The notes below the pieces were generated by a model that worked only from the letters and a program-made list of their open reading frames with translations, was not told the DNA's origin and did not search any database. Made by a program: the position numbers and the translations under genes. 61,534 nt of DNA from Candidatus Altimarinota bacterium (GTDB lineage Bacteria > Patescibacteriota > Gracilibacteria > UBA4473): NCBI GenBank assembly GCA_021734525.1, contig JAIPIW010000001.1, positions 1 through 61,534 of the forward strand, in the 5' to 3' direction. Positions 1-61,534 of this stretch are shown here, one piece after another. The stretch's first letter is position 1; every line of letters starts with the position of its first letter.

Positions 1-108
1 TTCCATTGAAAAACCCCGAGCATACATGCTTGGAGGATGGAGCGTTAGTCCGCAGTTTCCGTTTTAGGAAACGAAGGGCTCAATCGGAGATTGAATTCAG
101 CTAAAAAT
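1..108. other. Left-edge non-coding segment with small hairpins
   Basis: No convincing reading frame is seen. Three short hairpins can be drawn: AGCAT/ATGCT near 20-30, GTTTCC/GGAAAC near 55-72, and TCAAT/ATTGA near 82-96. A strong terminator follows directly at 110-137. This could be the 3' end of a structured RNA that starts left of the window, or the leader or trailer of a cut-off gene. I could not match it to tmRNA, RNase P RNA, SRP RNA or 6S RNA by their conserved motifs. Confidence 0.25.
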
Positions 109-109
109 G

Positions 110-137
110 CCCCGACCATACTTGGTCGGGGTTGTTT
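110..137 (+). terminator. Rho-independent terminator
   Basis: A 9-bp GC-rich stem (CCCCGACCA at 110-118 pairing with TGGTCGGGG at 123-131) with a 4-nt loop is followed by the T-rich run TTGTTT. It faces right, so it ends whatever transcript enters from the left edge and insulates the gene at 169. Confidence 0.85.
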
Positions 138-143
138 ACTTAA

Positions 144-160
144 TACGTTAGAATAACGTA
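144..160. promoter_or_regulatory. Inverted repeat, candidate antitoxin operator
   Basis: TACGTTA (144-150) and TAACGTA (154-160) form a perfect 7-bp inverted repeat with a 3-nt centre, 8 nt before the start codon of the antitoxin-like gene. A TATAAA-like -10 overlaps its right edge. Ribbon-helix-helix antitoxins usually repress their own promoter through such short repeats, so an autoregulatory operator is the simplest reading (inference). Confidence 0.5.
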
Positions 161-168
161 TAAAAATT

Positions 169-405
169 ATGACTGTTGCAAATACAACCTTGGCTATAGA
201 TCCTATCATTAAGAAAAAGGCTTTAATGCAGGCAAAGAAAGATCAACTTTCTATTTCTGCAATTATTAGGATATTTTTGAATGATTATGCGGAGGGAAAG
301 CTCAAAATAGGTTCCCGACCTGTGCTTACAGAAAATGGATTTACTGCGGAACAGGAAACAGAAATTATAAGAAGATTAAATGAGTCTGAAAAAAATCTTT
401 CTTGA
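169..405 (+). CDS. RelB/DinJ-like antitoxin, orphan
   Basis: This 78-residue acidic/basic protein has a short N-terminal strand (VANTTLAIDPIIKKKALMQA) followed by helices (residues 22-45), the layout of RelB/DinJ ribbon-helix-helix antitoxins. The best comparison within the window is the gene at 17541, which shares the IDP/ADAKLK-KALA pattern and the EGKLKIG / RGEIELG stretch. No toxin gene follows: the next gene, 22 nt downstream, is on the opposite strand and encodes an export-associated protein. It is therefore an orphan antitoxin or a stand-alone repressor. The inverted repeat at 144-160 fits autoregulation. The family call is moderately secure; the function is inferred. Confidence 0.6.
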   Translation: MTVANTTLAIDPIIKKKALMQAKKDQLSISAIIRIFLNDYAEGKLKIGSRPVLTENGFTAEQETEIIRRLNESEKNLS

Positions 406-426
406 AATACTTTTTGTGGATATTTT

Positions 427-834
427 CTATTCCGAAGGAATCCTCACTGGCTCTAAACGAATACTTGTGGATGTATAACTTCCGTCTGGATTTTCTTCTC
501 CTGTGGAAAGTACTTGGTTACCAACTTCAAGATCATCTAAAGTTCCAGTGATTGATTTGGTTATTTCTGTTGATGATCCAACAAAAACTATTTTAGAACC
601 ACCGTCGGGTAATTTTATGGTAATACTTTGTTCGTCTTTATTAAGAACTTCTCCTCGTAAAAACTCTCCTCCCATCCTTCGACTAGTTCTGTTTCCACCC
701 CCCATCCTTTGTCGCATGGCAGAAAAATCTCGAGAATTTTCTCCTGAGGTGCCAGACTTAGAATATTTTGTTCCCACATAGAAAGAAACAAGGGCAACTA
801 AGATGATTACGATAGCTAATGGTAATTTTTTCAT
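427..834 (-). CDS. Membrane-anchored DUF5666-like protein
   Basis: This is a 135-residue protein. Residues 4-21 form a hydrophobic N-terminal anchor or signal (LPLAIVIILVALVSFYVG). A Gly/Arg/Met-rich linker (about 38-57) follows, then a small beta-rich domain (about 60-130) with GEVLNKDEQSITIKLPDG and a STEITKS strand. That layout resembles DUF5666-type OB-like repeats found in exported proteins. It is the last gene of the MacAB-type operon, 19 nt behind the permease gene, so it probably sits outside the membrane and works with that exporter. Its exact role is unknown. Confidence 0.6.
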   Translation of the reverse strand: MKKLPLAIVIILVALVSFYVGTKYSKSGTSGENSRDFSAMRQRMGGGNRTSRRMGGEFLRGEVLNKDEQSITIKLPDGGSKIVFVGSSTEITKSITGTLDDLEVGNQVLSTGEENPDGSYTSTSIRLEPVRIPSE

Positions 835-853
835 ATTTTTGTATTAATAAAAC

Positions 854-2074
854 TTATTCGTATCTTAGGGCTTCAATAGGATTAAATCCAGCAGCCCTTT
901 TAGCTGGATAATAACCAAAAACAATTCCAATAACCGCAGAAACACAAAAGGCTAGAAACACAGAAGAAAGAGAAATATTGGTAGAAATATTAGCTAATTT
1001 TTCTACGGCAAAAGAAATTCCTGCTCCTAAAATAATTCCTATCAATCCTCCAAAAAAAGTAAGTATTACGGATTCCATTAAGAATTGAGTACTAATATCT
1101 CTTTTTTGGGCACCAATAGCCTTACGCAAACCTATTTCTCTCGTACGTTCTGTAACGGTAGTAAGCATCATATTCATAATTCCTATTCCCCCCACTATTA
1201 GAGATATCCCAGCAATGGAGGCGAGTAAAATTGTGAAAGTTTTAGCAATACTAGAAGCAGTTTCGACAATATCTGCCTGATTAACAACACTAAAATCCGC
1301 CAGTGTTGGATCTCCAATATTGTGTCTTCTAAGGAGAAGTTCGGTGATTTGTTCTTGGAGCATGGTCATTTCTTCTTGGTTTTCTGTTTGGATACTAATC
1401 ATGCTGACGTAATCATCATTAGCTAGAAAACGTTGGGCAGTAGAAATAGGAAGGTAAATAATATCGTCTGAACTACCAAAACCACTTTCTCCTTTGGCTT
1501 TTGTTACGCCAATAATAGTGAAATCTATTCTGTTGATACGAATTTTATTTCCAATGGGGTTACTACCTTCACCAAATAAATCCAAAGCAGTTGTGGGACC
1601 AATTACTGCTACACGAGATAAACTTCTGACATTCTGATCCGAAATAAAAGAACCTGTTTCCATTTCGATGTTTCGTATTTTGGAATAAAGAGCAACAGTT
1701 CCAATAGTTCTCGTATTAGTGTTTTTTGATTTAGCAGTAACTTGGTAACTACGAGAAATTTCTGGTGCAACAGATTGGGCCAAAGGAATTTCCTTGGCGA
1801 TACTATCTGCATCTTTTTGGGTGAGAGTTTGGGCAGATCCTCGACCGGAACGCACGCCACCACTACCTCTTTGGAATCCAGGTCGTACCATGATTAGATT
1901 AGATCCAATGGATTTAATGCTATCTTGAATTGAATCTTGGGCACCTTGGCCAATAGCGACCATGGCAATAACTGATCCAATCCCAATAACAATACCTAGG
2001 ATGGTGAGTCCAGATCTAACCTTGTTGACGGTGAGAGCAGAGAATGCTTCTTCTAATAGATCAGAAAAAATCAT
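854..2074 (-). CDS. MacB/FtsX-like ABC transporter permease
   Basis: This 406-residue protein has the MacB permease plan: one transmembrane helix near residues 23-43, a large extracytoplasmic MacB_PCD domain (about 50-270), and three C-terminal transmembrane helices with the FtsX signature (GGIGIMNMML, TEREIGLRKAIG-like stretch near 310-320, and the terminal ALRYE). It forms the membrane part of a mechanotransmission-type ABC system with the ATPase just upstream (9-nt gap) and the adaptor before that. Substrates of such pumps include peptides and drugs, but nothing here specifies one. The symbol macB is avoided because the ATPase is a separate gene. Confidence 0.88.
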   Translation of the reverse strand: MIFSDLLEEAFSALTVNKVRSGLTILGIVIGIGSVIAMVAIGQGAQDSIQDSIKSIGSNLIMVRPGFQRGSGGVRSGRGSAQTLTQKDADSIAKEIPLAQSVAPEISRSYQVTAKSKNTNTRTIGTVALYSKIRNIEMETGSFISDQNVRSLSRVAVIGPTTALDLFGEGSNPIGNKIRINRIDFTIIGVTKAKGESGFGSSDDIIYLPISTAQRFLANDDYVSMISIQTENQEEMTMLQEQITELLLRRHNIGDPTLADFSVVNQADIVETASSIAKTFTILLASIAGISLIVGGIGIMNMMLTTVTERTREIGLRKAIGAQKRDISTQFLMESVILTFFGGLIGIILGAGISFAVEKLANISTNISLSSVFLAFCVSAVIGIVFGYYPAKRAAGFNPIEALRYE

Positions 2075-2083
2075 GAGTAAAGA

Positions 2084-2785
2084 TTATTTAATAATTATTT
2101 GTTTTTTATTTTTTTGGTCTTTTTGGATAACACCATCTCTTATTTCAATAATACGTTTAGCGTGGTTAGCGACATTTTGGTCATGAGTAATAAGAACGAT
2201 AGTGTGTTTTTCTTTAATATTAAGTTGTTGGAAGGTTTTCATAACCATTTCTCCAGTTTGGGTATCCAAATTTCCAGTTGGTTCATCTGCCAAAATAAGA
2301 GAGGGGTTGTTTACCAAAGCTCTAGCAATAGCGACCCTTTGCATCTGTCCACCAGAGATTTCATTGGAACGATGGAGCCAGTGGTCTTCCGACAGTCCTA
2401 CATCTAGAAGGGCTTTTTCTGCTATCTTTCTCCGTTCTTCTTTGTCTACATTGGCGTATACCAGAGGAAGCATAACATTACGGAGGACGGTCGCTCGAGG
2501 GAGCAGGTTGAATGATTGAAAAACGAAACCAATTTTGTCTTTCCTAATATCTGCTAAATCTTTTTCTGATAATTTTGATATATTTTTTCCATCTAGAAAA
2601 TATTCTCCACTAGTAGGATTATCCAGTACTCCGATAATGTGCATCAGGGTGGATTTTCCGGAACCAGAAGGTCCCATGATAGCCACAAATTCACCTTCTT
2701 CTACGGCAAAGGAAACATTACGAAGAGCGTGGGTTTCAATCACTCCAGTCTTATAGATTTTAGTAATATTTTTTGCGGTAATCAT
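2084..2785 (-). CDS. MacB/LolD-type ABC transporter ATPase
   Basis: This 233-residue ATPase has all ABC motifs: Walker A GPSGSGKST (38-46), Q-loop FVFQSFNLLP, signature ISGGQMQRVAIARAL, Walker B LILADEPTGNLD, and an H-loop ITHD. The EPTGNLDT stretch is typical of the LolD/MacB/FtsE subfamily. It powers the FtsX-like permease encoded directly downstream. The order adaptor-ATPase-permease in one direction, with gaps of 24 and 9 nt, indicates one transcript. The lysine-rich C-terminal tail (QKDQKNKKQ) is not part of the conserved fold. Confidence 0.92.
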   Translation of the reverse strand: MITAKNITKIYKTGVIETHALRNVSFAVEEGEFVAIMGPSGSGKSTLMHIIGVLDNPTSGEYFLDGKNISKLSEKDLADIRKDKIGFVFQSFNLLPRATVLRNVMLPLVYANVDKEERRKIAEKALLDVGLSEDHWLHRSNEISGGQMQRVAIARALVNNPSLILADEPTGNLDTQTGEMVMKTFQQLNIKEKHTIVLITHDQNVANHAKRIIEIRDGVIQKDQKNKKQIIIK

Positions 2786-2809
2786 AACTTAACTAGGGAT
2801 ATTTATTTG

Positions 2810-4555
2810 TTATCGTCTTCCTCCTCCAAAACTACGTCCTCCGGTAGGAAATAAGGAGCGAGTAGCTTCCTGAGGCCTGCTTTGGGAACTACTAGTTGTT
2901 TTTTGGGTTACAATAAGATCTCCTTCTTTAAGTCCTGATTTTATTTCGGTGTGAGTGTCATTAGATATTCCAATCTCAACACGTTGTTTTTTAGGATCTT
3001 TACCTTCCATAACTTCAACAAATTCCTGATTGTTTTCATATGTTATAGCTGAATTAGGTACAACAATTACATCCTGAGCGATGTCACTAATAATGGCGGT
3101 AGAAACAGTCATGCCTGGCTTGATTCGTTCGTCTTGAGTATCAAAAGAGATTTTGATGTTATAGGTAACAACTCCTTGAGTAACTGTTCCCAAAATATCT
3201 ACTTCTGATACTTTTCCAGTGATACTTAAGTCTTCGATAGCATCAAAAGTAATGGTTACTTTTTGATCAACTTTTACTTTAGCGGTATCTACTTCATTTA
3301 GTGAAATTTCGGCAATTTTATTTTTCTTAATGAAAGTTGCTACTACTGTTCCAGAAGAAATATAACTACCTTCTTCGGTGTCTATTTTAGCAATTATGCC
3401 ATCGAAAGGAGCCTTGATATCATAATCGTCCAGCTTTTCTTTAGCATCGAGGAGGGCAGTTCGCTTTTGTTTCACAGAAAGTTCTTGAGAAGATATATCT
3501 AGTTCATCTGCACCAGCTTCCAATTTATCAAGAGATTTATTTTTTTCAGCAATTACTCGTCCAGCGTTTACCAAGGAATCTTTGCTACTTTCGATGGTAT
3601 GTTTAATAGACAAAAGAGCGGCAAGATGCTTATTAGCTGTAGTTACATTACTAGAAAGAGTGTTCTGATGACTAGTCACGGTAGAACTAACGGACATATT
3701 ACTTTTACTGAAGATGTTTTCATATTCGTCAATCATATTTTTTGTTACTTTCAGGGATTCGGTGATTATTTTTATTGTTTCATAAGTTTGGTCGATTTCT
3801 TTACCAATCAACTCTTTGTCTGAATATCTAGAAATGTTTTTGTAATCTTCGAAATTTTCTTCATACTTACCGAGAGCCTTGGTATAGGATTCTTTGACTT
3901 TGGCTTCATAGTTATCGTAAAAAACATTTAATTGATAACCCTTTGTAGTTTTATCTTGAGCCTTTATACCGTTAATATAAGTCGATAAATTTTGAGATCC
4001 CATTTTTAAAGAGTTCCCCAGAAGAATGTTTTCCAGAGAAGTCATAATGGAAGGTGCATCTAAGAATGTATCCGCTATAGCAGTAAATCCATCCTCATAA
4101 GCTTTCTCTAAATCTTCATTGAATTGTTTTATATCTTCCCGAGCTTTATCAATAGCGCTGGTAGCCTGAAACATGGTGAGCTCATCTGTTGGTTGTTTTA
4201 GTTTTTCTAATGATAAATTGGCGCTTTCAAGATTAAGGCTGGCATCTCTTACTGCTTTTTCTGCTTCACTTTTATCTAGCTGAATAATAACTTCTCTTTT
4301 TTTTACTTCTTGTCCGCTTTTGAAATTCACAACTATCACATCTCCAGAAACTTTTGGTTTTATTTCTTGCATATTAGAAGCGGAAACTTGTCCACTTCCC
4401 ATAACAGAAGATATAATTGTTTTCTTTCCTACGGTTTCAGTCTGATATTGGATATCTGAATCACTAGATTTTTTATTTTTATTGAGATAAACCCCTCCTC
4501 CGACCACAATAATCAAGATAATTCCTAATGCGATTTTGGAACGAAAAATATTCAT
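2810..4555 (-). CDS. HlyD/MacA-family membrane fusion adaptor
   Basis: This 581-residue protein has an N-terminal signal anchor (residues 7-23) and a split biotinyl-lipoyl-like domain (around 55-85 and 380-420, with IKAPFDGIIAKIDTEEGSYI). Between these lies an unusually long alpha-helical hairpin (about 90-375). Beta-barrel and membrane-proximal domains follow (about 430-550). The C-terminal tail is Ser/Gly/Arg-rich and ends in GGRSFGGGRR. It is the first gene of the exporter operon. In two-membrane bacteria MacA contacts TolC; no outer-membrane partner is visible here, and related operons in single-membrane bacteria work without one. Family call is firm; substrate unknown. Confidence 0.85.
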   Translation of the reverse strand: MNIFRSKIALGIILIIVVGGGVYLNKNKKSSDSDIQYQTETVGKKTIISSVMGSGQVSASNMQEIKPKVSGDVIVVNFKSGQEVKKREVIIQLDKSEAEKAVRDASLNLESANLSLEKLKQPTDELTMFQATSAIDKAREDIKQFNEDLEKAYEDGFTAIADTFLDAPSIMTSLENILLGNSLKMGSQNLSTYINGIKAQDKTTKGYQLNVFYDNYEAKVKESYTKALGKYEENFEDYKNISRYSDKELIGKEIDQTYETIKIITESLKVTKNMIDEYENIFSKSNMSVSSTVTSHQNTLSSNVTTANKHLAALLSIKHTIESSKDSLVNAGRVIAEKNKSLDKLEAGADELDISSQELSVKQKRTALLDAKEKLDDYDIKAPFDGIIAKIDTEEGSYISSGTVVATFIKKNKIAEISLNEVDTAKVKVDQKVTITFDAIEDLSITGKVSEVDILGTVTQGVVTYNIKISFDTQDERIKPGMTVSTAIISDIAQDVIVVPNSAITYENNQEFVEVMEGKDPKKQRVEIGISNDTHTEIKSGLKEGDLIVTQKTTSSSQSRPQEATRSLFPTGGRSFGGGRR

Positions 4556-4687
4556 GGGATTTTTGAGTATTCTTAAGAAAGAGGACGAATAAGTAAATAT
4601 TGACTTAGTTAGAATGTCGTTTCTTTTTTTATACGCAAGAAAAGAATATTTTCTTTCATGTTTTTCAAAAATCCATAATCAAAAATA

Positions 4688-5611
4688 TTATTTCTCCAAA
4701 TATTTTTCGTGAGTTTTTTTGAGATCCGCATTAGCGAAGTGGGTATAGATTTGAGTGGTAGCGATATTAGCGTGTCCTAGTAACTCTTGGACAGAACGTA
4801 AGTCTGCGCCATGACGAAGCAAGGTAGTGGCAAATGTATGTCGCAGGACATGAGGAGTAACTGGTTTGGTGATTCCGGCTTTTCTTCCCCTGTCGCGCAT
4901 CATAACTTCTATTGCGGTTCGAGATAGGCGACGAGATTCTCCATTGGTATCAAATTCGTCCTGTCTTTCTCTAGCGTTAATAAATAGTGGGGGATAGTTA
5001 TCGGTTCTTTCGTTTAAATATTCTTGGAGATTTTCTACAGCACGAGGAGTGAGAAAAACAGTTCTAATCTTCTTACCTTTACCAAGAACAGAAAATTCCC
5101 TAGTTTTTAGGTTAACATTTTCTCGGTTTAGTTTACAAAGTTCTGATATTCGCAGTCCTGTAGAAAAAAGCATTTCGACAATAGCCTGGTCCCTATTATT
5201 GATTAAGGCATTTTTGTTTTCATTCCAGTTTCGCAGTCGATCTAGTTCCTCGATAGTAAGTCCAGAGATATTGCGCGGATCGAGTTTGAGAAGTTCTATT
5301 TTGTCTGGAGACAAAATATTCTTATCTAGTTCTCGTATGAGGCAGAACTTGAGAAATGCTCTGACGGGGGTGAGATAAATATTTTGGGTGCTACGAGAAA
5401 GAGTTTCTCCTTTTCTGGTTTTGAGAGAAAAGATCATATCTCGGAAATCATCAATAGTGGTCATATCTATTTCCGGTAAAGATGCATTCTCTCCGGTAGT
5501 TTTTAGAAGGAGATCTAAACTTCGTCCATAGTTACGCAAAGTAAAAGGAGACGCATTTTTTACGTTTCTGAGATGTTTTAAGTAGCGTTCTATAGCGTCT
5601 GATATTTTCAT
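4688..5611 (-). CDS. xerC: Xer-type tyrosine recombinase
   Basis: This 307-residue recombinase has an N-terminal SAM-like core-binding domain (1-95, with SPFTLRNYGRSLDLLL) and a C-terminal catalytic domain. The active-site set is visible: Arg in STGLRISELCKL, Lys in GKGKKIRTVF, His-x-x-Arg in HVLRHTFATTLLRHGA, His in LLGHANIATTQIYTH, and the Tyr of IYTHF. The length fits XerC/XerD chromosome-dimer resolvases, and a single such gene is usual in small genomes. Its start codon overlaps the stop of the HicA toxin gene by 4 nt, so the two are translationally coupled, which is an odd partnership. It could instead serve a mobile element, but no attachment site is seen nearby. Confidence 0.85.
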   Translation of the reverse strand: MKISDAIERYLKHLRNVKNASPFTLRNYGRSLDLLLKTTGENASLPEIDMTTIDDFRDMIFSLKTRKGETLSRSTQNIYLTPVRAFLKFCLIRELDKNILSPDKIELLKLDPRNISGLTIEELDRLRNWNENKNALINNRDQAIVEMLFSTGLRISELCKLNRENVNLKTREFSVLGKGKKIRTVFLTPRAVENLQEYLNERTDNYPPLFINARERQDEFDTNGESRRLSRTAIEVMMRDRGRKAGITKPVTPHVLRHTFATTLLRHGADLRSVQELLGHANIATTQIYTHFANADLKKTHEKYLEK

Positions 5612-5835
5612 TGTTTTCCAAAGTTTTCAAAATCTTTAAGGTTTTTAAATCCCACTTTTTTTGCGATACTTAGTACAGTTCCGGTAGTTAAATTACGACT
5701 GTGGTGGGGAATTGGAATATATTCATCAGAAAGATCACTTATCCAAAGTTCATGAAAACCCTTGCCCTGACGATATAAATAAAAACCTCTTTTTTTTAAA
5801 CGCTTGATAACTTCTTTATAAGAAAAGCTTGGCAT
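5608..5835 (-). CDS. hicA: HicA-like mRNA interferase toxin
   Basis: This 75-residue protein has the HicA double-stranded-RNA-binding-like fold: SYKEVIKRLKKRGFYLYRQGKGFHELW, with the conserved Gly/Ser-His region (GKGFHELW), then IPIPHHSRNLTTGTVLSIAKKVG. HicA cleaves mRNA and is neutralised by HicB. The antitoxin gene lies 1 nt upstream in the same direction. The toxin's stop codon is inside the start of the Xer gene. The putative catalytic histidine is present, so the toxin looks intact, unlike the second HicA at 46671-46904. Confidence 0.82.
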   Translation of the reverse strand: MPSFSYKEVIKRLKKRGFYLYRQGKGFHELWISDLSDEYIPIPHHSRNLTTGTVLSIAKKVGFKNLKDFENFGKQ

Positions 5836-5836
5836 T

Positions 5837-6076
5837 TTAAGCAGTGGCAGGAATTTGGAAGTTAATATCTTTAGTTAAAGTAAGCTTAGATTTTTTAGGA
5901 GGATTCTTTTTTTCTTTTTCTTCTTCTAGTATTCGGATCATATCAAAAAGAGAAGATAAGACTTCAGGAATTGTTTTATTTTCAGCGAAAAAATCCCACT
6001 CTTTACAGTAAGCGATAAAAGGCATTTCATTTTTTTTAAGATCTCCTGAAGTGATTTTTATCGTGTATTTATTCAT
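5837..6076 (-). CDS. hicB: HicB-like antitoxin
   Basis: This 79-residue protein starts with the HicB-type strand pattern (YTIKITSG...PFIAYCKEWDFFAENKTIPEVLSSLFDMI), a partial RNase H-like fold. It continues into a Lys-rich helix and a short C-terminal strand (LTKDINFQIPATA). There is no room for a separate DNA-binding domain, so any repression would have to come from another factor. It precedes hicA by 1 nt. The gene is only 17 nt behind fbp, so it appears to be read from the fbp promoter. Confidence 0.7.
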   Translation of the reverse strand: MNKYTIKITSGDLKKNEMPFIAYCKEWDFFAENKTIPEVLSSLFDMIRILEEEKEKKNPPKKSKLTLTKDINFQIPATA

Positions 6077-6093
6077 ATTTTGATGGTATTAAT

Positions 6094-7011
6094 TTATTTT
6101 AAAGCGTCAACGGCCTTCTTTACTTCATTTTTAGAACCAATAAATATAGTGGTGCACTGATGAATATCAGTAATCTCGGTATCCAAAACAGCTTGTCCAT
6201 CTTGGTTCAGAGAAGCTCCCTCAGCTTCTTCAAAAAGGAGAGAGAAGGGAGCACATTCAAAAAGGAGACGTAATTTACCGTTGGCATGTTTTTCGTCTCG
6301 GGGGTAAGAAAAGATTCCTTCGCCTTTACTGAGAATATGGTGCAAATCTGGCACCATTCCACCGGAGTAACGCAGGGTCCGACATTCTTTTATCCAACCT
6401 TGTATTAATTGTAAGTATTTTTCATTTCCACAAGTAGCTCGCAAATTTCCTGGAGCGAAATATTTAGAATCTGGATTGATCTTGATATTGTCTCTAGTTA
6501 AGACGAATTCACCGACATCGGTGAGTTCAAATTCATGTACACCTTTTCCTTTTACAGCAATTGTTAGGGTGATACGTGGTCCATAAACAGCATAACAGGA
6601 AGCTACCATAGTTTTACGTCCAGTAGTGCCAAGGAATTTATCTCCCTCCCAAATACCAAAGATGGAACCAATAGCCAGGTTAGCATCTACTAGGGAGCTG
6701 CCGTCTAAAGGGTCAAAAGAAATACCAAATTTTCCTCGAGGGGCGGGGAATTTTTTAGGTTCCTGTTGTTCTTCACTAGCAATAATGGCAGCTAATTCTG
6801 ATTTTTCTAATTCTTGAGAAATAATCTTGTCGGCGAGAACGTCTAATTTTAGTTGCTCTTCTCCAAAGACATTTTGACTAGTGAGTTTGGCAGTGTTTCC
6901 AGCTCGCAGAGAGAAGTTAATATATTTAACAGCTCTGGCGATGTGATACAACAAAGAACGAAGTTCGTTAGATACTCCTTGTTCGCGAAGAAAGTGGTTG
7001 AAAAATTGCAT
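6094..7011 (-). CDS. fbp: Class I fructose-1,6-bisphosphatase
   Basis: This 305-residue enzyme hydrolyses fructose 1,6-bisphosphate to fructose 6-phosphate in gluconeogenesis. The class I metal-binding signature SFDPLDGSSLVDANLAIGSI is near residues 95-115, preceded by an acidic EE pair (ASEEQQ). Substrate-contact regions follow (TGRKTMVASCYAVYGPR, RYSGGMVPDLHHIL, FECAPFSLLFEEAEG). A few positions depart from the consensus (Leu for Asn after GSS), but the framework is complete. It heads the unit fbp-hicB-hicA-xer. Its presence suggests that sugars are built as well as consumed. A palindrome at 7071-7086 lies 60 nt before the start codon. Confidence 0.9.
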   Translation of the reverse strand: MQFFNHFLREQGVSNELRSLLYHIARAVKYINFSLRAGNTAKLTSQNVFGEEQLKLDVLADKIISQELEKSELAAIIASEEQQEPKKFPAPRGKFGISFDPLDGSSLVDANLAIGSIFGIWEGDKFLGTTGRKTMVASCYAVYGPRITLTIAVKGKGVHEFELTDVGEFVLTRDNIKINPDSKYFAPGNLRATCGNEKYLQLIQGWIKECRTLRYSGGMVPDLHHILSKGEGIFSYPRDEKHANGKLRLLFECAPFSLLFEEAEGASLNQDGQAVLDTEITDIHQCTTIFIGSKNEVKKAVDALK

Positions 7012-7070
7012 GAGCTTAGAGATAAAATCTACTTTGAAAATTACGGATTATGAAGGAAAAAGCAAGGGCA

Positions 7071-7086
7071 TTATATTATAATATAA
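7071..7086. repeat. AT-only palindrome, copy 1
   Basis: TTATATTATAATATAA is a perfect 16-bp palindrome in the gap between fbp and the tiny peptide gene. The same core recurs at 18912, 27587, 33669, 40993, 49208 and 55076, with variants at 14371, 36630 and 60762. Each strand contains TATAAT, so the site could work as a -10 box in either direction. Confidence 0.8.
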
Positions 7087-7096
7087 CAGAAGACAA

Positions 7097-7135
7097 CTTT
7101 AAAAAAGCTCCAATTGTGTCAGAGCCTTTTTAAAG
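7097..7135. terminator. Bidirectional hairpin terminator
   Basis: CTTTAAAAA-A-GCTC (7097-7110) pairs with GAGC-C-TTTTTAAAG (7122-7135) around an 11-nt loop. A-runs and T-runs flank the GC core on both strands, so it can stop transcription in both directions. Its main job is probably to end the leftward transcript of the peptide gene at 7154-7237 before fbp. Confidence 0.75.
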
Positions 7136-7153
7136 AAAAAAGGAACTAAATTA

Positions 7154-7237
7154 TTATTTCTTTTTAGCAACCTTCTTCTTTGGTGTAACCTTCTTCTTAG
7201 GCTCAACCTTCTTTTTTGGTTTCTTGGTGGTAACCAT
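7154..7237 (-). CDS. Tiny lysine-rich repeat peptide
   Basis: ATG to TAA encodes 27 residues made of a repeated KKK-V-x-P pattern: MVTTKKPKKKV, then EPKKKV, TPKKKV and AKKK. About 60% of the residues are lysine and there are no acidic residues apart from one Glu. Such tails resemble histone-H1-like or nucleic-acid-binding peptides. The gene has its own spacing and a terminator directly behind it. The N-terminus MVT-KKP is shared with the peptide at 7488-7586 and the protein at 55614-55907. It is too short for homology to be decisive, and expression is unproven. Confidence 0.6.
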   Translation of the reverse strand: MVTTKKPKKKVEPKKKVTPKKKVAKKK

Positions 7238-7296
7238 TTTTAAAGAGATTAAGAAATACTGACTTATATTTTTTTCTTTTTAATTTTAGTAGCAAG

Positions 7297-7358
7297 TTTT
7301 TGAACACAATTTTTGATTGCTAAGCGAATAAAAAGATTTTTGAACGCAATTTGTGATT
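7297..7358. repeat. 22-bp direct repeat upstream of the Lys-rich peptide
   Basis: TTTTTGAAC-R-CAATTT-K-TGATT occurs at 7297-7318 and again at 7337-7358, differing at two positions, with start-to-start spacing of 40 bp (about four helical turns). It lies 60-120 nt upstream of the peptide gene that starts at 7237 on the minus strand, so it may be a paired regulator-binding site. Nothing else is seen in this non-coding stretch. Confidence 0.6.
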
Positions 7359-7437
7359 CAGTTTTTTTGGCTTATCTATGATAAAAACAAGGTGTAAATT
7401 TTTTTACTAATAAAAATACTGTTAATTAGTTTTTTTT

Positions 7438-7469
7438 AAAAAATCTCCCAGATTTTAGAGAGATTTTTT
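7438..7469. terminator. Hairpin terminator behind the Cys/Lys peptide gene
   Basis: AAAAAATCTC (7438-7447) and GAGATTTTTT (7460-7469) form a 10-bp stem with a 12-nt loop. It lies 19 nt beyond the stop codon of the leftward peptide gene at 7488-7586. The A/T arms give a T-run in either direction. Confidence 0.65.
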
Positions 7470-7487
7470 ATGGTTTGTGGAAGTAAC

Positions 7488-7586
7488 TTATTTTCCACAA
7501 CAACAAGAAGATTTGCTACTACAGGTTTTTTTAGCCGTTACTTTTGATTTGGCTGTAGTCTTTTTAGCTGGTTTTTTAGTGACCAT
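7488..7586 (-). CDS. Tiny basic peptide with Cys-rich tail
   Basis: ATG to TAA encodes 32 residues: MVTKKPAKKTTAKSKVTAKK, then a tail TCSSKSSCCCGK. The first part is Lys/Ala/Thr-rich, like a histone-H1 tail. The end carries four cysteines in nine residues and could bind metal. A hairpin terminator follows. Its relative at 7154-7237 shares the MVT-KKP start, which suggests duplication of a small basic gene. The composition is too regular to be chance, but no function is known. Confidence 0.6.
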   Translation of the reverse strand: MVTKKPAKKTTAKSKVTAKKTCSSKSSCCCGK

Positions 7587-7701
7587 CTAGAAATTGGTTA
7601 AAAATTAAGCAAAAGGATAATAGCAAATCTAATTTTTTATAAAGAAATCTTCGGGAATTTTCTCTTGCATGGGAAGTGGAAGTGTTTCCTATGTCTAGAT
7701 T

Positions 7702-8229
7702 TTATCTACCGCTAGGAACAACTACCTCATTTTCTAGATTAAGTTTCTCAGCAGTTTTTATTTCATTGTCTGAGATGAAAATTCCTTTTTTAGAAATCTT
7801 TATAATTCTATTTTGGGGGATTATTCTTTCTGTACCAAATAAGAACCAACCAGATCTGACTAGTAAAGTTAGTATCCGAGGAGAAATAGTATCAAAAGCA
7901 AAATCATAAACCTTGCCAATTTTTTCCTCCTTCACAAAGACCGGAGATCCAATAATTGGAACTTCTTTCTCTATAATTTTTTGGATACGAAGAAAATTTT
8001 CTGGGTTAGAAAGATCATTCTCATCGGGGATAACTATCTGTTGTTCATCCCAACGAATAATATCTTGGGGAGAAAGTAGTTTTAATCCATCCATAACTTT
8101 AACCCAAATAGCAGCAAAAATTCCAGAATCCGGATCAACTACAAAGTCTACTACCCCTCCCACAGGAATATCTTTATTGTTTTTAGTAAAAACCCAAGTT
8201 TGTTGGGCAGAACGGAAACTGGTTAGCAT
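7702..8229 (-). CDS. Twin PRC-barrel domain protein
   Basis: This 175-residue protein is built from two PRC-barrel-like halves. The first (about 1-75) contains DIPVGGVVDFVVDPDSGIFAAIWV and LLSPQDI. The second (about 90-165) contains GSPVFVKEEKIGKVYDFAFD and RIIPQNRIIKISKKGIFI. PRC barrels are small beta domains found in RimM and in photosynthetic reaction-centre subunit H. Free-standing ones are thought to be adaptors. The gene overlaps the end of pth by 7 nt, so the two are probably co-translated, which may link it to translation. The domain call is good; the role is unknown. Confidence 0.75.
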   Translation of the reverse strand: MLTSFRSAQQTWVFTKNNKDIPVGGVVDFVVDPDSGIFAAIWVKVMDGLKLLSPQDIIRWDEQQIVIPDENDLSNPENFLRIQKIIEKEVPIIGSPVFVKEEKIGKVYDFAFDTISPRILTLLVRSGWFLFGTERIIPQNRIIKISKKGIFISDNEIKTAEKLNLENEVVVPSGR

Positions 8230-8762
8230 TCTACTTTTGTTAGGAAGGTTAAAATAGCTTGCTCTATGATTACAGGAATTTCTTTTTTTTCTTTGGAGGT
8301 GAATTTTTGTAGTACAAAATTCGCAGCCGGAATTATGCTTCGTTGCTGATTACTAATTCCAATCTTAATTCGTGGAAAGTCCTTACTACCCAAGGAAGAA
8401 ATAATGGATTTCAAACCATTGTGGCCACCAGAACTACCGCCTTCTCGGAAACGAACAGTGCCGAAGTTCAAATCAGCATCATCAAAAAGGATAACAATAT
8501 CTTGCGGTGGTATTTTGTAGAAGTAAGCGATGGCCCCTACGGCCTTACCACTATTGTTCATCCAAGTGGTAGGTTTGAGAAGAATAACTTTTTCGTTATT
8601 AATTTGGCCACAAGTTACTTCACCAAAGAATTTCTTTTCTGCTTTGAATGCCGGCAAAGAAAACTTTTCTGCTATAGCTTCTACAGCTAAAAATCCTACA
8701 TTATGGCGAGTATATTTGTACTTTTTGTCGAAATTTCCGAGTCCCACAATTAATTTCATCAC
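8223..8762 (-). CDS. pth: Peptidyl-tRNA hydrolase
   Basis: This 179-residue enzyme releases peptides from prematurely dropped peptidyl-tRNA. Family motifs are complete: VGLGNFDKKYKYTRHNVGF with the catalytic His in TRHNVG (about residue 20), KPTTWMNNSGKAV, LFDDADLNFGTVRFREGGSSGGHNGLKSI, and RIKIGI. The length is slightly short of the usual 185-195 residues, with the C-terminal lid reduced. It is the first gene of a two-gene unit with the PRC-barrel protein and is divergent from the FtsB-like gene at 8836. Confidence 0.95.
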   Translation of the reverse strand: MMKLIVGLGNFDKKYKYTRHNVGFLAVEAIAEKFSLPAFKAEKKFFGEVTCGQINNEKVILLKPTTWMNNSGKAVGAIAYFYKIPPQDIVILFDDADLNFGTVRFREGGSSGGHNGLKSIISSLGSKDFPRIKIGISNQQRSIIPAANFVLQKFTSKEKKEIPVIIEQAILTFLTKVEC

Positions 8763-8835
8763 TGAAATTGTAGCGGAGAGGGGAAAGTTGCAAAAGGAAT
8801 AACTAGATTTGTGAATTTTAGAGAAATTTGTTTCA

Positions 8836-9243
8836 ATGGAGCGGATGCGAAATGATAGTGTTTATACCTCTAAAAACGTCGTCCTTTTGGTGGGGATATT
8901 TGTGGTTATTTTTTGGCTACTTTATTCCTTAGCTTCTTTTTTGCATGAATCCAAGAAGATTAGTGACGAAATAGAAGCGATTAGAGTGCAGAACCAAGAG
9001 AAATTACAAGAAATAGAAGAAAAGAAAAGGAAACTAGCTTATTTAAAAACCCCACAACATATAGATAAAGAAGCCAAAATGCAGATGGGCAAAAAACAAG
9101 TAGGGGAGAACGTAATTGTTTTTATAGAAGAGAAGTTAGATATTCTTCCAACTCAAACTCTACAACGAAGAAGAGAACAAGTTATGCAAGAAGAAGTACC
9201 CATTCTGGATAAATGGAAATGGGTGTTTTTTGGGAAAAAATAA
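8836..9243 (+). CDS. FtsB/DivIC-like septum formation initiator
   Basis: This 135-residue single-pass membrane protein has a short cytoplasmic N-terminus and a transmembrane helix (about 15-35, VVLLVGIFVVIFWLLYSLASF). A coiled coil follows (about 38-75, ISDEIEAIRVQNQEKLQEIEEKK). Next comes the conserved extracytoplasmic patch PQHIDKEAKMQMGKKQVGENVIVF, which corresponds to the family's region of the form IE..AR..LG...PGE.V. Members stabilise the FtsL-FtsB-FtsQ divisome bridge. It stands alone and divergent from pth. The family call is solid; FtsB versus DivIC cannot be separated. Confidence 0.8.
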   Translation: MERMRNDSVYTSKNVVLLVGIFVVIFWLLYSLASFLHESKKISDEIEAIRVQNQEKLQEIEEKKRKLAYLKTPQHIDKEAKMQMGKKQVGENVIVFIEEKLDILPTQTLQRRREQVMQEEVPILDKWKWVFFGKK

Positions 9244-9267
9244 TACTTTCTAATTCTTATTTTCGTT

Positions 9268-9915
9268 CTATTGCTCTTTTTGTATGACTTCGGTTACTGA
9301 GGATGAAACTTTGTCTTCTGGATGATCTTCTCCTTGTGGACCAAGACCCAAAGCTTTTCGCATAGTATTAATTTGTTCTTTAAATTCTTTAATTAATTCG
9401 TCGACATTTTTAATATCCTCTTCTGTACAATGTTGCTTCATTAAATAGTCCATTTCGTTTCTTCCATTTATAAGTTCTTTGTATCCCTTTTCGAATATAT
9501 TTAAAATCGGAATTAGTTTCTCTTCGATTTCGGAAATTATTTCATTTATTTCATCATTGTCAGAATTTTCACTAGATTTTTGTTGTTTTTCGAGTTTTGC
9601 TATTAACTTTTCTATCACTCCTCTAAAATATTTTGGGTTTTGTACTTCAAAGGTTTCTTGGAATAGCGCTCCGGCACTATGTCCAAGAGTATTTGCAGAA
9701 TATATTGTAGCTTCTGTTTTTGAATTATTATTTATTTCATTACGAATTTTCCGCATAACACGAAATCCTACATTTGCAAACCGAGAAGAAGTTGAGTCCT
9801 CATTTAAGGGAAGTATTTTCATCAGTGTTTCTATAAATGATTTCAAATCCACAGAATATATATCGCTGTTTTCTAAACGAGATGAATGATTGAGTACATT
9901 GTTAGAAGAATCCAT
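9268..9915 (-). CDS. Hypothetical helical protein beside a solo IS end
   Basis: I do not recognise this 215-residue protein. It is soluble, acidic and mostly helical. A basic patch FRVMRKIRNEINNN lies near residue 52, there is a Ser-rich linker, and a long helical stretch (about 95-190) includes EIISEIEEKLIPILNIFEKG. There is no signal peptide or membrane segment. It is driven by a perfect-consensus promoter (9936-9964) directly next to a solitary IS4-type terminal repeat at 9975. It is monocistronic and convergent with the FtsB-like gene. Accessory cargo is possible. Confidence 0.6.
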   Translation of the reverse strand: MDSSNNVLNHSSRLENSDIYSVDLKSFIETLMKILPLNEDSTSSRFANVGFRVMRKIRNEINNNSKTEATIYSANTLGHSAGALFQETFEVQNPKYFRGVIEKLIAKLEKQQKSSENSDNDEINEIISEIEEKLIPILNIFEKGYKELINGRNEMDYLMKQHCTEEDIKNVDELIKEFKEQINTMRKALGLGPQGEDHPEDKVSSSVTEVIQKEQ

Positions 9916-9935
9916 ATTTTAAAATTATTTCCTTT

Positions 9936-9964
9936 ATTATAACAAATATTTACTAATATGTCAA
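9936..9964 (-). promoter_or_regulatory. Consensus sigma-70 promoter
   Basis: Read on the minus strand, TTGACA (9964-9959) and TATAAT (9941-9936) are separated by exactly 17 bp, matching the consensus at all twelve positions. It drives the gene at 9268-9915, whose start codon is about 20 nt past the -10 box. An IS-type terminal repeat begins 10 bp upstream of the -35 box. Confidence 0.85.
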
Positions 9965-9974
9965 CTCTTTTTTC

Positions 9975-9996
9975 CTAAAAAGACCCCAGTTTTTTT
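9975..9996. mobile_element. Solo IS terminal inverted repeat
   Basis: CTAAAAAGACCCCAGTTTTT followed by two more T matches the right end of the IS4-type element at 21809-23097 over its full terminal repeat. No matching opposite end and no transposase remnant are seen in the following 300 bp. It is a relic of a deleted copy, or one end of a shorter element whose partner end has decayed. Confidence 0.75.
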
Positions 9997-10305
9997 CAAC
10001 TCATAAAACCCGCTTCCCGACTACAAAAACACCTTGCATACTTTTAAACAAAGGGAATACTCCTACAAATACCTCAACGGAAGAATGGGGCTTGCGAGCA
10101 TTTTTTAAGAATTTAGCGTAATTTTTTTTTTCAGTTTTTAGGTATTGACACCATAAATTCTCCCCCTCTTTTTCTTTTCCGCTACTGCTTTTCTTGCTGT
10201 CTGGCTTTTTTATTCGTCGGACACTACTGAGATGAATTTATCTAAAATGTAAATTGAATATTTAGTATATAGACAAAAAATTGTTCGCAACAGTATAACT
10301 ATAAA
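9997..10305. other. Non-coding spacer after the solo IS end
   Basis: This 309-bp stretch lies between the IS-type terminal repeat and the end of rpsI. I see no reading frame, RNA gene or clear terminator hairpin. It holds poly-T tracts and no second copy of the terminal repeat. It may be decayed internal sequence of the lost element. Confidence 0.4.
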
Positions 10306-10704
10306 TTAACGCTTAGACCACTGTGGAGCTCTTCTGGCGCTCTTTAGTCCTGGTTTTTTACGTTCTTTAACTCGAGGGTCTCTGGTTAGAAGTCCAGCCT
10401 CTCTTAGTTGTTCTCTTAGAGAGGATTCTTTTTTAATAATTGCACGAGAAATAGCGAGTCTAGCAGACTCTGCTTGAGCTTTCTTTCCTCCACCACTGAC
10501 TCGGATTTCAATATCGAAATCTTTCTTTAGTCCTAGTAGATCTAGCGGTTCATGGATAGTCTTAACCATGGAGTTGTCATCTGCCCACTCTCTTAGCTTT
10601 TGTTCATTAACACTTAATTCCCCTTTACCGCCCGGAAATAATTTTACCGTAGCACGAGAAGTTTTTCTTTTTCCGATGGCATAAAAATAAGCTTTGTTGA
10701 CCAT
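10306..10704 (-). CDS. rpsI: 30S ribosomal protein S9
   Basis: This 132-residue protein has the S9 hallmarks: YAIGKRKTSRATVKLFPG at the start, then VSGGGKKAQAESARLAISRAI in the middle. The C-terminal tail GLLTRDPRVKERKKPGLKSARRAPQWSKR ends in the invariant Lys-Arg that reaches the P-site tRNA. It is the last gene of the alpha-operon-like cluster, 1 nt behind rplM. Confidence 0.97.
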   Translation of the reverse strand: MVNKAYFYAIGKRKTSRATVKLFPGGKGELSVNEQKLREWADDNSMVKTIHEPLDLLGLKKDFDIEIRVSGGGKKAQAESARLAISRAIIKKESSLREQLREAGLLTRDPRVKERKKPGLKSARRAPQWSKR

Positions 10705-10705
10705 T

Positions 10706-11143
10706 TTAATTTAAGTTTAGGGGGACACATTTCTGGGCTTCATGAGGATTTTTATCTCCTAAGATCAGAATTAGTCTTTTTAATTGTTTAGCTCTTAATT
10801 TATTCTTTGGTAACATACCACTGACGGCATCTTGTAGGATCCTAATTGGCTTCTTGGTTCGTACTTCGCTCAGAGTTTGGACCTTTAAGTTACCAAGATA
10901 ACGAGAATGACGGATATATAATTTATCTGTTTCCTTCTTACCTTCTACTTTTATCTTTTCTGCATTAAGAACTACAACGTAATCCCCCCCATCGCTATGA
11001 GGAGTGAAATCTGGTCTGTTTTTTCCTCTGAGAGTATCGGCAATTTTTACCGCTAGTCGACCAAGATTTTTTTCGTTGGCATCCACCACCCACCATTTAC
11101 GGTCGGTATTCTTTACGTTTTGTAGCAGAGTTGTTTTTTTCAT
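10706..11143 (-). CDS. rplM: 50S ribosomal protein L13
   Basis: This 145-residue protein carries the L13 signatures WWVVDANEKNLGRLAVKIADTLRGKNRPDFTPH and the later VSGMLPKNKLRAKQLKRLIL. It overlaps the end of rplQ by 4 nt (ATGA) and is followed by rpsI 1 nt later, the conserved rplM-rpsI pair. It binds 23S rRNA early in assembly. Confidence 0.97.
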   Translation of the reverse strand: MKKTTLLQNVKNTDRKWWVVDANEKNLGRLAVKIADTLRGKNRPDFTPHSDGGDYVVVLNAEKIKVEGKKETDKLYIRHSRYLGNLKVQTLSEVRTKKPIRILQDAVSGMLPKNKLRAKQLKRLILILGDKNPHEAQKCVPLNLN

Positions 11144-11496
11144 TCTGTAATTAGTTCTACTTGGATAACAGTAGCGCCGTCTCCTACGCGCTCCTTAATA
11201 CGAGTTTTTCTGGTGAAACCAGATGTTTTGGGAGTCTTTTGGACAAAATCCAAAGCTTTCTTGGAAGAATTTTCGGTAAAAAGAACTTTGTTTAATTCTC
11301 TAATTTTATTTAGAACTTCTTTTTGTCTTTTAGCTTTGGTAATTAGTTTTTCTGCTTCAGAAATTAAAGCCTTGGCTCTAGCGTCTGTCGTTTGTACCTT
11401 TCCGTATAAAAAGAGAGAGGTCATTAGGTTACGCATCATCGCCCGGCGAACATCTGCTGGTTTATTGAGTTTGTCTTTCGTATTACGGTGTCTCAT
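11140..11496 (-). CDS. rplQ: 50S ribosomal protein L17
   Basis: This 118-residue protein begins MRHRNTKDKLNKPADVRRAMMRNLMTSL, the highly conserved L17 start, and includes TTDARAKALISEAEKLITKAK. The C-terminal strand ends VIQVELI. It lies 22 nt behind rpoA, the standard bacterial order. A degenerate copy of the AT palindrome sits in that gap. Confidence 0.97.
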   Translation of the reverse strand: MRHRNTKDKLNKPADVRRAMMRNLMTSLFLYGKVQTTDARAKALISEAEKLITKAKRQKEVLNKIRELNKVLFTENSSKKALDFVQKTPKTSGFTRKTRIKERVGDGATVIQVELITE

Positions 11497-11518
11497 TGTA
11501 TATTATAGTATGCTAATT

Positions 11519-12523
11519 TTATTCTTCGCCTTGTTGTTTAGAAGGCTGGAGAGTGTAACCACGTTCTGATAGGATTTGCTCTAATTCTGTTTTGGCTTTT
11601 TGACCAAATCCGCGTAGTTGTGCAAGTTGAGTCATAGGGGTGGCCACTAGTTGTTCGATGGAGGTAATACCACCGTTAACAAGAGCATTAAGAGTTCTTT
11701 GAGAAAGACCCAAAATATCTATTGGAGTGAAAGCAGTTTCCGCAACCGCTGCAGCTGCTGCTTCTTGCGACTCTCTTTGTTTCTTAATTTGTTCGAAACT
11801 AGTAGTGAACTCTTCGTCGGTATAAGCGTCATCAGTGTTAAAGAGTTGGAAGTAACTTTCTAAAATTCCAGAAGAAAGTTTGAGAGCGCTTTCGGCTTCA
11901 ATAGCACCATCTGTTTCTACAGTAATTGTTAGTTGATCTAGGTTGGTTTGTTCTCCTACACGTGCTGGAGATACCTCATATTTGACGTGAGTTACCGGAG
12001 AGAAGTTGGCGTCTACTAACATAAACTCTGGGTCTTCTTCGCTAGCGTGATCAACATTAGTAACAATAGTATGACCAACTCCTTTTTCTACTCGCAAATA
12101 CATCTTCTTTTTAGAATCTGCCTTATCACAAGTAGTGATCAATTGAGTTGGATCTAGGATTTCAATATCACTAGAAACTTTTAGGTTCTTAGCAGTGATT
12201 TTTCCTGACTTTACAAATGGTACCTCCACAATCTCTACACCTTTAGTGTGTTTCTTGAGTCTTAATTGTCTAATGTTTAACGTAATATCTAACACAGATT
12301 CTTTTAGTCCTTCAACAGTTGAGTACTCATGAGAAACCCCGTCAATTTTAACTGCCGTAACTGCAGTTCCTGGAAGAGAAGAAAGAAGAACTCGGCGCAT
12401 AGCATTACCAAGAGTGAGTCCGTATCCAGAAGGAAGTGGGGTCATAATAAGTTTTGCCGCAGTCTTAGACTCGACGTTTAGCTTAATTTGGGGAGCACCG
12501 ATCTGTTCATGCAGGATATGCAT
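11519..12523 (-). CDS. rpoA: RNA polymerase alpha subunit
   Basis: This 334-residue subunit has an N-terminal assembly domain (about 1-230, with PLPSGYGLTLGNAMRRVLLSSLPG and GLKESVLDITLNIR). A short linker rich in Gln/Ala follows, then a C-terminal DNA-binding domain (about 265-325, with ILGLSQRTLNALVNGGITSIEQL and LRGFGQKAKTEL). All standard parts are present, so UP-element and activator contacts should be possible. It sits between rpsD and rplQ. Confidence 0.97.
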   Translation of the reverse strand: MHILHEQIGAPQIKLNVESKTAAKLIMTPLPSGYGLTLGNAMRRVLLSSLPGTAVTAVKIDGVSHEYSTVEGLKESVLDITLNIRQLRLKKHTKGVEIVEVPFVKSGKITAKNLKVSSDIEILDPTQLITTCDKADSKKKMYLRVEKGVGHTIVTNVDHASEEDPEFMLVDANFSPVTHVKYEVSPARVGEQTNLDQLTITVETDGAIEAESALKLSSGILESYFQLFNTDDAYTDEEFTTSFEQIKKQRESQEAAAAAVAETAFTPIDILGLSQRTLNALVNGGITSIEQLVATPMTQLAQLRGFGQKAKTELEQILSERGYTLQPSKQQGEE

Positions 12524-12542
12524 AGGAGAGAAGGATTAAAAA

Positions 12543-13160
12543 TTATCGAGAATAGAATTCCACAATTAATTGTGGTTCTATGAGTTTTTCAAAATGTTGA
12601 GAAGCAGGCAATTCTACCACTTCAATAGCGAGCCTTTTAGAATCTACTTTAAGCCAAGACGGAACATCAGTGGCTTCGCCTATTTCTTCGCGGTTTTTAC
12701 TAAAAATAGAAGATCCTTTTCTAGACTCTCTTATTTCTATCTTATCACCAATATGCACTTCCATAGATGGAACATCGACTCGTTTACCATTGAGAGTAAA
12801 TAGTCCATGAGAAGCAAATTGTCGAGCTTGACTACGAGTAAGCGCAATTCCTGATCGATATAAGACATTGTCCAGTCTTCGCTCTAGAAGTTCTAGTAAC
12901 TTATCACCAGTAATTTCTTTGGAAGAATCGGCTCGGTCATAGTATTTGCGGAATTGTTTTTCAGATAAACCAAACATTCTTTTAGCTTTCTGCTTCTCTC
13001 GCAATTGTTTGGCGTATTCCGTCAGTTTTCCAAGACGTTTTCCTCCATGCATTCCAGGAATGTTTGGATTTCGACCTAAAATCTTTTGGTATTTAGGTGA
13101 TCCGAAGAGATTTACTCCTTCTCTTCGACATAGTCTGGCTTTGGGTCCTGTATATCTCAT
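12543..13160 (-). CDS. rpsD: 30S ribosomal protein S4
   Basis: This 205-residue protein starts MRYTGPKARLCRREG and contains the S4 RNA-binding domain (about 95-155, with RLDNVLYRSGIALTRSQARQFASHG and DVPSMEVHIGDKIEIRE). The N-terminal zinc-binding cysteine cluster of some S4 proteins is absent; only one Cys remains. It nucleates 30S assembly and in many bacteria represses its own operon. Confidence 0.97.
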   Translation of the reverse strand: MRYTGPKARLCRREGVNLFGSPKYQKILGRNPNIPGMHGGKRLGKLTEYAKQLREKQKAKRMFGLSEKQFRKYYDRADSSKEITGDKLLELLERRLDNVLYRSGIALTRSQARQFASHGLFTLNGKRVDVPSMEVHIGDKIEIRESRKGSSIFSKNREEIGEATDVPSWLKVDSKRLAIEVVELPASQHFEKLIEPQLIVEFYSR

Positions 13161-13162
13161 GA

Positions 13163-13540
13163 TTAAGGTTTTCTATTTCTAGGAGCACGGCAACCGCCGT
13201 GAGGAACTCTGGTTTTATCTGCAATAGAGGTAATATCTAGGCCACCATTCATTAGACCACGGATTGTTTGGTCTCGTCCTGGTCCCATACCCTTAACAGT
13301 AACATCCACACTTTGAATACCAAAAGCTTGTGCTTTTTCTGCTACTCTTTCTGCGGACACTTGTCCGGCGTAAGGGGTTGCTTGTCGCGCTCCCTTATAT
13401 CCATTGGCTCCAGGAGAGCTCCAAGCGAGAACATTTCCTTCTGGATCTGTAAGAGTAACAAGAGTGTTGTTATAGTTAGCTTTGATACACACCTTGCCGT
13501 GTTCAAAAGTTTTGCGGATTTTTTTCTTAGTAGGGGGCAT
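13163..13540 (-). CDS. rpsK: 30S ribosomal protein S11
   Basis: This 125-residue protein has the S11 core: YNNTLVTLTDPEGNVLAWSSPGANGYKGARQATPYAG, the QSVDVTVKGMGPGRDQTIRGL stretch, and a C-terminus GGCRAPRNRKP close to the invariant family ending. It lies 2 nt before rpsD and 1 nt behind rpsM. Confidence 0.97.
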   Translation of the reverse strand: MPPTKKKIRKTFEHGKVCIKANYNNTLVTLTDPEGNVLAWSSPGANGYKGARQATPYAGQVSAERVAEKAQAFGIQSVDVTVKGMGPGRDQTIRGLMNGGLDITSIADKTRVPHGGCRAPRNRKP

Positions 13541-13541
13541 A

Positions 13542-13919
13542 TTATTTGGTAGCTATTTTCTTATTAGCAACTGCTCGTCCCCGTCCTTTGCGGGTCTTAG
13601 CGTTAGTTTTAGTTCTTTGTCCTCTCACTGGCAGTCGTCTTCTGTGACGGTAACCACGATAAGAACCAATATCTTGTAAACGTTTAACGTCTTGAGATAG
13701 TTTTCGTCTTAAATCTGCTTCTAGTGTGAAACCAAAACTTGCTAGAGCATCTCTTAACTTTTGTTCGTCATCTGTACTTAGATCCTTTACTCTTTTTTCT
13801 TCAGAGATCTTAGCTTTCTTGCAAATTAGTTTTGCTCTAGCTGGTCCAACACCTAAAATGTAAGTCAGGGCAATGACCAGTCGTTTTTCTGTTGGGATCG
13901 TTGTACTTGCAATTCTCAT
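13542..13919 (-). CDS. rpsM: 30S ribosomal protein S13
   Basis: This 125-residue protein shows S13 motifs: [20 protein letters not shown] (helix-two-turns-helix) and the C-terminal [27 protein letters not shown]-type tail, which reaches into the decoding region. Its start codon overlaps the rpmJ stop (TAATG). N-terminal residues [15 protein letters not shown] match the usual start. Confidence 0.97.
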   Translation of the reverse strand: [125 protein letters not shown]

Positions 13920-14044
13920 TAGCCTTGTCGTTGTTTATGCTTACCAGCCGTGGCTGGGTTTTTACAGATCACCCTTATCACTCCTTTGCGCCTAATTATT
14001 CGACACTTATCACAGATTTTTTTTACGGATGATCTTACTTTCAT
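13919..14044 (-). CDS. rpmJ: 50S ribosomal protein L36
   Basis: ATG to TAA encodes 41 residues starting [20 protein letters not shown]. It contains the zinc-ribbon cysteines C11, C14 and C27, with a His near residue 36, then the basic tail GKHKQRQG. Length and motif fit the zinc-binding form of L36. It overlaps the end of infA (ATGA) and the start of rpsM, the expected infA-rpmJ-rpsM order. Confidence 0.95.
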
Positions 14045-14274
14045 TTTTTGAAGCGGAAGGTGATACGGCCTTCTTCTAGATTATAAGGAGAAAGCTCTAA
14101 TTGAACGTGGTCGCCAGTGACGATACGGATGTAATGCATACGCATTTTTCCAGACAGCTTGGCTTTGACTTGATGTCCTTCAAAACCTTCTGTGGTGAGT
14201 TCGATGAGAAACTGAGACCCTGGATAGGTCTGTTTTACGATTCCCTCAACCTCAATTAAATCATCGCTGGTCAT
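14041..14274 (-). CDS. infA: Translation initiation factor IF-1
   Basis: From the start at 14274 this is a 77-residue S1-type OB fold: [65 protein letters not shown]. An upstream in-frame ATG at 14325 would add 17 unconserved residues, so the shorter start is preferred. IF-1 occupies the A site during initiation. It is the first gene of the ribosomal cluster. The promoter must lie in the 170 bp up to the terminator at 14397. Confidence 0.95.
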
Positions 14275-14370
14275 AAACCGAGTTAAAAAGCTGGCGGATT
14301 CTATCGTCCAAAAATAATCTGTCAAGGAATTTTTGGTATTTTAATGGGGTTTTTTCTGGTTTTTTTGTTT

Positions 14371-14390
14371 TGTTATATTTTAATATAACA
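14371..14390. repeat. AT palindrome variant
   Basis: TGTTATATT-TT-AATATAACA has 9-bp perfect arms around a TT centre. It is the same element as at 49208-49227 apart from the central two bases. It lies between infA and the terminator of the small basic protein, where the promoter of the ribosomal operon is expected. Confidence 0.7.
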
Positions 14391-14396
14391 AAAAGG

Positions 14397-14420
14397 TGGC
14401 GCATCCACAGGGATGCGCCA
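14397..14420 (-). terminator. Rho-independent terminator
   Basis: TGGCGCATCC (14397-14406) pairs perfectly with GGATGCGCCA (14411-14420) around a 4-nt loop. On the minus strand the stem is followed by CCTTTTTG. It ends the transcript of the small basic protein 23 nt after its stop codon. Confidence 0.88.
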
Positions 14421-14442
14421 TCAATGATTCGTGCCAGAGGGA

Positions 14443-14568
14443 TTAGCGATAACCTTGTTGTCTTCGTTTCGCATTTTTTTCTGCGTTTTTGTCTCCCTGA
14501 CTTTTCCTTCCAGATTTTAATTTCTTCTTCTTTTTTTTATTGGAGTTGTATTTCTTACCATCTCCCAT
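14443..14568 (-). CDS. Small basic hypothetical protein
   Basis: ATG to TAA encodes 41 residues, beginning MGDGKKYNSNKKKKKKLKSG and continuing RKSQGDKNAEKNAKRRQQGYR. A near-perfect ribosome-binding site (AGGAGG, 6 nt before the ATG) and a strong terminator right behind it make it very likely a real gene. It is highly positive, with a run of six lysines, and probably binds nucleic acid or the ribosome. I do not recognise a family. Confidence 0.72.
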   Translation of the reverse strand: MGDGKKYNSNKKKKKKLKSGRKSQGDKNAEKNAKRRQQGYR

Positions 14569-14810
14569 GAGTCCTCCTCGTCCTAATTTAGGAACAGGTT
14601 AGTTGGAATGAATGTTTATTAGCAACTAAAAGATTTTATATCACATAAAACCTCATCGTTGTAGAGAAACAACTGACACGATCTTTTGAAAGAACAATTT
14701 CTGGTCAAAAGAATTTTTTATTTTCTTTGATACAGAAAAATTGCACTCACTCCTTTAATAATATTTTAAGTTTTGTCAAACGAAACTTTTCCACTAGAAT
14801 CTCCTCACGC

Positions 14811-17039
14811 ATGTCTAATCCAATTTTTGACGGCCTAAATTCTAAACAAAAGGAAGCAGTAGAAATCCTCTCTGGACCGCTTTTAATCTTAGCGGGAGCT
14901 GGTTCTGGTAAGACTAAGTGTTTGACGCATCGGATTGCAAATCTTATTTCTTCTGGAGTAAAGGCTAATCAGATTCTGGCGGTTACTTTTACCAATAAAG
15001 CGGCTAATGAAATGAAAACCAGAGTAGAGAAGTTATTGGGAAAGACTGTTGCCTCCTCTGCTCAACCAAGCATGGGAACTTTCCATGCTACTTGTGTCCG
15101 GATGTTGAGGGAAGATATAGAGAGTTTAGATTGTGGTATTTCTCGTAACTTTGTCATTTTTGATACTTCAGATTCCCAAGGACTAATGAAGATGCTTATC
15201 TCAGAACTTGGTTATGACTCTAAAGAATTAAAATACAAAGCAGTTCTTAGTCATATCTCAGCTGCTAAGAGTCAGTTAATTACACCAGAAGAATATGGTT
15301 CTTCTGCAGAACAAAATAGATTCACTCGTGCAGTAGCAGAACTATATCCTCTCTATCAGAAGAGACTTCGTGACCACAATGCTTTGGATTTTGATGATTT
15401 ACTGCAAAAAACAGTAGAGATGCTGGAAGCATCTTCCAAGGTTTTAGATAAATACAAGAAAAGATGGCAACACTTACTGGTAGATGAGTATCAAGATACT
15501 AACTTTGCGCAGTATCGTTTGGTGCGGTTACTGGCGGATGATCATCAGAACTTGTGTGTGATTGGAGACGATCATCAGTCAATTTATTCTTTTCGGGGGG
15601 CCGACTACACCAATATTCTCAACTTCGAGAAAGATTTCCCTGCTACTAAAGTAATTAAGTTAGAACAAAACTATCGTTCTACGGGAAATATTCTCAATAA
15701 TGCTAATTCCCTCATTGGCTTTAACGAAACTGGTCATCATAAGAACCTGTGGACAGAAAACGAAGAAGGAGAAAAACTAGTAGTTAGGGAAGTAGGCAAT
15801 GAAAAAGATGAAGGGAATTTAATAGCAGAACAACTCCAAGAGCTAAAGAATTCTGGAGAAGCGAGATACTCAGATTGCGCGGTACTCTACCGCATGAATG
15901 CTCAATCTAGAGCCCTAGAAGAAGCGATGATGCGGAGACAAATACCATATCAAATAGTAGGAGGAACCAGGTTCTTTGATCGTCGAGAGATAAAGGATTT
16001 AGTTGCTTATTTGAGATTAATCTTTAATCCCCGTGATGATATTTCCTTCTTGCGGATTATAAATGTACCGGCTCGGAAAATAGGACCAGCAACGATTGAG
16101 GTTCTCAAGAGTTATTCTAACAACTACACGATGTCTCTCTTTGAAATCCTAGAGACCATAGATGATATGACTGAACTTAGTGAACCAAAGAAGGAAGTTT
16201 TAAAAAACTTCCGGTCACAAATTAATGGTTTCCAAAAGATTGCCCAAAAAGAACCAATCTCTATTTTACTGGATAGGGTAATAGAAAAGACAGAGTTTCT
16301 AAAGTGGTTAGATGATGGAACGGCGGAAGGTGAAGCTAGAATCCAGAATGTCCAGGAACTTTTTTCTGTAGCTGCTAGATACGACAGCGCAGAAGAACCA
16401 TTGGCTACTTTTTTAGAAGGAGTAGCTCTTATTTCTGACTTAGATAATTACGATGATCATTCTGATTCTGTGACTCTTATGACTATTCATGCCTCCAAAG
16501 GTCTAGAATTTCCGGTGGTATTCTTACCAGGTTGGGAAGATGGTATTTTTCCAAGTAGTAACGCCCAATTTTCTGGAGAACAACTAGAGGAAGAAAGAAG
16601 ACTAGGATATGTAGCGATAACGAGATCTGAAAAAAGATGCACTATTACACATGCCAGAAGCAGGATGTTCTTTGGGAGAACAAACTTCTCGGCTCCATCT
16701 CAATTTCTAGAGGAAATGGATGAGCAATGTACAGAAAGAGTTGCTTTGGAAGCAGATAGCTTTAGTCCGAAAAGATTTTATCAACGCAGGAAATTCGATG
16801 GAGGATTAAAAAAAGCTACCGATTCTATTCTGCATGCACCCCCCAGTACCAGACAGGAAGCAGTATTTGGAGTAGCAGAAAATACCACCGAATTTGCTAT
16901 TGGTTACAGGATTAGCCATGCTGACTTTGGTGAAGGAACTATTATCCAGATCTCTGGAGATGTTCTTTCTGTGGCTTTTTCTGGACAAGGAATAAAAAAG
17001 ATCGTGGCTTCTGTTGCTCCAATAGAGGTGGTGGAGTAA
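14811..17039 (+). CDS. pcrA: UvrD/PcrA-family DNA helicase
   Basis: Counted from the ATG at 14811, which starts MSNPIFDGLNSKQKEAV, the protein has 742 residues. The in-frame ATG at 14727 would add a non-conserved leader. SF1 motifs are complete: Q-motif, Walker A AGAGSGKT (28-35), motif Ia TFTNKAANEMKTR, Walker B VDEYQDTN, motif III GDDHQSIYSFRGAD, motif IV EQNYRST, motif V TIHASKGLEFPVVFLPG and motif VI VAITRSEKR. It unwinds DNA 3' to 5' in nucleotide-excision and mismatch repair. The C-terminal 60 residues form the Tudor-like RNA-polymerase-binding tail seen in PcrA. It stands alone, with the convergent gene 4 nt downstream. Confidence 0.95.
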   Translation: MSNPIFDGLNSKQKEAVEILSGPLLILAGAGSGKTKCLTHRIANLISSGVKANQILAVTFTNKAANEMKTRVEKLLGKTVASSAQPSMGTFHATCVRMLREDIESLDCGISRNFVIFDTSDSQGLMKMLISELGYDSKELKYKAVLSHISAAKSQLITPEEYGSSAEQNRFTRAVAELYPLYQKRLRDHNALDFDDLLQKTVEMLEASSKVLDKYKKRWQHLLVDEYQDTNFAQYRLVRLLADDHQNLCVIGDDHQSIYSFRGADYTNILNFEKDFPATKVIKLEQNYRSTGNILNNANSLIGFNETGHHKNLWTENEEGEKLVVREVGNEKDEGNLIAEQLQELKNSGEARYSDCAVLYRMNAQSRALEEAMMRRQIPYQIVGGTRFFDRREIKDLVAYLRLIFNPRDDISFLRIINVPARKIGPATIEVLKSYSNNYTMSLFEILETIDDMTELSEPKKEVLKNFRSQINGFQKIAQKEPISILLDRVIEKTEFLKWLDDGTAEGEARIQNVQELFSVAARYDSAEEPLATFLEGVALISDLDNYDDHSDSVTLMTIHASKGLEFPVVFLPGWEDGIFPSSNAQFSGEQLEEERRLGYVAITRSEKRCTITHARSRMFFGRTNFSAPSQFLEEMDEQCTERVALEADSFSPKRFYQRRKFDGGLKKATDSILHAPPSTRQEAVFGVAENTTEFAIGYRISHADFGEGTIIQISGDVLSVAFSGQGIKKIVASVAPIEVVE

Positions 17040-17043
17040 ATAA

Positions 17044-17433
17044 CTAGTCTATATCTGCGAATCCTTTTTCTAACTGAATGTCAGCAAAATTGATGATAAA
17101 ATCATAACTTTTATGTGCCAGGGCCTCATTTATTTTTCCTATTTTTTCTGTAAGCGGTAAATCTTGCAGGGCATTTATTCCTTTTAGGCGCAAAAGATTG
17201 AAACTAGCAGAATACGAAACACTTTCTGCTTTTTCTTTTTCAGTTGGCGGAAAATTTTCCGCCATTTCTTTAGCTTTATGGATTACTTCTCCCCATTCTT
17301 CCTGCTGAACAAACCCTAGTAACTGAGAGGAGATGGTCTCAAAAGTAGGTTTAATTCTTTCTATTTTTTTGTTTTGTTTTGTATCATCATTTGTTTTAAG
17401 AACGGCGATTGCTACCTCTCTATTTTCTTTCAT
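17044..17433 (-). CDS. Hypothetical helical protein
   Basis: I do not recognise this 129-residue protein. It is soluble and almost all helical, with patterns such as ISSQLLGFVQQEEWGEVIHKAKEMAENF and LPLTEKIGKINEALAHKSYDFIINFADIQLEKG. These could form two or three helical hairpins of the TPR type. It is convergent with the helicase gene and ends 4 nt from it. It is read from its own short promoter region, which it shares with the RelBE-like unit on the other strand. Confidence 0.55.
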   Translation of the reverse strand: MKENREVAIAVLKTNDDTKQNKKIERIKPTFETISSQLLGFVQQEEWGEVIHKAKEMAENFPPTEKEKAESVSYSASFNLLRLKGINALQDLPLTEKIGKINEALAHKSYDFIINFADIQLEKGFADID

Positions 17434-17503
17434 GGTTTTTGAATTAAATGATCATATTTAATTATACCATATTTAATGTTTTTTTGTTTGCATTTTTTCT
17501 ATT

Positions 17504-17530
17504 TATTAACTATACTATAAATAGTTAATA
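17504..17530. promoter_or_regulatory. Inverted repeat, candidate RelBE operator
   Basis: TATTAACTAT (17504-17513) and ATAGTTAATA (17521-17530) are perfect 10-bp arms around a 7-nt centre. They end 10 nt before the start of the antitoxin gene. Size and position fit an operator bound by the antitoxin or by the antitoxin-toxin complex (inference from RelB-type systems). Confidence 0.6.
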
Positions 17531-17540
17531 ACTATATATT

Positions 17541-17813
17541 ATGTTTTCTCAAATTAATTTCATTGCTGATGCCAAATTAAAACAGGAGGCTTTAGCTAAA
17601 GCTAAACACGAAGGTGTTACGTTAAAGACTCTTTTGAACTTCTTTTTAAAATCTTACTGTAGAGGAGAAATAGAATTAGGTTTAAAGAGTAAGACTAGAG
17701 ACAATGTTCTTTCTAAAGAAGAATTGGGACATTATTTAAAAGCCAAAAAGGATCTTGATACTAATAAGAATATTATGGATGGGGAGGAAGTATTTGTTAA
17801 ACTTGGTGTTTAA
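17541..17813 (+). CDS. RelB/DinJ-family antitoxin
   Basis: This 90-residue protein has the N-terminal ribbon-helix-helix layout (QINFIADAKLKQEALAKAKHEG, TLKTLLNFFLKSYC). Its C-terminal half is charged, probably unfolded until it wraps the toxin. The toxin gene follows after 3 nt, the usual RelB-RelE order. It resembles the orphan antitoxin-like protein at 169-405, which suggests the two come from one family. A perfect inverted repeat lies just upstream. Confidence 0.75.
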   Translation: MFSQINFIADAKLKQEALAKAKHEGVTLKTLLNFFLKSYCRGEIELGLKSKTRDNVLSKEELGHYLKAKKDLDTNKNIMDGEEVFVKLGV

Positions 17814-17816
17814 AAT

Positions 17817-18077
17817 ATGTACGACCTAAAAATCCATAGAAGCGTTTTTAAGTTTCTAGAGAGACGAGAAAAGAATTTTTTAAAGAAATTCAAAGAATTA
17901 TTACAACTTATTCGTAAAGATCCCTTCAAAAATCCTTGTGATGTAACGCCTCTCGTAAATAGAAAAGGACATTTTCGTTTACGGATTGGAAAATATCGTT
18001 TTCTTTATGAGGTAAATAAAAAAGAGGTTTTTATTTATTTGTATAAGGCAGATAGTAGAGGAGGTGTTTATAAATAA
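17817..18077 (+). CDS. RelE/ParE-superfamily toxin
   Basis: This 86-residue protein has the compact RelE fold signature: N-terminal strand YDLKIHRSVFKFLERR, helices rich in Lys, LIRKDPFKNPCDVTPL, then the beta core GHFRLRIGKYRFLYEVNKKEVFIYLYKADSRGGVYK. The pattern R-x-R-x-G-x-Y-R is the family's most constant stretch. RelE-type toxins cleave mRNA on the ribosome; ParE relatives poison gyrase, and sequence alone does not decide. Its last codons overlap the region just before the PhzF gene. Confidence 0.78.
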   Translation: MYDLKIHRSVFKFLERREKNFLKKFKELLQLIRKDPFKNPCDVTPLVNRKGHFRLRIGKYRFLYEVNKKEVFIYLYKADSRGGVYK

Positions 18078-18084
18078 TTTATTG

Positions 18085-18924
18085 ATGAAAAAATTTACCT
18101 TAAGTGCTTTCACTAAAGACCAACAGGGAGGAAATCCTGCAGGAGTGGTATTAGAAGCAGATGATTTGTCTAACGAACAGATGCTAGAAATAGCTAAAGA
18201 AATTGGTCATTCTGAATCTGCCTTTGTTCTAAAATCAGACAAGGCAGATTTTAAAGTGAGATTTTTTACACCTAATCAGGAGGTGGATCTGTGTGGTCAT
18301 GCTACTATGGCTACCTTTTCCTTATTAGCCAGTAAAGGAATTATTAAGCCTGGTAAATACACTCAAGAAACTAGAGCTGGAATCTTACCTGTGGAAATAA
18401 AAGAAGATTTAATAGTTTTAATGAACCAGAATAGACCAGAGTTTCTAGAGGAGTTAGATAAGGAACTAGTAGCAGATGTTTTAGGTATTCCTCTAGAAGG
18501 CATTAGATCTGACTTACCAATCCAAATTGTTTCTACTGGATTTCCAACAATTCTAGTTCCAACAAATTCCTCAAAATTCCTAAAAGAAATAAATCCTTCT
18601 TTAGAAAAAGGGATTAAGTTGTGTAAGGGGAAGTATTTATTGCATCCTTTTACTTTAGAAACCTTTAATCCAGAATCTATAGCTCTTTCCAGAGATTTTT
18701 TTCCAGTAAAAGACCTAGATGAAGAAGCTGCTACTGGAACTGCAACAGGAGCATTATCTTGTTATCTATTTAAGTATGGAGAAGTAACAGAAGAACAAGT
18801 AAGCAACTTATCTTTTGAACAAGGTTGCTTAATGGACAGACCCTCTGAAATACAAGTACAGCTATCTATAAAAGATGGAGAGATAGAAGAGGTTCGAGTG
18901 GGTGGAAGAAGTGTTATATTATAA
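18085..18924 (+). CDS. PhzF-family isomerase/epimerase
   Basis: From ATG 18085 this is a 279-residue protein with the two-lobed diaminopimelate-epimerase-like fold: FTLSAFTKDQQGGNPAGVVL at the start, LGHSESAFVL, the catalytic-site region RFFTPNQEVDLCGHATMAT, and in the second lobe ATGTATGALSCYL with GQSVIL-type ending (GGRSVIL). PhzF itself isomerises a phenazine precursor; most relatives have unknown substrates. The gene ends inside a copy of the AT palindrome, which supplies its last codons and stop. It follows the RelBE pair with only 7 nt between, so it may share that transcript. Confidence 0.85.
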   Translation: MKKFTLSAFTKDQQGGNPAGVVLEADDLSNEQMLEIAKEIGHSESAFVLKSDKADFKVRFFTPNQEVDLCGHATMATFSLLASKGIIKPGKYTQETRAGILPVEIKEDLIVLMNQNRPEFLEELDKELVADVLGIPLEGIRSDLPIQIVSTGFPTILVPTNSSKFLKEINPSLEKGIKLCKGKYLLHPFTLETFNPESIALSRDFFPVKDLDEEAATGTATGALSCYLFKYGEVTEEQVSNLSFEQGCLMDRPSEIQVQLSIKDGEIEEVRVGGRSVIL

Positions 18925-18928
18925 TATT
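18912..18928. repeat. AT palindrome across a stop codon
   Basis: TGTTATATTATAATATT matches the 20-bp palindrome at 49208-49227 for its first 16 positions. It supplies codons GTT ATA TTA TAA, the last residues and the stop of the PhzF gene. Placement across a stop codon is a sign of either late insertion or selection for a gene-end position. Confidence 0.65.
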
Positions 18929-18934
18929 CCGCCG

Positions 18935-19085
18935 AATTTCCCCGCTCGTGAGAGCGAGGGCTGGAGAGTATCTTAGAGGAGTTTTGTATTACAAAACGAA
19001 TCTAAGACAAGCGAAGCTTGTATTGGCCTGATACCCTGACCGTAAGTTCGGGGAGAAGACTTCATTTGTAGGTTATCTTTCGGTT
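18935..19085 (+). other. Short 23S-rRNA-like structured stretch (putative fragment)
   Basis: No reading frame is present, but three short blocks appear in the same order as in helices around H58-H64 of bacterial 23S rRNA, as I recall that sequence: GGCTGGAGAGTATCTTAGAG (18960-18979), CCGTAAGTTCGGGGAGAAG (19041-19059) and ATTTGTAGGT (19065-19074). Between the first two lies a long hairpin (TCTTAGA...TCTAAGA). It could be a decayed rRNA fragment, or an unrelated structured RNA with chance likeness. The comparison is from memory. Confidence 0.3.
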
Positions 19086-19104
19086 TAGCTTGTTATAAAA
19101 TCTG

Positions 19105-19518
19105 TTAGCAACATTTTTTATATTCCGGAAAATTGTCTTTCACACATTCTAGTATCCATTGGGTTTCTGATTGTTTTTTAGGGCAGTGGTCTTTGCCGTA
19201 AACAATTAAGACTTCAATGAGACTAGTATTATTGTTTAGAGCGAATATAGTTCTGTTTCCAGATGCCTTGGGAGAGATATTTGTTCCGGCAACTCTGAAA
19301 TCTAATTTAAAGATTCCAATGCCTGTTTCTCGGGAAAATTTAATATTATCAATTAAATTTGTTTGTTGATACATTTGATAAGATCTTTGGAGGTTTAACT
19401 TGATAGTTTCTCTAGTTGGGAGCCATTGACCTTTGTATTTTTTAAAAAAAGATTTGCAGAAGTGCTTTTCTGCAAATCTGGAAAAATCGACCTTAAAATT
19501 TAAATCCTTAATAAACAT
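19105..19518 (-). CDS. Candidate ParE/RelE-like toxin of a PanAT pair
   Basis: Counted from the ATG at 19518 (another in-frame ATG lies at 19533) this is a 137-residue protein. The N-terminal half is basic and helical (FSRFAEKHFCKSFFKKYKGQW). The second half reads like a RelE/ParE-type beta core: GIFKLDFRVAGTNI, GNRTIFAL, LIEVLIVYGKDHCPKK. It overlaps the end of the Panacea-domain gene by 11 nt, the arrangement of Panacea antitoxin-toxin (PanAT) pairs. In those systems many unrelated toxins pair with one antitoxin fold. The toxin role is inferred from context; the fold is a weak match. Confidence 0.55.
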   Translation of the reverse strand: MFIKDLNFKVDFSRFAEKHFCKSFFKKYKGQWLPTRETIKLNLQRSYQMYQQTNLIDNIKFSRETGIGIFKLDFRVAGTNISPKASGNRTIFALNNNTSLIEVLIVYGKDHCPKKQSETQWILECVKDNFPEYKKCC

Positions 19519-20200
19519 CTTTCGGATCTTCATTGTTAATAAGTTCGTAGGGGATTACTTCTCCTTCCCTACATACCTTCCAAGGAATTTGATTATGTGC
19601 GAAATCAACAATTTCTTTAGTTCTAGCTTTTTTCCATTTTTGGCAAACTGCTTTTAATGTTTTTTGTTCATTTTCATTTAAAGTAGATTTTTCTGGTTCT
19701 TCGTTTAAAGATACCATCATGGCCTTACCACTGCTTTCTACGCAAACAGATTCATCAGTATCTAGGATATCAAAGAACTGGATGGCTACCGGTCCTTGAG
19801 CTAAGCGACGATATTCTAAACCAGAAATAGGAACTAGATATTTATAATAATGAGCAAAATCGCATAGATATACCAGTTTGGCTAATTTTGTTTTTGTTAT
19901 TTTTCCATCTTCATCTGCTCCGTATTTAATGCATTGGAGAATAATGTTGTGGAATTTTTTTAAGGATTGCTTACTAAAGTTTTGAGAATTAATTTTATTA
20001 TCTAAGGACAATTCTTCATCCAGAATAATAGATAGGGGAATATCGAAAATTTTGGAGATTTTTTTTAGTTCTCCAAGAGTGATATCTCTTTCTCCTTTTT
20101 CTACAGCAACTAAGGTTGGGCGAGATATTCCTATTTTTTTAGCTAATTCTTCTTGAGAAAGTTTGTTAGCTTTCCTGAGCTTGATAATAAGATTTTTCAT
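19508..20200 (-). CDS. XRE HTH plus Panacea (DUF4065) antitoxin
   Basis: This 230-residue protein has a Cro/C1-type helix-turn-helix (about 1-60: LRKANKLSQEELAKKIGISRPTLVAVEKGERDITLGELKKI). A Panacea/SocA-like domain follows (about 85-215) with KLAKLVYLCDFAHYYKYLVPISGLEYRRLAQGPV and a C-terminal WKKARTKEIVDFAHNQIPW. In PanAT systems this domain directly neutralises the toxin, and the fused HTH represses the operon. An 11-bp-arm palindrome upstream (20306-20328) is a candidate operator. The pair sits next to tRNA-Ile and recombinase remains, as expected for island-borne modules. Confidence 0.8.
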   Translation of the reverse strand: MKNLIIKLRKANKLSQEELAKKIGISRPTLVAVEKGERDITLGELKKISKIFDIPLSIILDEELSLDNKINSQNFSKQSLKKFHNIILQCIKYGADEDGKITKTKLAKLVYLCDFAHYYKYLVPISGLEYRRLAQGPVAIQFFDILDTDESVCVESSGKAMMVSLNEEPEKSTLNENEQKTLKAVCQKWKKARTKEIVDFAHNQIPWKVCREGEVIPYELINNEDPKDVY

Positions 20201-20305
20201 AGAAGTAGGAATATTTATTTTTGATAATTACTTATATATTTTAATATTGCAATCAAAAAAGCAAATATTTTCACTTTTTTTAATAAAAAAATATTTTTTA
20301 ATATA

Positions 20306-20328
20306 TTTTGTAAAAAATTTTTACAAAA
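20306..20328. promoter_or_regulatory. Palindrome upstream of the PanA-like gene
   Basis: TTTTGTAAAAA (20306-20316) and TTTTTACAAAA (20318-20328) are perfect 11-bp arms around a single base. It lies 106 nt upstream of the XRE-Panacea gene and about 30 nt upstream of the tRNA-Ile promoter. XRE regulators bind such palindromes, so it is a candidate operator (inference). The surrounding 150 bp is almost pure A/T and holds no gene. Confidence 0.45.
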
Positions 20329-20357
20329 AAATAATAAAATGTAATACAAAATTTTCT

Positions 20358-20385
20358 TTGACAGACTAAAAAATATTCGTAGGAT
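20358..20385 (+). promoter_or_regulatory. tRNA-Ile promoter
   Basis: TTGACA (20358-20363) and TAGGAT (20380-20385) with a 16-bp spacer lie 14 nt before the mature tRNA-Ile. The -35 is perfect and the -10 matches at four of six positions. Confidence 0.7.
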
Positions 20386-20399
20386 TTTCTCGTTCTTTT

Positions 20400-20454
<55 letters not shown>

Positions 20455-20476
<22 letters not shown>

Positions 20477-21808
20477 TTCTGGATTTTATCCCCTTTGAGC
20501 CATCTATCGAATGGCTTTTTGAGTGTCATAGACTGTACTTCCTTGCCATCGACGATGAGATTCAAGAGAAGGATTTCGGAAATTCGTCGTTTCTGATCAT
20601 TATTTGCTAAAGCCCAGTATTGGTGGGCATTTATTGATAGTTCAAGAAAATTCGTGAATGTTTTCAAATCATCATCGTGTTTTTGATTTATTGCCTTTTC
20701 CTCCTCTCGATGTGTTATCAATGTTTGTTTAAATTTTGCTTTCTTCTTTTCGTGAATCGCTTTTGAATCAGCATCGAACTCGCCCTGTCGTGACAAGGTG
20801 GCTTTGCTTACCTCTAAGTCCTCAAGCGCACGCTCTGCCTTGTGGATCATCTCGGTTACTGCCTTCTTTTTGTATTTTCTGTCACTTCGTTTCTTTTCAA
20901 TGAAGCGTCTCTGTCCTATCACAAACTGGTCGTACTCTTTTTCCGTAAGAAATAAGTTTTTTAGAATTTCTTCAATTGCCTCAAAGACAATCTCTGCCTT
21001 GATTCGTGGTTGGTTTGATCGTTTATCCTGACACTCGTAACCAAGTTGCATTTCTCGTCCTCCTGTTCGTCTTACGGGGCGTTCTGCTGGATAAAGGGGA
21101 TAACCCTCTACTGTTTGAATAAGACCGCTCAAAGGGTGCTGTCGTTTTGTTTTCTTTTTTCTCGGGATTTCCCCTCGCCCAATCTGCTGGCATCTTTGAA
21201 ATTCTTCCTCTGTGACAATAGAGATAAAAACACTTCCATCTGGTGCGGTCAGTTCTCGATAATCAATTCGTCGTTCGTTCTCTTTTCCTTTTTTGATAAC
21301 CTGAACTCCATAGTAAAACTCGTCTTTGAGGTAATGTCCTATGCTTGCTTTCAAGGGAGTGTTTCCATTCTTATTTGTAAGCCCTTTTCTTTTGAGGTGT
21401 TCTCGAATTGACTGAAGGGATTCTCCTTGGAGGCGCAGTAGAAAAATTTCTTTGATTGTTGGGAACTCGATTGGATGGGGTTTGGGGAACAAACTGCACT
21501 TCTCTGCATTTCTCCTGTCCTCACGAATTTTGTCATAGCCAAATTTCCCTCCATACATCAACGCTCCTTCCTTTTCTCGTTTGGTCATTCCTCGAAGAAC
21601 CACTTCGGATAATTTTTCCGAATATCCTTTTGCTCGAGCAAATTCCATGAAAAGATGTTCTTTTCCTGATCCATCGTTGTGAAATGGGTAATTCACAAAG
21701 AACATGTCTTTGATCATTCCCGCCTCAAGTCCATTTCGAGACAACCTGTCGGGATGCCAAGCAAGAATTGCATCTGCTCGTCTTTTCTTCGGATTTTGTA
21801 TTTTTAGT
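20455..21808 (-). pseudogene. Large serine recombinase, N-terminus lost at the IS
   Basis: The open frame runs from the IS boundary (21808) to the stop at 20455. It starts in the last part of a resolvase catalytic domain (KRRADAILAWHPDRLSRNGL). The Recombinase domain follows (GKFGYDKIREDRRNAEK... IREHLKRKGLTNKNGNTP), then a ribbon-like region and a long C-terminal coiled coil rich in Glu/Lys. The catalytic serine and about 60-90 N-terminal residues are missing, and no such coding lies on the far side of the IS. An ATG at 21744 could start a catalytically dead fragment. The last codons (GGHART, stop) lie inside tRNA-Ile, marking the attachment site. Confidence 0.8.
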
Positions 21809-22987
21809 CTAAAAGGACCCCAGTTTTTTTAGATGAGGAAAAGAAAACAGATTTTGTTGGTTAGGAGGAGAATGATTGCGGAAAACAAAAGGATTGAGAG
21901 CGGTCTTCATAAAAGAAATGAAGGAATCAATGTTCATGTTGAGAGATTTTACCTTGAGAAATCGTTTGTAAATTAAGAGAAGACCGCTCAATAAAGCTGT
22001 TGTAGATTGCAATAAGGATGCAAAAATCAAGGTAGAGATAATGGTCGCAAACTGGATAAGAGCTACAAGATTGAGAAGTTTTTGGTAATCAAGAACTCGT
22101 ACACTTTCTAATCCAAACTTAGTTTTTACATGTTTAAAAATGTTCTCTACGCCCCATCGTTCCAAATACATGGTTACTATTTTATTCTTAGAATAACGAT
22201 AATAATGAAGATTAGAGATGAGACGGATGGGCTCGTCATTATCTAAGTGTTTTTTTATAACCAGAACATATTCCATACTTGTTTCTGGTTTTTGGTTATA
22301 TCTGTTCATTAGAAATATTGGATATTTACCTGGTTTGAGATTTTTTACTTTAATTAGAACCCCGGTTTTCTTGAGAACAACCTGCCTATTTTCCTTTAAC
22401 CGAGCGATAAATCGCACTTTTAATTCTGACGACAAAAATCTAAAAAAGTTTTTGTCGTCATTTCCTCGATCAAAAACCCAGACACCTTTTTTATCAATCT
22501 TATTTGCAATTTTTGTCACAATTTCTCGTCGCAATTGGTTTTGGAAATACTTATCTCCATTATGTATCTTTAAACGGCAGAGCATGGTATTTATTCCAAC
22601 TCCATGAAGGGTGTATCCATTCGTTACTTTGCGTTTACTTCCGTCCCATACACGAGCAATCTTATCCATCTTCCTAGAGCATTCTTTGGATATATCGCTG
22701 AGATCATAAGCAATAATGGTATCATGCTTTATTTCTGGCTTTGCTCGTTTGAGAGCAAATTTCTCAACTTTCTTCGTCAAAACCACATTCCCTAAATGAT
22801 GAGCATATTTATCTCCTTGTTTTTTGGCACTGACTTCTTGGTTTTGGGCTAGATGTCGTAGTATGGGGCTTCCTTCTGTAAACAGTCCTCTTACTACTTC
22901 TGTAATTGCTTTCTGTTGTGGAACACTACAACCAGAAATAATAGAACGAAGGTTGTTTCTTATTGAATCATGGATATATTTATTCAT
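21809..22987 (-). CDS. IS4-family DDE transposase
   Basis: This 392-residue transposase has the RNase H-like DDE core: first Asp in IIAYDLSDISKE, second Asp in VWVFDRGNDDKNFF, and Glu in YLERWGVENIFKHVKTKFGLESVRV. The last stretch matches the IS4 Y-(2)-R-(3)-E-(6)-K signature exactly. The gene appears intact. Its final codons (LGSF, stop) are read from the left terminal repeat, so the coding region ends on the element's last bases. It has probably been active recently. Confidence 0.9.
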   Translation of the reverse strand: MNKYIHDSIRNNLRSIISGCSVPQQKAITEVVRGLFTEGSPILRHLAQNQEVSAKKQGDKYAHHLGNVVLTKKVEKFALKRAKPEIKHDTIIAYDLSDISKECSRKMDKIARVWDGSKRKVTNGYTLHGVGINTMLCRLKIHNGDKYFQNQLRREIVTKIANKIDKKGVWVFDRGNDDKNFFRFLSSELKVRFIARLKENRQVVLKKTGVLIKVKNLKPGKYPIFLMNRYNQKPETSMEYVLVIKKHLDNDEPIRLISNLHYYRYSKNKIVTMYLERWGVENIFKHVKTKFGLESVRVLDYQKLLNLVALIQFATIISTLIFASLLQSTTALLSGLLLIYKRFLKVKSLNMNIDSFISFMKTALNPFVFRNHSPPNQQNLFSFPHLKKLGSF

Positions 22988-23097
22988 GGAAAAAAGTTGG
23001 GTTAATTTTTAACTTTGCGTCAAAAATTCTACCCTCTTTTTTCCTTTGTTCTAGTACTTTTCCTTCACCCTCTTCTGAAAAACTGGGGTCTTTTTAG
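21809..23097 (-). mobile_element. IS4-type insertion sequence, 1289 bp
   Basis: The ends are inverted repeats: CTAAAAGGACCCCAGTTTTT on the left and, on the opposite strand, CTAAAAAGACCCCAGTTTTT on the right, with one mismatch in 20. One transposase gene fills the element. Flanking bases do not form a clear target duplication. Together with the missing front half of the recombinase, this suggests a deletion or recombination between IS copies after insertion. A solo copy of the right end occurs at 9975. Confidence 0.88.
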
Positions 23098-23107
23098 TGA
23101 TTCGCTG

Positions 23108-23135
23108 TTGACATTTATTAATTATCAGGTATAAT
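23108..23135 (+). promoter_or_regulatory. Consensus promoter giving a near-leaderless mRNA
   Basis: TTGACA (23108-23113) and TATAAT (23130-23135), both perfect, are 16 bp apart. The start codon of the MutS-like gene is at 23145, so transcription should begin only 2-4 nt before it, with no room for a Shine-Dalgarno site. The IS end lies 10 bp upstream of the -35 box, the same distance as at 9964/9975. Confidence 0.82.
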
Positions 23136-23144
23136 ATATAAGAA

Positions 23145-25934
23145 ATGTCAAATGAAAACGATTTATCTCCTTTAAAATCACCAGAAAACTTTCCTGGAGA
23201 TCAAAAGGGCTATTGTGAACACATTAAAGAGGAGATTGATTATCTTATTAGTGCTTTGGAGGAATTAGATCGAGCGAGAGAATTACATTATACAAATACA
23301 ATAGGACAGAAACAATATAATTATGCACTTAGCGATGTGAGGAGTGTTCCTGAGGAGTATGGGGGAGATCCCCACTTAGATGAAAGAGCTGAAAGAGCAT
23401 TGAAAATAGTGATGGATTATTTTGTTTGGCAATATGGAAAACAGCTTGGAGTCGATATAAAATCAAGACAATATTTGCGGTTTAGTGATATGAGTGCGGA
23501 TGATATGTTTAGAATATTAAGCGGTCATTTACCTGAATTATATAGAAAAATTGGTTTTAATATGTTTAAAAGAATGCAATCGGGGGAATTTTTAAGAGCC
23601 CTTTTTGTTTCTCATGAAACCCCTAAAGAATATGAGAGCGAATTAACAGGAGTGCTTAGTTATGTAAGAGAGAGACACTCAAAACATAGTGGAATTATTC
23701 CAGAATATGAGGTGGAATATAAATTTAATAAAGAAGCGCCTCCCAAGGAACGGCATTTCTCTAGCAATAGAGAAAATAAGTTTCCAATGGATTTAACGCA
23801 ACCTTCTAGTGAGTCTAGTGCAAGGCATCAGTATATATCTCTTAGTCTTGTAACGGCTCGTCCCCATACAGGAGAAGAAAAGAAGGAGCTATTGAGAAAT
23901 GATAAACCATATAGAGATGAGTATGAATCAAATATTATTTGGAAGGATTGTTTTGCTTATCAATGTTCCTTGAATCTTGCTTGCGAAACAATTAAACAAG
24001 CGAGATTTATCAAATGTGAAGGGATAATAGAAAAATCAGGGCTGAGTCATTGTCTTATAAGCGTAGATAAACCTTTAGAAATAAAACAATGTGAAATTAC
24101 AGAGGGAAAAATAGAGATAAAGAATGTATTAAAAGCAGAAAGCGTGTTTTTTCATGGAACGACTCTTGTATTAGAACAAGAAAACAAAGAAGTGAATTTT
24201 AAGTTATGTGATTTTAGTAATGCGAAAATCGATGACGAAAGGGATCTCTTGAATATTGCAAAGTGGAGTGAAAAATGTTTTTTTTCTCCTCAACAGATTG
24301 AAATTCTTACCCGCAATGGATTTAAAGAATTTGAAGAAAAAGGACATCAGAATGCACAAGAAGTATCTCGAAACTTAGAATCTCTTTTTGAAGCAGATTG
24401 TGATCATTTGGCAGGACCCGAGCATGAGGAAATTTTATCTACTCGAAATCAAAAAGTAATAGCGGATCTTTTAAATTTAGAAAGAAACAAAGCTTTAAAT
24501 CCCGATGGTGATTTAGCAGATGTTCCTTTATTTCGTACAGGGGGATTAGAAAAAGTGGGAGAAGGTATTTACCATAGTTCCCGGCAGAATAGGGACGAGG
24601 ACGGAATATATTATGCAGATGAAGTGAAAAAAGATCTGAGAATGTTGTTTCCTGTATTAGGAGGAGCAGAATCAAGAAGATTGGAAGCTCGAATAAAATT
24701 ATTTTCAGAACTTTTAACCTTGGAGAATATAGAGAATCCTCAACAGATTCTCAACTTTATTCAAAAAGGTGGCGAAAAATTTTGTGAAGCATTAGGACTT
24801 CATAAAGAGATTTTGAAATTAAAAATTAATTTTACTGATTTAGCAAAACACATAGAAGTGGGAAGAAGAGCACAATATAATAAACAGCAGATATACGTAA
24901 GTAACAATATTCCACTTGTGTTACAGACTTCAGAAGGAAAATTTGTTCCTTCGGATATTGCTTTTGATGGGAAACGAGTTATTCTTAAACGTCCTCCTCT
25001 TGCTCCAGAATCCAAAATAGACCCTTATAGTACGGATGAAGAAAAAAAGTCCTTACTGGAAAAAGGACCTTTCGGCACGCTTCCCATTTATTCTCAACTC
25101 CAAATTATAAAAAGACAATTACAAGTTTTAGGTAAGCGTTTGAGTTGGTATAGAGATTATTTAAAAGTGTTATTAAAGAGAAATAATTGTAAATTGCCTA
25201 TCTGTGAAAAAAATAGTAATGAAATTGTTTTAAGAGGATTTCATCCAAATCTTCTAGATATTTTAGAAGAAAGACGCAATAAAGGGGAAAAAGTTCCAGA
25301 CAAACCAGTCCCACAAGAGATTATTTTGACTCCGAACAAAAAACAGATTATTGCTGTTTCAGGATCAAATGCGGGAGGAAAGACAATGACTGTTGGCGGT
25401 ATTTTGCAAAATGTAGCACAAGCACAGGCTGGGGCACCGAGTACTGGAGAAGTAGAGGTCGGTTTAGAAGGAATGTATGACCATATTCTTTATATGTCTA
25501 CAGAACATGCTAGACCTGGAGAAGCGTCTAGTGGATTACAATCAAGAGCAGAAGTGATTAGAGAATTTATAAAGAAGATTGATTCTATTGCCAAGAAATC
25601 TCAAAGGGAAAAACTGCCTAATATCCTTATAGGATTAGATGAGATAGTTATGGATGCTACTAATCCCAATGATGCGCAACTTATAGAAGAAAATCTTATA
25701 AAACATCTAAGAGAAAGAACGGATATTAACGTTACCATTTTACTGGTATCACACCATACCCAAGTAATTAAGAATTTAAAATTGAAATTTCCAAACACAG
25801 AAATTCTTGTTCCTGATCTAAATCAAAAATATCATTTTATAGAAGGGAATGAACCAGCTATATCTGATCCAAGTGAAGTTTTTAAAGATTTTGGTTTAGA
25901 ATTTCTTTTAAAAAAAGATGAACAAAGAGATTAA
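23145..25934 (+). CDS. Large protein with C-terminal MutS-like ATPase
   Basis: This is a 929-residue protein. The last 200 residues form a MutS-family ABC ATPase: a clamp-to-ATPase junction EIVLRGFHPNLL, Walker A SGSNAGGKT (739-747; MutS has GPNMGGKS), Walker B ILIGLDEI (D832, E833), and an H-loop LLVSHHTQ (868-872). The first 700 residues are unfamiliar. They comprise a helical N-terminus (1-150), a beta-rich segment with Cys/Ile/Glu repeats (about 280-370, resembling a beta-solenoid), and a helical core (about 400-590). No MutS domain I mismatch-recognition motif (GxFYE) is seen. It sits between an IS and housekeeping genes. Mismatch repair, recombination control and defence are all possible. 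Confidence 0.7.
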   Translation: MSNENDLSPLKSPENFPGDQKGYCEHIKEEIDYLISALEELDRARELHYTNTIGQKQYNYALSDVRSVPEEYGGDPHLDERAERALKIVMDYFVWQYGKQLGVDIKSRQYLRFSDMSADDMFRILSGHLPELYRKIGFNMFKRMQSGEFLRALFVSHETPKEYESELTGVLSYVRERHSKHSGIIPEYEVEYKFNKEAPPKERHFSSNRENKFPMDLTQPSSESSARHQYISLSLVTARPHTGEEKKELLRNDKPYRDEYESNIIWKDCFAYQCSLNLACETIKQARFIKCEGIIEKSGLSHCLISVDKPLEIKQCEITEGKIEIKNVLKAESVFFHGTTLVLEQENKEVNFKLCDFSNAKIDDERDLLNIAKWSEKCFFSPQQIEILTRNGFKEFEEKGHQNAQEVSRNLESLFEADCDHLAGPEHEEILSTRNQKVIADLLNLERNKALNPDGDLADVPLFRTGGLEKVGEGIYHSSRQNRDEDGIYYADEVKKDLRMLFPVLGGAESRRLEARIKLFSELLTLENIENPQQILNFIQKGGEKFCEALGLHKEILKLKINFTDLAKHIEVGRRAQYNKQQIYVSNNIPLVLQTSEGKFVPSDIAFDGKRVILKRPPLAPESKIDPYSTDEEKKSLLEKGPFGTLPIYSQLQIIKRQLQVLGKRLSWYRDYLKVLLKRNNCKLPICEKNSNEIVLRGFHPNLLDILEERRNKGEKVPDKPVPQEIILTPNKKQIIAVSGSNAGGKTMTVGGILQNVAQAQAGAPSTGEVEVGLEGMYDHILYMSTEHARPGEASSGLQSRAEVIREFIKKIDSIAKKSQREKLPNILIGLDEIVMDATNPNDAQLIEENLIKHLRERTDINVTILLVSHHTQVIKNLKLKFPNTEILVPDLNQKYHFIEGNEPAISDPSEVFKDFGLEFLLKKDEQRD

Positions 25935-25963
25935 TATCGATATTAGATAATTAAGAGTATTTT

Positions 25964-27580
25964 TTATACACTCCTCTTCCTCGCATTCCTCATCATCCGT
26001 CTAGTTAATCCAAAAGCAATAACTAGGATTGGGATTAAGAGAATGTTCAACCAACGCATACTATTTTTCTGTGCCTCGCTTAGTTCTGCAATTGGTCTGT
26101 CTGTTACTCCTTTAGAGCGGATAGAAACAAGGTCTTCTCCGAGAGTAAAGACATCTATGGCATTGAGGAAGAAAAGAACATTTCCGGTAAATTGTCCGGC
26201 GTAACCTCTGGTGATGAAATCAGAATCACCGAGAATTATTACTTTACCCGCATCATCCTTTTTCTGGGCTTGGACAACTAGGGGAAGTGGTTCTTTGGTA
26301 TTACGAGGAATGTTAAAACTCTGTTGTTGTGGATCTAAGTTCATAGGGTTGTCTTGTAGAACCATTTCCATCTCTTCACCTTCTGCCAATTCTTGTCCTT
26401 CTTCTAGTTGTTTTGGAACCATTACTTCTGCTTGTTCTAAGCCGTACCGACCAGAAGTTTCGGCTAATACCTCTACGGTTACATCTTCTTTTTCTTCTAC
26501 GCGTAACGGACTTACCCAAGGCAGAATAAAGGATTCTAACTGACTAGTTATAGAATTTTCTTTGTTAAGATTCCTTACTCTTACCCAATATGGGTAAGGA
26601 AGAGAGAAAGAAAAGAATCCTTGGGAGAAGGAAGCATTGGTATTAGTAGCGTCTTTCACCAAAGCTTTTTCTACTACTACTCCCCAAGGAGCAAGAAGAT
26701 TTTCAAAGGTTTCGGTCATTTTAGCCGCCATGATTCCTTCCTTGATCTCTATCTGGTCAATAAGGAAGATGGCATTACCACCACTCGTGACAAACTCTTC
26801 GATTTGACCTACTTCGCTGTCTGGAATTGCTTCTGTTGGTCCGGCCACAACGAGAGTATCTATTTCTTCTAAGTTAGCGGCGTCTCCTAAAGTTACATCC
26901 ATGACAGTATAGTTTTTTTCTAACACGTCCCGGAGAGCATAATCTTGTCTAGGTTCAGGCTTTGTAAAAGAAGGTTGATTACTAATAACTTCGTGTTCTC
27001 CGTGACCAGATAAAAACCCAATAGTTTTTTCTTCTAGTGAACTTACTTTCTTTAATGCAGCACTGAAATCGTATTCGAAACTACGGAGATCAGTAAGCAT
27101 TGGAATTACTTCGTACTTTTCTAATTGAGCAAAAGGATTGTTTTCATCTGCTTCTTTTTCTGGGTCATTCTTGAGTACCGCTAGGCCCATGTAGGCTTTT
27201 ACAGTTTGTCTCTGATCTTTTTCTATGACCTGCAGTTGTAAAGGAGGTATCCCCAAGACCTGCGCCATCTTTTCATCTTCGTCGTCCTTTAACGGATTAA
27301 TAGTCTCTACCTTTATTTTTCCTCCAGAAAGGGCCACATATTCTGCCAAATAATCCTCAATGTCTTGTTTGGTTTTTACAAATTGAGCGGGCAGGTTATC
27401 TGACAAGAAGAGTTTTACGTTAACTTCAGTAGATAAATCTTTGGCAATGTTCTTAGATGATTTGGATAAGGTGTAGATATTACCTTCGGTGAAATCAAAA
27501 CGAGTAAATAACTGGTAAGAGATTACATTAAGGGCCACGATGGCAATAACTATTTCTATGAATTTAAGAGGGCGTTTCAT
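25964..27580 (-). CDS. GldG-like ABC transport auxiliary protein
   Basis: This 538-residue membrane protein has a signal anchor (8-25), a large extracytoplasmic region that begins RFDFTEGNIYTLSKSSKNI (the GldG/DUF7088 start), and a C-terminal transmembrane helix (about 507-525) followed by a basic tail RRMMRNARKRSV. It contains SGHGEHE and a TLVVAGPTEAIPDSEVGQIEEFVTSGGNAIFLID region typical of the DUF4350/ABC-type family. It follows a permease and an ATPase in one operon (26-nt gap holding an AT palindrome). Relatives serve gliding or unknown envelope transport; the substrate here is unknown. Confidence 0.82.
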   Translation of the reverse strand: MKRPLKFIEIVIAIVALNVISYQLFTRFDFTEGNIYTLSKSSKNIAKDLSTEVNVKLFLSDNLPAQFVKTKQDIEDYLAEYVALSGGKIKVETINPLKDDEDEKMAQVLGIPPLQLQVIEKDQRQTVKAYMGLAVLKNDPEKEADENNPFAQLEKYEVIPMLTDLRSFEYDFSAALKKVSSLEEKTIGFLSGHGEHEVISNQPSFTKPEPRQDYALRDVLEKNYTVMDVTLGDAANLEEIDTLVVAGPTEAIPDSEVGQIEEFVTSGGNAIFLIDQIEIKEGIMAAKMTETFENLLAPWGVVVEKALVKDATNTNASFSQGFFSFSLPYPYWVRVRNLNKENSITSQLESFILPWVSPLRVEEKEDVTVEVLAETSGRYGLEQAEVMVPKQLEEGQELAEGEEMEMVLQDNPMNLDPQQQSFNIPRNTKEPLPLVVQAQKKDDAGKVIILGDSDFITRGYAGQFTGNVLFFLNAIDVFTLGEDLVSIRSKGVTDRPIAELSEAQKNSMRWLNILLIPILVIAFGLTRRMMRNARKRSV

Positions 27581-27586
27581 GGTGTA

Positions 27587-27602
27587 TTATATTATAATAT
27601 AA
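27587..27602. repeat. AT-only palindrome in an operon gap
   Basis: TTATATTATAATATAA fills most of the 26-nt gap between the permease and the GldG-like gene. On the minus strand its TATAAT ends about 12 nt before the GldG-like start codon, so it could be an internal near-leaderless promoter, or a processing or spacer element. Confidence 0.78.
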
Positions 27603-27606
27603 CAAA

Positions 27607-28332
27607 CTATCTTCTAGTTTTCAACGTTTGCACGTTGAGAAGTAAGAAGAGAACAATAAAAGAAAGATAAAAGATAAAGTCTCTGGTATCTATTACTCCT
27701 CTCAGAATGGAATTGTAATGAGTCCCTAGAGATAAGGTTTTACATAATGAACCAAGCCAATTAGGAAGGAAGGCGGTAACAATACCGTCTCCTAAAATTA
27801 AGAAGGCAAACAGGACTAGTACAGAAACTATGAAGGCTACTATTTGGTTACGGGTGAGACTACTAATAAAGAGTCCCAAAGAAATATAAGCCATACCAAG
27901 TAGTAAAGCTCCAAAGTAAGCGGTCAAAACTACTCCCCAGTCTAGGTTTCCTACAAAGCTTAAAGAAATAGCCACGGGGAAAGTTAACAGTAAAGCTAAG
28001 GCTAAGAAAATAAAACTTCCTGCTGCCTTACCAAGGACAGCTTCTTCCACCGAAACAGAAGAGGTAAGTAAAGTTTCTACTGTTCCTTGCCGGTATTCTT
28101 CTGACCAGAGTCGCATGGTCAGAGAAGGAATAAGGAATAAGAAGATCCAGGGAAGAATGCCAAAAAATCCTCTCATTTCTGTTTGGCCAATCAGGAAGAA
28201 AGTACGAAAGAAAAGCCAAGAAGAAAGAAGTAAGAAAACAACTAGAAAGATGTAAGCAATAGGGGAGTTAAAATAGAGTCGTAACTCCTTTCTAACTAGC
28301 GCCTGGAATTTGTCTTTATTAATTTGGATCAT
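27607..28332 (-). CDS. ABC-2 type permease (GldF-like)
   Basis: This 241-residue polytopic protein has six predicted membrane spans and the ABC-2 signature FLIPSLTMRLWSEEYRQGTVETLLTSSVSVEEAVLGKAAGSF, matching GldF-type permeases. It begins LVRKELRLYFNSPIAYIFL. It is preceded 1 nt upstream by its ATPase gene and followed by the GldG-like gene, giving the complete three-gene module. Confidence 0.88.
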   Translation of the reverse strand: MIQINKDKFQALVRKELRLYFNSPIAYIFLVVFLLLSSWLFFRTFFLIGQTEMRGFFGILPWIFLFLIPSLTMRLWSEEYRQGTVETLLTSSVSVEEAVLGKAAGSFIFLALALLLTFPVAISLSFVGNLDWGVVLTAYFGALLLGMAYISLGLFISSLTRNQIVAFIVSVLVLFAFLILGDGIVTAFLPNWLGSLCKTLSLGTHYNSILRGVIDTRDFIFYLSFIVLFLLLNVQTLKTRR

Positions 28333-28333
28333 G

Positions 28334-29260
28334 TTACTTTTGGGTTAGTTTCTGGAAGATGTCTTCCATAGTTTGTTTTTCTGAAATTATTTCGAGTAGC
28401 TCTAGTTCTGCTAGAGCTAGAGCCTTCACAATGTCAGATCTCATGTCTTCTGTAGTGAAGACACTTACCTCTATTACTCCTTTTTCTTTGGAAGGTCGGT
28501 GTTCTATCCGATCGACATTCTTAATCTTTTTGAGATGTCGTTCGGTTTTCTTTGGACAACCTTTAATAGTAATCCTTGTGCAGTGGACAGAATCTTGTCC
28601 TCCCAGACTTTCTGGAGTTCCTTCTCCCACTAACCTACCTTTGTTGATAACTACTACTCGGTCGGCAATAGCTTCTACCTCCTGCATAATGTGAGTAGAA
28701 AGAATAATAGTTTTCTTTTTACCAAGACTAGTAATGAATTTTCTAATTTCAATGATCTGATTTGGATCCAGTCCCGTAGTTGGTTCATCCAGAATTAGAA
28801 TCTCTGGATCATGGATAAGAGCTTGAGCAAGCCCTAGTCGTTGTTTGTATCCTTTAGATAGTTCGGATACGTCAGCGTATAACTTCTCCATTAGTCCGCA
28901 GGTTTTAGCGGCTTCCCTAATAGCTTTTTCTCGGTCTTCTTTAGCAATACCATGGACGGAAGCCATAAAGTCTAAGTGTTCCCAGACATTTAGTTCTGGA
29001 TAAAGGGGAGCATTTTCTGGTAAGTAGCCAATTTTGTTTTGGAGACGTAGGAGGGATTTCTCTTCTAAGAGTTCTCCATCTATCTCTACGGATCCCGCGT
29101 CGGATTTAAGGAAACCAGTAATAATTTTCATGGCGGTGGTTTTACCAGCACCATTAGGACCAAGTAGGGCTAGTATTTCTCCTTGCTGGACTTCAAAATC
29201 TACGTTGTCCAAAGCACGAAGGGGACCGTAATTCTTTTGTAAATTTTTAACAGTGATCAT
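28334..29260 (-). CDS. ABC transporter ATPase (GldA-like)
   Basis: This 308-residue ATPase has Walker A GPNGAGKTT, signature ELSKGYKQRLGLAQAL, Walker B LILDEPTTGLDPNQI and H-loop STHIMQE. Its N-terminal 220 residues match CcmA/GldA-type subunits. The C-terminal 80 residues (ERHLKKIKNVDRIEHRP...) form the small accessory domain usual in this group. It leads the ATPase-permease-GldG operon and energises the ABC-2 permease. Confidence 0.92.
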   Translation of the reverse strand: MITVKNLQKNYGPLRALDNVDFEVQQGEILALLGPNGAGKTTAMKIITGFLKSDAGSVEIDGELLEEKSLLRLQNKIGYLPENAPLYPELNVWEHLDFMASVHGIAKEDREKAIREAAKTCGLMEKLYADVSELSKGYKQRLGLAQALIHDPEILILDEPTTGLDPNQIIEIRKFITSLGKKKTIILSTHIMQEVEAIADRVVVINKGRLVGEGTPESLGGQDSVHCTRITIKGCPKKTERHLKKIKNVDRIEHRPSKEKGVIEVSVFTTEDMRSDIVKALALAELELLEIISEKQTMEDIFQKLTQK

Positions 29261-29455
29261 TTTTGATGAATTTAACGAGTTAGATTTTTAGAGTTTAGAA
29301 ATTATTTATCAAGGTTTTCTTTGGTTTTTAATTTTTATTTTATGAATAGGCAGAAGATAAATAATTACCCAAATTCACATCTGGTATTTTTAGAAATATA
29401 AAAATTAGCGTCAATAAAAAAATGTTGAAAAGAGTAAAAAAATATTATTTTTTTA

Positions 29456-30217
29456 TCATTGTGTTATGAAGCTGGTAGCTCCGAGCCAAGCCAAATCGAA
29501 GATAGTTTTTTGGGTACGAAAAAGTTCTGGATTTTCTATCAAAACTCCGACTGGATTTTCTTCACTTAAATTCATAATGGCAATGGAACCACCAAAAATA
29601 GAAATGTCAGAATCAAAATAGAATTCTTCACTGGAGATAAGGAAGATTTCGAGTAATCGTTCATCAAATTTCTTGGGAAAAAATCGTACCTGAAATTCTT
29701 CAGCCGTTTTAGTGCGAGGGGAAATAAACCGAGTTTTTATTTTCTGTTCTAAACGTTCTTCAAAGTGATGTGGCAAGAATTCTGGCAAGAAAGAAGAAAG
29801 TTTTTCAAAGTTGGAGAAACTTACTATTTCTCCTCCAGCGTGTTCTAGCATCTGGTCAAAGATATTTTTGATACCCGCTTTTCCTTCAAAGAACTGAATA
29901 CGTGGTTTGCGGGGATTTTGACTAGAAAGAGCTAGTAATTCCGGCACTAAATCTTTGGCGAGATTTAGCTTCTCCATTTGGCGATTAATAAATACTCTGG
30001 GGTTTTCGGCGGAGAATTGGGCAATTTTGGATTTCTCAGATCGACGAATAAAACCTTTTTTTAACAGCTTCTCAATATGATGATAACAATTAATCCGACC
30101 AATTTTGGTAAGCCTGGAAATTCCCGCCACACTAGAAGTACCAAACTCTAGTAGAGCTAAATATATTCTTATCTCCTCTGAGGATAACCCTAGATCTTTT
30201 AGGTTTTTTTCTAGCAT
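29456..30217 (-). CDS. TrmB-like transcriptional regulator
   Basis: This 253-residue protein has an N-terminal winged helix (about 8-70: LGLSSEEIRIYLALLEFGTSSVAGISRLTKIGRINCYHHIEKLLKKGFI). A C-terminal effector-like domain (about 100-250) follows, reminiscent of the TrmB/phospholipase D-like sensor part. It is divergent from the twin cysteine-rich genes, with 139 bp between the start codons, so it may control them. TrmB-type regulators often sense sugars. No ligand can be named from sequence. Confidence 0.75.
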   Translation of the reverse strand: MLEKNLKDLGLSSEEIRIYLALLEFGTSSVAGISRLTKIGRINCYHHIEKLLKKGFIRRSEKSKIAQFSAENPRVFINRQMEKLNLAKDLVPELLALSSQNPRKPRIQFFEGKAGIKNIFDQMLEHAGGEIVSFSNFEKLSSFLPEFLPHHFEERLEQKIKTRFISPRTKTAEEFQVRFFPKKFDERLLEIFLISSEEFYFDSDISIFGGSIAIMNLSEENPVGVLIENPELFRTQKTIFDLAWLGATSFITQ

Positions 30218-30356
30218 TTGTAAAAATTTTTCGACAGTATTTTATACCTTCTATTTGTTTATTTCAAGGGATTTTTTAGATTTTTTAAAATTAGAAACTT
30301 GGTAAAATTAGAAAATGTCTTAAAATACAAAATGAAATATATTTTGAATATTTCAA

Positions 30357-32012
30357 ATGAAAAAAATCTGTGCCGCATCCGGTCAAGAATTTGAAATCAC
30401 AGAAAGTGATATGAAATTCTATGAAAAGATAGGAGTCCCTATTCCTACTCTTTGTCCCGAAGAGCGTTTAAGAAGAAAGACGATTTTCGAAAATCAACGA
30501 AATTTATATTACCGAACCTGTGATGCTACAGGAAAGAAACTTCTTTCTAACTATTCTCCGGAGAAAAAAATACCAATTTATGGTATTGATTATTGGTTAT
30601 CTGATAAATGGGATCAGTTTGTAACTGGTCGAGATTTTGATTTCTCTAGGCCCTTTTTTGAGCAATTTGCAGAACTAGCAGAAGTTGCTCCAAGACCAGC
30701 ATTACAACGATTCCCAGAATATGATGAGAATTCTGATTTCACAAATTATGCTGGGAAAAATAAGAATTGTTATCTTATTTTTGATTCAGATAAGAACAGA
30801 GATTGTTATTATTCATACTCCATTAATTTATGTGAAAGCGTAGTGGATTGTTATCGTTGTGATAAATGTGAACTTTGTTATGAATGTACGGATTGTGCCC
30901 AGTGTTATGACAGTGGTTTTTTGCAAGATTGTGTTAATTGTCATGATTCTTTTTTCCTAAAAAGCTGTATAGGATGTTCTCATTGTTTTGGGTGTGTGAA
31001 TCTACGCAATAAGGAGTATTACTTCTTAAACCAAAAATGTACCAAAGAAGAATATGAAGAGAAATTAAAGGGAATATCTCTAGATAATTTTAATGAGCTC
31101 CAGAAAATGAGAACTCAATTTAAAGAATTTATGAAGAAATTTCCTCATAAATTCATGGAAGGAGTCCATAATGAAAATGTTTTAGGGAATTACTTAGTAA
31201 ACTGCAAAAACGCTTTTAATTGTTTTGATTCTCGTAATTTATGGGACTGTAAATACGTCTTACAAGCTTTTGACGATCTTAAAGATGCTATGGACTGTAA
31301 GGAATGTGGGGACAAAGCAGAACTTCTTTATGAATGTGATATTTGTGGTTATAACGTTCATTCTTTACGTTTTTGTTCTCACTGTTTTGGAGTTACTCAG
31401 TCAGATTATTCTTATTATTTGCGGAACTCTCAAAACTGTTTCGGATGTGTTGGGCTGCATAACGCTAAATATTGCATTCTTAACAAGCAATACAGCAAAG
31501 AGGAATATGAAGAACTAAAAGAGAAAATTATTGAACACATGAAGAAAACCAATGAGTGGGGAGAATTTTTCCCCATGAAACTCTCTCCTTTTGGTTACAA
31601 CGAAACCATTGCCCAAGATAATTATCCTTTAACTAAAGAAGAAGTATTGAGTAAGGAATGGAAATGGAAGGATGAAGAATTAGGAACTAAATATGATGGT
31701 CCTAAGTACGAAATTCCGGAGAATATAGATGACGTAGATGATGACATTTTAGATAAGATTTTAACCTGTGAAAAAACAGGGAAAAATTATCGGATTGTAA
31801 GACCGGAATTAGAGTTCTATCGGAAGATGAATTTACCAATCCCAAGAGTCTGTCCGGAAGCAAGAGAGGATGGGCGTAGAAAACTACGTAATCCTAGAAA
31901 ACTTTATGATCGGAAATGTGATGAATGTAGTGTAGGATTCCATACTACTTATGCTCCGGATCGTCCGGAAAAGATTTACTGTGAAAAGTGTTATTCCGAA
32001 TGTGTAGACTAA
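30357..32012 (+). CDS. Cysteine-rich repeat protein, copy 1
   Basis: This 551-residue soluble protein has 39 cysteines by hand count. Both ends carry a related zinc-ribbon-like module: residues 1-60 (CAASGQEFEITESDMKFYEK, then PTLCPEERLRRK and the RTC motif) and about 475-545 (CEKTGKNYRIVRPELEFYRK, then RVCPEAR, DRKCDEC and YCEKCY). In between, residues 140-215 and 290-370 are runs of x-x-C and Y-x-C at 2-6 residue spacing, suggesting a cysteine-lined solenoid or metal stack. Each run ends in a CFGC-nLrN block followed by a Tyr-rich and KEEYEE-type helix. A paralogue follows after 1 nt. I know the family only as uncharacterised; function unknown. Confidence 0.7.
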   Translation: MKKICAASGQEFEITESDMKFYEKIGVPIPTLCPEERLRRKTIFENQRNLYYRTCDATGKKLLSNYSPEKKIPIYGIDYWLSDKWDQFVTGRDFDFSRPFFEQFAELAEVAPRPALQRFPEYDENSDFTNYAGKNKNCYLIFDSDKNRDCYYSYSINLCESVVDCYRCDKCELCYECTDCAQCYDSGFLQDCVNCHDSFFLKSCIGCSHCFGCVNLRNKEYYFLNQKCTKEEYEEKLKGISLDNFNELQKMRTQFKEFMKKFPHKFMEGVHNENVLGNYLVNCKNAFNCFDSRNLWDCKYVLQAFDDLKDAMDCKECGDKAELLYECDICGYNVHSLRFCSHCFGVTQSDYSYYLRNSQNCFGCVGLHNAKYCILNKQYSKEEYEELKEKIIEHMKKTNEWGEFFPMKLSPFGYNETIAQDNYPLTKEEVLSKEWKWKDEELGTKYDGPKYEIPENIDDVDDDILDKILTCEKTGKNYRIVRPELEFYRKMNLPIPRVCPEAREDGRRKLRNPRKLYDRKCDECSVGFHTTYAPDRPEKIYCEKCYSECVD

Positions 32013-32013
32013 T

Positions 32014-33663
32014 ATGAAAAAAATATGTGCACTGTCCGGAAAAGAATTTGAGATTACCGAAAAGGATCTCAAGTTCTATGAAAAAATGGGCGTACCCGTT
32101 CCTACTCTTTGTCCAGAAGAAAGACAACGAAGGAGAATTGCTTATCGGAATTTTAGGTCTCTTTATCGTCGTAAATGTAGTGCTACCGGTAAGATGATTA
32201 TTAGTATGTATCATGAGGACCAGCCTTTTTCGGTATACGAAAATGGTTATTGGTGGTCAGATAAATGGACTGCTCTAGATTATTCTCAAGATTTTGATTT
32301 CTCTCGTCCTTTCTTTGAACAATACCAAGAGTTAGCTCAAAAAGTTCCTCGATTTGCCACAGCAAATGTAAATTGCGAAAATTCACAGTATTCTAATTTT
32401 GCTTGGAGAGCGAGAAATTGTTACTTGGTTTTTGGGTGTGTGCGTGATGAAGATTGTTTATATGGACATATTGTTTGGGATTGTAAGGACTGTACAGACA
32501 ATCTGTATCTCTTTCGTTGTGAATGGTGTAGCAACTGTACGGATTGTATAGATTGTTACAACACTCATTTTTCTACAGAATGTGCTCATTGCACAGACAG
32601 TTATTTTCTACATGATTGTCGTAGTTGTCGGAATTGTTTTGGGTGTGTGAATTTACGTAATAAGCAGTATTACTTTTTTAATAAACCTCACACTAAAGAA
32701 GAATATGAAGAGAAATTAAAACAATTCTTACCTCTTACTCATACTACTATTGAGCAGGGTCTTAAATGGCTAGAGGAAACAAAGAAAACTAAAGCAATTT
32801 TTCCTCCTTATTTTGGTGTTCAAAATGAGGATGTTTCTGGAGATCACTTATATGAATGTAAAAACATAACTAATAGTTTTGATGCTAAGCGTGGGGAAGA
32901 ATCTAAACATCTTTATACCTCCTATGAACAAATTCATTCCCAGGACATTTCCTTTACCGGAGACCAGACTAATTTTTGCTACAATTGCCTAACGATTGGA
33001 AATAACCAAGATCTAATCTGTTGTCATAAATGTTTTCAGGGACACTCGCTTTCTTACTGTGAATTTTGTTATTCCTGTCATGATTGTTTTGGTTGTAATG
33101 GTCTGCGAAACGCCAGTTATTGTATTTTTAATAAACAATATTCCAAAGAAGAATATGCGGAATTAAAGAATAAGATCATTACTTACATGAAAGAAACTAG
33201 AGAATGGGGTGAATTTTTTCCTATAGGACATTCTCCATTTGCCTACAACGAAGCGATTGTGAATGAATATCTTCCTTTAACAAAAGAAGAGGTGTTTGCA
33301 CGTGGTTTAAAATGGCGGGGTGATCAACCGTCTTTGGAGACTTACGAAGGACCAAAATATGATGTACCGGGAAAAATTGCGGATACCGATGATGATATTT
33401 TGCAGAAAGTTCTGGTGTGTCAGCGTACTGGAAAAAATTATCGTGTTACCAAACAAGAACTTATTTTTTATAGGAAGATGGGTTTGCCGGTGCCTTTACT
33501 TTGTCCAAGTATTCGTCATGAAGAACGAATGAAAATCCGTAATGCTAGAAAACTATATGAGAGAAAATGTGATAATTGTGGCGTAGATATTGAGACCACT
33601 TTTACACTAGAAAGACCAGAAACGGTCTACTGTGAGAAATGTTATTTGGAATATGTGAATTAG
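32014..33663 (+). CDS. Cysteine-rich repeat protein, copy 2
   Basis: This 549-residue paralogue of the preceding protein has 38 cysteines by hand count and is collinear with copy 1 over its full length. It has the same N-terminal module (CALSGKEFEITEKDLKFYEK with PTLCPEERQRRR), two central cysteine runs (one with CEWCSNCTDCIDCY) and the same C-terminal module (CQRTGKNYRVTKQELIFYRK). Spacing of most Cys-x-x-Cys pairs is kept while other residues have drifted, which argues for structural metal binding. The two genes are separated by one base, so they are co-transcribed and may form a hetero-oligomer. No catalytic motif is recognisable. Confidence 0.7.
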   Translation: MKKICALSGKEFEITEKDLKFYEKMGVPVPTLCPEERQRRRIAYRNFRSLYRRKCSATGKMIISMYHEDQPFSVYENGYWWSDKWTALDYSQDFDFSRPFFEQYQELAQKVPRFATANVNCENSQYSNFAWRARNCYLVFGCVRDEDCLYGHIVWDCKDCTDNLYLFRCEWCSNCTDCIDCYNTHFSTECAHCTDSYFLHDCRSCRNCFGCVNLRNKQYYFFNKPHTKEEYEEKLKQFLPLTHTTIEQGLKWLEETKKTKAIFPPYFGVQNEDVSGDHLYECKNITNSFDAKRGEESKHLYTSYEQIHSQDISFTGDQTNFCYNCLTIGNNQDLICCHKCFQGHSLSYCEFCYSCHDCFGCNGLRNASYCIFNKQYSKEEYAELKNKIITYMKETREWGEFFPIGHSPFAYNEAIVNEYLPLTKEEVFARGLKWRGDQPSLETYEGPKYDVPGKIADTDDDILQKVLVCQRTGKNYRVTKQELIFYRKMGLPVPLLCPSIRHEERMKIRNARKLYERKCDNCGVDIETTFTLERPETVYCEKCYLEYVN

Positions 33664-33668
33664 GGTAG

Positions 33669-33682
33669 TATATTATAATATA
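33669..33682. repeat. AT-only palindrome, short copy
   Basis: TATATTATAATATA, a perfect 14-bp palindrome, begins 6 nt after the stop of the second cysteine-rich gene. The next gene starts about 100 nt further right and has its own direct repeats. Confidence 0.72.
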
Positions 33683-33737
33683 TCAGCTTATCTCTGGCAT
33701 ATAAATTACGGTTTTTCTGAATAAAAACTTGCTTTTT

Positions 33738-33776
33738 CTGAAATACTGAATTACAATATTACTGAAATACTGAATT
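33738..33776. promoter_or_regulatory. Direct repeats upstream of the AbrB/RelE pair
   Basis: CTGAAATACTGAATT occurs at 33738-33752 and again at 33762-33776, identical over 15 bp, with start-to-start spacing of 24 bp. The second copy ends 10 nt before the antitoxin start codon. Each copy contains CTGAA twice. They are likely binding sites for the AbrB-type antitoxin (inference). Confidence 0.65.
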
Positions 33777-33786
33777 TTTTATAAAC

Positions 33787-34068
33787 ATGGCTAAAGTTCT
33801 ACCGATTTCAGAAAGAGGACAATTTACTATTCCGAAGAAATTTCGGGAGAAATTTAAGGATCCATATATTATTTGTGATGAACAAGAAGGCCGTATTTGT
33901 TTTTGGCTTAGTTCTCCTCAGCTAGTAAAATCAGATGTTCCAGAAGATAGTGAGGGGAAAGTTAGTCCAGAAGTTGTAAAGGAATTGGATGAGGCTATAA
34001 CAGAATACGAAGAATCTGGTCGTAGTTTTTCTTTGGAAGAGGTTATGAAAGAATCTAAAAACCTTTAA
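33787..34068 (+). CDS. AbrB/MazE-like antitoxin
   Basis: This 93-residue protein has an N-terminal swapped-hairpin AbrB domain (KVLPISERGQFTIPKKFREKF, about residues 3-45, with the G-Q-FTIPKKFR pattern of SpoVT/AbrB proteins). Its C-terminal half is acidic (SPEVVKELDEAITEYEESGR) and could wrap a toxin. Its stop overlaps the start codon of the RelE-like gene (TAATG). Direct repeats lie upstream. Confidence 0.78.
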   Translation: MAKVLPISERGQFTIPKKFREKFKDPYIICDEQEGRICFWLSSPQLVKSDVPEDSEGKVSPEVVKELDEAITEYEESGRSFSLEEVMKESKNL

Positions 34069-34340
34069 TGAAATATTTAATTAGATTTTCCAAGAAAGGA
34101 AAGGAGAGTATGTTTCTTCTGCCCAAAGATACCCAATCGAGGATTGGAAAAAAATTGCAATATTTCATGTTGGCAGAAAATCCTTTTTTCTATGCAGAAA
34201 GGTTGATTAATAGGCCAAATGAGTATAAATTTCGGGTTGGAAATTATCGGATTATTTTTACAACAAAAGAAGTCGAAAATGTTTTAATTTTGCTGGTTCT
34301 AAGAGTAGGACATCGGCGAGACATCTATAATAAAAAATGA
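34068..34340 (+). CDS. RelE/ParE-like toxin partnered with AbrB
   Basis: This 90-residue protein has a RelE/ParE core: YLIRFSKKGKESMFLL, a helical hairpin, then RPNEYKFRVGNYRIIFTTKEVENVLILLVLRVGHRRDIYNK. The F-R-x-G-x-Y-R and GHR-x-x-Y-N-K motifs are those of the ParE/RelE group. Its end overlaps the start of the VirD4-like ATPase gene by 4 nt (ATGA), so toxin and ATPase are probably translated from one mRNA. Confidence 0.78.
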   Translation: MKYLIRFSKKGKESMFLLPKDTQSRIGKKLQYFMLAENPFFYAERLINRPNEYKFRVGNYRIIFTTKEVENVLILLVLRVGHRRDIYNKK

Positions 34341-36604
34341 AGACATACTTAATTATTGTCCCTCAGTACAAGCCAGAAACAGTACTAGCTAAAACCGCTC
34401 GTCAGGAGAATATGCGTAATGCGGAAAAGTTCATGGATGTTTTTGAAAACCTCCATGAATCCTTAGCAGGTAAAAAGATTTCTTTTGAGATGATTGTGTT
34501 TGGGGAAAACATTGGTTTTTGTTTTTCGGCAGATGAAGCTACCTGTGAGGTGGTAGCTGGACAAATCTATGCCATGGATATGGATGCCGACATTGTCGAA
34601 ATTCCAGACTTTACAACGAGGATTAAAAAATCTACTAAATTCTACTGGTCAGAATTAGGACTAGAACGAAATGATCTGTTTCCCTTAAAAGAATTTCCAG
34701 AATTTGAAAGTGATTCCTTGAGTAGTGTTTTAAACGTACTTTCTAGTGGAACGCCAGGTGAAGGAATTTGGATTCAGATTGTTTGTGAAGCAGAAAGAGA
34801 TACTGGCTGGCATCATTTTATTCTGGGTTGGCGCAAGAGATTAGATAAAATTAGACAGATTTTTAGAACGAAATACTGGTTTAAGAAGGGGGTAGCACAG
34901 GGCTTTCGAGAAAAAATACATGATAAGGTGACCGGTCGACTCTTCCGGACCAATATTAGAATAGCTACTCTAGCAGAAGATCCTTCTAAGAATCCCAAAT
35001 CTAAGATTCAGGCAGTCCTAGGAGGAATGCAGGGATTTAATACTTTGGATTTTAACCGTATTAAGCCAAGTAAAATTTCCAATAATGCTGTTACTGGGGT
35101 AAAAAGGTTTAGATCCCGCACCTTAAAAGGCGGATTTTTATTATCTACTAAAGAACTAACTACCCTTTTTCATCTGCCTAATGAACAAAAGGTTCCCAAT
35201 CTGATTCATGTTCTTTCTCGTCGAGCAGAACCACCGTCAGATTTACCGGTAGATAAAAAAGATAAAGAAATTTCTTTCTTTGGAGAAACAAATTTCCACG
35301 GCAAAAAGATTCCTTTTGGAGTGAAACGTTCTGATCGCAGAAGACATCTATATACTGTAGGAAAATCTGGTAGTGGAAAGTCTAAATTACTAGAACTATT
35401 GGTCAAAAACGATATTGAAAATGGTCATGGAGTAGGAATCTTAGATCCCCACGGAGATTTAGTAGATAACATCCTAAAATGTATTCCAGAAAATAGGATT
35501 AAGGATGTTGTTCTTTTCGATCCTTCGGATCTAAATTTCCCCGTGTGTTTTAATCCTCTAGCGGATGTTCCAGCAGAATTAAAAATCAGAGTAACAATTG
35601 GGTTTATAGAAATATTTAAGAAGCTTTTTGGAGCTAATTGGACCCCTCGTCTAGAACACGTTTTACGGTATACAACTTTAGCGTTACTGGATACTCCTGG
35701 AACAACAATTCTTTCTATTTTGAAGATGCTTTCGGATAAGAATTATCGTCAAACCATTGTGCGGAATATTCAGGATAATGTGGTTAAGAACTTCTGGGTT
35801 AATGAATTTGCTGGTTGGTCAGAAAAATTCGATAACGAAGCCATTACTCCACTATTAAACAAAGTGGGACAATTTGTTTCCACTAACATGATTCGTAATA
35901 TCGTGGGACAACCAGAAAATAAAGTGGAGTTTCGGGACATTATGGACGGAAAAAAGATTTTACTCATGAAAGTTTCCAAAGGAATTTTAGGAGAAGAAAA
36001 TGCAGCCCTTATGGGAGCTTTAGCTATTACTAAAATTTACCAGGCCGCCATGAGTAGAGCCGATACCGAAGAAAAAGAACGAGTAGATTTCTATTTCTAC
36101 GTTGATGAATTTCAGAACTTTGCGACAGATACTTTTGATGAAATATTATCCGAAGCTCGTAAATACCGACTAAACATCACCTTAGCCCACCAGTTTATGG
36201 GTCAGTTATCTAAAAAGATATTAACCACGGTCTTTGGTAATGTTGGTTCCATGGTCACTTTCCGGGTTGGGGGAGAGGACGCTAAGATATTAGAGGCAGA
36301 ATATACACCTCGGGCTAAAGAAAGGGATATTATCAATCTAGCCATGCGTAATTTCTACTGCAAGATGTCTATTGATGGTGAGGTAAGAGAAGCCTTTTCT
36401 GGCAGAACCTTAAACATGTCTTTCCCTAAGGATGATTTTTCTAAGGAGTGTGTAGAACATTCTCGTAAAACCTATTCCAGACCTCTGAAAGAAGTAGACG
36501 ATATTCTCCAACAGTGGGAAGAAGGAAAGTACGATCCTAAGTCCAAAGGGAAAGGAAAAAGTTCTTTAGACGAAGAAGTGGAGTTTAATGAGCCAATAGT
36601 CTAA
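34337..36604 (+). CDS. VirD4/TraD/HerA-like membrane-type ATPase
   Basis: This 755-residue protein has an N-terminal half (1-310) of mixed alpha/beta content with no clear membrane helices. A RecA-like motor domain follows: GVKRSDRRRHLYTVGKSGSGKSKLLELL (Walker A near 345), GHGVGILDPHGDLVDNIL, FNPLADV, a Walker B-like DFYFYVDEFQNFATDTF, and ITLAHQFMGQL. This is the T4SS coupling-protein/DUF87 pattern. Such ATPases pump DNA through conjugation channels or help pilus and DNA uptake. No other type IV secretion gene is in the window. It starts 4 nt inside the RelE-like gene. Confidence 0.82.
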   Translation: MKTYLIIVPQYKPETVLAKTARQENMRNAEKFMDVFENLHESLAGKKISFEMIVFGENIGFCFSADEATCEVVAGQIYAMDMDADIVEIPDFTTRIKKSTKFYWSELGLERNDLFPLKEFPEFESDSLSSVLNVLSSGTPGEGIWIQIVCEAERDTGWHHFILGWRKRLDKIRQIFRTKYWFKKGVAQGFREKIHDKVTGRLFRTNIRIATLAEDPSKNPKSKIQAVLGGMQGFNTLDFNRIKPSKISNNAVTGVKRFRSRTLKGGFLLSTKELTTLFHLPNEQKVPNLIHVLSRRAEPPSDLPVDKKDKEISFFGETNFHGKKIPFGVKRSDRRRHLYTVGKSGSGKSKLLELLVKNDIENGHGVGILDPHGDLVDNILKCIPENRIKDVVLFDPSDLNFPVCFNPLADVPAELKIRVTIGFIEIFKKLFGANWTPRLEHVLRYTTLALLDTPGTTILSILKMLSDKNYRQTIVRNIQDNVVKNFWVNEFAGWSEKFDNEAITPLLNKVGQFVSTNMIRNIVGQPENKVEFRDIMDGKKILLMKVSKGILGEENAALMGALAITKIYQAAMSRADTEEKERVDFYFYVDEFQNFATDTFDEILSEARKYRLNITLAHQFMGQLSKKILTTVFGNVGSMVTFRVGGEDAKILEAEYTPRAKERDIINLAMRNFYCKMSIDGEVREAFSGRTLNMSFPKDDFSKECVEHSRKTYSRPLKEVDDILQQWEEGKYDPKSKGKGKSSLDEEVEFNEPIV

Positions 36605-36629
36605 CTTAGGGAGAATAGTTTATTTGCTA

Positions 36630-36656
36630 TTATATTATAATTATGTTATAATATAA
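36630..36656. repeat. Split AT palindrome
   Basis: TTATATTATAA (36630-36640) and TTATAATATAA (36646-36656) are perfect 11-bp inverted arms with a 5-nt centre. The right arm's TATAAT ends 8 nt before the glycosyltransferase start codon and could act as its -10, giving a near-leaderless mRNA. Confidence 0.72.
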
Positions 36657-36660
36657 TTTA

Positions 36661-37572
36661 ATGATTAACAAATTCTCGGTAATAATTCCTTCCTACAACG
36701 AAGGGGAATGGCTCAAGAAAACAGTGCTTGGAGTACTGGAGAATACTGACTACCCAGATTTTGAAATTATCGTTGTGGCAGATGGTTGTACCGACGATTC
36801 TTTGGATTTCCTGCAGAAGGGAATTCCCAATGTTTTATTAGTAGAATTAGAAGAATCCGTAGGAGCAGCTAAAGCAAGAAATATGGGAGCAAAGGTTGCC
36901 ACCGGAGATGCCTTGGTTTTTATAGATTCCCACATGGTCCCATCCCAAACAGATTGGCTCCAAGAGCTTACGGTGCAATTAGAAGACAAGAAAATTGGGG
37001 CAGCTACCTTAAAGATTCCCTATTTAGAAGAACCAGATCGGGTGGCTTTTATCTATACTCTCGGGGATTTTGCTTTAGAACCAACCTGGATTTCTCCATT
37101 AAATAAAGCCAAAATACATAATGTACCAGTTATTCCTGGAGCTTGTTTTGCGATGCGGAAGGAATTATTTGTAAGTACAGGTGGTTTTGATGAAGGACTT
37201 CACAAGTGGGGCAGAGAAGATTTAGAATATTCTCTACGTTTGTGGCGACTGGGGTACGATTTATCGATGTCCACAAAATCCGGTATTGCTCACTCTTGGG
37301 AACGGAAAAGAACTTTTGAAATCTCTTGGGATGAGGTAGATTATAATATCCTACGTATTTCTCTCACCTTACTTTCTGATTCTTGGCAGAAGAAAGTAAA
37401 AGATTGTCTTCAAAAAGTTCGTTCTGCCAATGTGATTAAGTTTTATAGGGAATTAGAAAATGATCAGAAGTTTCTGTCCCGTAAAAGAGATTTAGAACAG
37501 AAGTTTAAACGTAGTTTTGCGGAATGGGAAAAGACTTTCTCTGCCATGCTACCAGTTTTGCGTAAAAAATAA
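36661..37572 (+). CDS. Family 2 glycosyltransferase
   Basis: This 303-residue GT-A enzyme has the N-terminal FSVIIPSYNEGEWLKKTVLGVLENTDYPDFEIIVVADGCTDD nucleotide-sugar site. A DxD-like IDSH follows (VFIDSHMVP), then GACFAMRKELFVSTGGFDEGLHKWGREDLEYSLRLW with the catalytic-base ED. The C-terminal 60 residues are helical and basic. No membrane spans are present, so it acts on the cytoplasmic face, probably in envelope polysaccharide or protein glycosylation. The acceptor is unknown. Confidence 0.9.
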   Translation: MINKFSVIIPSYNEGEWLKKTVLGVLENTDYPDFEIIVVADGCTDDSLDFLQKGIPNVLLVELEESVGAAKARNMGAKVATGDALVFIDSHMVPSQTDWLQELTVQLEDKKIGAATLKIPYLEEPDRVAFIYTLGDFALEPTWISPLNKAKIHNVPVIPGACFAMRKELFVSTGGFDEGLHKWGREDLEYSLRLWRLGYDLSMSTKSGIAHSWERKRTFEISWDEVDYNILRISLTLLSDSWQKKVKDCLQKVRSANVIKFYRELENDQKFLSRKRDLEQKFKRSFAEWEKTFSAMLPVLRKK

Positions 37573-37688
37573 GGCGGAATTTATAGAAGAGGTTAGCTAT
37601 TAAGACAAAGTCTCTTTTGGTTTGTCAATTGCAAATTTTATAAAAGTTTGTACGCTTCGCCAGAACAAAATCACCTTGTTCTATAACT

Positions 37689-39023
37689 ATGCCGAATTAC
37701 GAACGCAACATTCGTTTAATCCTCTTTCTGATTCTGCCCATTCTAGGGTTCTTGCTAGGTTGGAGCTTGAGTCAGAAAAATGCTGGACCACCAGCAGTGA
37801 CTGTAAAAATAGAAGAAACAAAAGGAGCAGAAGTGATAGAGATCCCTCAAATTAAACCAAAAAAAAGGAATATTAAACCAAAGAATGTGGATTTAGATAT
37901 TTTTTGGGAAACTTGGAATTCTATGGAAGAAAACTTTCTTCACAATGAAAAGCTTAATGTCAGAGAGCAGATTTATGGGGCGACTAAAGGTTTAATTAGC
38001 TCCTTAAAAGATCCCTATACGGTATTTATGACTCCGGAAGACACTCAAAAATTTGAAGAATCTATTTCTGGAGAGTTTGAAGGCATTGGAGCAGAAATTG
38101 CTATTCGTAATGAACAGTTAGTGGTAGTTTCTCCTCTCAAAGGTTCTCCAGCAGAACTTGCTGGGCTGCGGGCTGGAGATGTTATTTTCAAAATAGATAA
38201 TGAACCAACTATAGGAATAAGTGTGGAAGAAGCAGTAACTAGAATTAGAGGACCTAAGGGAGAAAAAGTTGCTTTGACGGTACTAAGGAATGGCGAAAAA
38301 AATCCGATAGAAATCACTATTGTGCGAGACAATATTATTCTCAAGAGTGTGGAATGGAAAATGAAGGATGATGTAGCAGTGGTAACTGTATCTCAATTTG
38401 GAACAGAAATGACCAGAGAATTCCAGGAAGCAATTCCAGAAATTCTTTTACAAAATCCGCGAGGGATGATTTTAGATTTCCGTAATGATGGTGGAGGATT
38501 GCTAGATGCTTGTGTCAAACTTGCTTCTGAATTCTTAGATCAGAAAGTAATTGTCAAAACTAAGGGGCGAAATTTTGGTGATTCTGGGGAAATTATGAGT
38601 GGGAATAGTGGAGCATTTTTAGATATGCCACTAGTTGTTTTAATCAACAAAGGGTCTGCTTCTGCTTCCGAGATTTTTGCTGGAAGTATTCAAGACCATT
38701 ATCGTGGAGTAATTTTAGGAGAAAAATCTTTTGGAAAGGGATCAGTGCAAAATGTAATTCCTTTGTCAGATGGTTCTAGTCTCAAAGTTACTATTGCCGA
38801 ATGGTTAACTCCAGGTGGAAAATCTATTAATGAAGTAGGAATAGAACCAGATGAGGAAATAAAAATTACGGAAGAAGATCTTTCAGAAGGCAGAGATCCA
38901 GTTCTAGATAGAGCCTTAGATCTTGTTGGTACTGATGAAGCAAAAGATATTCTAGAAGATAAGAAAATGACAGAAGAAGAATCTTCGGAGAGCAAGAAAG
39001 AAGAAGTTCCAATAACACAATAA
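37689..39023 (+). CDS. ctpA: C-terminal processing S41 protease
   Basis: This 444-residue exported protease has an N-terminal membrane anchor (10-28), a PDZ domain (about 125-205, with SPAELAGLRAGDVIFKID), and the S41 catalytic core with the nucleophile Ser in INKGSASASEIFAGSIQDH and the general-base Lys in GEKSFGKGSVQNV. The C-terminal tail is Glu/Ser-rich. CtpA-type enzymes cut envelope proteins and peptidoglycan hydrolases outside the membrane. It heads the rightward run ctpA-vanW-murC. Confidence 0.92.
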   Translation: MPNYERNIRLILFLILPILGFLLGWSLSQKNAGPPAVTVKIEETKGAEVIEIPQIKPKKRNIKPKNVDLDIFWETWNSMEENFLHNEKLNVREQIYGATKGLISSLKDPYTVFMTPEDTQKFEESISGEFEGIGAEIAIRNEQLVVVSPLKGSPAELAGLRAGDVIFKIDNEPTIGISVEEAVTRIRGPKGEKVALTVLRNGEKNPIEITIVRDNIILKSVEWKMKDDVAVVTVSQFGTEMTREFQEAIPEILLQNPRGMILDFRNDGGGLLDACVKLASEFLDQKVIVKTKGRNFGDSGEIMSGNSGAFLDMPLVVLINKGSASASEIFAGSIQDHYRGVILGEKSFGKGSVQNVIPLSDGSSLKVTIAEWLTPGGKSINEVGIEPDEEIKITEEDLSEGRDPVLDRALDLVGTDEAKDILEDKKMTEEESSESKKEEVPITQ

Positions 39024-39065
39024 TTCTGGTTGTGATTTTTTTAGTTTCTAGTACCGTTTTTACTG

Positions 39066-40295
39066 ATGAAAAAGTGGGTATTTGTAATAGGGGTTTTGTT
39101 TAGTTCTCAAGTCTCTGCCCAAGAGATTCTAGAGGAGCTTAATTTAGTATTTCCAGATCGAATTCTAACCCTCAATTTTGAAGCTCAACCAGAGCTCTTA
39201 ATCCAAGCTCCTCATCACTTTTTGGTGCTAGGAGAGACTAGAGTTCCTATAGACTTGCAAGGAGATTTAGTACAGGAAAACGAATTTCTCAAATTAGAGA
39301 CAAAGTTTGTGACCGAAATTTCTCCAGAAAACCTACATGAATTCCTGAAGGGTAGCTCTATTTTGCGGGACGAGAATTTTCGGAAGACTGTAGAGATTTT
39401 TTTGGATGAAGAGGGAGAGATTCTTTTTGAGGGGAAACCACGTAATGGTTTTGAGGTCGAAGAAGAAAACCTTGTTTCTCTAATAAACGAAGCTTTTTTG
39501 TCAGCAAAGAATTATGTACGGGTTCCAGCTCAGAAAGTTTTTTCTGAAGTTGTTGTTCATCCAGACCTTAAAGAAAGAGGAATCCAAGAAATCATTGCTA
39601 TTGGCGAATCTAACTTTGCTGGGTCTTCTGAAGCCAGAAGACAGAATATTATTGCTGGAGCACAAAAGTTCAATGGGGTGGTGGTGAACAAAGGGAGAAC
39701 TTTTTCTTTTAACAATATACTAGAATCTGTTACGGAAGATGATGGATTTGTGAAGGAATTAGTAATCAAAGGAAATAAGACAGAAAAGGAGCTAGGAGGG
39801 GGGGTTTGCCAGGTTTCCACAACGGCTTTCCGAGCCGCCTTTTCTGGTGGATTTCCTATTCCCTCTCGTCGTAATCATTCCTATGCTGTTCCCTACTACA
39901 AGCCTTATGGGTTAGATGCTGCTATTTATATTGGAGCTCTGGATCTGAGATTTAATAATGATACTGCCGGAGACATTCTCATCCAGACTTTTACAGAAGG
40001 AGATAATCTCTTTTTCGTTTTCTATGGTACAGATGATGGACGGAAGGTTAGTTTAGAAGGGCCTTTTATCTCTAATTACAAACAAGCTCCAGAAGCTATC
40101 GTTTACGAAACAGAAGATTTGCCTTTAGGAGAAATAGAAGAAATTGGTGCTTCGCATGATGGATTCAGAGCAGAATGGGTTAGACGAGTGGAGAAGGATG
40201 GTAATCTTAACGTTGCGACCTTTGCTTCCGACTATCGTCCTTGGGCGGCTAGACAAAGAGTAGGAACTAAAGTATCTATGGAAAGTCCAGAATGA
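39066..40295 (+). CDS. Secreted VanW-like protein
   Basis: This 409-residue protein has a signal peptide (1-18, cleavage after QVSA) and the VanW core in its second half: NIIAGAQKFNGVVVNKGRTFSFN, ELGGGVCQVSTTAFRAAFSGGFPI, RRNHSYAVPYY, and GLDAAIYIGALDLRFNNDTAGDILIQ. The GGVCQVSTTAFRAA stretch is the family signature. VanW proteins are found in glycopeptide-resistance loci and many genomes, but their activity is undefined. It sits between ctpA and murC and overlaps murC by 4 nt, pointing to peptidoglycan. Confidence 0.85.
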   Translation: MKKWVFVIGVLFSSQVSAQEILEELNLVFPDRILTLNFEAQPELLIQAPHHFLVLGETRVPIDLQGDLVQENEFLKLETKFVTEISPENLHEFLKGSSILRDENFRKTVEIFLDEEGEILFEGKPRNGFEVEEENLVSLINEAFLSAKNYVRVPAQKVFSEVVVHPDLKERGIQEIIAIGESNFAGSSEARRQNIIAGAQKFNGVVVNKGRTFSFNNILESVTEDDGFVKELVIKGNKTEKELGGGVCQVSTTAFRAAFSGGFPIPSRRNHSYAVPYYKPYGLDAAIYIGALDLRFNNDTAGDILIQTFTEGDNLFFVFYGTDDGRKVSLEGPFISNYKQAPEAIVYETEDLPLGEIEEIGASHDGFRAEWVRRVEKDGNLNVATFASDYRPWAARQRVGTKVSMESPE

Positions 40296-41545
40296 AGATT
40301 CATTTTGTTGGTATCGGGGGGATTGGTATCTCTGCCTTAGCGCAATTTTGTTTGAGTAGGGGAGACATCGTTACCGGTTCTGAAATGCAAGAAACAGTAA
40401 TTCTTCCCAAGCTTAGGAAGCTGGGAATTAAAGTAATACTACCCCAAAAAGAAGAAAATATAGCAGAAGATACAGATCTGCTCGTGTATTCGGAAGCGGT
40501 TCCAGAAACAAACCCAGAAAGAGTATTTGCAACCAAGAATAACATTCCCCAAAAATCTTACTTTGCTTATTTGGGGGAAATTTCCAAAGGTTATAGAACT
40601 ATTGCAGTATGTGGAACGCATGGAAAAACATCCACTATAGCGCTTCTTGCGACAGGACTGGCAACTACAAATCTAGATCCTACGGTAATTGTGGGCACTA
40701 CCTTGCCACAATTTGGTGAAACTAATTTCCAAAAAGGGAGTGGTGAGTGGTTATTGGTAGAAGCCTGTGAATATCGTCGTAATTTTAGATTTTTGAACCC
40801 AGAGGTCGTAGTACTTGCTGATCTAGATTATGATCATCCAGATGCTTTCCCTACTGAAAATGATTATTACCAAGCTTTTGCTGATTTCTGTAATAGTGCA
40901 GAGACAGTGATTTATCATGATAATGAAAAATCTAGACGAGTTTTAGTGACTTTCAAAGGAAATAGAATTACAGTAACAGAGCTAGAACAACCATTATATT
41001 ATAATATAATATCTGGGGGATGTAATCAGCGGAATCTAAGTTTGGCGTTAGAAACAGCGAACTACTTAGACGTAGATCTTGAGGAATTTAAGAAAGGATT
41101 AGAAAGCTTTGTTTCGCCGGGGAGAAGACAAGAATACTTAGGAGAAAAAAATGGAATTCATATTTATGATGATTACGCACACCATCCTACAGAACTTAAA
41201 GCACTCATTGCTGTCTTACGGGAAAAACATCCAAACAAAAATATAACCATGATTTTTGAACCGCACCAACATGCGCGCACTATCCAGTTTTTTGATGGAT
41301 TTGTAGAGGTACTCCAATTGCCAGACAAGATTGGTATCTTTCCTATTTATCCCGCCAGAGATGCCGAAGAAGATAAACAAAAAATGCCAACTTCCAAACT
41401 TATCCAAGCCATTCCAAATGCGATAGAGATTAAGGATGTGGCAGATGCGAAAGAATTTGCTAGTCAATTAAGCAAAGGAGATGTTTTGGTTTTTACAGGA
41501 GCTGGAAAGGTGGATGAATTGGCGAAGGAGTTCATTATAAAATGA
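40292..41545 (+). CDS. murC: UDP-N-acetylmuramate-L-alanine ligase (MurC)
   Basis: This 417-residue Mur ligase has an N-terminal dinucleotide-like GIGGIGISALAQFCL, the P-loop AVCGTHGKTSTIALLA (about 108-122), a central ligase domain with EACEYRRNF and LADLDYDHPD, and a C-terminal domain with DDYAHHPTELKALI and FEPHQHARTI. It joins L-Ala to UDP-MurNAc. It is somewhat short (the family is usually 450-490 residues). The palindrome at 40993-41010 encodes PLYYNIISG just before the usual H-N-x-x-N region, here GCNQRNLSLAL, an unusual replacement. Mpl is the main alternative. Confidence 0.82.
   Translation: MKIHFVGIGGIGISALAQFCLSRGDIVTGSEMQETVILPKLRKLGIKVILPQKEENIAEDTDLLVYSEAVPETNPERVFATKNNIPQKSYFAYLGEISKGYRTIAVCGTHGKTSTIALLATGLATTNLDPTVIVGTTLPQFGETNFQKGSGEWLLVEACEYRRNFRFLNPEVVVLADLDYDHPDAFPTENDYYQAFADFCNSAETVIYHDNEKSRRVLVTFKGNRITVTELEQPLYYNIISGGCNQRNLSLALETANYLDVDLEEFKKGLESFVSPGRRQEYLGEKNGIHIYDDYAHHPTELKALIAVLREKHPNKNITMIFEPHQHARTIQFFDGFVEVLQLPDKIGIFPIYPARDAEEDKQKMPTSKLIQAIPNAIEIKDVADAKEFASQLSKGDVLVFTGAGKVDELAKEFIIK
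40993..41010. repeat. AT-only palindrome inside murC
   Basis: ATTATATTATAATATAAT is a perfect 18-bp palindrome within the murC coding region, in frame (codons for L-Y-Y-N-I-I). It is the only copy inside a gene body. It is identical in its core to the intergenic copies, so the coding sequence tolerates it or was built from it. Confidence 0.78.
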
Positions 41546-41600
41546 TTTGACTTCTGAGGGAATATTATATAAAAGCGATATAATTATTATTTAAAATAAC

Positions 41601-41927
41601 ATGCCAATAGACAACCAAGATCGATTTAAAGATGAATTTGATTTTTCCAACTTAACCAACATTAATAAAACAGCAGAAGTAAGAATATGTGCTAGGTCAA
41701 AAAAGCAACCGGGAGTAGGTGTGGTTGTTCAGAACGTAGAAGGTGGTGTAGAAATAATTTGTGGCGCCTATGATGAAAATGGAAGATGTCATTGGGGGGC
41801 TAGTTGTTGTACCACGGAGGATGATTTAAAGAAATGTAGTCAGGATGATGGAAAAGGAGTGACTGTTGTAAGTAGAAAATCTAGAATGGTTGAGAATAGC
41901 TCTTCTCTGGGAAGTTATCCTATGTAA
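41601..41927 (+). CDS. Hypothetical small Cys-containing protein
   Basis: I do not recognise this 108-residue protein. The first 30 residues are polar. Residues 35-75 look like a small beta domain with six cysteines (RICARSKK, EIICGAYDENGRCHWGASCCTTEDDLKKC). The tail is Ser-rich. There is no signal peptide. It lies between murC and asnS, with 55 and 73 bp spacers, so it is probably monocistronic. A TATAAT sits near 41579, 17 nt before the start. Confidence 0.5.
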   Translation: MPIDNQDRFKDEFDFSNLTNINKTAEVRICARSKKQPGVGVVVQNVEGGVEIICGAYDENGRCHWGASCCTTEDDLKKCSQDDGKGVTVVSRKSRMVENSSSLGSYPM

Positions 41928-42000
41928 TAATATTTGTTTACAGGGAGATCATTGACTTTTACCTCTATATCACGAGAATCTAACTGTTATATTTTTAGAG

Positions 42001-43386
42001 ATGGAAGTAGAAGTAAAAGATATTTTTCGGGAAACAAAAAAACTTCTTAATCAGGAAATCATTGTTTCTGGTTGGGTAAGAACGGTGCGTTCTTCCTCAC
42101 AAGTAGCTTTCTTGCAATTACATGACGGGACATTCTTTAGTCCGGTACAAGTTGTTTTTGAACCAACGCTTTCTAATTTTACAGAGATAGAAAAGATTAC
42201 GATTGGTTCGGCGATAGAGGTAACTGGTAAGTTGGTAGAATCTAAAGGTGGAGGACAAGATTTTGAAATCAAAGCTGAGAGGATAGAAGGGAAGGGAGCT
42301 TCTGATCTAGATTATCCTCTCCAAAAAAAGAGACATACTTTCGAATATCTCCGTACCATTGGACACCTGCGTCCTCGTTCCAACACTTTTCAAGCGGTTT
42401 TTAGGCTCAGATCTAAATTGGATTATGCCATTCATAAGTTTTTCCAGGAAAGAAACTTTGTCTATTTACATTCGCCAATAATCACCACTAGTGATTGCGA
42501 AGGAGCCGGGGAAATGTTCCAGGTGACAACTCTAGATCTCAAAAATCCTCCCCTAACTAAAGACAAAGAAATCGATTTCTCTAAAGACTTTTTTGGTAAA
42601 CCAGCTTCCTTGACTGTCAGTGGACAGTTGCAAGGAGAAGCTTTTGCTTTAGCTTACAAGAAAATATATACCTTTGGTCCAACTTTTAGGGCAGAGAATT
42701 CCAATACTGCCAGACACGTAGCAGAGTTCTGGATGATGGAACCGGAAATAGCCTTCGCAGATATTAATGACAATATGGATTTAGCAGAAGATATGATGAA
42801 GTACGTTATTAATTATGTCTTAGAAGAACTTCCGGAAGAGATGGAATTCTTTGATAAGTTTATTGAACCAGGGGTGTTAGATAGACTAAAGAAGATTGCC
42901 AAAGCCAGTTTTGAAAGAATTACCTACACGAAAGCTATTGAAATTTTAGAGAAATCAAAAGAAAAATTTCAGTTTCCAGTAAAGTGGGGATTAGATCTTC
43001 AAAGTGAACACGAACAGTACATCTGTAAGCATTACGATAAGCCAGTTTTTGTCGTAGATTATCCAAAAGAAATAAAAGCTTTCTATATGCGACTTAACGA
43101 TGACAATAAAACTGTTGCGGCGATGGATTTACTGGCTCCAGGAGTTGGAGAAATTATTGGTGGATCTCAAAGAGAAGAAAGAATGGATGTCTTGGAAAAA
43201 AGAATCAAAGAATCTGGACTAAATAAGGAAGACTACTGGTGGTATTTAGATCTCAGAAAATATGGAGGGGTAAAACACGCTGGTTTTGGTCTTGGTTTTG
43301 AACGCCTTATTATGTACATGACGGGAATGAGTAATATCCGGGACGCCATTCCTTTTGCGAGGACTCCGAAGAATGCGGAGTTTTAG
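42001..43386 (+). CDS. asnS: Asparaginyl-tRNA synthetase
   Basis: This 461-residue class IIb synthetase has an N-terminal OB fold ([25 protein letters not shown]), motif 2 with [28 protein letters not shown], and motif 3 [21 protein letters not shown]. The insert and [24 protein letters not shown] stretch mark AsnRS rather than AspRS. It is read rightward from a TG-TATATT extended -10 ending 7 nt before the start, another near-leaderless case. It ends 4 nt inside the convergent unknown gene. Confidence 0.92.
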
Positions 43387-44039
43387 AGCACCTTTGGTTG
43401 AACTGTCCAAATTGTTTTTCCTGCCTCTGTTTTTTCTTCGCAAGTAAGAAATCCAGTTGCTAATAGTACTTTTGTAGTACTATCAATATGTTCAAAGATA
43501 GTAGTTACTAATTGTGCTGCTTTTTCTCCTGCTTTAACAGGATCTCCATTGAAATGAGCTGGGCTATTTCGATAATTATTGAGGAAACTTCCCATTTGGC
43601 TGAGACGAAATTTGATTTCTCTTTGTTCACTGTCTGAGATATCAGCTTTATCGGATTCCTCGTCAAGCTCCTTTAGTATTCCGTCGATGTGTTTATCGAC
43701 AGTTTGTGCATTTGCAAAATAACCTCCAGCATTTTCAGGATTGCTACCACTCGGTAATTCTAAACCTTTTGCGAGCTGGAATAAAAATCCTTCTAGAGCT
43801 TTATAGGCAGGAGCCATAAGAAAAGAGAAATCAGTAACAGCTTGTGCACCAGGAATTCTTGCTTCAAGAAGGATAACTTCATCCACAAGGTGGTCTAAAA
43901 TTTTTTCCTCCAAAAAAAGCAGGGTTTTGTGATCAAAAATTTTTTTTAATGTCGTGATATATCCAGCTTGGTCGTGTCGTTTTTGTTTCAATTCAGGATC
44001 ATCATTTATTTGATTCCATTTATCATAATGTCTAGCCAT
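43383..44039 (-). CDS. Unknown gene under a CIRCE-like operator
   Basis: I do not firmly recognise this 218-residue protein. It is soluble and helical, with a central [18 protein letters not shown] and a later [32 protein letters not shown]. The latter recalls the C-terminal domain of RNase LS/RnlA-type toxins, where R-N-x-x-A/F-H recurs, so a HEPN-like or RnlA-like fold is possible. Its start codon lies 28 nt from a CIRCE-like element, the usual distance for HrcA-controlled genes, so it may be induced by heat or misfolded protein. It is divergent from aspS. Confidence 0.55.
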
Positions 44040-44066
44040 TTTTAATGTGATTAAAGTAGCGATATT

Positions 44067-44093
44067 TTTGCACTCTCTTAAATAGAGTGCAAA
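44067..44093. promoter_or_regulatory. CIRCE-like HrcA operator
   Basis: TTTGCACTC-N9-GAGTGCAAA matches the CIRCE consensus TTAGCACTC-N9-GAGTGCTAA in the exact spacer length and in all but one position of each arm, a change that is symmetrical. CIRCE is the binding site of the HrcA repressor before groES, dnaK and hrcA. Here it lies between a gene of unknown function (start 28 nt to the left) and aspS (start about 100 nt to the right). No chaperone gene is adjacent. Confidence 0.75.
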
Positions 44094-44106
44094 TTCGTTT
44101 TTTACT

Positions 44107-44132
44107 GGATTCCTGCCTGCGCAGGAATGACG
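44107..44132. repeat. Dispersed GC-rich inverted repeat
   Basis: GGATTCCTGCCTGCGCAGGA followed by ATGACG contains the inverted arms ATTCCTG and CAGGAAT. It resembles the widespread dispersed repeat of the ATTCCCGCCTGCGCGGGAAT type found in many bacteria, and is much richer in G/C than its surroundings. It lies in the spacer before aspS. Confidence 0.6.
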
Positions 44133-44193
44133 AAATACGAGAGTTTGACTGTCATCTTAAAAAACACGACAATTTGTGTACTTAATTTTAGGA

Positions 44194-45948
44194 ATGCTTA
44201 GAACTCACACCTGCGGAGAACTCAGATCCAAACAAATTGGCAAGGAAGTAACTCTTTGTGGTTGGGTACATAATCGTCGAGACCACGGAGGGATTATTTT
44301 TGTAGATCTACGGGATAGATATGGACTAACCCAAATAGTCTTTGATCCAAAATCAAATAAAAAAGCACATTCTTTAGCAGAAGATGTTAGATCAGAATGG
44401 GTTTTAGCGGTAACGGGAAAAGTAAGAGACAGGGGAGAAGGATTACACAATAAGAACCTAGATACCGGAGGGATAGAGGTAATTATTAGTGAAATAGAAG
44501 TTTTAAACAAAGCCAAAACTCCTCCTTTTGAAATTGATGGAGATGTTAAGAATGATGACCTCCGGATGGAATACCGTTACTTAGATTTACGGAGAGAAAG
44601 GATGCAGAAGAATCTAAAACTCAGACACGAAGTTTGTCAGGTAGTTAGAGAATACTTTAGTAAAAATGATTTTTTAGAAATAGAAACACCAATTCTAGTG
44701 AAAGGTACTCCAGAAGGTTCCAGAGAATACTTAGTTCCTAGTCGTATTCATCCAGGAAAGTTCTATGTTCTTCCTCAATCTCCTCAACAGTTGAAACAGC
44801 TTCTGATGGTGGGCGGAATAGATAAATATTTTCAGATTGCTAGGTGTTTCCGGGATGAAGATTTACGAGGAGATCGACAACCAGAATTTACGCAGTTTGA
44901 AATAGAAATGTCTTTTGCTACCGAAGAAGACATTTTAGAAGCAGTGGAAGGATCTTTCCATGAACTAACAGCCAAACTTGCTAAAGACAAACAGTGGCAG
45001 AAGTTCTTAGTTAAAGGAAAATTTCCTCGTCTCACTTGGCAAGAAGCCATGGAGACTTACGGGTCAGATAAACCAGACTTAAGATTTGATCTTAAATTTA
45101 CAGATATTACGGCAGAATCTAAAAAATGTGGTTTTGGTATTTTTGAAAAGTCAGAATATGTTTTTGCCTTAAGGGTAGAAAAAGGAGCAGAAATTTCTCG
45201 GAAAGAGATAGATGACTGGACCGAGATTGCCCGTACCCATGGTGCGGGAGGTTTGGCTTGGATTAGGGTGGGAGAAGACTCCGGTCCAGTAGCAAAAAAT
45301 GCTAATCCAGAGTTTATTAAGTCTTTAGAGAAAAAAACTAATGGTAAAAAAGGAGATCTAATCTTCTTTGGTGCCGGTAGCTTTGAAGAGGCTACTGTCC
45401 CATTGGGCCAAGTTAGACTTGCGGTAGGAGAGAAGTTTGGGTTACGAAGTCCAGATGAGTTTGCTTTTGTTTGGGTCACAGATTTTCCGCTCTTCCTCAA
45501 GAATGATCAGGGAGAAATAGCTTCTGCTCATCACCCTTTTACGCGGCCTCATCCAGAGGATTTAGCACTACTTACAAAAGAGCCACTTAAAGTACGTTCC
45601 CTAGCTTTTGATATTGTCCTCAATGGTAATGAACTAGGAGGAGGTTCAATGAGAATTCATGAACCAGACTTACAGCACCAGATTTTTGAAGTCCTCGGTA
45701 TGAACGAAAAGGAAATTCAAATGAAATTTGGCCACTTACTCAAAGCTTTTCAGTATGGTTGTCCACCGCACGGTGGTTGTGCAATGGGATTAGATCGAGT
45801 AGTAATGCTCTTGGCTGGAGAACCAAATATTAGGGAGGTGATTGCCTTCCCGAAGAATGCTTCCGCACAAGACTTAATGTTGGGAGCACCATCCGTGATG
45901 CCCGATAAAGAAATACGGGAACAAAATATTAAAATAGTAGAAAAATAA
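44194..45948 (+). CDS. aspS: Aspartyl-tRNA synthetase
   Basis: From ATG 44194 (MLRTHTCGEL) this is a 584-residue bacterial-type AspRS. The ORF's earlier start at 44176 adds six unconserved residues. It has the OB domain (VTLCGWVHNRRDHGGIIFVDLRDRYG), motif 1, motif 2 (YFQIARCFRDEDLRGDRQPEFTQFEIEMSF), a GAD insert (about 290-410), and motif 3 (YGCPPHGGCAMGLDRVVMLLAGEPNIREVIAFPK). Some bacterial enzymes also charge tRNA-Asn, but AsnRS is present here, so discrimination is likely. Confidence 0.94.
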   Translation: MLRTHTCGELRSKQIGKEVTLCGWVHNRRDHGGIIFVDLRDRYGLTQIVFDPKSNKKAHSLAEDVRSEWVLAVTGKVRDRGEGLHNKNLDTGGIEVIISEIEVLNKAKTPPFEIDGDVKNDDLRMEYRYLDLRRERMQKNLKLRHEVCQVVREYFSKNDFLEIETPILVKGTPEGSREYLVPSRIHPGKFYVLPQSPQQLKQLLMVGGIDKYFQIARCFRDEDLRGDRQPEFTQFEIEMSFATEEDILEAVEGSFHELTAKLAKDKQWQKFLVKGKFPRLTWQEAMETYGSDKPDLRFDLKFTDITAESKKCGFGIFEKSEYVFALRVEKGAEISRKEIDDWTEIARTHGAGGLAWIRVGEDSGPVAKNANPEFIKSLEKKTNGKKGDLIFFGAGSFEEATVPLGQVRLAVGEKFGLRSPDEFAFVWVTDFPLFLKNDQGEIASAHHPFTRPHPEDLALLTKEPLKVRSLAFDIVLNGNELGGGSMRIHEPDLQHQIFEVLGMNEKEIQMKFGHLLKAFQYGCPPHGGCAMGLDRVVMLLAGEPNIREVIAFPKNASAQDLMLGAPSVMPDKEIREQNIKIVEK

Positions 45949-45969
45949 AGTGTGCTATAATTAAAAGAC

Positions 45970-46425
45970 ATGGCTTTAGATAAATATATTGGTCCCAACG
46001 AAACAATTCATCTTAGTTTTGGGATGTCGATCCAGTATTTCACTATGCAAGTGATTTTAATTACCTTGTTTTTTGCAGCGTTTGCTTGGTTTATGCAGGG
46101 AGTGCCATATTTTGTGTGGATTATTACAATCGCTGGGGTAGCAGCGTTGTGGTATCGTTCTCACTTTTTCTTCACCACCAAATACTTTGTGACAGAAGAC
46201 AAGATTTATAAAAAAACTGGTATTTTTTGGACTAAATTACAATCATCTAAAGATGAAGAAATAGAGAATATAGAGGTGCGACAAGGATTTCTTGCTAAAT
46301 TAGTTTTCGACATGGGGACAATCAAGTTTAAAACTGCGACCACGGATTCGGAAATAGAACTGAAAAATGTAGCAGACCCTTTTAAGCGTAAAAAACAGAT
46401 AGAAGCAGTGTTTGCTTTGCCTTAG
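45970..46425 (+). CDS. Membrane bacterial PH-domain protein (YdbS-like)
   Basis: This 151-residue protein has two transmembrane helices (about 27-45 and 50-68) followed by a bPH2 domain: FFFTTKYFVTEDKIYKKTGIFWTKLQSSKDEEIENIEVRQGFLAKLVFDMGTIKFKTA. The motif I/V-x-R-Q-G-x-L-x-x-L is characteristic. Such proteins sit in the inner membrane; their role is unknown, though some relate to envelope stress. It follows aspS by 21 nt and may share its transcript. Confidence 0.78.
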   Translation: MALDKYIGPNETIHLSFGMSIQYFTMQVILITLFFAAFAWFMQGVPYFVWIITIAGVAALWYRSHFFFTTKYFVTEDKIYKKTGIFWTKLQSSKDEEIENIEVRQGFLAKLVFDMGTIKFKTATTDSEIELKNVADPFKRKKQIEAVFALP

Positions 46426-46475
46426 TTTTTCTACAGATATTTGTGAAAAATAATTTTCTCCATTAAAATGATCTT

Positions 46476-46667
46476 ATGAAAAACAAAAAGAAAAATCCAC
46501 GTTGGGGAGTTATCGTTCCAATAATAATCATTTTACTGGCCTTGGGATGGATGTTTAGATTGCACGAGAAGGTTTTTGAAATGAGCAGAGAACTTTCACC
46601 AGAAGCACCGATGGTACTAGAACAGGAGTACCCATTGTGGAGTTCTGTGTATGATCAAGAAAAGTAG
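46476..46667 (+). CDS. Small single-pass membrane protein
   Basis: This 63-residue protein has a basic N-terminus (KNKKKNPRW), one transmembrane helix (about 10-27, VIVPIIIILLALGWMF), and a short polar outer tail with Pro/Glu (MSRELSPEAPMVLEQEYPLW). It is not recognisable as a named family. It is convergent with the broken HicA gene, whose end lies 3 nt away. Expression is plausible from its position 50 nt after the PH gene. Confidence 0.5.
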   Translation: MKNKKKNPRWGVIVPIIIILLALGWMFRLHEKVFEMSRELSPEAPMVLEQEYPLWSSVYDQEK

Positions 46668-46670
46668 ATC

Positions 46671-46904
46671 TTATTTTTTGTATTTTTCGCAAAATTTATT
46701 TTTGTCCATTTCAATGTCGGACAAAATACCAAGAATTGTTCCTGGTCGTAGTATTTCTTTTCCATGAATAGGAATGGTTGTTCTTAAGTTTTTAAGATCG
46801 TGTTTTACAAAAAAATGACTACCGCGAGTTCTAGCAATAAAAAATCCTTCCTACTCTAAAAATTTCAACATTTGTTTTCCTGAAATTTTTGGTAACTTAG
46901 GCAT
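46671..46904 (-). pseudogene. hicA: HicA toxin with an in-frame TAG
   Basis: The frame reads MPKLPKISGKQMLKFLE, then TAG (46851-46853), then EGFFIARTRGSHFFVKH, continuing to a normal stop at 46671. Without the TAG this is a complete 77-residue HicA (K-x-F-x-x-R-x-R-G-S-H-x-x-F and TTIPIHGKEILRPGTILGIL). A single A-to-T change of AAG to TAG would make the stop. HicB overlaps it by 8 nt. The toxin is probably dead; ribosome re-initiation at a later Met or readthrough cannot be excluded. Confidence 0.85.
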
Positions 46905-47115
46905 TAGTTGAAATCTTTAAGTTTTGGACACCAATGAATTTTACTTCCTCTTCTGGCTCCTGTTTCTGGCTTTCTAAGCACAAACGAGCAACTTCTTCTA
47001 AGCGTTTATAAAGTTGAGTCAGGGTTTTAGCTTGAGTACGACAACCATGTAGAGTTGGGATTGATCCTAAAAACCAACCCTCTTTATCTTGTTGAATGAT
47101 TACTGTGAAATCCAT
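46897..47115 (-). CDS. hicB: HicB-like antitoxin
   Basis: This 72-residue protein has the HicB start DFTVIIQQDKEGWFLGSIPTLHGCRTQAKTLTQLYKRLEEVARL. The P-x-L-x-G-C-x-T-x-A pattern is a partial RNase H-like fold found in HicB antitoxins. It is intact while its toxin partner is broken, so the locus is either a decaying addiction module or a surviving immunity gene. A DNA-binding domain is absent. Confidence 0.8.
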   Translation of the reverse strand: MDFTVIIQQDKEGWFLGSIPTLHGCRTQAKTLTQLYKRLEEVARLCLESQKQEPEEEVKFIGVQNLKISTNA

Positions 47116-47157
47116 ACTTAAATAGTATTTTTTTAATTTAAAAAAGCAACATGCCTT

Positions 47158-49131
47158 CTATTTCTTAGCTTTCTTGGTTAGCTCTTCAATTTCATCGCGA
47201 AGTAATGCCGCTCTTTCGAAGTCGAGGTTTTTTACAGCAATGTCCATTTGATTATTTAGCTCATGGATCATTCTTTCGATATCGTCTTTCTTTTTGAGTT
47301 TATCGAAGTTGCGTGGTTTGCCACCAGCTAGATCTTTAGAGATATCTACGATCTCTTTCTTAATGGTTGTCGGGGTAATGTTGTGTTTAATATTGTAAGC
47401 TTCTTGGATAGTTCTTCTTCTATTGGTTTCGGAAATTGCGTCTCGCATAGCATCTGTTTTTTTATTGGCGTACATGATGACGTGTCCTTCAGAGTTACGG
47501 GCGGCACGACCAATTACTTGTAGTAAAGCGTCCCTGGAACGTAGGAATCCTTGTTTGTCTGCATCCAAGATACAGATGAGAGATACTTCTGGTAAATCTA
47601 GTCCTTCGCGGAGTAGATTAATTCCTACCACTACTTCTATTTTTCCGTGTCGGAGTTCGGTTAGTATTTCGATACGTTCTAAAGTTTCTATTTCCGAATG
47701 AAGATACTTAGCTTTGACACCAGATTCTATTAAGTGTTCTGCTAAATCTTCTGCAGACTTTTTGGTAACCGTGGTGATTAGTACTCGTTGATTTTTAGCG
47801 GTGATGCGTTTCACTTCATTGAGTAGATCATCTATCTGGTGCTTAGTCGGACGAATCTCAATGCTTGGATCCAGCAGTCCGGTAGGACGAATAATTTGTT
47901 CTACCAGTTTATTCTTATCGCAATGCAGGTATTCGTATTTTCCAGGAGTGGCAGAAACGTAGATAGCTTGCTTGATACGTTCTTCGAATTCATTGAATCT
48001 GAGAGGACGATTATCTAGGGATGATGGCAATCTAAACCCGTGTTCTATCAGGGTTTGTTTTCTGCTCAAGTTACCGTTAAACATTCCTCCAATTTGGGGA
48101 ATAGAAATATGGGACTCATCCACAAAACATAAGAGGTTCTTGGGAAAGTAGTCTAGTAAAGTAGTGGGAGGTTCTCCGGGAGCTTTACCAGACAAGTATC
48201 TGGTATAGTTTTCAATACCATTAACATGACCCATTTCCCGAAGCATTTCTAGGTCGTAAGTAGTTCTTTGACGTAACCGATGTGCTTCCAAATTCTTTCC
48301 TTGTTTACCAAGCTCTTGGAGACGTACTTCTAAATCTTTCTCGATTTCTTTGGTAGCCCTATCTATTTGTTCCTTGGTGGTCACTTGGTGTTTAGCGGGG
48401 AAGATAGTTACTTCCTCATGTTCTTGGATTAGTTCACCGGTGAAACCATCTACTTCTGATATCTTGTCTAAATTGTCTCCCCAGAACTCTAACTGATAGG
48501 CAGTATCTGAATTGGGAGAGAAAATAGTTATAACGTCTCCCAAGACTTCAAAAGTACCACGAGATAGTTCTGTTTTAGTTCTTTCATACTGGATATCTAC
48601 AAGTTTGCGTAAGAGGTCATTACGGACATAATCTTTTCCTTTCGTGATTTTCAGCGCTAACTTGCGGTAGGTTTCCACATCTCCCAGTCCATAAATACAG
48701 GAAACGGAAGAAACAATAATGACATCTTTGCGAGTCAGAAGATTAACAGTAGCTGCATGACGGAATTTTTCTATTTCTTCGTTAATTGTTGCTTCCTTTT
48801 CTATAAAAGTATCTGTGCGAGGCATATATGCTTCTGGCTGATAGTAATCATAGTAACTAACAAAGTAACACACGGCGTTATCTGGAAAAAATTGCTGGAA
48901 TTCTGCACAGAGTTGAGCAGCCAAGGTTTTATTATGAGCAAGTACTAAAGTAGGACGCTGAGTTTCTGCAATGAGATTGGCCATGGTAAAGGTTTTACCA
49001 GTACCAGTAGCTCCGAGCATTGTTTGGTGACGTAATCCATTATTTAACCCCTTCAGGAGAGTTTGAATAGCCTGTGGCTGATCTCCTGTAGGAGTAAAGT
49101 TAGAAACTAGACGAAATTTTTTATCACTCAT
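47158..49131 (-). CDS. uvrB: UvrABC excinuclease subunit B
   Basis: From ATG 49131 (MSDKKFRLVSNFTPTGDQPQAI) this is a 657-residue UvrB. The ORF's start at 49170 adds 13 unconserved residues. It has Walker A GATGTGKTF, the beta-hairpin YYDYYQPEAYMPRTDTFIEKEATIN, and helicase motifs including ILDADKQGFLRS and VIGRAARNSEG. A C-terminal UVR motif binds UvrC (about 620-655). It verifies damage and loads UvrC in nucleotide-excision repair. It is monocistronic, with an AT palindrome and a terminator upstream. Confidence 0.96.
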   Translation of the reverse strand: MSDKKFRLVSNFTPTGDQPQAIQTLLKGLNNGLRHQTMLGATGTGKTFTMANLIAETQRPTLVLAHNKTLAAQLCAEFQQFFPDNAVCYFVSYYDYYQPEAYMPRTDTFIEKEATINEEIEKFRHAATVNLLTRKDVIIVSSVSCIYGLGDVETYRKLALKITKGKDYVRNDLLRKLVDIQYERTKTELSRGTFEVLGDVITIFSPNSDTAYQLEFWGDNLDKISEVDGFTGELIQEHEEVTIFPAKHQVTTKEQIDRATKEIEKDLEVRLQELGKQGKNLEAHRLRQRTTYDLEMLREMGHVNGIENYTRYLSGKAPGEPPTTLLDYFPKNLLCFVDESHISIPQIGGMFNGNLSRKQTLIEHGFRLPSSLDNRPLRFNEFEERIKQAIYVSATPGKYEYLHCDKNKLVEQIIRPTGLLDPSIEIRPTKHQIDDLLNEVKRITAKNQRVLITTVTKKSAEDLAEHLIESGVKAKYLHSEIETLERIEILTELRHGKIEVVVGINLLREGLDLPEVSLICILDADKQGFLRSRDALLQVIGRAARNSEGHVIMYANKKTDAMRDAISETNRRRTIQEAYNIKHNITPTTIKKEIVDISKDLAGGKPRNFDKLKKKDDIERMIHELNNQMDIAVKNLDFERAALLRDEIEELTKKAKK

Positions 49132-49207
49132 GAAATTGGTGTGTCGTAAAATGTAGTAAATTAAAGCCACTTTGTCAAGGAAAACGCGAGAGAAAGGGGA
49201 TTTTGTG

Positions 49208-49227
49208 TGTTATATTATAATATAACA
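49208..49227. repeat. AT palindrome, longest perfect copy
   Basis: TGTTATATTATAATATAACA is a perfect 20-bp palindrome between uvrB and the DUF378 gene, directly behind that gene's terminator. This is the longest perfect copy in the window and defines the full element. On the minus strand its TATAAT lies about 80 nt before the uvrB start. Confidence 0.82.
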
Positions 49228-49228
49228 A

Positions 49229-49260
49229 AAAACCCCAGGATTTTCATCCTGCAGTTTTTT
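49229..49260 (-). terminator. Rho-independent terminator of the DUF378 gene
   Basis: CAGGAT (49236-49241) and ATCCTG (49246-49251) form the stem. On the minus strand it is followed by GGGGTTTTTTG, and on the plus strand by CAGTTTTTT, so it can act both ways. Confidence 0.7.
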
Positions 49261-49280
49261 AACGGTAGCTCAATAGATTG

Positions 49281-49490
49281 TTATCTTTTGCAGCTACTGC
49301 CACAGCAGCCAAAAAGCATGTACAAACCAGAAAGCCCGATCAGTACGTAGACGATCATGGCTAGAGCTGGCATACCTCCAAAGATCAATTCGACGACATC
49401 AAACTTAAAGAGTCCAACTAGACCCCAGTTAATGCCTCCAATGATTAGGAGAATGTAAGCGACCTTCCCAAGTCCGGAATTTTTAGTCAT
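49281..49490 (-). CDS. DUF378 small membrane protein
   Basis: From ATG 49490 (MTKNSGLGKVAYILLIIGGINWGLVGLF) this is a 69-residue protein with two transmembrane helices and the DUF378 pattern I-x-G-x-N-W-G-L-V-G-L, plus a C-terminal CCGSSCKR tail. The ORF's earlier start at 49514 adds 8 residues. It is conserved widely but uncharacterised. The GCCGSSC tail is not part of the family core and could bind metal. Confidence 0.78.
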   Translation of the reverse strand: MTKNSGLGKVAYILLIIGGINWGLVGLFKFDVVELIFGGMPALAMIVYVLIGLSGLYMLFGCCGSSCKR

Positions 49491-49589
49491 CCGATAAGGG
49501 TTAAAAAATAGCAACCCTTATTCTCTAGAACATTATAAAAGAGGGCAAACTTTATTTCTTGCCCCAGCAATTAAATCATGATGGAATAC

Positions 49590-49787
49590 TTAGTCTTTTT
49601 TATACCTTTCTAGAAACTCTTCGGCAACAGATTTTCCTTTTTCTAGAACTTTTTTAGACATTTTCTTAGCAGTTCTTCTTTGTTTGTCTGTAGAAAAAAG
49701 AAGGGAAAGAACAGATCCCACTGCACCACCGACGATAATACCGGTCAAAATGCCACTAGATTTCTTCTTGTTATTATTTTCTTCCAT
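49590..49787 (-). CDS. YtxH-like small membrane protein
   Basis: This 65-residue protein has a polar start (EENNNKKKSSG), one membrane helix rich in Gly (ILTGIIVGGAVGSVLSLLFST) and a basic helical tail (KQRRTAKKMSKKVLEKGKSVAEEFL). This is the YtxH/DUF1490-type layout linked to envelope stress. It is 33 nt behind pheT and in the same direction, so it may be the end of the pheT transcript. Confidence 0.6.
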   Translation of the reverse strand: MEENNNKKKSSGILTGIIVGGAVGSVLSLLFSTDKQRRTAKKMSKKVLEKGKSVAEEFLERYKKD

Positions 49788-49820
49788 TTTTAATAAATAA
49801 TTCTTTTAATTATATCATTA

Positions 49821-52220
49821 TTAACTTTTGTTGTCAAACTCTAAACGTAGTTTAGCATTGAATTTCTGCCCTAAAGCTTTGAGAATTTTATTCAAGCTTT
49901 GATCAATTTCTTCTTCAGTGAAGGTTTTTTCTTTAGAACTGAATTCCAAATGAAAGGCGATATTCTTTAATTCCTTCCCAAATTTTTGGTTATCTTCGAA
50001 TTCATCAAAGAATTCTGTCCGACGAAGAGCTGGAGAAGCCTTTTTCATTTCTGCTTCTATTTCTCCCATGAGGGTTTTCTTGTTAACAACAATTGAGACA
50101 TCTCGGAAGATAGGGGGGAAAGGAGAAATTTTTTGGTACTTACGCTCCACGTTTCTAGATTGTTCTAATAGTTTTTCCATATTTATTTCCGCAAATACAA
50201 AGACAGAATTTCGGACGGGGTGTTTCGTTGGATGAAGGGCAGCGATAAGACCGAGATGTTCATTATTTACAAAAATTTCTGCGGCTTTAGCGGGATTGGC
50301 GTAAGGGGGCAGATTTGTAGCTGGTCTAAATTCTGCAGTTAGATTAAGACTATGAAAAAGTTGGACGAGGTCGGATTTAAGAGCGAAGAATTTTTCGTTC
50401 TCTAAATCACCACTTTTTTTGTTAAAGGTTTCACTTAACATAATCGTGAGATGTAATACCTCTTCTGGTAAGACGTCAGTAGTACGTTTGTAGGTTTTTC
50501 CAATTTCAAAAAAGTTTAGTTTACTGTGAGTACGTAATTCTGACTCAATATGTCTAACGATGTTAGAAATGAGTGTAGTACGGAGCATAGCTTGTTCTTC
50601 TGACAGGGGATTTTCTACTAATACGTAATTCTTATCTCCTGTGAAATCAGCATCTTCACTATTTACGAAAGAATAATTAAAGACTTCCATATAGTTTCTT
50701 TCCTTCCAGAAATCACGCATCTGCCATTCTAGTCTTCTAAGCCAGTTGGTTTGAGGAGGATTAATGGGCAGAGCGGGAAGTGTGGCTGGAATATTTTCAA
50801 AACCGTAGAGACGAACAATTTCTTCAATAAGGTCTTCGGCAATAGAAACGTCCTTGCTGGCTCGCCAGCTAGGAACTTTTACTTCTAATTTCTTGTTTTT
50901 TTCTTTGACCTCAAATCCAATAGACTGCAGTTTTTCCTTCATTTCTGCCAGATTTAAATCTAGTCCAGAATGAGTTCTGACGTAATCTGGATCTAAGGTT
51001 ATGCTGATATCCTTAACTTTTCCGATTCGAGCGTCAGTTAATGGTCCAGATATTTTAGCAGAAGAGGGTAATTCTGGTGTGTGAGTTGCTGCTAGTAGCA
51101 GGGCGGTATCACACATTTCTGGATCGAGAGATTTTTCGTAACGGATAGAACTATCCGACCGCAGACCTAATCTGCTACTTGTTTTTCTGATAGCTGTTGC
51201 CTCCCAGTTAGCACATTCCCAAATGACATCAGTAGTGCTTTTTGTCACTCCAGAAAATTCTCCCCCCATGATTCCGGCAATAGATAGAGCTTTTTTCTCA
51301 TCAGCCACTACAGTATCTAGAGGGTTTAATTCATATTCTTCTCCATCTAAAGCGGTAATTTTTTCTCCTTTTTTGGCAGGACGAACAACAATATCTCCTT
51401 CTACCCTGGAGGCGTCAAAGACGTGCATTGGTTGTCCCATGCCCAGAAGTAAGAGATTGGTGATATCCACCATGTTAGAGATAGCACGGACATCTAAATT
51501 CTCTAGTCTTACTTGGGTAGGCAGAGGAGAAGGTTCTACTTTTATTCCAGACATATGTAAGAAACAGTGACGTAAACAAATATCACTTTTTACTTGGACA
51601 TTAACTTTTTTACCAGAGGTTGGTAATTTTACTTTTGGTTCTGGCAAATTTAACTTGCGGTTAAATATAGCAGAAAGTTCTCGCGCCATACCAAAATGTC
51701 CCCAGAGATCTGGTCTGTGAGTAAGAGACTTATTATCTATATCCAAAATAACATCGCCAAATTCTGGACAAATTTCTGGTAGGGATTTACCAATTAGCTT
51801 GTTATCTGTAAAACGCATAAGGCCTGTATTTTTCATCCCTAGTTCTGGATTGTCGGCGACCATTCCTTCTGACACGACCCCTTTTATTTCTGTCTTCTTG
51901 ATTTCTATTCCAGATTTTAACTTCGCTCCTTCAGTAACGATAGGATAGATTTCTCCCTTGTGGAGTTCGTGTACAGTACCAAAAATAATTTTTTTCTTGC
52001 CCAAAGAGCCAAGATCGAATTGTCCGACAAAAAGTTTCTTGGATTCCGGATGAGGTTTAACATCCAAAAACTTACCAGCATAAACTTTCTCAAAAAATGG
52101 CTTCTGGCGTTCAAAACCTTCTACTTCTGCAGTATGAAGGGTTAATTTCTGCATGATCTCTTTTGGAGTAATTCCTTTGAGATCTACGAGTTCAGATAGC
52201 CAGTTCAAGGAAAGTTTCAT
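49821..52220 (-). CDS. pheT: Phenylalanyl-tRNA synthetase beta subunit
   Basis: From ATG 52220 (MKLSLNWLSELVDL) this is a 799-residue beta subunit with all domains: the N-terminal tRNA-binding OB fold (about 40-150), B3/B4 editing domain (about 215-390), B5 (about 400-475), the synthetase-like core, and the C-terminal anticodon-binding FDX-ACB domain (ISPFPPIFRDVSIVVNKKTLMGEI...). It pairs with PheS, whose gene is not in the window; pheS and pheT are usually adjacent, so separation is notable. The free-standing tRNA-binding gene lies directly upstream. Confidence 0.95.
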   Translation of the reverse strand: MKLSLNWLSELVDLKGITPKEIMQKLTLHTAEVEGFERQKPFFEKVYAGKFLDVKPHPESKKLFVGQFDLGSLGKKKIIFGTVHELHKGEIYPIVTEGAKLKSGIEIKKTEIKGVVSEGMVADNPELGMKNTGLMRFTDNKLIGKSLPEICPEFGDVILDIDNKSLTHRPDLWGHFGMARELSAIFNRKLNLPEPKVKLPTSGKKVNVQVKSDICLRHCFLHMSGIKVEPSPLPTQVRLENLDVRAISNMVDITNLLLLGMGQPMHVFDASRVEGDIVVRPAKKGEKITALDGEEYELNPLDTVVADEKKALSIAGIMGGEFSGVTKSTTDVIWECANWEATAIRKTSSRLGLRSDSSIRYEKSLDPEMCDTALLLAATHTPELPSSAKISGPLTDARIGKVKDISITLDPDYVRTHSGLDLNLAEMKEKLQSIGFEVKEKNKKLEVKVPSWRASKDVSIAEDLIEEIVRLYGFENIPATLPALPINPPQTNWLRRLEWQMRDFWKERNYMEVFNYSFVNSEDADFTGDKNYVLVENPLSEEQAMLRTTLISNIVRHIESELRTHSKLNFFEIGKTYKRTTDVLPEEVLHLTIMLSETFNKKSGDLENEKFFALKSDLVQLFHSLNLTAEFRPATNLPPYANPAKAAEIFVNNEHLGLIAALHPTKHPVRNSVFVFAEINMEKLLEQSRNVERKYQKISPFPPIFRDVSIVVNKKTLMGEIEAEMKKASPALRRTEFFDEFEDNQKFGKELKNIAFHLEFSSKEKTFTEEEIDQSLNKILKALGQKFNAKLRLEFDNKS

Positions 52221-52304
52221 AATCAAATTGAAGCTTAATTTTTTGGTTTATAGACAAAAAGAGTGTAGCCAAAAACGGATTTAAGGGAAGAGTTGATAAT
52301 CTTT

Positions 52305-52802
52305 TTACAAACTCCTCAAAGACTTCCCCAAATACTTCTCTGCTTCTTTTGGAAGAGGCCAAATTTCTCCTTTTTGTTCTCCAGCAGGAGATAGTCCAAG
52401 CTCGTTTCTAGCGCAAATCATACCGTGACTTTCTACGCCTCCAATGGCTCGAATGCCGATTTCAAAATCGGGAGAAAGTTTGGCACCAATGGTAGCCACA
52501 GCAACGACTTGCCCTTGTTCTAAATTTACTCCTCCGCAAAGTATTTGTTCTGTCTTTCCATTTCCTAAATCTGTTTTAGTAACTCTTACTTTCGTAATTC
52601 CCGCATCTGGATGAGTACTTACTTCTAGAACTTTTCCAACGATAATTCGTTCGTCTAGAGTTTTGAGAACTTCTTTGTCTTCTGGAGTAAGGCTTAGAAG
52701 AGTAGCAATATCTTCGCATTCACAAGGATCACACTGACAAGGGGAACAAGAACAACTTGTTGTTTTTTGTTTAGATCCGAAAATTTTCTGCCAAAAACTC
52801 AT
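52305..52802 (-). CDS. Free-standing EMAP/Trbp-like tRNA-binding protein
   Basis: This 165-residue protein has a cysteine cluster near the N-terminus (CSCSPCQCDPCEC, seven Cys in 13 residues, about 17-29), then an OB-fold tRNA-binding domain (about 50-160) with IIVGKVLEVSTHPDAGITKVRVTKTDLG, QILCGGVNLEQGQVVAVATIGA, and IRAIGGVESHGMICARNELGL. The OB part is of the same type as the N-terminal domain of PheT/MetG and Trbp111. It lies upstream of pheT in the same direction (85-nt gap), so it may act in trans for tRNA-Phe charging. The Cys cluster may bind zinc or iron-sulfur. Confidence 0.78.
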   Translation of the reverse strand: MSFWQKIFGSKQKTTSCSCSPCQCDPCECEDIATLLSLTPEDKEVLKTLDERIIVGKVLEVSTHPDAGITKVRVTKTDLGNGKTEQILCGGVNLEQGQVVAVATIGAKLSPDFEIGIRAIGGVESHGMICARNELGLSPAGEQKGEIWPLPKEAEKYLGKSLRSL

Positions 52803-53040
52803 AGTTTAATGATTTAAGAAGTGGTGAAAGAAAGTGTAATACTTATTACCAATTTAGAATACGCGCAAAACTAAGAGAATCAAGTCGTACTAAGATAATT
52901 TACAGGCGCAAACAGCATATAAATGAAATTCAAGTTGTGGAGGTTTAATCCTCTTTCGGGAAGAACTTTCCTTTTTGTTGGAAGAATAGAGAGAGTGAGA
53001 GATTAGAACTTAGATTCAAGCTATTGTACATAGAAAAAAT
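52803..53040. other. Spacer with weak hairpins and a possible leader ORF
   Basis: No gene is certain here. On the minus strand a 28-codon ORF (53031-52945) contains FFQQKGKFFP near its end, with four Phe in ten codons, upstream of the tRNA-binding gene and pheT. Phe-rich leaders can attenuate Phe synthetase operons, but no terminator/antiterminator pair is evident. On the plus strand GGGAAG/CTTTCC (52957-52970) followed by TTTTT resembles a weak terminator. Confidence 0.25.
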
Positions 53041-53068
53041 TTGACACATTTTTCTTGATAAATATACA
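53041..53068 (+). promoter_or_regulatory. Promoter of the NYN ribonuclease gene
   Basis: TTGACA (53041-53046) and TATACA (53063-53068) are 16 bp apart. Transcription would start near 53075, leaving a 65-nt leader that contains the hairpin at 53083-53116. Confidence 0.68.
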
Positions 53069-53082
53069 ATTAACTCATCCCC

Positions 53083-53116
53083 TAGGTGTTGGATATGCTT
53101 GCATATGCAACACCTA
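53083..53116 (+). promoter_or_regulatory. Strong 5' leader hairpin of the NYN gene
   Basis: TAGGTGTTG and ATATGC pair with GCATAT and CAACACCTA around a 2-nt loop, broken only by a single G-G mismatch, giving a 15-bp stem. It lies about 8 nt after the predicted transcription start and 24 nt before the NYN start codon. There is no T-run directly after it beyond ATTTTTG, so it could be a weak attenuator, a protein-binding hairpin, or a DNA operator. Confidence 0.72.
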
Positions 53117-53139
53117 ATTTTTGTGTTATCCTTTCTGCT

Positions 53140-53796
53140 ATGAAATGCTTATTTTTTATTGATGGATTCAATTTATATCATCGACTGGATGAGTCATTTT
53201 CTCATGAAAAATATAAGTGGCTTGACCTCAGAAAACTTTCAGAACAATTTTTAGAAAAGGGAGATGAAATAGGAAAGATAATTTATTTCACAGCTTATTG
53301 TGCTTGGAATCAAAATAAGAAGAATCGTCATAAAAAGTATATTCAGGTACTTTCTAAAAAAGGTGTGGAAATATGTTTGGGGAAATTTAAAAAGGTTACC
53401 AAAAGGTTTGATAAAGAGCATATGGAAATACTTACCCCAGATGTAAATGAAGAAGACATACCAGATAAATTCGATTTTAGGAGTTATGAAGAAAAAGAAA
53501 CGGATGTAAATATCGCGGTAAACATAATAAAATATGCTGTTGAAGGTGGATATGAACATTTTTATGTTATGTCAGCGGATAGTGATTTTGTTCCGGCTAT
53601 TCAACACGTCAAAAAGGCCTATCGCAATATAAAACTTACGAATATTCTTCCTATTAATGCGGAAGGGACGACTCTAAGACAAGTTTTCGATGATCAATTA
53701 GAAATGACCGAAGAATATCTCAATAATTCTTTACTCGATGATGAGATAAAAATTAGTAGTAAAGAAACGATAAAGAAGCCCAAAAAATACAACTAA
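53140..53796 (+). CDS. NYN/LabA-type PIN-like ribonuclease
   Basis: From ATG 53140 (MKCLFFIDGFNLYHRL) this is a 218-residue NYN domain. The ORF's earlier start at 53086 lies inside the hairpin and is not favoured. Acidic active-site residues are visible: D in FFIDGFN (about residue 8), E/D in KETDVNIAVNIIKYA, and D-S-D in VMSADSDFVPAIQHVKK. NYN proteins are metal-dependent RNA nucleases. The C-terminal 40 residues are charged and flexible. It is monocistronic, with a strong leader hairpin, consistent with cutting its own mRNA. Confidence 0.85.
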   Translation: MKCLFFIDGFNLYHRLDESFSHEKYKWLDLRKLSEQFLEKGDEIGKIIYFTAYCAWNQNKKNRHKKYIQVLSKKGVEICLGKFKKVTKRFDKEHMEILTPDVNEEDIPDKFDFRSYEEKETDVNIAVNIIKYAVEGGYEHFYVMSADSDFVPAIQHVKKAYRNIKLTNILPINAEGTTLRQVFDDQLEMTEEYLNNSLLDDEIKISSKETIKKPKKYN

Positions 53797-53799
53797 TGT

Positions 53800-54186
53800 T
53801 TACCACTCAGGAGAAAAATCTACTTGGTATTCTGGAATTCCAAGAGAGATTCCGTACGCCTTTGCCTTTTGAAATCCTTCTTTATTATTTCGATTAATTT
53901 TAAAAACTTTATTGGGAAATATGATGTACGCTAAATCATCATTTTTGTAATCAGCATACCAATATCCATTGTCTGTATTTCCTTCAAGTGCCTTACTCAG
54001 GTCTTCTGCAACGTCATCCGCTTGATTCGGCAAAATTTCAATGGTATGCAATGTCCATTGTTTTAAATGAGGAGTTTGATGCTTTTTTGCTACTGGCTCT
54101 ACTTCCGTCTTAATAATTTTTATTTTCTTAAAAACGTCTTTATTTGTAAGACTCTCTTCGATAATTACTCCAGAAAAAGATTTCAT
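53800..54186 (-). CDS. Hypothetical protein
   Basis: I do not recognise this 128-residue protein. It appears to be one alpha/beta domain: KIIKTEVEPV, QWTLHTIEILPNQADDVAEDLSKALE, NGYWYADYKNDDLAYIIFPNKVFKINRNNKEGFQKAKAYGISLGIPE. The ending GIPEYQVDFSPEW is compact and specific. It is soluble with no signal. It is convergent with the NYN gene (4-nt gap) and upstream of nothing in its own direction. Similar-looking proteins I associate with small genomes have no function assigned. Confidence 0.55.
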   Translation of the reverse strand: MKSFSGVIIEESLTNKDVFKKIKIIKTEVEPVAKKHQTPHLKQWTLHTIEILPNQADDVAEDLSKALEGNTDNGYWYADYKNDDLAYIIFPNKVFKINRNNKEGFQKAKAYGISLGIPEYQVDFSPEW

Positions 54187-54208
54187 ATATTTTTTGACGA
54201 AATTTTAG

Positions 54209-54285
54209 TGGTGCCACGAGGCAGATTTGAACTGCCGACCTCCGGGTTATGAATCCGACGCTCTCACCAACTGAGCTACCGTGGC
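54209..54285 (-). tRNA. tRNA-Met (CAT), elongator type
   Basis: Read on the minus strand this is a complete cloverleaf: acceptor GCCACGG / TCGTGGC, D-arm TAGCTCAGTTGGTGAGAGC, anticodon loop TTCATAA (CAT), T-arm GGCAGTTCAAATCTGCC and encoded CCA. The paired position 1-72 and the layout match elongator tRNA-Met rather than the initiator. A lysidine tRNA-Ile2 cannot be fully excluded. Confidence 0.92.
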
Positions 54286-54300
54286 AAAAAGAGCCCGCTG

Positions 54301-54328
54301 ATTCTATGTTTTATCTAGTCTTGGTCAA
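54301..54328 (-). promoter_or_regulatory. tRNA-Met promoter
   Basis: On the minus strand TTGACC (54328-54323) and TAGAAT (54306-54301) with a 16-bp spacer stand 15 nt before the tRNA. Confidence 0.72.
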
Positions 54329-54336
54329 CCAAAAAT

Positions 54337-55077
54337 TTAATGTGCATGGAATTGCAAGAGGAAGGTGATTACCCCAATTCCAACTAGAATCAGTATAAAC
54401 TGATAGAAACTTTGTTTGGGTTTTGTTTCGTGATGCAGTTCTGGGGAAAGATCGACTAGGGCAATATAGAGAAAACTAGCAGCAGAAATAGCCATGATAA
54501 AAGGCACGGCTTCATGAATTTTTTCTAAAGCAAAATAAGCGATTATTGCTCCCAGTAAGGTACTGGTTCCAGAAATAATATTAAGTATAAAGGCTTTGGA
54601 ACGAGTAAATCCACTATGTAAGAGAATAGTAAAATCTCCTGTTTCTTGGGCAATTTCATGAGCAATGATAGAAACCCCAACTGCAATTCCCACGGGAACA
54701 GAAACTAGGAAACTAGCGGCAATAACTACACCATCAACAAAGTTGTGGAAGGCGTCTCCCACTAGAATCATGGGAGCAGCGGCATTACAACAATTATCAT
54801 GACAGTGTCTCCAGAGTAGGAATTTCTCTAAGATAAAAAATCCCAAGATTCCTAAAAGAACTGTTCCCAAGATATTGAAAGCACCAACATGCTCTAGAGC
54901 ATGGGGAATTAATCCTAGTAGGGCAGAGGCCAATAAAGTTCCGGTAGTAAAGGAAACTAGATATGGTAAGATCTTTTTCTGGGTGTTGTCTTTAAACAGT
55001 AACAAAAAAGAAGCCAGACAAATTGCCCCCACACTACCAAGTAAACTGAAAAGTAAAATCCAAAGAAAAATATTCAT
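54337..55077 (-). CDS. ZIP-family metal transporter
   Basis: This 246-residue polytopic protein has about eight membrane spans and the ZIP metal-binding motifs HNFVDGVVIAASF (TM4) and HEIAQETGDFTILLHSG (TM5). A His/Cys stretch HCHDNCC in the cytoplasmic loop (about residue 90) likely captures Zn or Fe. ZIP carriers import divalent metals into the cytoplasm. Its start codon is overlapped by an AT palindrome. Confidence 0.9.
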   Translation of the reverse strand: MNIFLWILLFSLLGSVGAICLASFLLLFKDNTQKKILPYLVSFTTGTLLASALLGLIPHALEHVGAFNILGTVLLGILGFFILEKFLLWRHCHDNCCNAAAPMILVGDAFHNFVDGVVIAASFLVSVPVGIAVGVSIIAHEIAQETGDFTILLHSGFTRSKAFILNIISGTSTLLGAIIAYFALEKIHEAVPFIMAISAASFLYIALVDLSPELHHETKPKQSFYQFILILVGIGVITFLLQFHAH

Positions 55078-55093
55078 TATATTATAATATAAT
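55076..55093. repeat. AT palindrome filling a gene-gene gap
   Basis: ATTATATTATAATATAAT, 18 bp and perfect, fills the whole space between the stop codon of the secreted Cys-rich gene (55093) and the start codon of the ZIP gene (55077). On the minus strand its TATAAT ends 5 nt before the ZIP start. Confidence 0.8.
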
Positions 55094-55614
55094 TATTTAT
55101 GGAACGGAATATATAAGCGTTTGCGATAAGATCTAAAATATCTATCTCTGGGGCCTATGAGACTTTTTTGTGGAGAAGAAAATACATATTTCTTCCAACA
55201 CCAGTTATGAATCTTTTCATATCCTTCATTACACTCCCAACCATATTCTGTTTCATGAGCATTACGAGGGATTTTTATCTGTCTGACACAACTGGTACCA
55301 AGTTCTGACACTTTGTATCCATTCTTACAAATACAGTTACTAGCTTCGTAGGAATAACTAGAGTTAGAAGGACACGTTTTGCTTTTGGGAGGAGTGAGAG
55401 AGTAATCAAAATTAGGTTTATAAGACGATTTTTGTCCACCACAAACGCTAACACTGTCGGTAGTACCGTCGTTACAAATATAACGTCCGTTATCTCCACA
55501 ATAACTAATTCCACCATGACGACTGCAAGTATCTCTCCCCGCATTTGTTGTTACTACTCCAAACAAAACAAACGCTAAAAATAGGAGGGAAAAATTAAAT
55601 AGAATCTTACGCAT
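55093..55614 (-). CDS. Secreted Cys-rich protein
   Basis: This 173-residue protein has a clear signal peptide (1-25, ending TTNA) followed by 14 cysteines: TCSRHGGISYCGDNGRYICNDGTTDSVSVC, TCPSNSSYSYEASNCICKNGYKVSELGTSCV (EGF-like spacing) and GWECNEGYEKIHNWCWKK. The -S-x-HGGI-x-YC- pattern occurs in small secreted bacterial proteins. Disulfides are likely outside the cell. It is translated just before the ZIP gene, so a metal or surface-binding role is possible. Function unknown. Confidence 0.7.
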   Translation of the reverse strand: MRKILFNFSLLFLAFVLFGVVTTNAGRDTCSRHGGISYCGDNGRYICNDGTTDSVSVCGGQKSSYKPNFDYSLTPPKSKTCPSNSSYSYEASNCICKNGYKVSELGTSCVRQIKIPRNAHETEYGWECNEGYEKIHNWCWKKYVFSSPQKSLIGPRDRYFRSYRKRLYIPFHK

Positions 55615-55907
55615 TATTTTTTCTTAGGAGTTTCTAGATTGAGTATGTCTGCCACACTTTTCTTAGTAAGGCTGAGATACATCATCATGATTCCCAAAAG
55701 AATAAGTAGAACGGTTCCCATTGTTTTTAACAATGAGAAAACAATAATAGCTAGTCCACAGAAAAATACGGTTCGACGGTCAATAGGTAGCCCCATAATT
55801 TTCTTTTCTAGGTTTGTTACTTCATTAGTAACAGAAGCAAAAGCTTTAGTGCCCTTTTCTGTTACGTCACTAACTGCCTTTTTTGGATCTGGTTTTTTAG
55901 TTACCAT
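55614..55907 (-). CDS. Small membrane protein with basic N-terminus
   Basis: This 97-residue protein begins MVTKKPDPKKAVSDVTEKGTKAF, the same MVT-KKP start as the tiny peptides near 7.2 and 7.5 kb. One or two hydrophobic helices follow (about 45-80, TVFFCGLAIIVFSLLKTMGTVLLILLGIMMMYLSL), then a short basic tail. No family is recognised. It is the first gene of the leftward run that continues into the secreted Cys-rich and ZIP genes, 1 nt before the next start. It is divergent from dus. Confidence 0.58.
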   Translation of the reverse strand: MVTKKPDPKKAVSDVTEKGTKAFASVTNEVTNLEKKIMGLPIDRRTVFFCGLAIIVFSLLKTMGTVLLILLGIMMMYLSLTKKSVADILNLETPKKK

Positions 55908-55954
55908 TTTAAATAGGATGAATCTTGATTTATTCTATGGTACAACTTACTGCG

Positions 55955-56923
55955 ATGCAAAGTAATTTTTGGCAGGATCTGGATAGACCAATTCTGGTAC
56001 TGGCCCCCATGGCTGGTTACACAGAAAGTCCTTTTCGGAGAATGATTAGAGAAATAGAACCTTCGGTAGTGCTGGTGTCGGAATTAATTTCTGCTGAAGC
56101 CCTACGGCGGAAGAATGAAAAAACTATGCGACTAGTAGCTTTTCATAAGTCTGAGAAGAAATATTTCTGTATCCAGATTTTTGGTTCTAAAGCAGAATCA
56201 TTTCTAGAATCAGCTAAAGTTATTGAAGAACTAGGAGCGGACGGTATAGATCTTAATCTTGGTTGTCCTTCTCCCAAGATTGTTAATTCTGGCAATGGAT
56301 CAGCATTACTAAGGGATCCACTTTCCACTACCAAACTGATAGAATCCTTAGTTAAATCTACGAAGTTACCAGTATCTGTAAAAATGAGACTGGGATTCTA
56401 TGATGACTCTGATTTAATAGAGGTAACTAAGAATTTTGCCTCTGCGGGAATTGCGTCTTTAGCTATTCACGGCCGAACTACTAAACAAAAATTTGAAGGA
56501 AATGCTAACTGGGAAAAAATATATGAAGTAAAAGAGAATCTAAAAATTCCGGTAATTGGTAATGGAGATATTACGACCGCAGAAGAAGCCAAAGAAAAAT
56601 TACAAAACTTAGATGGAATTATGATTGGTCGGGCAACTTTTAGAAATCCTTGGATTTTTAAACAGTGTCGAGAAGCTTTTAATGGAGAAAAAATATCAGA
56701 AATTCCGTCTCTCAAAGAACAACTAAAATTCTTATCTCGTCAGGCGAAATTATCTGTGGAGTTTAAGGGAGAAAAATGGGCAATGATGGAAATTAGAAAA
56801 CATTTAGCTCATTTTGTGCGCAGTATTCCAGGAGCTGCGGAATATAGAGATAAATTAATTAAGGTTTCTACGCTAGCAGAAATGGAGGGGGTGTTTAAAG
56901 AAATCCCAATTGACAAAAACTAG
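55955..56923 (+). CDS. tRNA-dihydrouridine synthase (Dus)
   Basis: From ATG 55955 (MQSNFWQDLDRPILVLAPMAGYTESPF) this is a 322-residue TIM-barrel flavoenzyme. Earlier in-frame starts at 55925 and 55937 add unconserved residues. It has the catalytic loop LNLGCPSPKIVNSGNGSALL with the active Cys, GRTTKQKFEGNANWE, and FMN-binding IPVIGNGDI and GIMIGRATFRNPWIF. It reduces uridine in the D-loop of tRNAs. DusB is the likeliest group; a precise subtype is not assigned. Confidence 0.9.
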   Translation: MQSNFWQDLDRPILVLAPMAGYTESPFRRMIREIEPSVVLVSELISAEALRRKNEKTMRLVAFHKSEKKYFCIQIFGSKAESFLESAKVIEELGADGIDLNLGCPSPKIVNSGNGSALLRDPLSTTKLIESLVKSTKLPVSVKMRLGFYDDSDLIEVTKNFASAGIASLAIHGRTTKQKFEGNANWEKIYEVKENLKIPVIGNGDITTAEEAKEKLQNLDGIMIGRATFRNPWIFKQCREAFNGEKISEIPSLKEQLKFLSRQAKLSVEFKGEKWAMMEIRKHLAHFVRSIPGAAEYRDKLIKVSTLAEMEGVFKEIPIDKN

Positions 56924-57020
56924 AAATTTAGTATTAAGCAGTCGTTCGTGGTAGAAATAAATTTATTTTCTTCCGCGACAGCAGAGGAAAATGTTTTTTT
57001 ATAATACGGGGTAATCATTC

Positions 57021-57179
57021 ATGAGAATCTTAGATATTTTTGGAATTAAAATTCCTTCAAAAAGGAGGATGAGGTACAACTGGAACAAGTTTAGGGAATT
57101 AGTAGGTATTTTTAAGTGGTACTTTATAACGATGTTTATAATAGTATGCTTGATAATTTTTGCTTCCTTTGTCTCCTAA
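57021..57179 (+). CDS. Small membrane protein before htpX
   Basis: ATG to TAA encodes 52 residues: a basic N-terminal half (IKIPSKRRMRYNWNKFRELV) then one hydrophobic helix (IFKWYFITMFIIVCLIIFASF). It lies in the 371-bp gap between dus and htpX and accounts for about half of it. No good ribosome-binding site is seen. Families are unknown. The composition fits a real single-pass peptide, but its length makes it uncertain. Confidence 0.42.
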   Translation: MRILDIFGIKIPSKRRMRYNWNKFRELVGIFKWYFITMFIIVCLIIFASFVS

Positions 57180-57197
57180 ATCGTTTTCTTCTGGCTA

Positions 57198-57228
57198 TAG
57201 GTCCGGACTTTTAATAAGTCCGGATCTA
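57198..57228. promoter_or_regulatory. 13-bp inverted repeat upstream of htpX
   Basis: TAGGTCCGGACTT (57198-57210) and AAGTCCGGATCTA (57216-57228) pair with one G-T. No T-run follows on either side, so it is less likely a terminator than an operator or leader hairpin of htpX, whose start is 67 nt downstream. Confidence 0.55.
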
Positions 57229-57294
57229 AAACACAATTTCTTGATTTTTCTTCTCTAAATTTTATGCTCAAAGTCCTTAAATAATTTTAATAAA

Positions 57295-58185
57295 ATGAGA
57301 TTTATAAAACGAATTTTTCTGTTCCTAGTAGTCAATATCGCTATAATATTTATTCTCACGACCATTGTGAGTATCTTTGGTATTAGGCCATATTTAACTC
57401 CTTACGGATTAGATCTGACTTCTCTAGCAATATATTCGGCCATTATTGGTTTTACCGGTAGTTTTATATCGTTGCTCATGTCCAAGTCTATGGCGAAGTG
57501 GATGATGAAGGTCCAAGTAATTAAATCACCCAAAGATCCTCACGAAGCAAAACTAATTCATATTATTTCCAACATTTCCCAGGGATTAAGAATGAAGATG
57601 CCAGAAGTAGGAATTTATCCATCTATGGAAGTAAATGCTTTTGCTACTGGTTGGTCACGAAATCATTCTTTAGTCGCGGTGTCAGAAGGGTTACTACGAG
57701 AAATGAATGACTCAGAATTAGAAGGAGTACTGGCTCATGAAATGGCACACGTAGCTAATGGTGACATGGTCACCATGACCTTAGTACAAGGTATTCTAAA
57801 CACCTTTGTTATTTTTGCTGCTCGAGTTGTTGCTTACGGAGTAAGTAAGTTTTTGGCTAACAATGAAGAGATTGGTTATTTATCTTATTATTTAATCTCT
57901 ATTTTGTTCCAGATTATCTTTGGAATTCTAGCTTCTATGATTGTCTTTGCTTTTTCTCGGCACCGGGAATTTAGGGCAGACATGGGTGGAGCTAAATTTG
58001 TGGGGAAACAAAAAATGATTTCTGCCTTACAGAAATTAGAACACTTAACTAGTCGAATAGATGTCAGACAAAAATCTATGGCGACGATGAAGATTTCTGA
58101 TAAGCCAAAAGGAATCCTTCTTTTTTCTAGTCATCCACCTTTGAGTGTGAGAATTGAGAGACTACAGAGAGCACAGATATCTTAA
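57295..58185 (+). CDS. htpX: HtpX-like M48 membrane metalloprotease
   Basis: This 296-residue protein has N-terminal transmembrane helices (about 7-27 and 40-62), the zinc motif HEMAHVANGD (about 150) and two more helices in the middle (about 160-180, 195-220). The third zinc ligand Glu follows in SRHREFRADMGGAKFVG. C-terminal SSHPPLSVRIERL closes the fold. HtpX degrades misfolded membrane proteins and is often stress-controlled. Its end lies 1 nt from tRNA-Pro on the other strand. Confidence 0.9.
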   Translation: MRFIKRIFLFLVVNIAIIFILTTIVSIFGIRPYLTPYGLDLTSLAIYSAIIGFTGSFISLLMSKSMAKWMMKVQVIKSPKDPHEAKLIHIISNISQGLRMKMPEVGIYPSMEVNAFATGWSRNHSLVAVSEGLLREMNDSELEGVLAHEMAHVANGDMVTMTLVQGILNTFVIFAARVVAYGVSKFLANNEEIGYLSYYLISILFQIIFGILASMIVFAFSRHREFRADMGGAKFVGKQKMISALQKLEHLTSRIDVRQKSMATMKISDKPKGILLFSSHPPLSVRIERLQRAQIS

Positions 58186-58186
58186 C

Positions 58187-58263
58187 TGGTCGGGGTGACA
58201 GGATTCGAACCTGCGACCACATGACCCCCAGCCATGTACTCTGACCAACTGAGCTACACCCCG
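58187..58263 (-). tRNA. tRNA-Pro (GGG)
   Basis: On the minus strand this is a complete cloverleaf: acceptor CGGGGTG / CACCCCG, D-arm TAGCTCAGTTGGTCAGAGT, anticodon loop CTGGGGG (anticodon GGG), T-arm GCAGGTTCGAATCCTGT and encoded CCA. It is 3 nt behind tRNA-Arg, as a pair behind tyrS. Confidence 0.93.
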
Positions 58264-58266
58264 TAA

Positions 58267-58341
58267 TGGTGATCCCGCCAGGAATCGAACCTGGATCGCC
58301 AGTTCCGCAAACTGGCGTTCTATCCGTTGAACTACGGGACC
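58267..58341 (-). tRNA. tRNA-Arg (GCG)
   Basis: On the minus strand this is a 75-nt cloverleaf: acceptor GGTCCCG / CGGGATC, anticodon loop TTGCGGA with anticodon GCG, T-arm CCAGGTTCGATTCCTGG and encoded CCA. Most bacteria use ACG (inosine) here for CGU/CGC/CGA, so a GCG anticodon is unusual and points to decoding without TadA-type editing for this box. Confidence 0.9.
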
Positions 58342-58365
58342 TTAGCGGTCGAAAGTTTATTTTCC

Positions 58366-59529
58366 TCAAATGATTTTGGCAAACTTTCTTTTACCTACTT
58401 TTAGTATTTTTTCTTTATCTATTTTTACGACTAAGTTGGGATCAGAAACTTTTTTTCCATCCAGTGTTACGCCTCCCCCCTGGATAAGCCTTCTAGCATC
58501 TGAATTAGAAGGAGAGAATTTAGTTACCTGACTGATTAAATCTAAAATTCCAATCTCTTTTTTTCCTACTTTAAATTCAGGAATCTCATCTGGTTCTTCT
58601 TTCTTTACAAACTTAGTCACGAAGTCATCATAAGCCTTATCTGCTGTTTTAGTGTCGTAGTAAAAAGTTACAATGGTTTTAGCTAAATGAACTTTAGCAT
58701 CACGAGGACTTTTTTTGATTAACTTCTTCATTTCATCCAAATCTTCATCAGTTAGCGTTTCAAAATATGACAACATTTCGCCATCATTCATACTCATTAA
58801 TTTACCAAACATTTCGTTAGGTTCTTCGGTTAGGGCAATGAAATTTCCATAAGACTGACTCATTTTTCGGCCATCGGTTCCGTTAATGAGAGGTGTAGTA
58901 AGAACCCATTTCTCACGATCGTTATAATTGCGTTGTAGGGTTCTTCCCATAAGCATGTTGAAGGTCTGGTCATTACCACCAATTTCTAAGTCAACATCCA
59001 TGGCTACAGAGTCATATCCCTGAAGTAGTGGATAAAGAATCTCATGGCCATGAATGGGTTTGCCTTTTTTTACTCGTTCTTGAAACATATCTCGTTCCAT
59101 AAGTTGTTGAACGGTTGTTTTGGCCATGAGTTTTATAAGATCTGAAAAACTCAATTTATCTAACCAGTCACCGTTGTAACGTATTTTTATTTTCTTGAAA
59201 TCTAGAATTTTACTGGCTTGCTTTTTCCAATTTTTAAAATTTTCCTTGATTTGTTTATCGGTTAAGACTGGTCTAGTAGTGTCTCTTCCGGTTGGATCAC
59301 CAATACGCACAGTTCCGTTTCCAATAAGCAAGATTACTTCGTGTCCGAGGTCAGCAAACTGCTGTAATTTTCGCAAGGGGACACTATGTCCGAGGGTTAA
59401 AAGAGATCCGGTAGGATCTATTCCTAAATACACTCGAATCTTTTTTTTCTTCATCAATTGCGCCAACGTTTTCCTATCTGGCAAAACTTCAGCAGTACCG
59501 CGCATTAAAACTTTATCGATTGAGTCCAT
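58366..59529 (-). CDS. tyrS: Tyrosyl-tRNA synthetase
   Basis: This 387-residue class I enzyme has the HIGH-like GSLLTLGHSVPL, the tyrosine pocket (LLQGYDSVAMDVDLEIGGNDQTFNMLMGR), a KMSKS loop in variant form (DGRKMSQSYGN), and a C-terminal S4-like RNA-binding domain (about 320-387: DARRLIQGGGVTLDGKKVSDPNLVVK). The two tRNA genes lie behind it on the same strand. No T-box leader is visible in the 21-nt divergent gap. Confidence 0.94.
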   Translation of the reverse strand: MDSIDKVLMRGTAEVLPDRKTLAQLMKKKKIRVYLGIDPTGSLLTLGHSVPLRKLQQFADLGHEVILLIGNGTVRIGDPTGRDTTRPVLTDKQIKENFKNWKKQASKILDFKKIKIRYNGDWLDKLSFSDLIKLMAKTTVQQLMERDMFQERVKKGKPIHGHEILYPLLQGYDSVAMDVDLEIGGNDQTFNMLMGRTLQRNYNDREKWVLTTPLINGTDGRKMSQSYGNFIALTEEPNEMFGKLMSMNDGEMLSYFETLTDEDLDEMKKLIKKSPRDAKVHLAKTIVTFYYDTKTADKAYDDFVTKFVKKEEPDEIPEFKVGKKEIGILDLISQVTKFSPSNSDARRLIQGGGVTLDGKKVSDPNLVVKIDKEKILKVGKRKFAKII

Positions 59530-59550
59530 GTTTTTTGCTACAATTTTACT

Positions 59551-60759
59551 ATGAAGATTGTGCCGGAAAGATTTGCGAAAATCAATTTTAACGCTCTTAA
59601 AAGCGAACTATGGTTTTGGGTTGGGTTTGGTTTGTTTTTGTATGGAGTAGGGAGATTACTAGATCAGGAGATTTTTTATTTTTTGGCAGACATTCGTAAT
59701 GATGGTTTAGATCAGTTGATTGTTTTTCTGACGGAAGACTTAATTTGGTGGGTCTTAATTCTTTTTGCTTTAACCACAGGATATAGGTTGTGGACTAGTC
59801 CAGAAAAACAAACCAAGCTTTTACCAGCTCTGTTTGCTTTGGTGACTAGTGGGATTCTGGCTTTTACTCTCAAATCTGTTTTTGATATCCCTCGTCCATA
59901 TTTGGTTATGGATCTAATCCCTTTAGTGGAAGAAACAACACCAGGATTTCCTTCTGCTCATACCGCTATTGCTTTTGCCTTACTTATTCCTTTTTTACGG
60001 ATATCTAAATTCATTGGTGTGGCGTGGCTTGTTTTTGCGTTACTGGTAGGACTGGCTCGGATCTATGAGAATGTTCATACGCCATCAGATATTGCTGGGG
60101 GAATATTTTTGGGAGGAATAGTGGGAACTTATTTTTCCCATCCAGAAACAAAGAAAGTACTGGATGTACTCTGGAAAGAATTAGAATTCAGGAGACAGAG
60201 TTTCCATTTTGTAGCGGGATTTCTAGCCGTTTTTGCTCACTGGGCAGGATTTTTACGTTTACGCTGGATTGCGGTATTTTTAGTGGTAGGACTTCTTGTA
60301 TCTTATCTTTCCCAACACAAAAAACTTCCATTTATTCATTGGGCGTTAGGACTTTTTGATCGTCCGCGGGATAGAGATTTTCCGGGACGAGGAGCTTTCT
60401 ATTTTCTACTGGGAGTATTTTTAACCTTCCTAATTTTCCAAGGAGAAAATTTACATATTGCCTATGCGGCCATTCTAATCCTCTCTATTGGAGATTCTTT
60501 GAATCGTCTTTTTTCCAGTCGGGTGCCAGGGAGATTTAAGTTCCCTTGGAATCCAAGAAAAAACTGCTTAGGAGTGGCTTTTGGCATTGCTTTGGGGACC
60601 TTGGCAGCACAGTTTTTTGTACCCTTACCAGCAGCATTTTTAGCTTCTTCTTTTGCCATCATGTTTGAAACAGTCCCTTGGCATTTGGGTAAGTTTTACC
60701 TAGATGACAATATTTCTGTGCCCTTGATAGCGGGAGGAGTGCTATGGGCGTTGGTTTGA
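59551..60759 (+). CDS. PAP2 phosphatase fused to a Sec59/VTE5-like polyprenol kinase
   Basis: This 402-residue membrane protein is a fusion. Residues 20-200 are a type 2 phosphatidic-acid phosphatase: KSVFDIPRP (K108, R115, P116), PSAHT (134-138), and the histidine motif R170-x-Y-E-N-V-H176-x-x-x-D180. Residues 205-400 match the CTP-dependent dolichol/phytol kinase family: ELEFRRQSFHFVAGF, FPGRGAFYFLLGV (277 onward), ILSIGDSLNRL and CLGVAFGIALG. About twelve membrane spans are expected. One half would remove phosphate and the other add it to a polyprenol, suggesting undecaprenyl-phosphate recycling. It is divergent from tyrS (21-nt gap). Confidence 0.78.
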   Translation: MKIVPERFAKINFNALKSELWFWVGFGLFLYGVGRLLDQEIFYFLADIRNDGLDQLIVFLTEDLIWWVLILFALTTGYRLWTSPEKQTKLLPALFALVTSGILAFTLKSVFDIPRPYLVMDLIPLVEETTPGFPSAHTAIAFALLIPFLRISKFIGVAWLVFALLVGLARIYENVHTPSDIAGGIFLGGIVGTYFSHPETKKVLDVLWKELEFRRQSFHFVAGFLAVFAHWAGFLRLRWIAVFLVVGLLVSYLSQHKKLPFIHWALGLFDRPRDRDFPGRGAFYFLLGVFLTFLIFQGENLHIAYAAILILSIGDSLNRLFSSRVPGRFKFPWNPRKNCLGVAFGIALGTLAAQFFVPLPAAFLASSFAIMFETVPWHLGKFYLDDNISVPLIAGGVLWALV

Positions 60760-60761
60760 TT

Positions 60762-60777
60762 ATTATATTTTAATAGA
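60762..60777. repeat. Decayed AT palindrome
   Basis: ATTATATTTTAATAGA is a poor copy of the palindrome, starting 2 nt after the stop codon of the fusion gene. It shares the TTATATTTTAATA core with the variant at 14371. Confidence 0.4.
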
Positions 60778-60825
60778 TTTTATCTTGACAAAAATATATT
60801 TTTTTGTAAACAGATAAAGATTTTC

Positions 60826-61395
60826 ATGAAGACAAATGGCCGTTTCCGGAAAGGATTAGAATCTGGTGTTGAAGATGTGTTTTTTACCAGAGAGGAAGGA
60901 ATGCAGGTCATTAAGAATTTGATGCAGGAGTTAAATGATATGGATTTCAAGTTTGATTCTGGTTTTTTAGATAGAATGCTTCCTTTTACTCAATTTAACT
61001 TGAACCAAGTTCCAGATAAGATTAAAGATATTTTAGCTCAAGCTTTTGGTACGGTTAGATATAAGGAATACGATCCTACTTCTAATCGTCCACACTGGAC
61101 AGAAAATCCCCGTCACCAAATTACGTTATTATTACAATTTTTGTGTAGAAAATTAGAGGTGGGAAAGCGTTCTGGTGATTATGATCAGATTAAAAGAAGT
61201 TTAGAGGCCTTTGCCAGAAAAGAAAAAATTGATCTAGATTTAATTGATCATGAATCTGTGTCTCAGGCTATGGAGGTAATTTTTAATGTTCTGTTTAGAG
61301 AGAATTTAGCACAAAAGAAAACTAGTCAATTATTGGCTCTTCGTTTACTACCTGAAGAATTTTCTTTAAGGATTATCAAAGTCTTAGATAAATAA
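60826..61395 (+). CDS. Hypothetical helical protein
   Basis: I do not recognise this 189-residue protein. It is soluble and helical, with FFTREEGMQVIKNLMQELNDMDF, RMLPFTQFNLNQVPDKIKDILAQAF and HQITLLLQFLCRKLEVGKRSGDYDQIKRSLEAFARKEKIDL. No signal or membrane segment is present. A TTGACA lies 35 nt before the start codon without a clear -10. It is the last complete gene before a transposase fragment at the edge. Confidence 0.55.
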   Translation: MKTNGRFRKGLESGVEDVFFTREEGMQVIKNLMQELNDMDFKFDSGFLDRMLPFTQFNLNQVPDKIKDILAQAFGTVRYKEYDPTSNRPHWTENPRHQITLLLQFLCRKLEVGKRSGDYDQIKRSLEAFARKEKIDLDLIDHESVSQAMEVIFNVLFRENLAQKKTSQLLALRLLPEEFSLRIIKVLDK

Positions 61396-61409
61396 TTTAT
61401 GGGTCAAGA

Positions 61410-61534
61410 CTAGAACAGCGAGTTATTTTTAAGAATTTCTAGCATTTTAACATAAAGATTTTCGTTGCGATAATTGAATCGAAACTCACACTCTTTGAGG
61501 TGTAACAAAAACACATCTTTTTTAATTCCACGTC
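61410..61534 (-). CDS. IS1595/ISXO2-like transposase, C-terminal part
   Basis: The window ends inside a leftward gene. The visible 40 residues (GIKKDVFLLHLKECEFRFNY, then RNENLYVKMLEILKNNSLF, stop) match the strongly conserved ending of IS1595/ISXO2-type DDE transposases, with the H-L-K-E-C/x-E-F-R-F-N-x-R motif. The catalytic core lies beyond the window. Whether the gene is intact cannot be judged here. Confidence 0.75.
   Translation of the reverse strand, partial: RGIKKDVFLLHLKECEFRFNYRNENLYVKMLEILKNNSLF

Follow-up and report, generated by a model that had tools for sequence, protein, structure and literature searches.

The window, meaning the whole stretch of DNA analysed here (61,534 nucleotides of contig JAIPIW010000001.1 from a Candidatus Altimarinota bacterium), carries on its forward strand a gene for a 929-residue protein with an ATG start (Table 1). 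Open reading frame analysis gave the same coordinates as the first-pass annotation, and the perfect promoter claimed there is indeed present. The start codon follows this promoter at a distance of 10 nt and no Shine-Dalgarno sequence precedes it, so the mRNA is probably leaderless. The relative in genome G637, one of two described below, likewise combines a strong promoter (TTGACA-17-TACAAT) with the lack of an evident Shine-Dalgarno sequence. The imperfect inverted repeat that reaches from the -35 box to the start codon is a possible operator, or may have arisen by chance.

Table 1. Positions in the window of the gene, its encoded regions and motifs, and the adjoining upstream features.
Feature	Position	Strand	Evidence
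929-aa MutS-superfamily ATPase gene	23145..25934	+	ORF; two colinear full-length homologues (888 and 866 aa)
Residues 1-180, family-specific, probably helical N-terminal region	23145..23684	+	Conserved in three of three members
Residues 261-362, beta-rich, solenoid/pentapeptide-like	23925..24230	+	Alignment; Pentapeptide_3 E=0.21; low-confidence strands
Residues 366-645, family-specific middle region	24240..25079	+	Family alignment, profile comparison, PDB profile search
Residues 646-705, last lever-like helix and clamp-ATPase border (EIVLRGFHPNLL)	25080..25259	+	Profile matches to MutS1; hhalign to MutS2
Residues 690-925, MutS-type ABC ATPase domain	25212..25919	+	NCBIfam, hhalign, structural model
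Walker A SGSNAGGKT, residues 739-747	25359..25385	+	Family alignment
ABC signature region, residues 792-802	25518..25550	+	Family alignment; aligns with MutS2 'LSTFS'
Walker B LDEI, residues 831-834, invariant	25635..25646	+	Family alignment
H-loop SHH, residues 869-871	25749..25757	+	Family alignment
Sigma-70-type promoter TTGACA-16-TATAAT	23108..23135	+	12/12 consensus match, only one in the region
Imperfect inverted repeat, 18-nt arms, 83%	23108..23151	.	Spans -35 box to start codon
IS4-like insertion sequence	21809..23097	-	20-bp terminal inverted repeats (95%), 392-aa DDE transposase
Serine recombinase remnant	20455..21808	-	Pfam Recombinase domain only; frame runs into IS edge

Genomic setting of the gene

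The IS4-like element is the upstream neighbour of the gene and no part of it. The serine recombinase beyond it has had its 5′ end cut off by the element, and its catalytic N-terminus was not found on the other side. The gene had been placed in an island next to a tRNA-Ile attachment site. Both the insertion sequence and the tRNA-Ile are indeed present, but the 3′ end of the tRNA-Ile occurs only once in the window, and its role as an attachment site is not supported. The locus has neither the intact integrase nor the duplicated tRNA 3′ end of a tRNA-targeted island, and the codon usage of the gene is host-like (the recombinase is the outlier); the island setting is therefore not supported. Downstream, a GldG-like gene is present in 6 of 21 genomes (close relatives, own genome included), and since it is absent from most close relatives, this side is not a conserved housekeeping setting.

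Several other features of the window and genome were recorded. An HTH-Panacea (SocA-like) protein overlaps a 142-residue protein without matches next to the tRNA-Ile (19105-20200, minus strand), a probable Panacea-type toxin-antitoxin pair. Two Cys-rich proteins of about 550 residues are encoded in tandem at 30357-33663 (plus strand), the first of them without a Pfam match; Cys-rich proteins of similar appearance are found next to the G637 homologue (L190:11308-12324) and also in L208:840-2660. A 755-residue conjugation-type coupling ATPase (T4SS-DNA_transf; 34337-36604, plus strand) lies just downstream of genes for a 93-residue protein and a ParE-like toxin. Elsewhere in the genome, a 22-bp exact copy of the IS4-like terminal sequence is present at G000:C30:3560-3581 as a lone IS end, the rest of the element being absent. 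The same contig, C30, encodes a 965-residue valyl-tRNA synthetase (L210:363-3257, minus strand) whose catalytic tRNA-synt_1 domain is interrupted at residues 375-517 by a histidine phosphatase domain (His_Phos_1, E=8e-26).

Domain organisation of the 929-residue protein

Residues 678-880 matched the NCBIfam models for KamC (E=7.6e-8, 31.6 bits, curated cut-off 300 bits) and MutS2 (E=2.5e-6, 26.1 bits, curated cut-off 400 bits). Both matches fall far under the curated cut-offs, yet the signal for a MutS-like ATPase is far beyond chance. No Pfam MutS model matched the protein. Alignment of the ATPase to MutS2 with hhalign gave probabilities of 97% (five sequences) and 94% (66 sequences) over about residues 678-878, and a profile search of the PDB gave a weak match to Msh3 (E=0.009). 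The border sequence EIVLRGFHPNLL, whose likeness to the MutS clamp-ATPase junction had been pointed out from the sequence, aligned with '..RHPLL' of MutS2, and similarity to the MutS1 proteins of class members begins in the lever-like helix that precedes it. At its other end the domain stops at the MutS 'GLP' position, without the following helix-turn-helix region, which helps MutS to dimerise.

In the alignment of the three members (the window protein and the relatives in genomes G637 and G617), N742, G745, K746 and T747 of Walker A, S796, G797 and R801 of the signature region, and D832 and E833 of Walker B are invariant. An ABC ATPase of the MutS superfamily type, with Walker A, the Walker B DE pair and the signature serine, is thus present. 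Walker A itself reads SGSNAGGKT in the window protein, TAKNAAGKT in G637 and TGPNTISGKT in G617, so that it is non-standard in both relatives and one residue longer in G617. The H-loop reads SHH in the window protein and SHN and SPD in the relatives, and its histidine is therefore not conserved; together with the non-standard Walker A sequences, this means that catalysis could be altered in some members. Walker B of the window protein is followed by 'TNP' (LDEIVMDATNP). Judged by these matches and by the catalytic residues kept in three divergent proteins, the C-terminal part is a MutS-type ABC ATPase, and the NCBIfam and hhalign results bear out the first-pass annotation on this point.

Residues 1 to about 645 matched no MutS domain and nothing in Pfam, the PDB or PADLOC. 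Profile comparison of residues 1-366 with 18 MutS1 proteins from relatives gave a probability of at most 0.4%, and no Pfam match was obtained, which agrees with the proposed lack of a mismatch-recognition domain. Residues 366-692 gave 0.3% against 66 MutS2 proteins and at most 1.1% against the MutS1 or MutS2 core. Outside the ATPase, domains I and II, core, clamp, KOW and SMR were undetectable with Pfam and profiles. PDB profile searches of the residues upstream of the ATPase gave nothing or chance-level matches; a match of the middle region to Argonaute (E=0.15) was rejected as chance. Searching with the N-terminus by itself returned only chance-level matches, some with stop codons.

Pairwise identity among the three members is 17-49% over residues 1-180, where helices appear only in a low-confidence single-sequence model. 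Residues 261-362 contain the conserved motif 'ES.FFHGT.I...CDFS.A.I', of which FF.GT and CDFS.A.I are invariant. One member gave a weak Pentapeptide_3 match (E=0.21) in this region and strands were predicted there at low confidence in a single-sequence model; the beta-solenoid-like part described earlier is thus only suggested by the motif and this match. The middle region includes a variable insert at about residues 581-645. Single-sequence AlphaFold2 modelling of the whole protein gave a pLDDT of 36.5 and was unusable. A model of residues 425-929 built with 23 MutS2 rows reached moderate to good quality in the ATPase alone (blocks up to 89). This model matched MutS and MutS2 structures in the PDB with a probability of 1.00, a result that is partly circular because MutS2 sequences were present in its alignment.

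Relatives and their distribution

Relatives were searched for in 353 genomes of the same class. Two were found, in G637 (888 residues, 42% identical over its length) and G617 (866 residues, 27%), and both align colinearly with the window protein from end to end. Conservation extends throughout and peaks in the ATPase, with 36-59% identity over residues 731-870. The family is thus present in three of about 350 genomes of the class; these belong to three different families, whose other listed genomes do not have the gene. A profile built from the three members brought up no other full-length protein of the family in 341 class genomes, where most other matches were the ATPase border of ordinary MutS1. 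No further member was found among 148 relatives of each of G637 and G617, and no relative in the genomes of 60 relatives, a 380-genome sample of the phylum or 20 genomes of the order. Peptide-pattern searches of viral and genome contigs, and tblastn searches of phages and plasmids, were also negative. The one plasmid match and the better of the weak tblastn matches were ordinary MutS2, as were the matches to a Walker A DNA pattern in genome contigs, which were used as comparison sequences. In a fourth genome (G627:C28), a 72-residue open reading frame adjoining recX and recA (L204:1405-1620) matches the C-terminal tail of the family in its last 36 or so residues, and may be what remains of a degraded copy.

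Maximum-likelihood analysis of ATPase domains placed the three members together in one clade (100/100 support), which sits outside MutS1 and MutS2 on a long branch. A KamC-model search of the host genome found only two MutS-type ATPases, a separate MutS1 (G000:C37) and the 929-residue protein. In-frame TGA codons in the MutS of one class member, G028, together with CPR-type proteins encoded in the window, suggest a Gracilibacteria-like Patescibacterium as the host. The family results support a subfamily of the MutS superfamily that is rare and had not been modelled before; the protein is new in the sense of a new subfamily, and the superfamily to which it belongs was already known.

The neighbours of the G637 homologue include genes for a CCA-adding enzyme (tRNA nucleotidyltransferase) and PrsW, and those of the G617 homologue genes for PBP2 and a pectinacetylesterase. 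No neighbours are common to the relatives, which agrees with the earlier description of a single stand-alone gene, and the genomic position is not conserved. The opposite outcome, an N-terminus of ordinary MutS core and lever domains with homologues in conserved housekeeping positions, thus appears to be absent both by profile and by position. Ten neighbours of the two homologues were tested with PADLOC without a match. The survey gave no sign of the defence-island enrichment that had been anticipated, and the proposed defence setting was not supported by the relatives, which lie beside ordinary genes.

Proposed function and competing explanations

The closest known systems share the motor and differ in what is attached to it. 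MutS2 (TIGR01069) has the MutS-type ABC ATPase and the clamp-ATPase border and also lacks domains I and II, but the 929-residue protein scores 26 bits against its 400-bit cut-off, falls in a separate clade, has no detectable core/clamp, KOW, SMR or post-ATPase coiled coil, and carries 645 novel N-terminal residues. KamC (NF052383), the reactivase of lysine 5,6-aminomutase, resembles it in having the ATPase at the C-terminal side and no SMR; its model has 508 positions against 929 residues. MutS1/MSH mismatch-repair proteins share the Walker motifs and the preceding lever-like helix, whereas their domains I-III are undetectable here and a MutS1 is encoded separately in the genome. Many prokaryotic MutS subfamilies that lack domains I and II are uncharacterised, and new domains are often gained by MutS proteins (PMC12292046). 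These subfamilies, compared by description only, likewise combine a MutS ATPase with other domains, and they make the present protein a new subfamily within a known kind.

The reading preferred here, given about even weight, is that of a self-contained ATPase of a rare MutS subfamily whose N-terminus binds a nucleic-acid or nucleoprotein target. In front of the ATPase, about 645 family-specific residues take the place of the MutS recognition and core domains. By analogy with the superfamily, the protein would dimerise through the ATPase and sandwich ATP between Walker A and B of one subunit and its partner's signature serine, ATP binding and hydrolysis opening and closing a clamp. The helical and solenoid-like N-terminal regions may, with less support, bind structured nucleic acid or nucleoprotein, candidate targets being branched DNA, or RNA or the ribosome as for MutS2, and the motor would remodel or release what is bound. 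The protein would work alone, from its own promoter, and be dispensable. The main reason for preferring such a target is that nucleic acids or nucleoproteins are what most characterised MutS motors work on. One of these is MutS2, which lacks domains I and II and uses its ATPase to split collided ribosomes (PMC10897456). The missing post-ATPase helix-turn-helix counts against this explanation, as do the unconserved H-loop histidine, the non-standard Walker A of the relatives and the failure to identify a nucleic-acid-binding domain.

The substrate may instead be a protein, because the best-scoring ATPase model, KamC, describes a protein reactivase. In this main rival, rather unlikely overall, the N-terminal region would hold a protein or enzyme complex for the motor to reactivate or disassemble. 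The KamC E-value is lower than that for MutS2, the 'TNP' after Walker B is reminiscent of reactivases (the KamC-like L034 sequence has 'RGTNP'), and no nucleic-acid-binding domain was identified in the protein. The likeness is nevertheless confined to the ATPase and stays far below the cut-off, two of the three family members have no KamC match at all, and neither an aminomutase nor any other common neighbour accompanies the genes.

An anti-phage or anti-mobile-element protein, which would detect foreign nucleic acid with its N-terminus and set off a response through the ATPase, is an improbable alternative. It would suit the very patchy occurrence, the strong divergence, the single-gene unit, the possible 3′-end relic in the fourth genome, and the insertion sequence, recombinase remnant and HTH-Panacea gene nearby. 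Against it, the family gave no PADLOC match above chance (best 0.012, in one member), no effector domain was found, no member occurred in the phages, plasmids or viral contigs searched, and both the relatives' neighbours and the host-like codon usage look ordinary; patchiness is its only positive evidence. Least probable of all is a highly diverged MutS2 that has lost its tail, keeps an unrecognisable core and lever, and does the ribosome or recombination work of MutS2 where MutS2 is absent. The ATPase is nearest to MutS2 among the widespread families, and the KamC-model search showed only a MutS1 and this protein in the host genome. The three-member profile, however, shows no core, KOW and SMR are absent, some 400 residues are added at the N-terminus, the ATPase clade lies outside both MutS1 and MutS2, and the family is much too rare to have taken over a general function.

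MutS motors are known to work in mismatch repair, recombination control, ribosome splitting and enzyme reactivation. The boldest reading, and an unlikely one, is a MutS-powered sensor whose solenoid-bearing N-terminus recognises a target beyond mismatch repair, recombination and ribosome rescue, such as foreign nucleic acid or a specific enzyme; if true, the MutS motor would gain a new biological role. The family is extremely patchy within a single class of reduced-genome bacteria. With three sequences and a set of invariant residues the family is now defined and can be modelled and tested, and a motor joined to about 645 residues unlike described domains would represent a new use of the MutS motor and possibly new folds.
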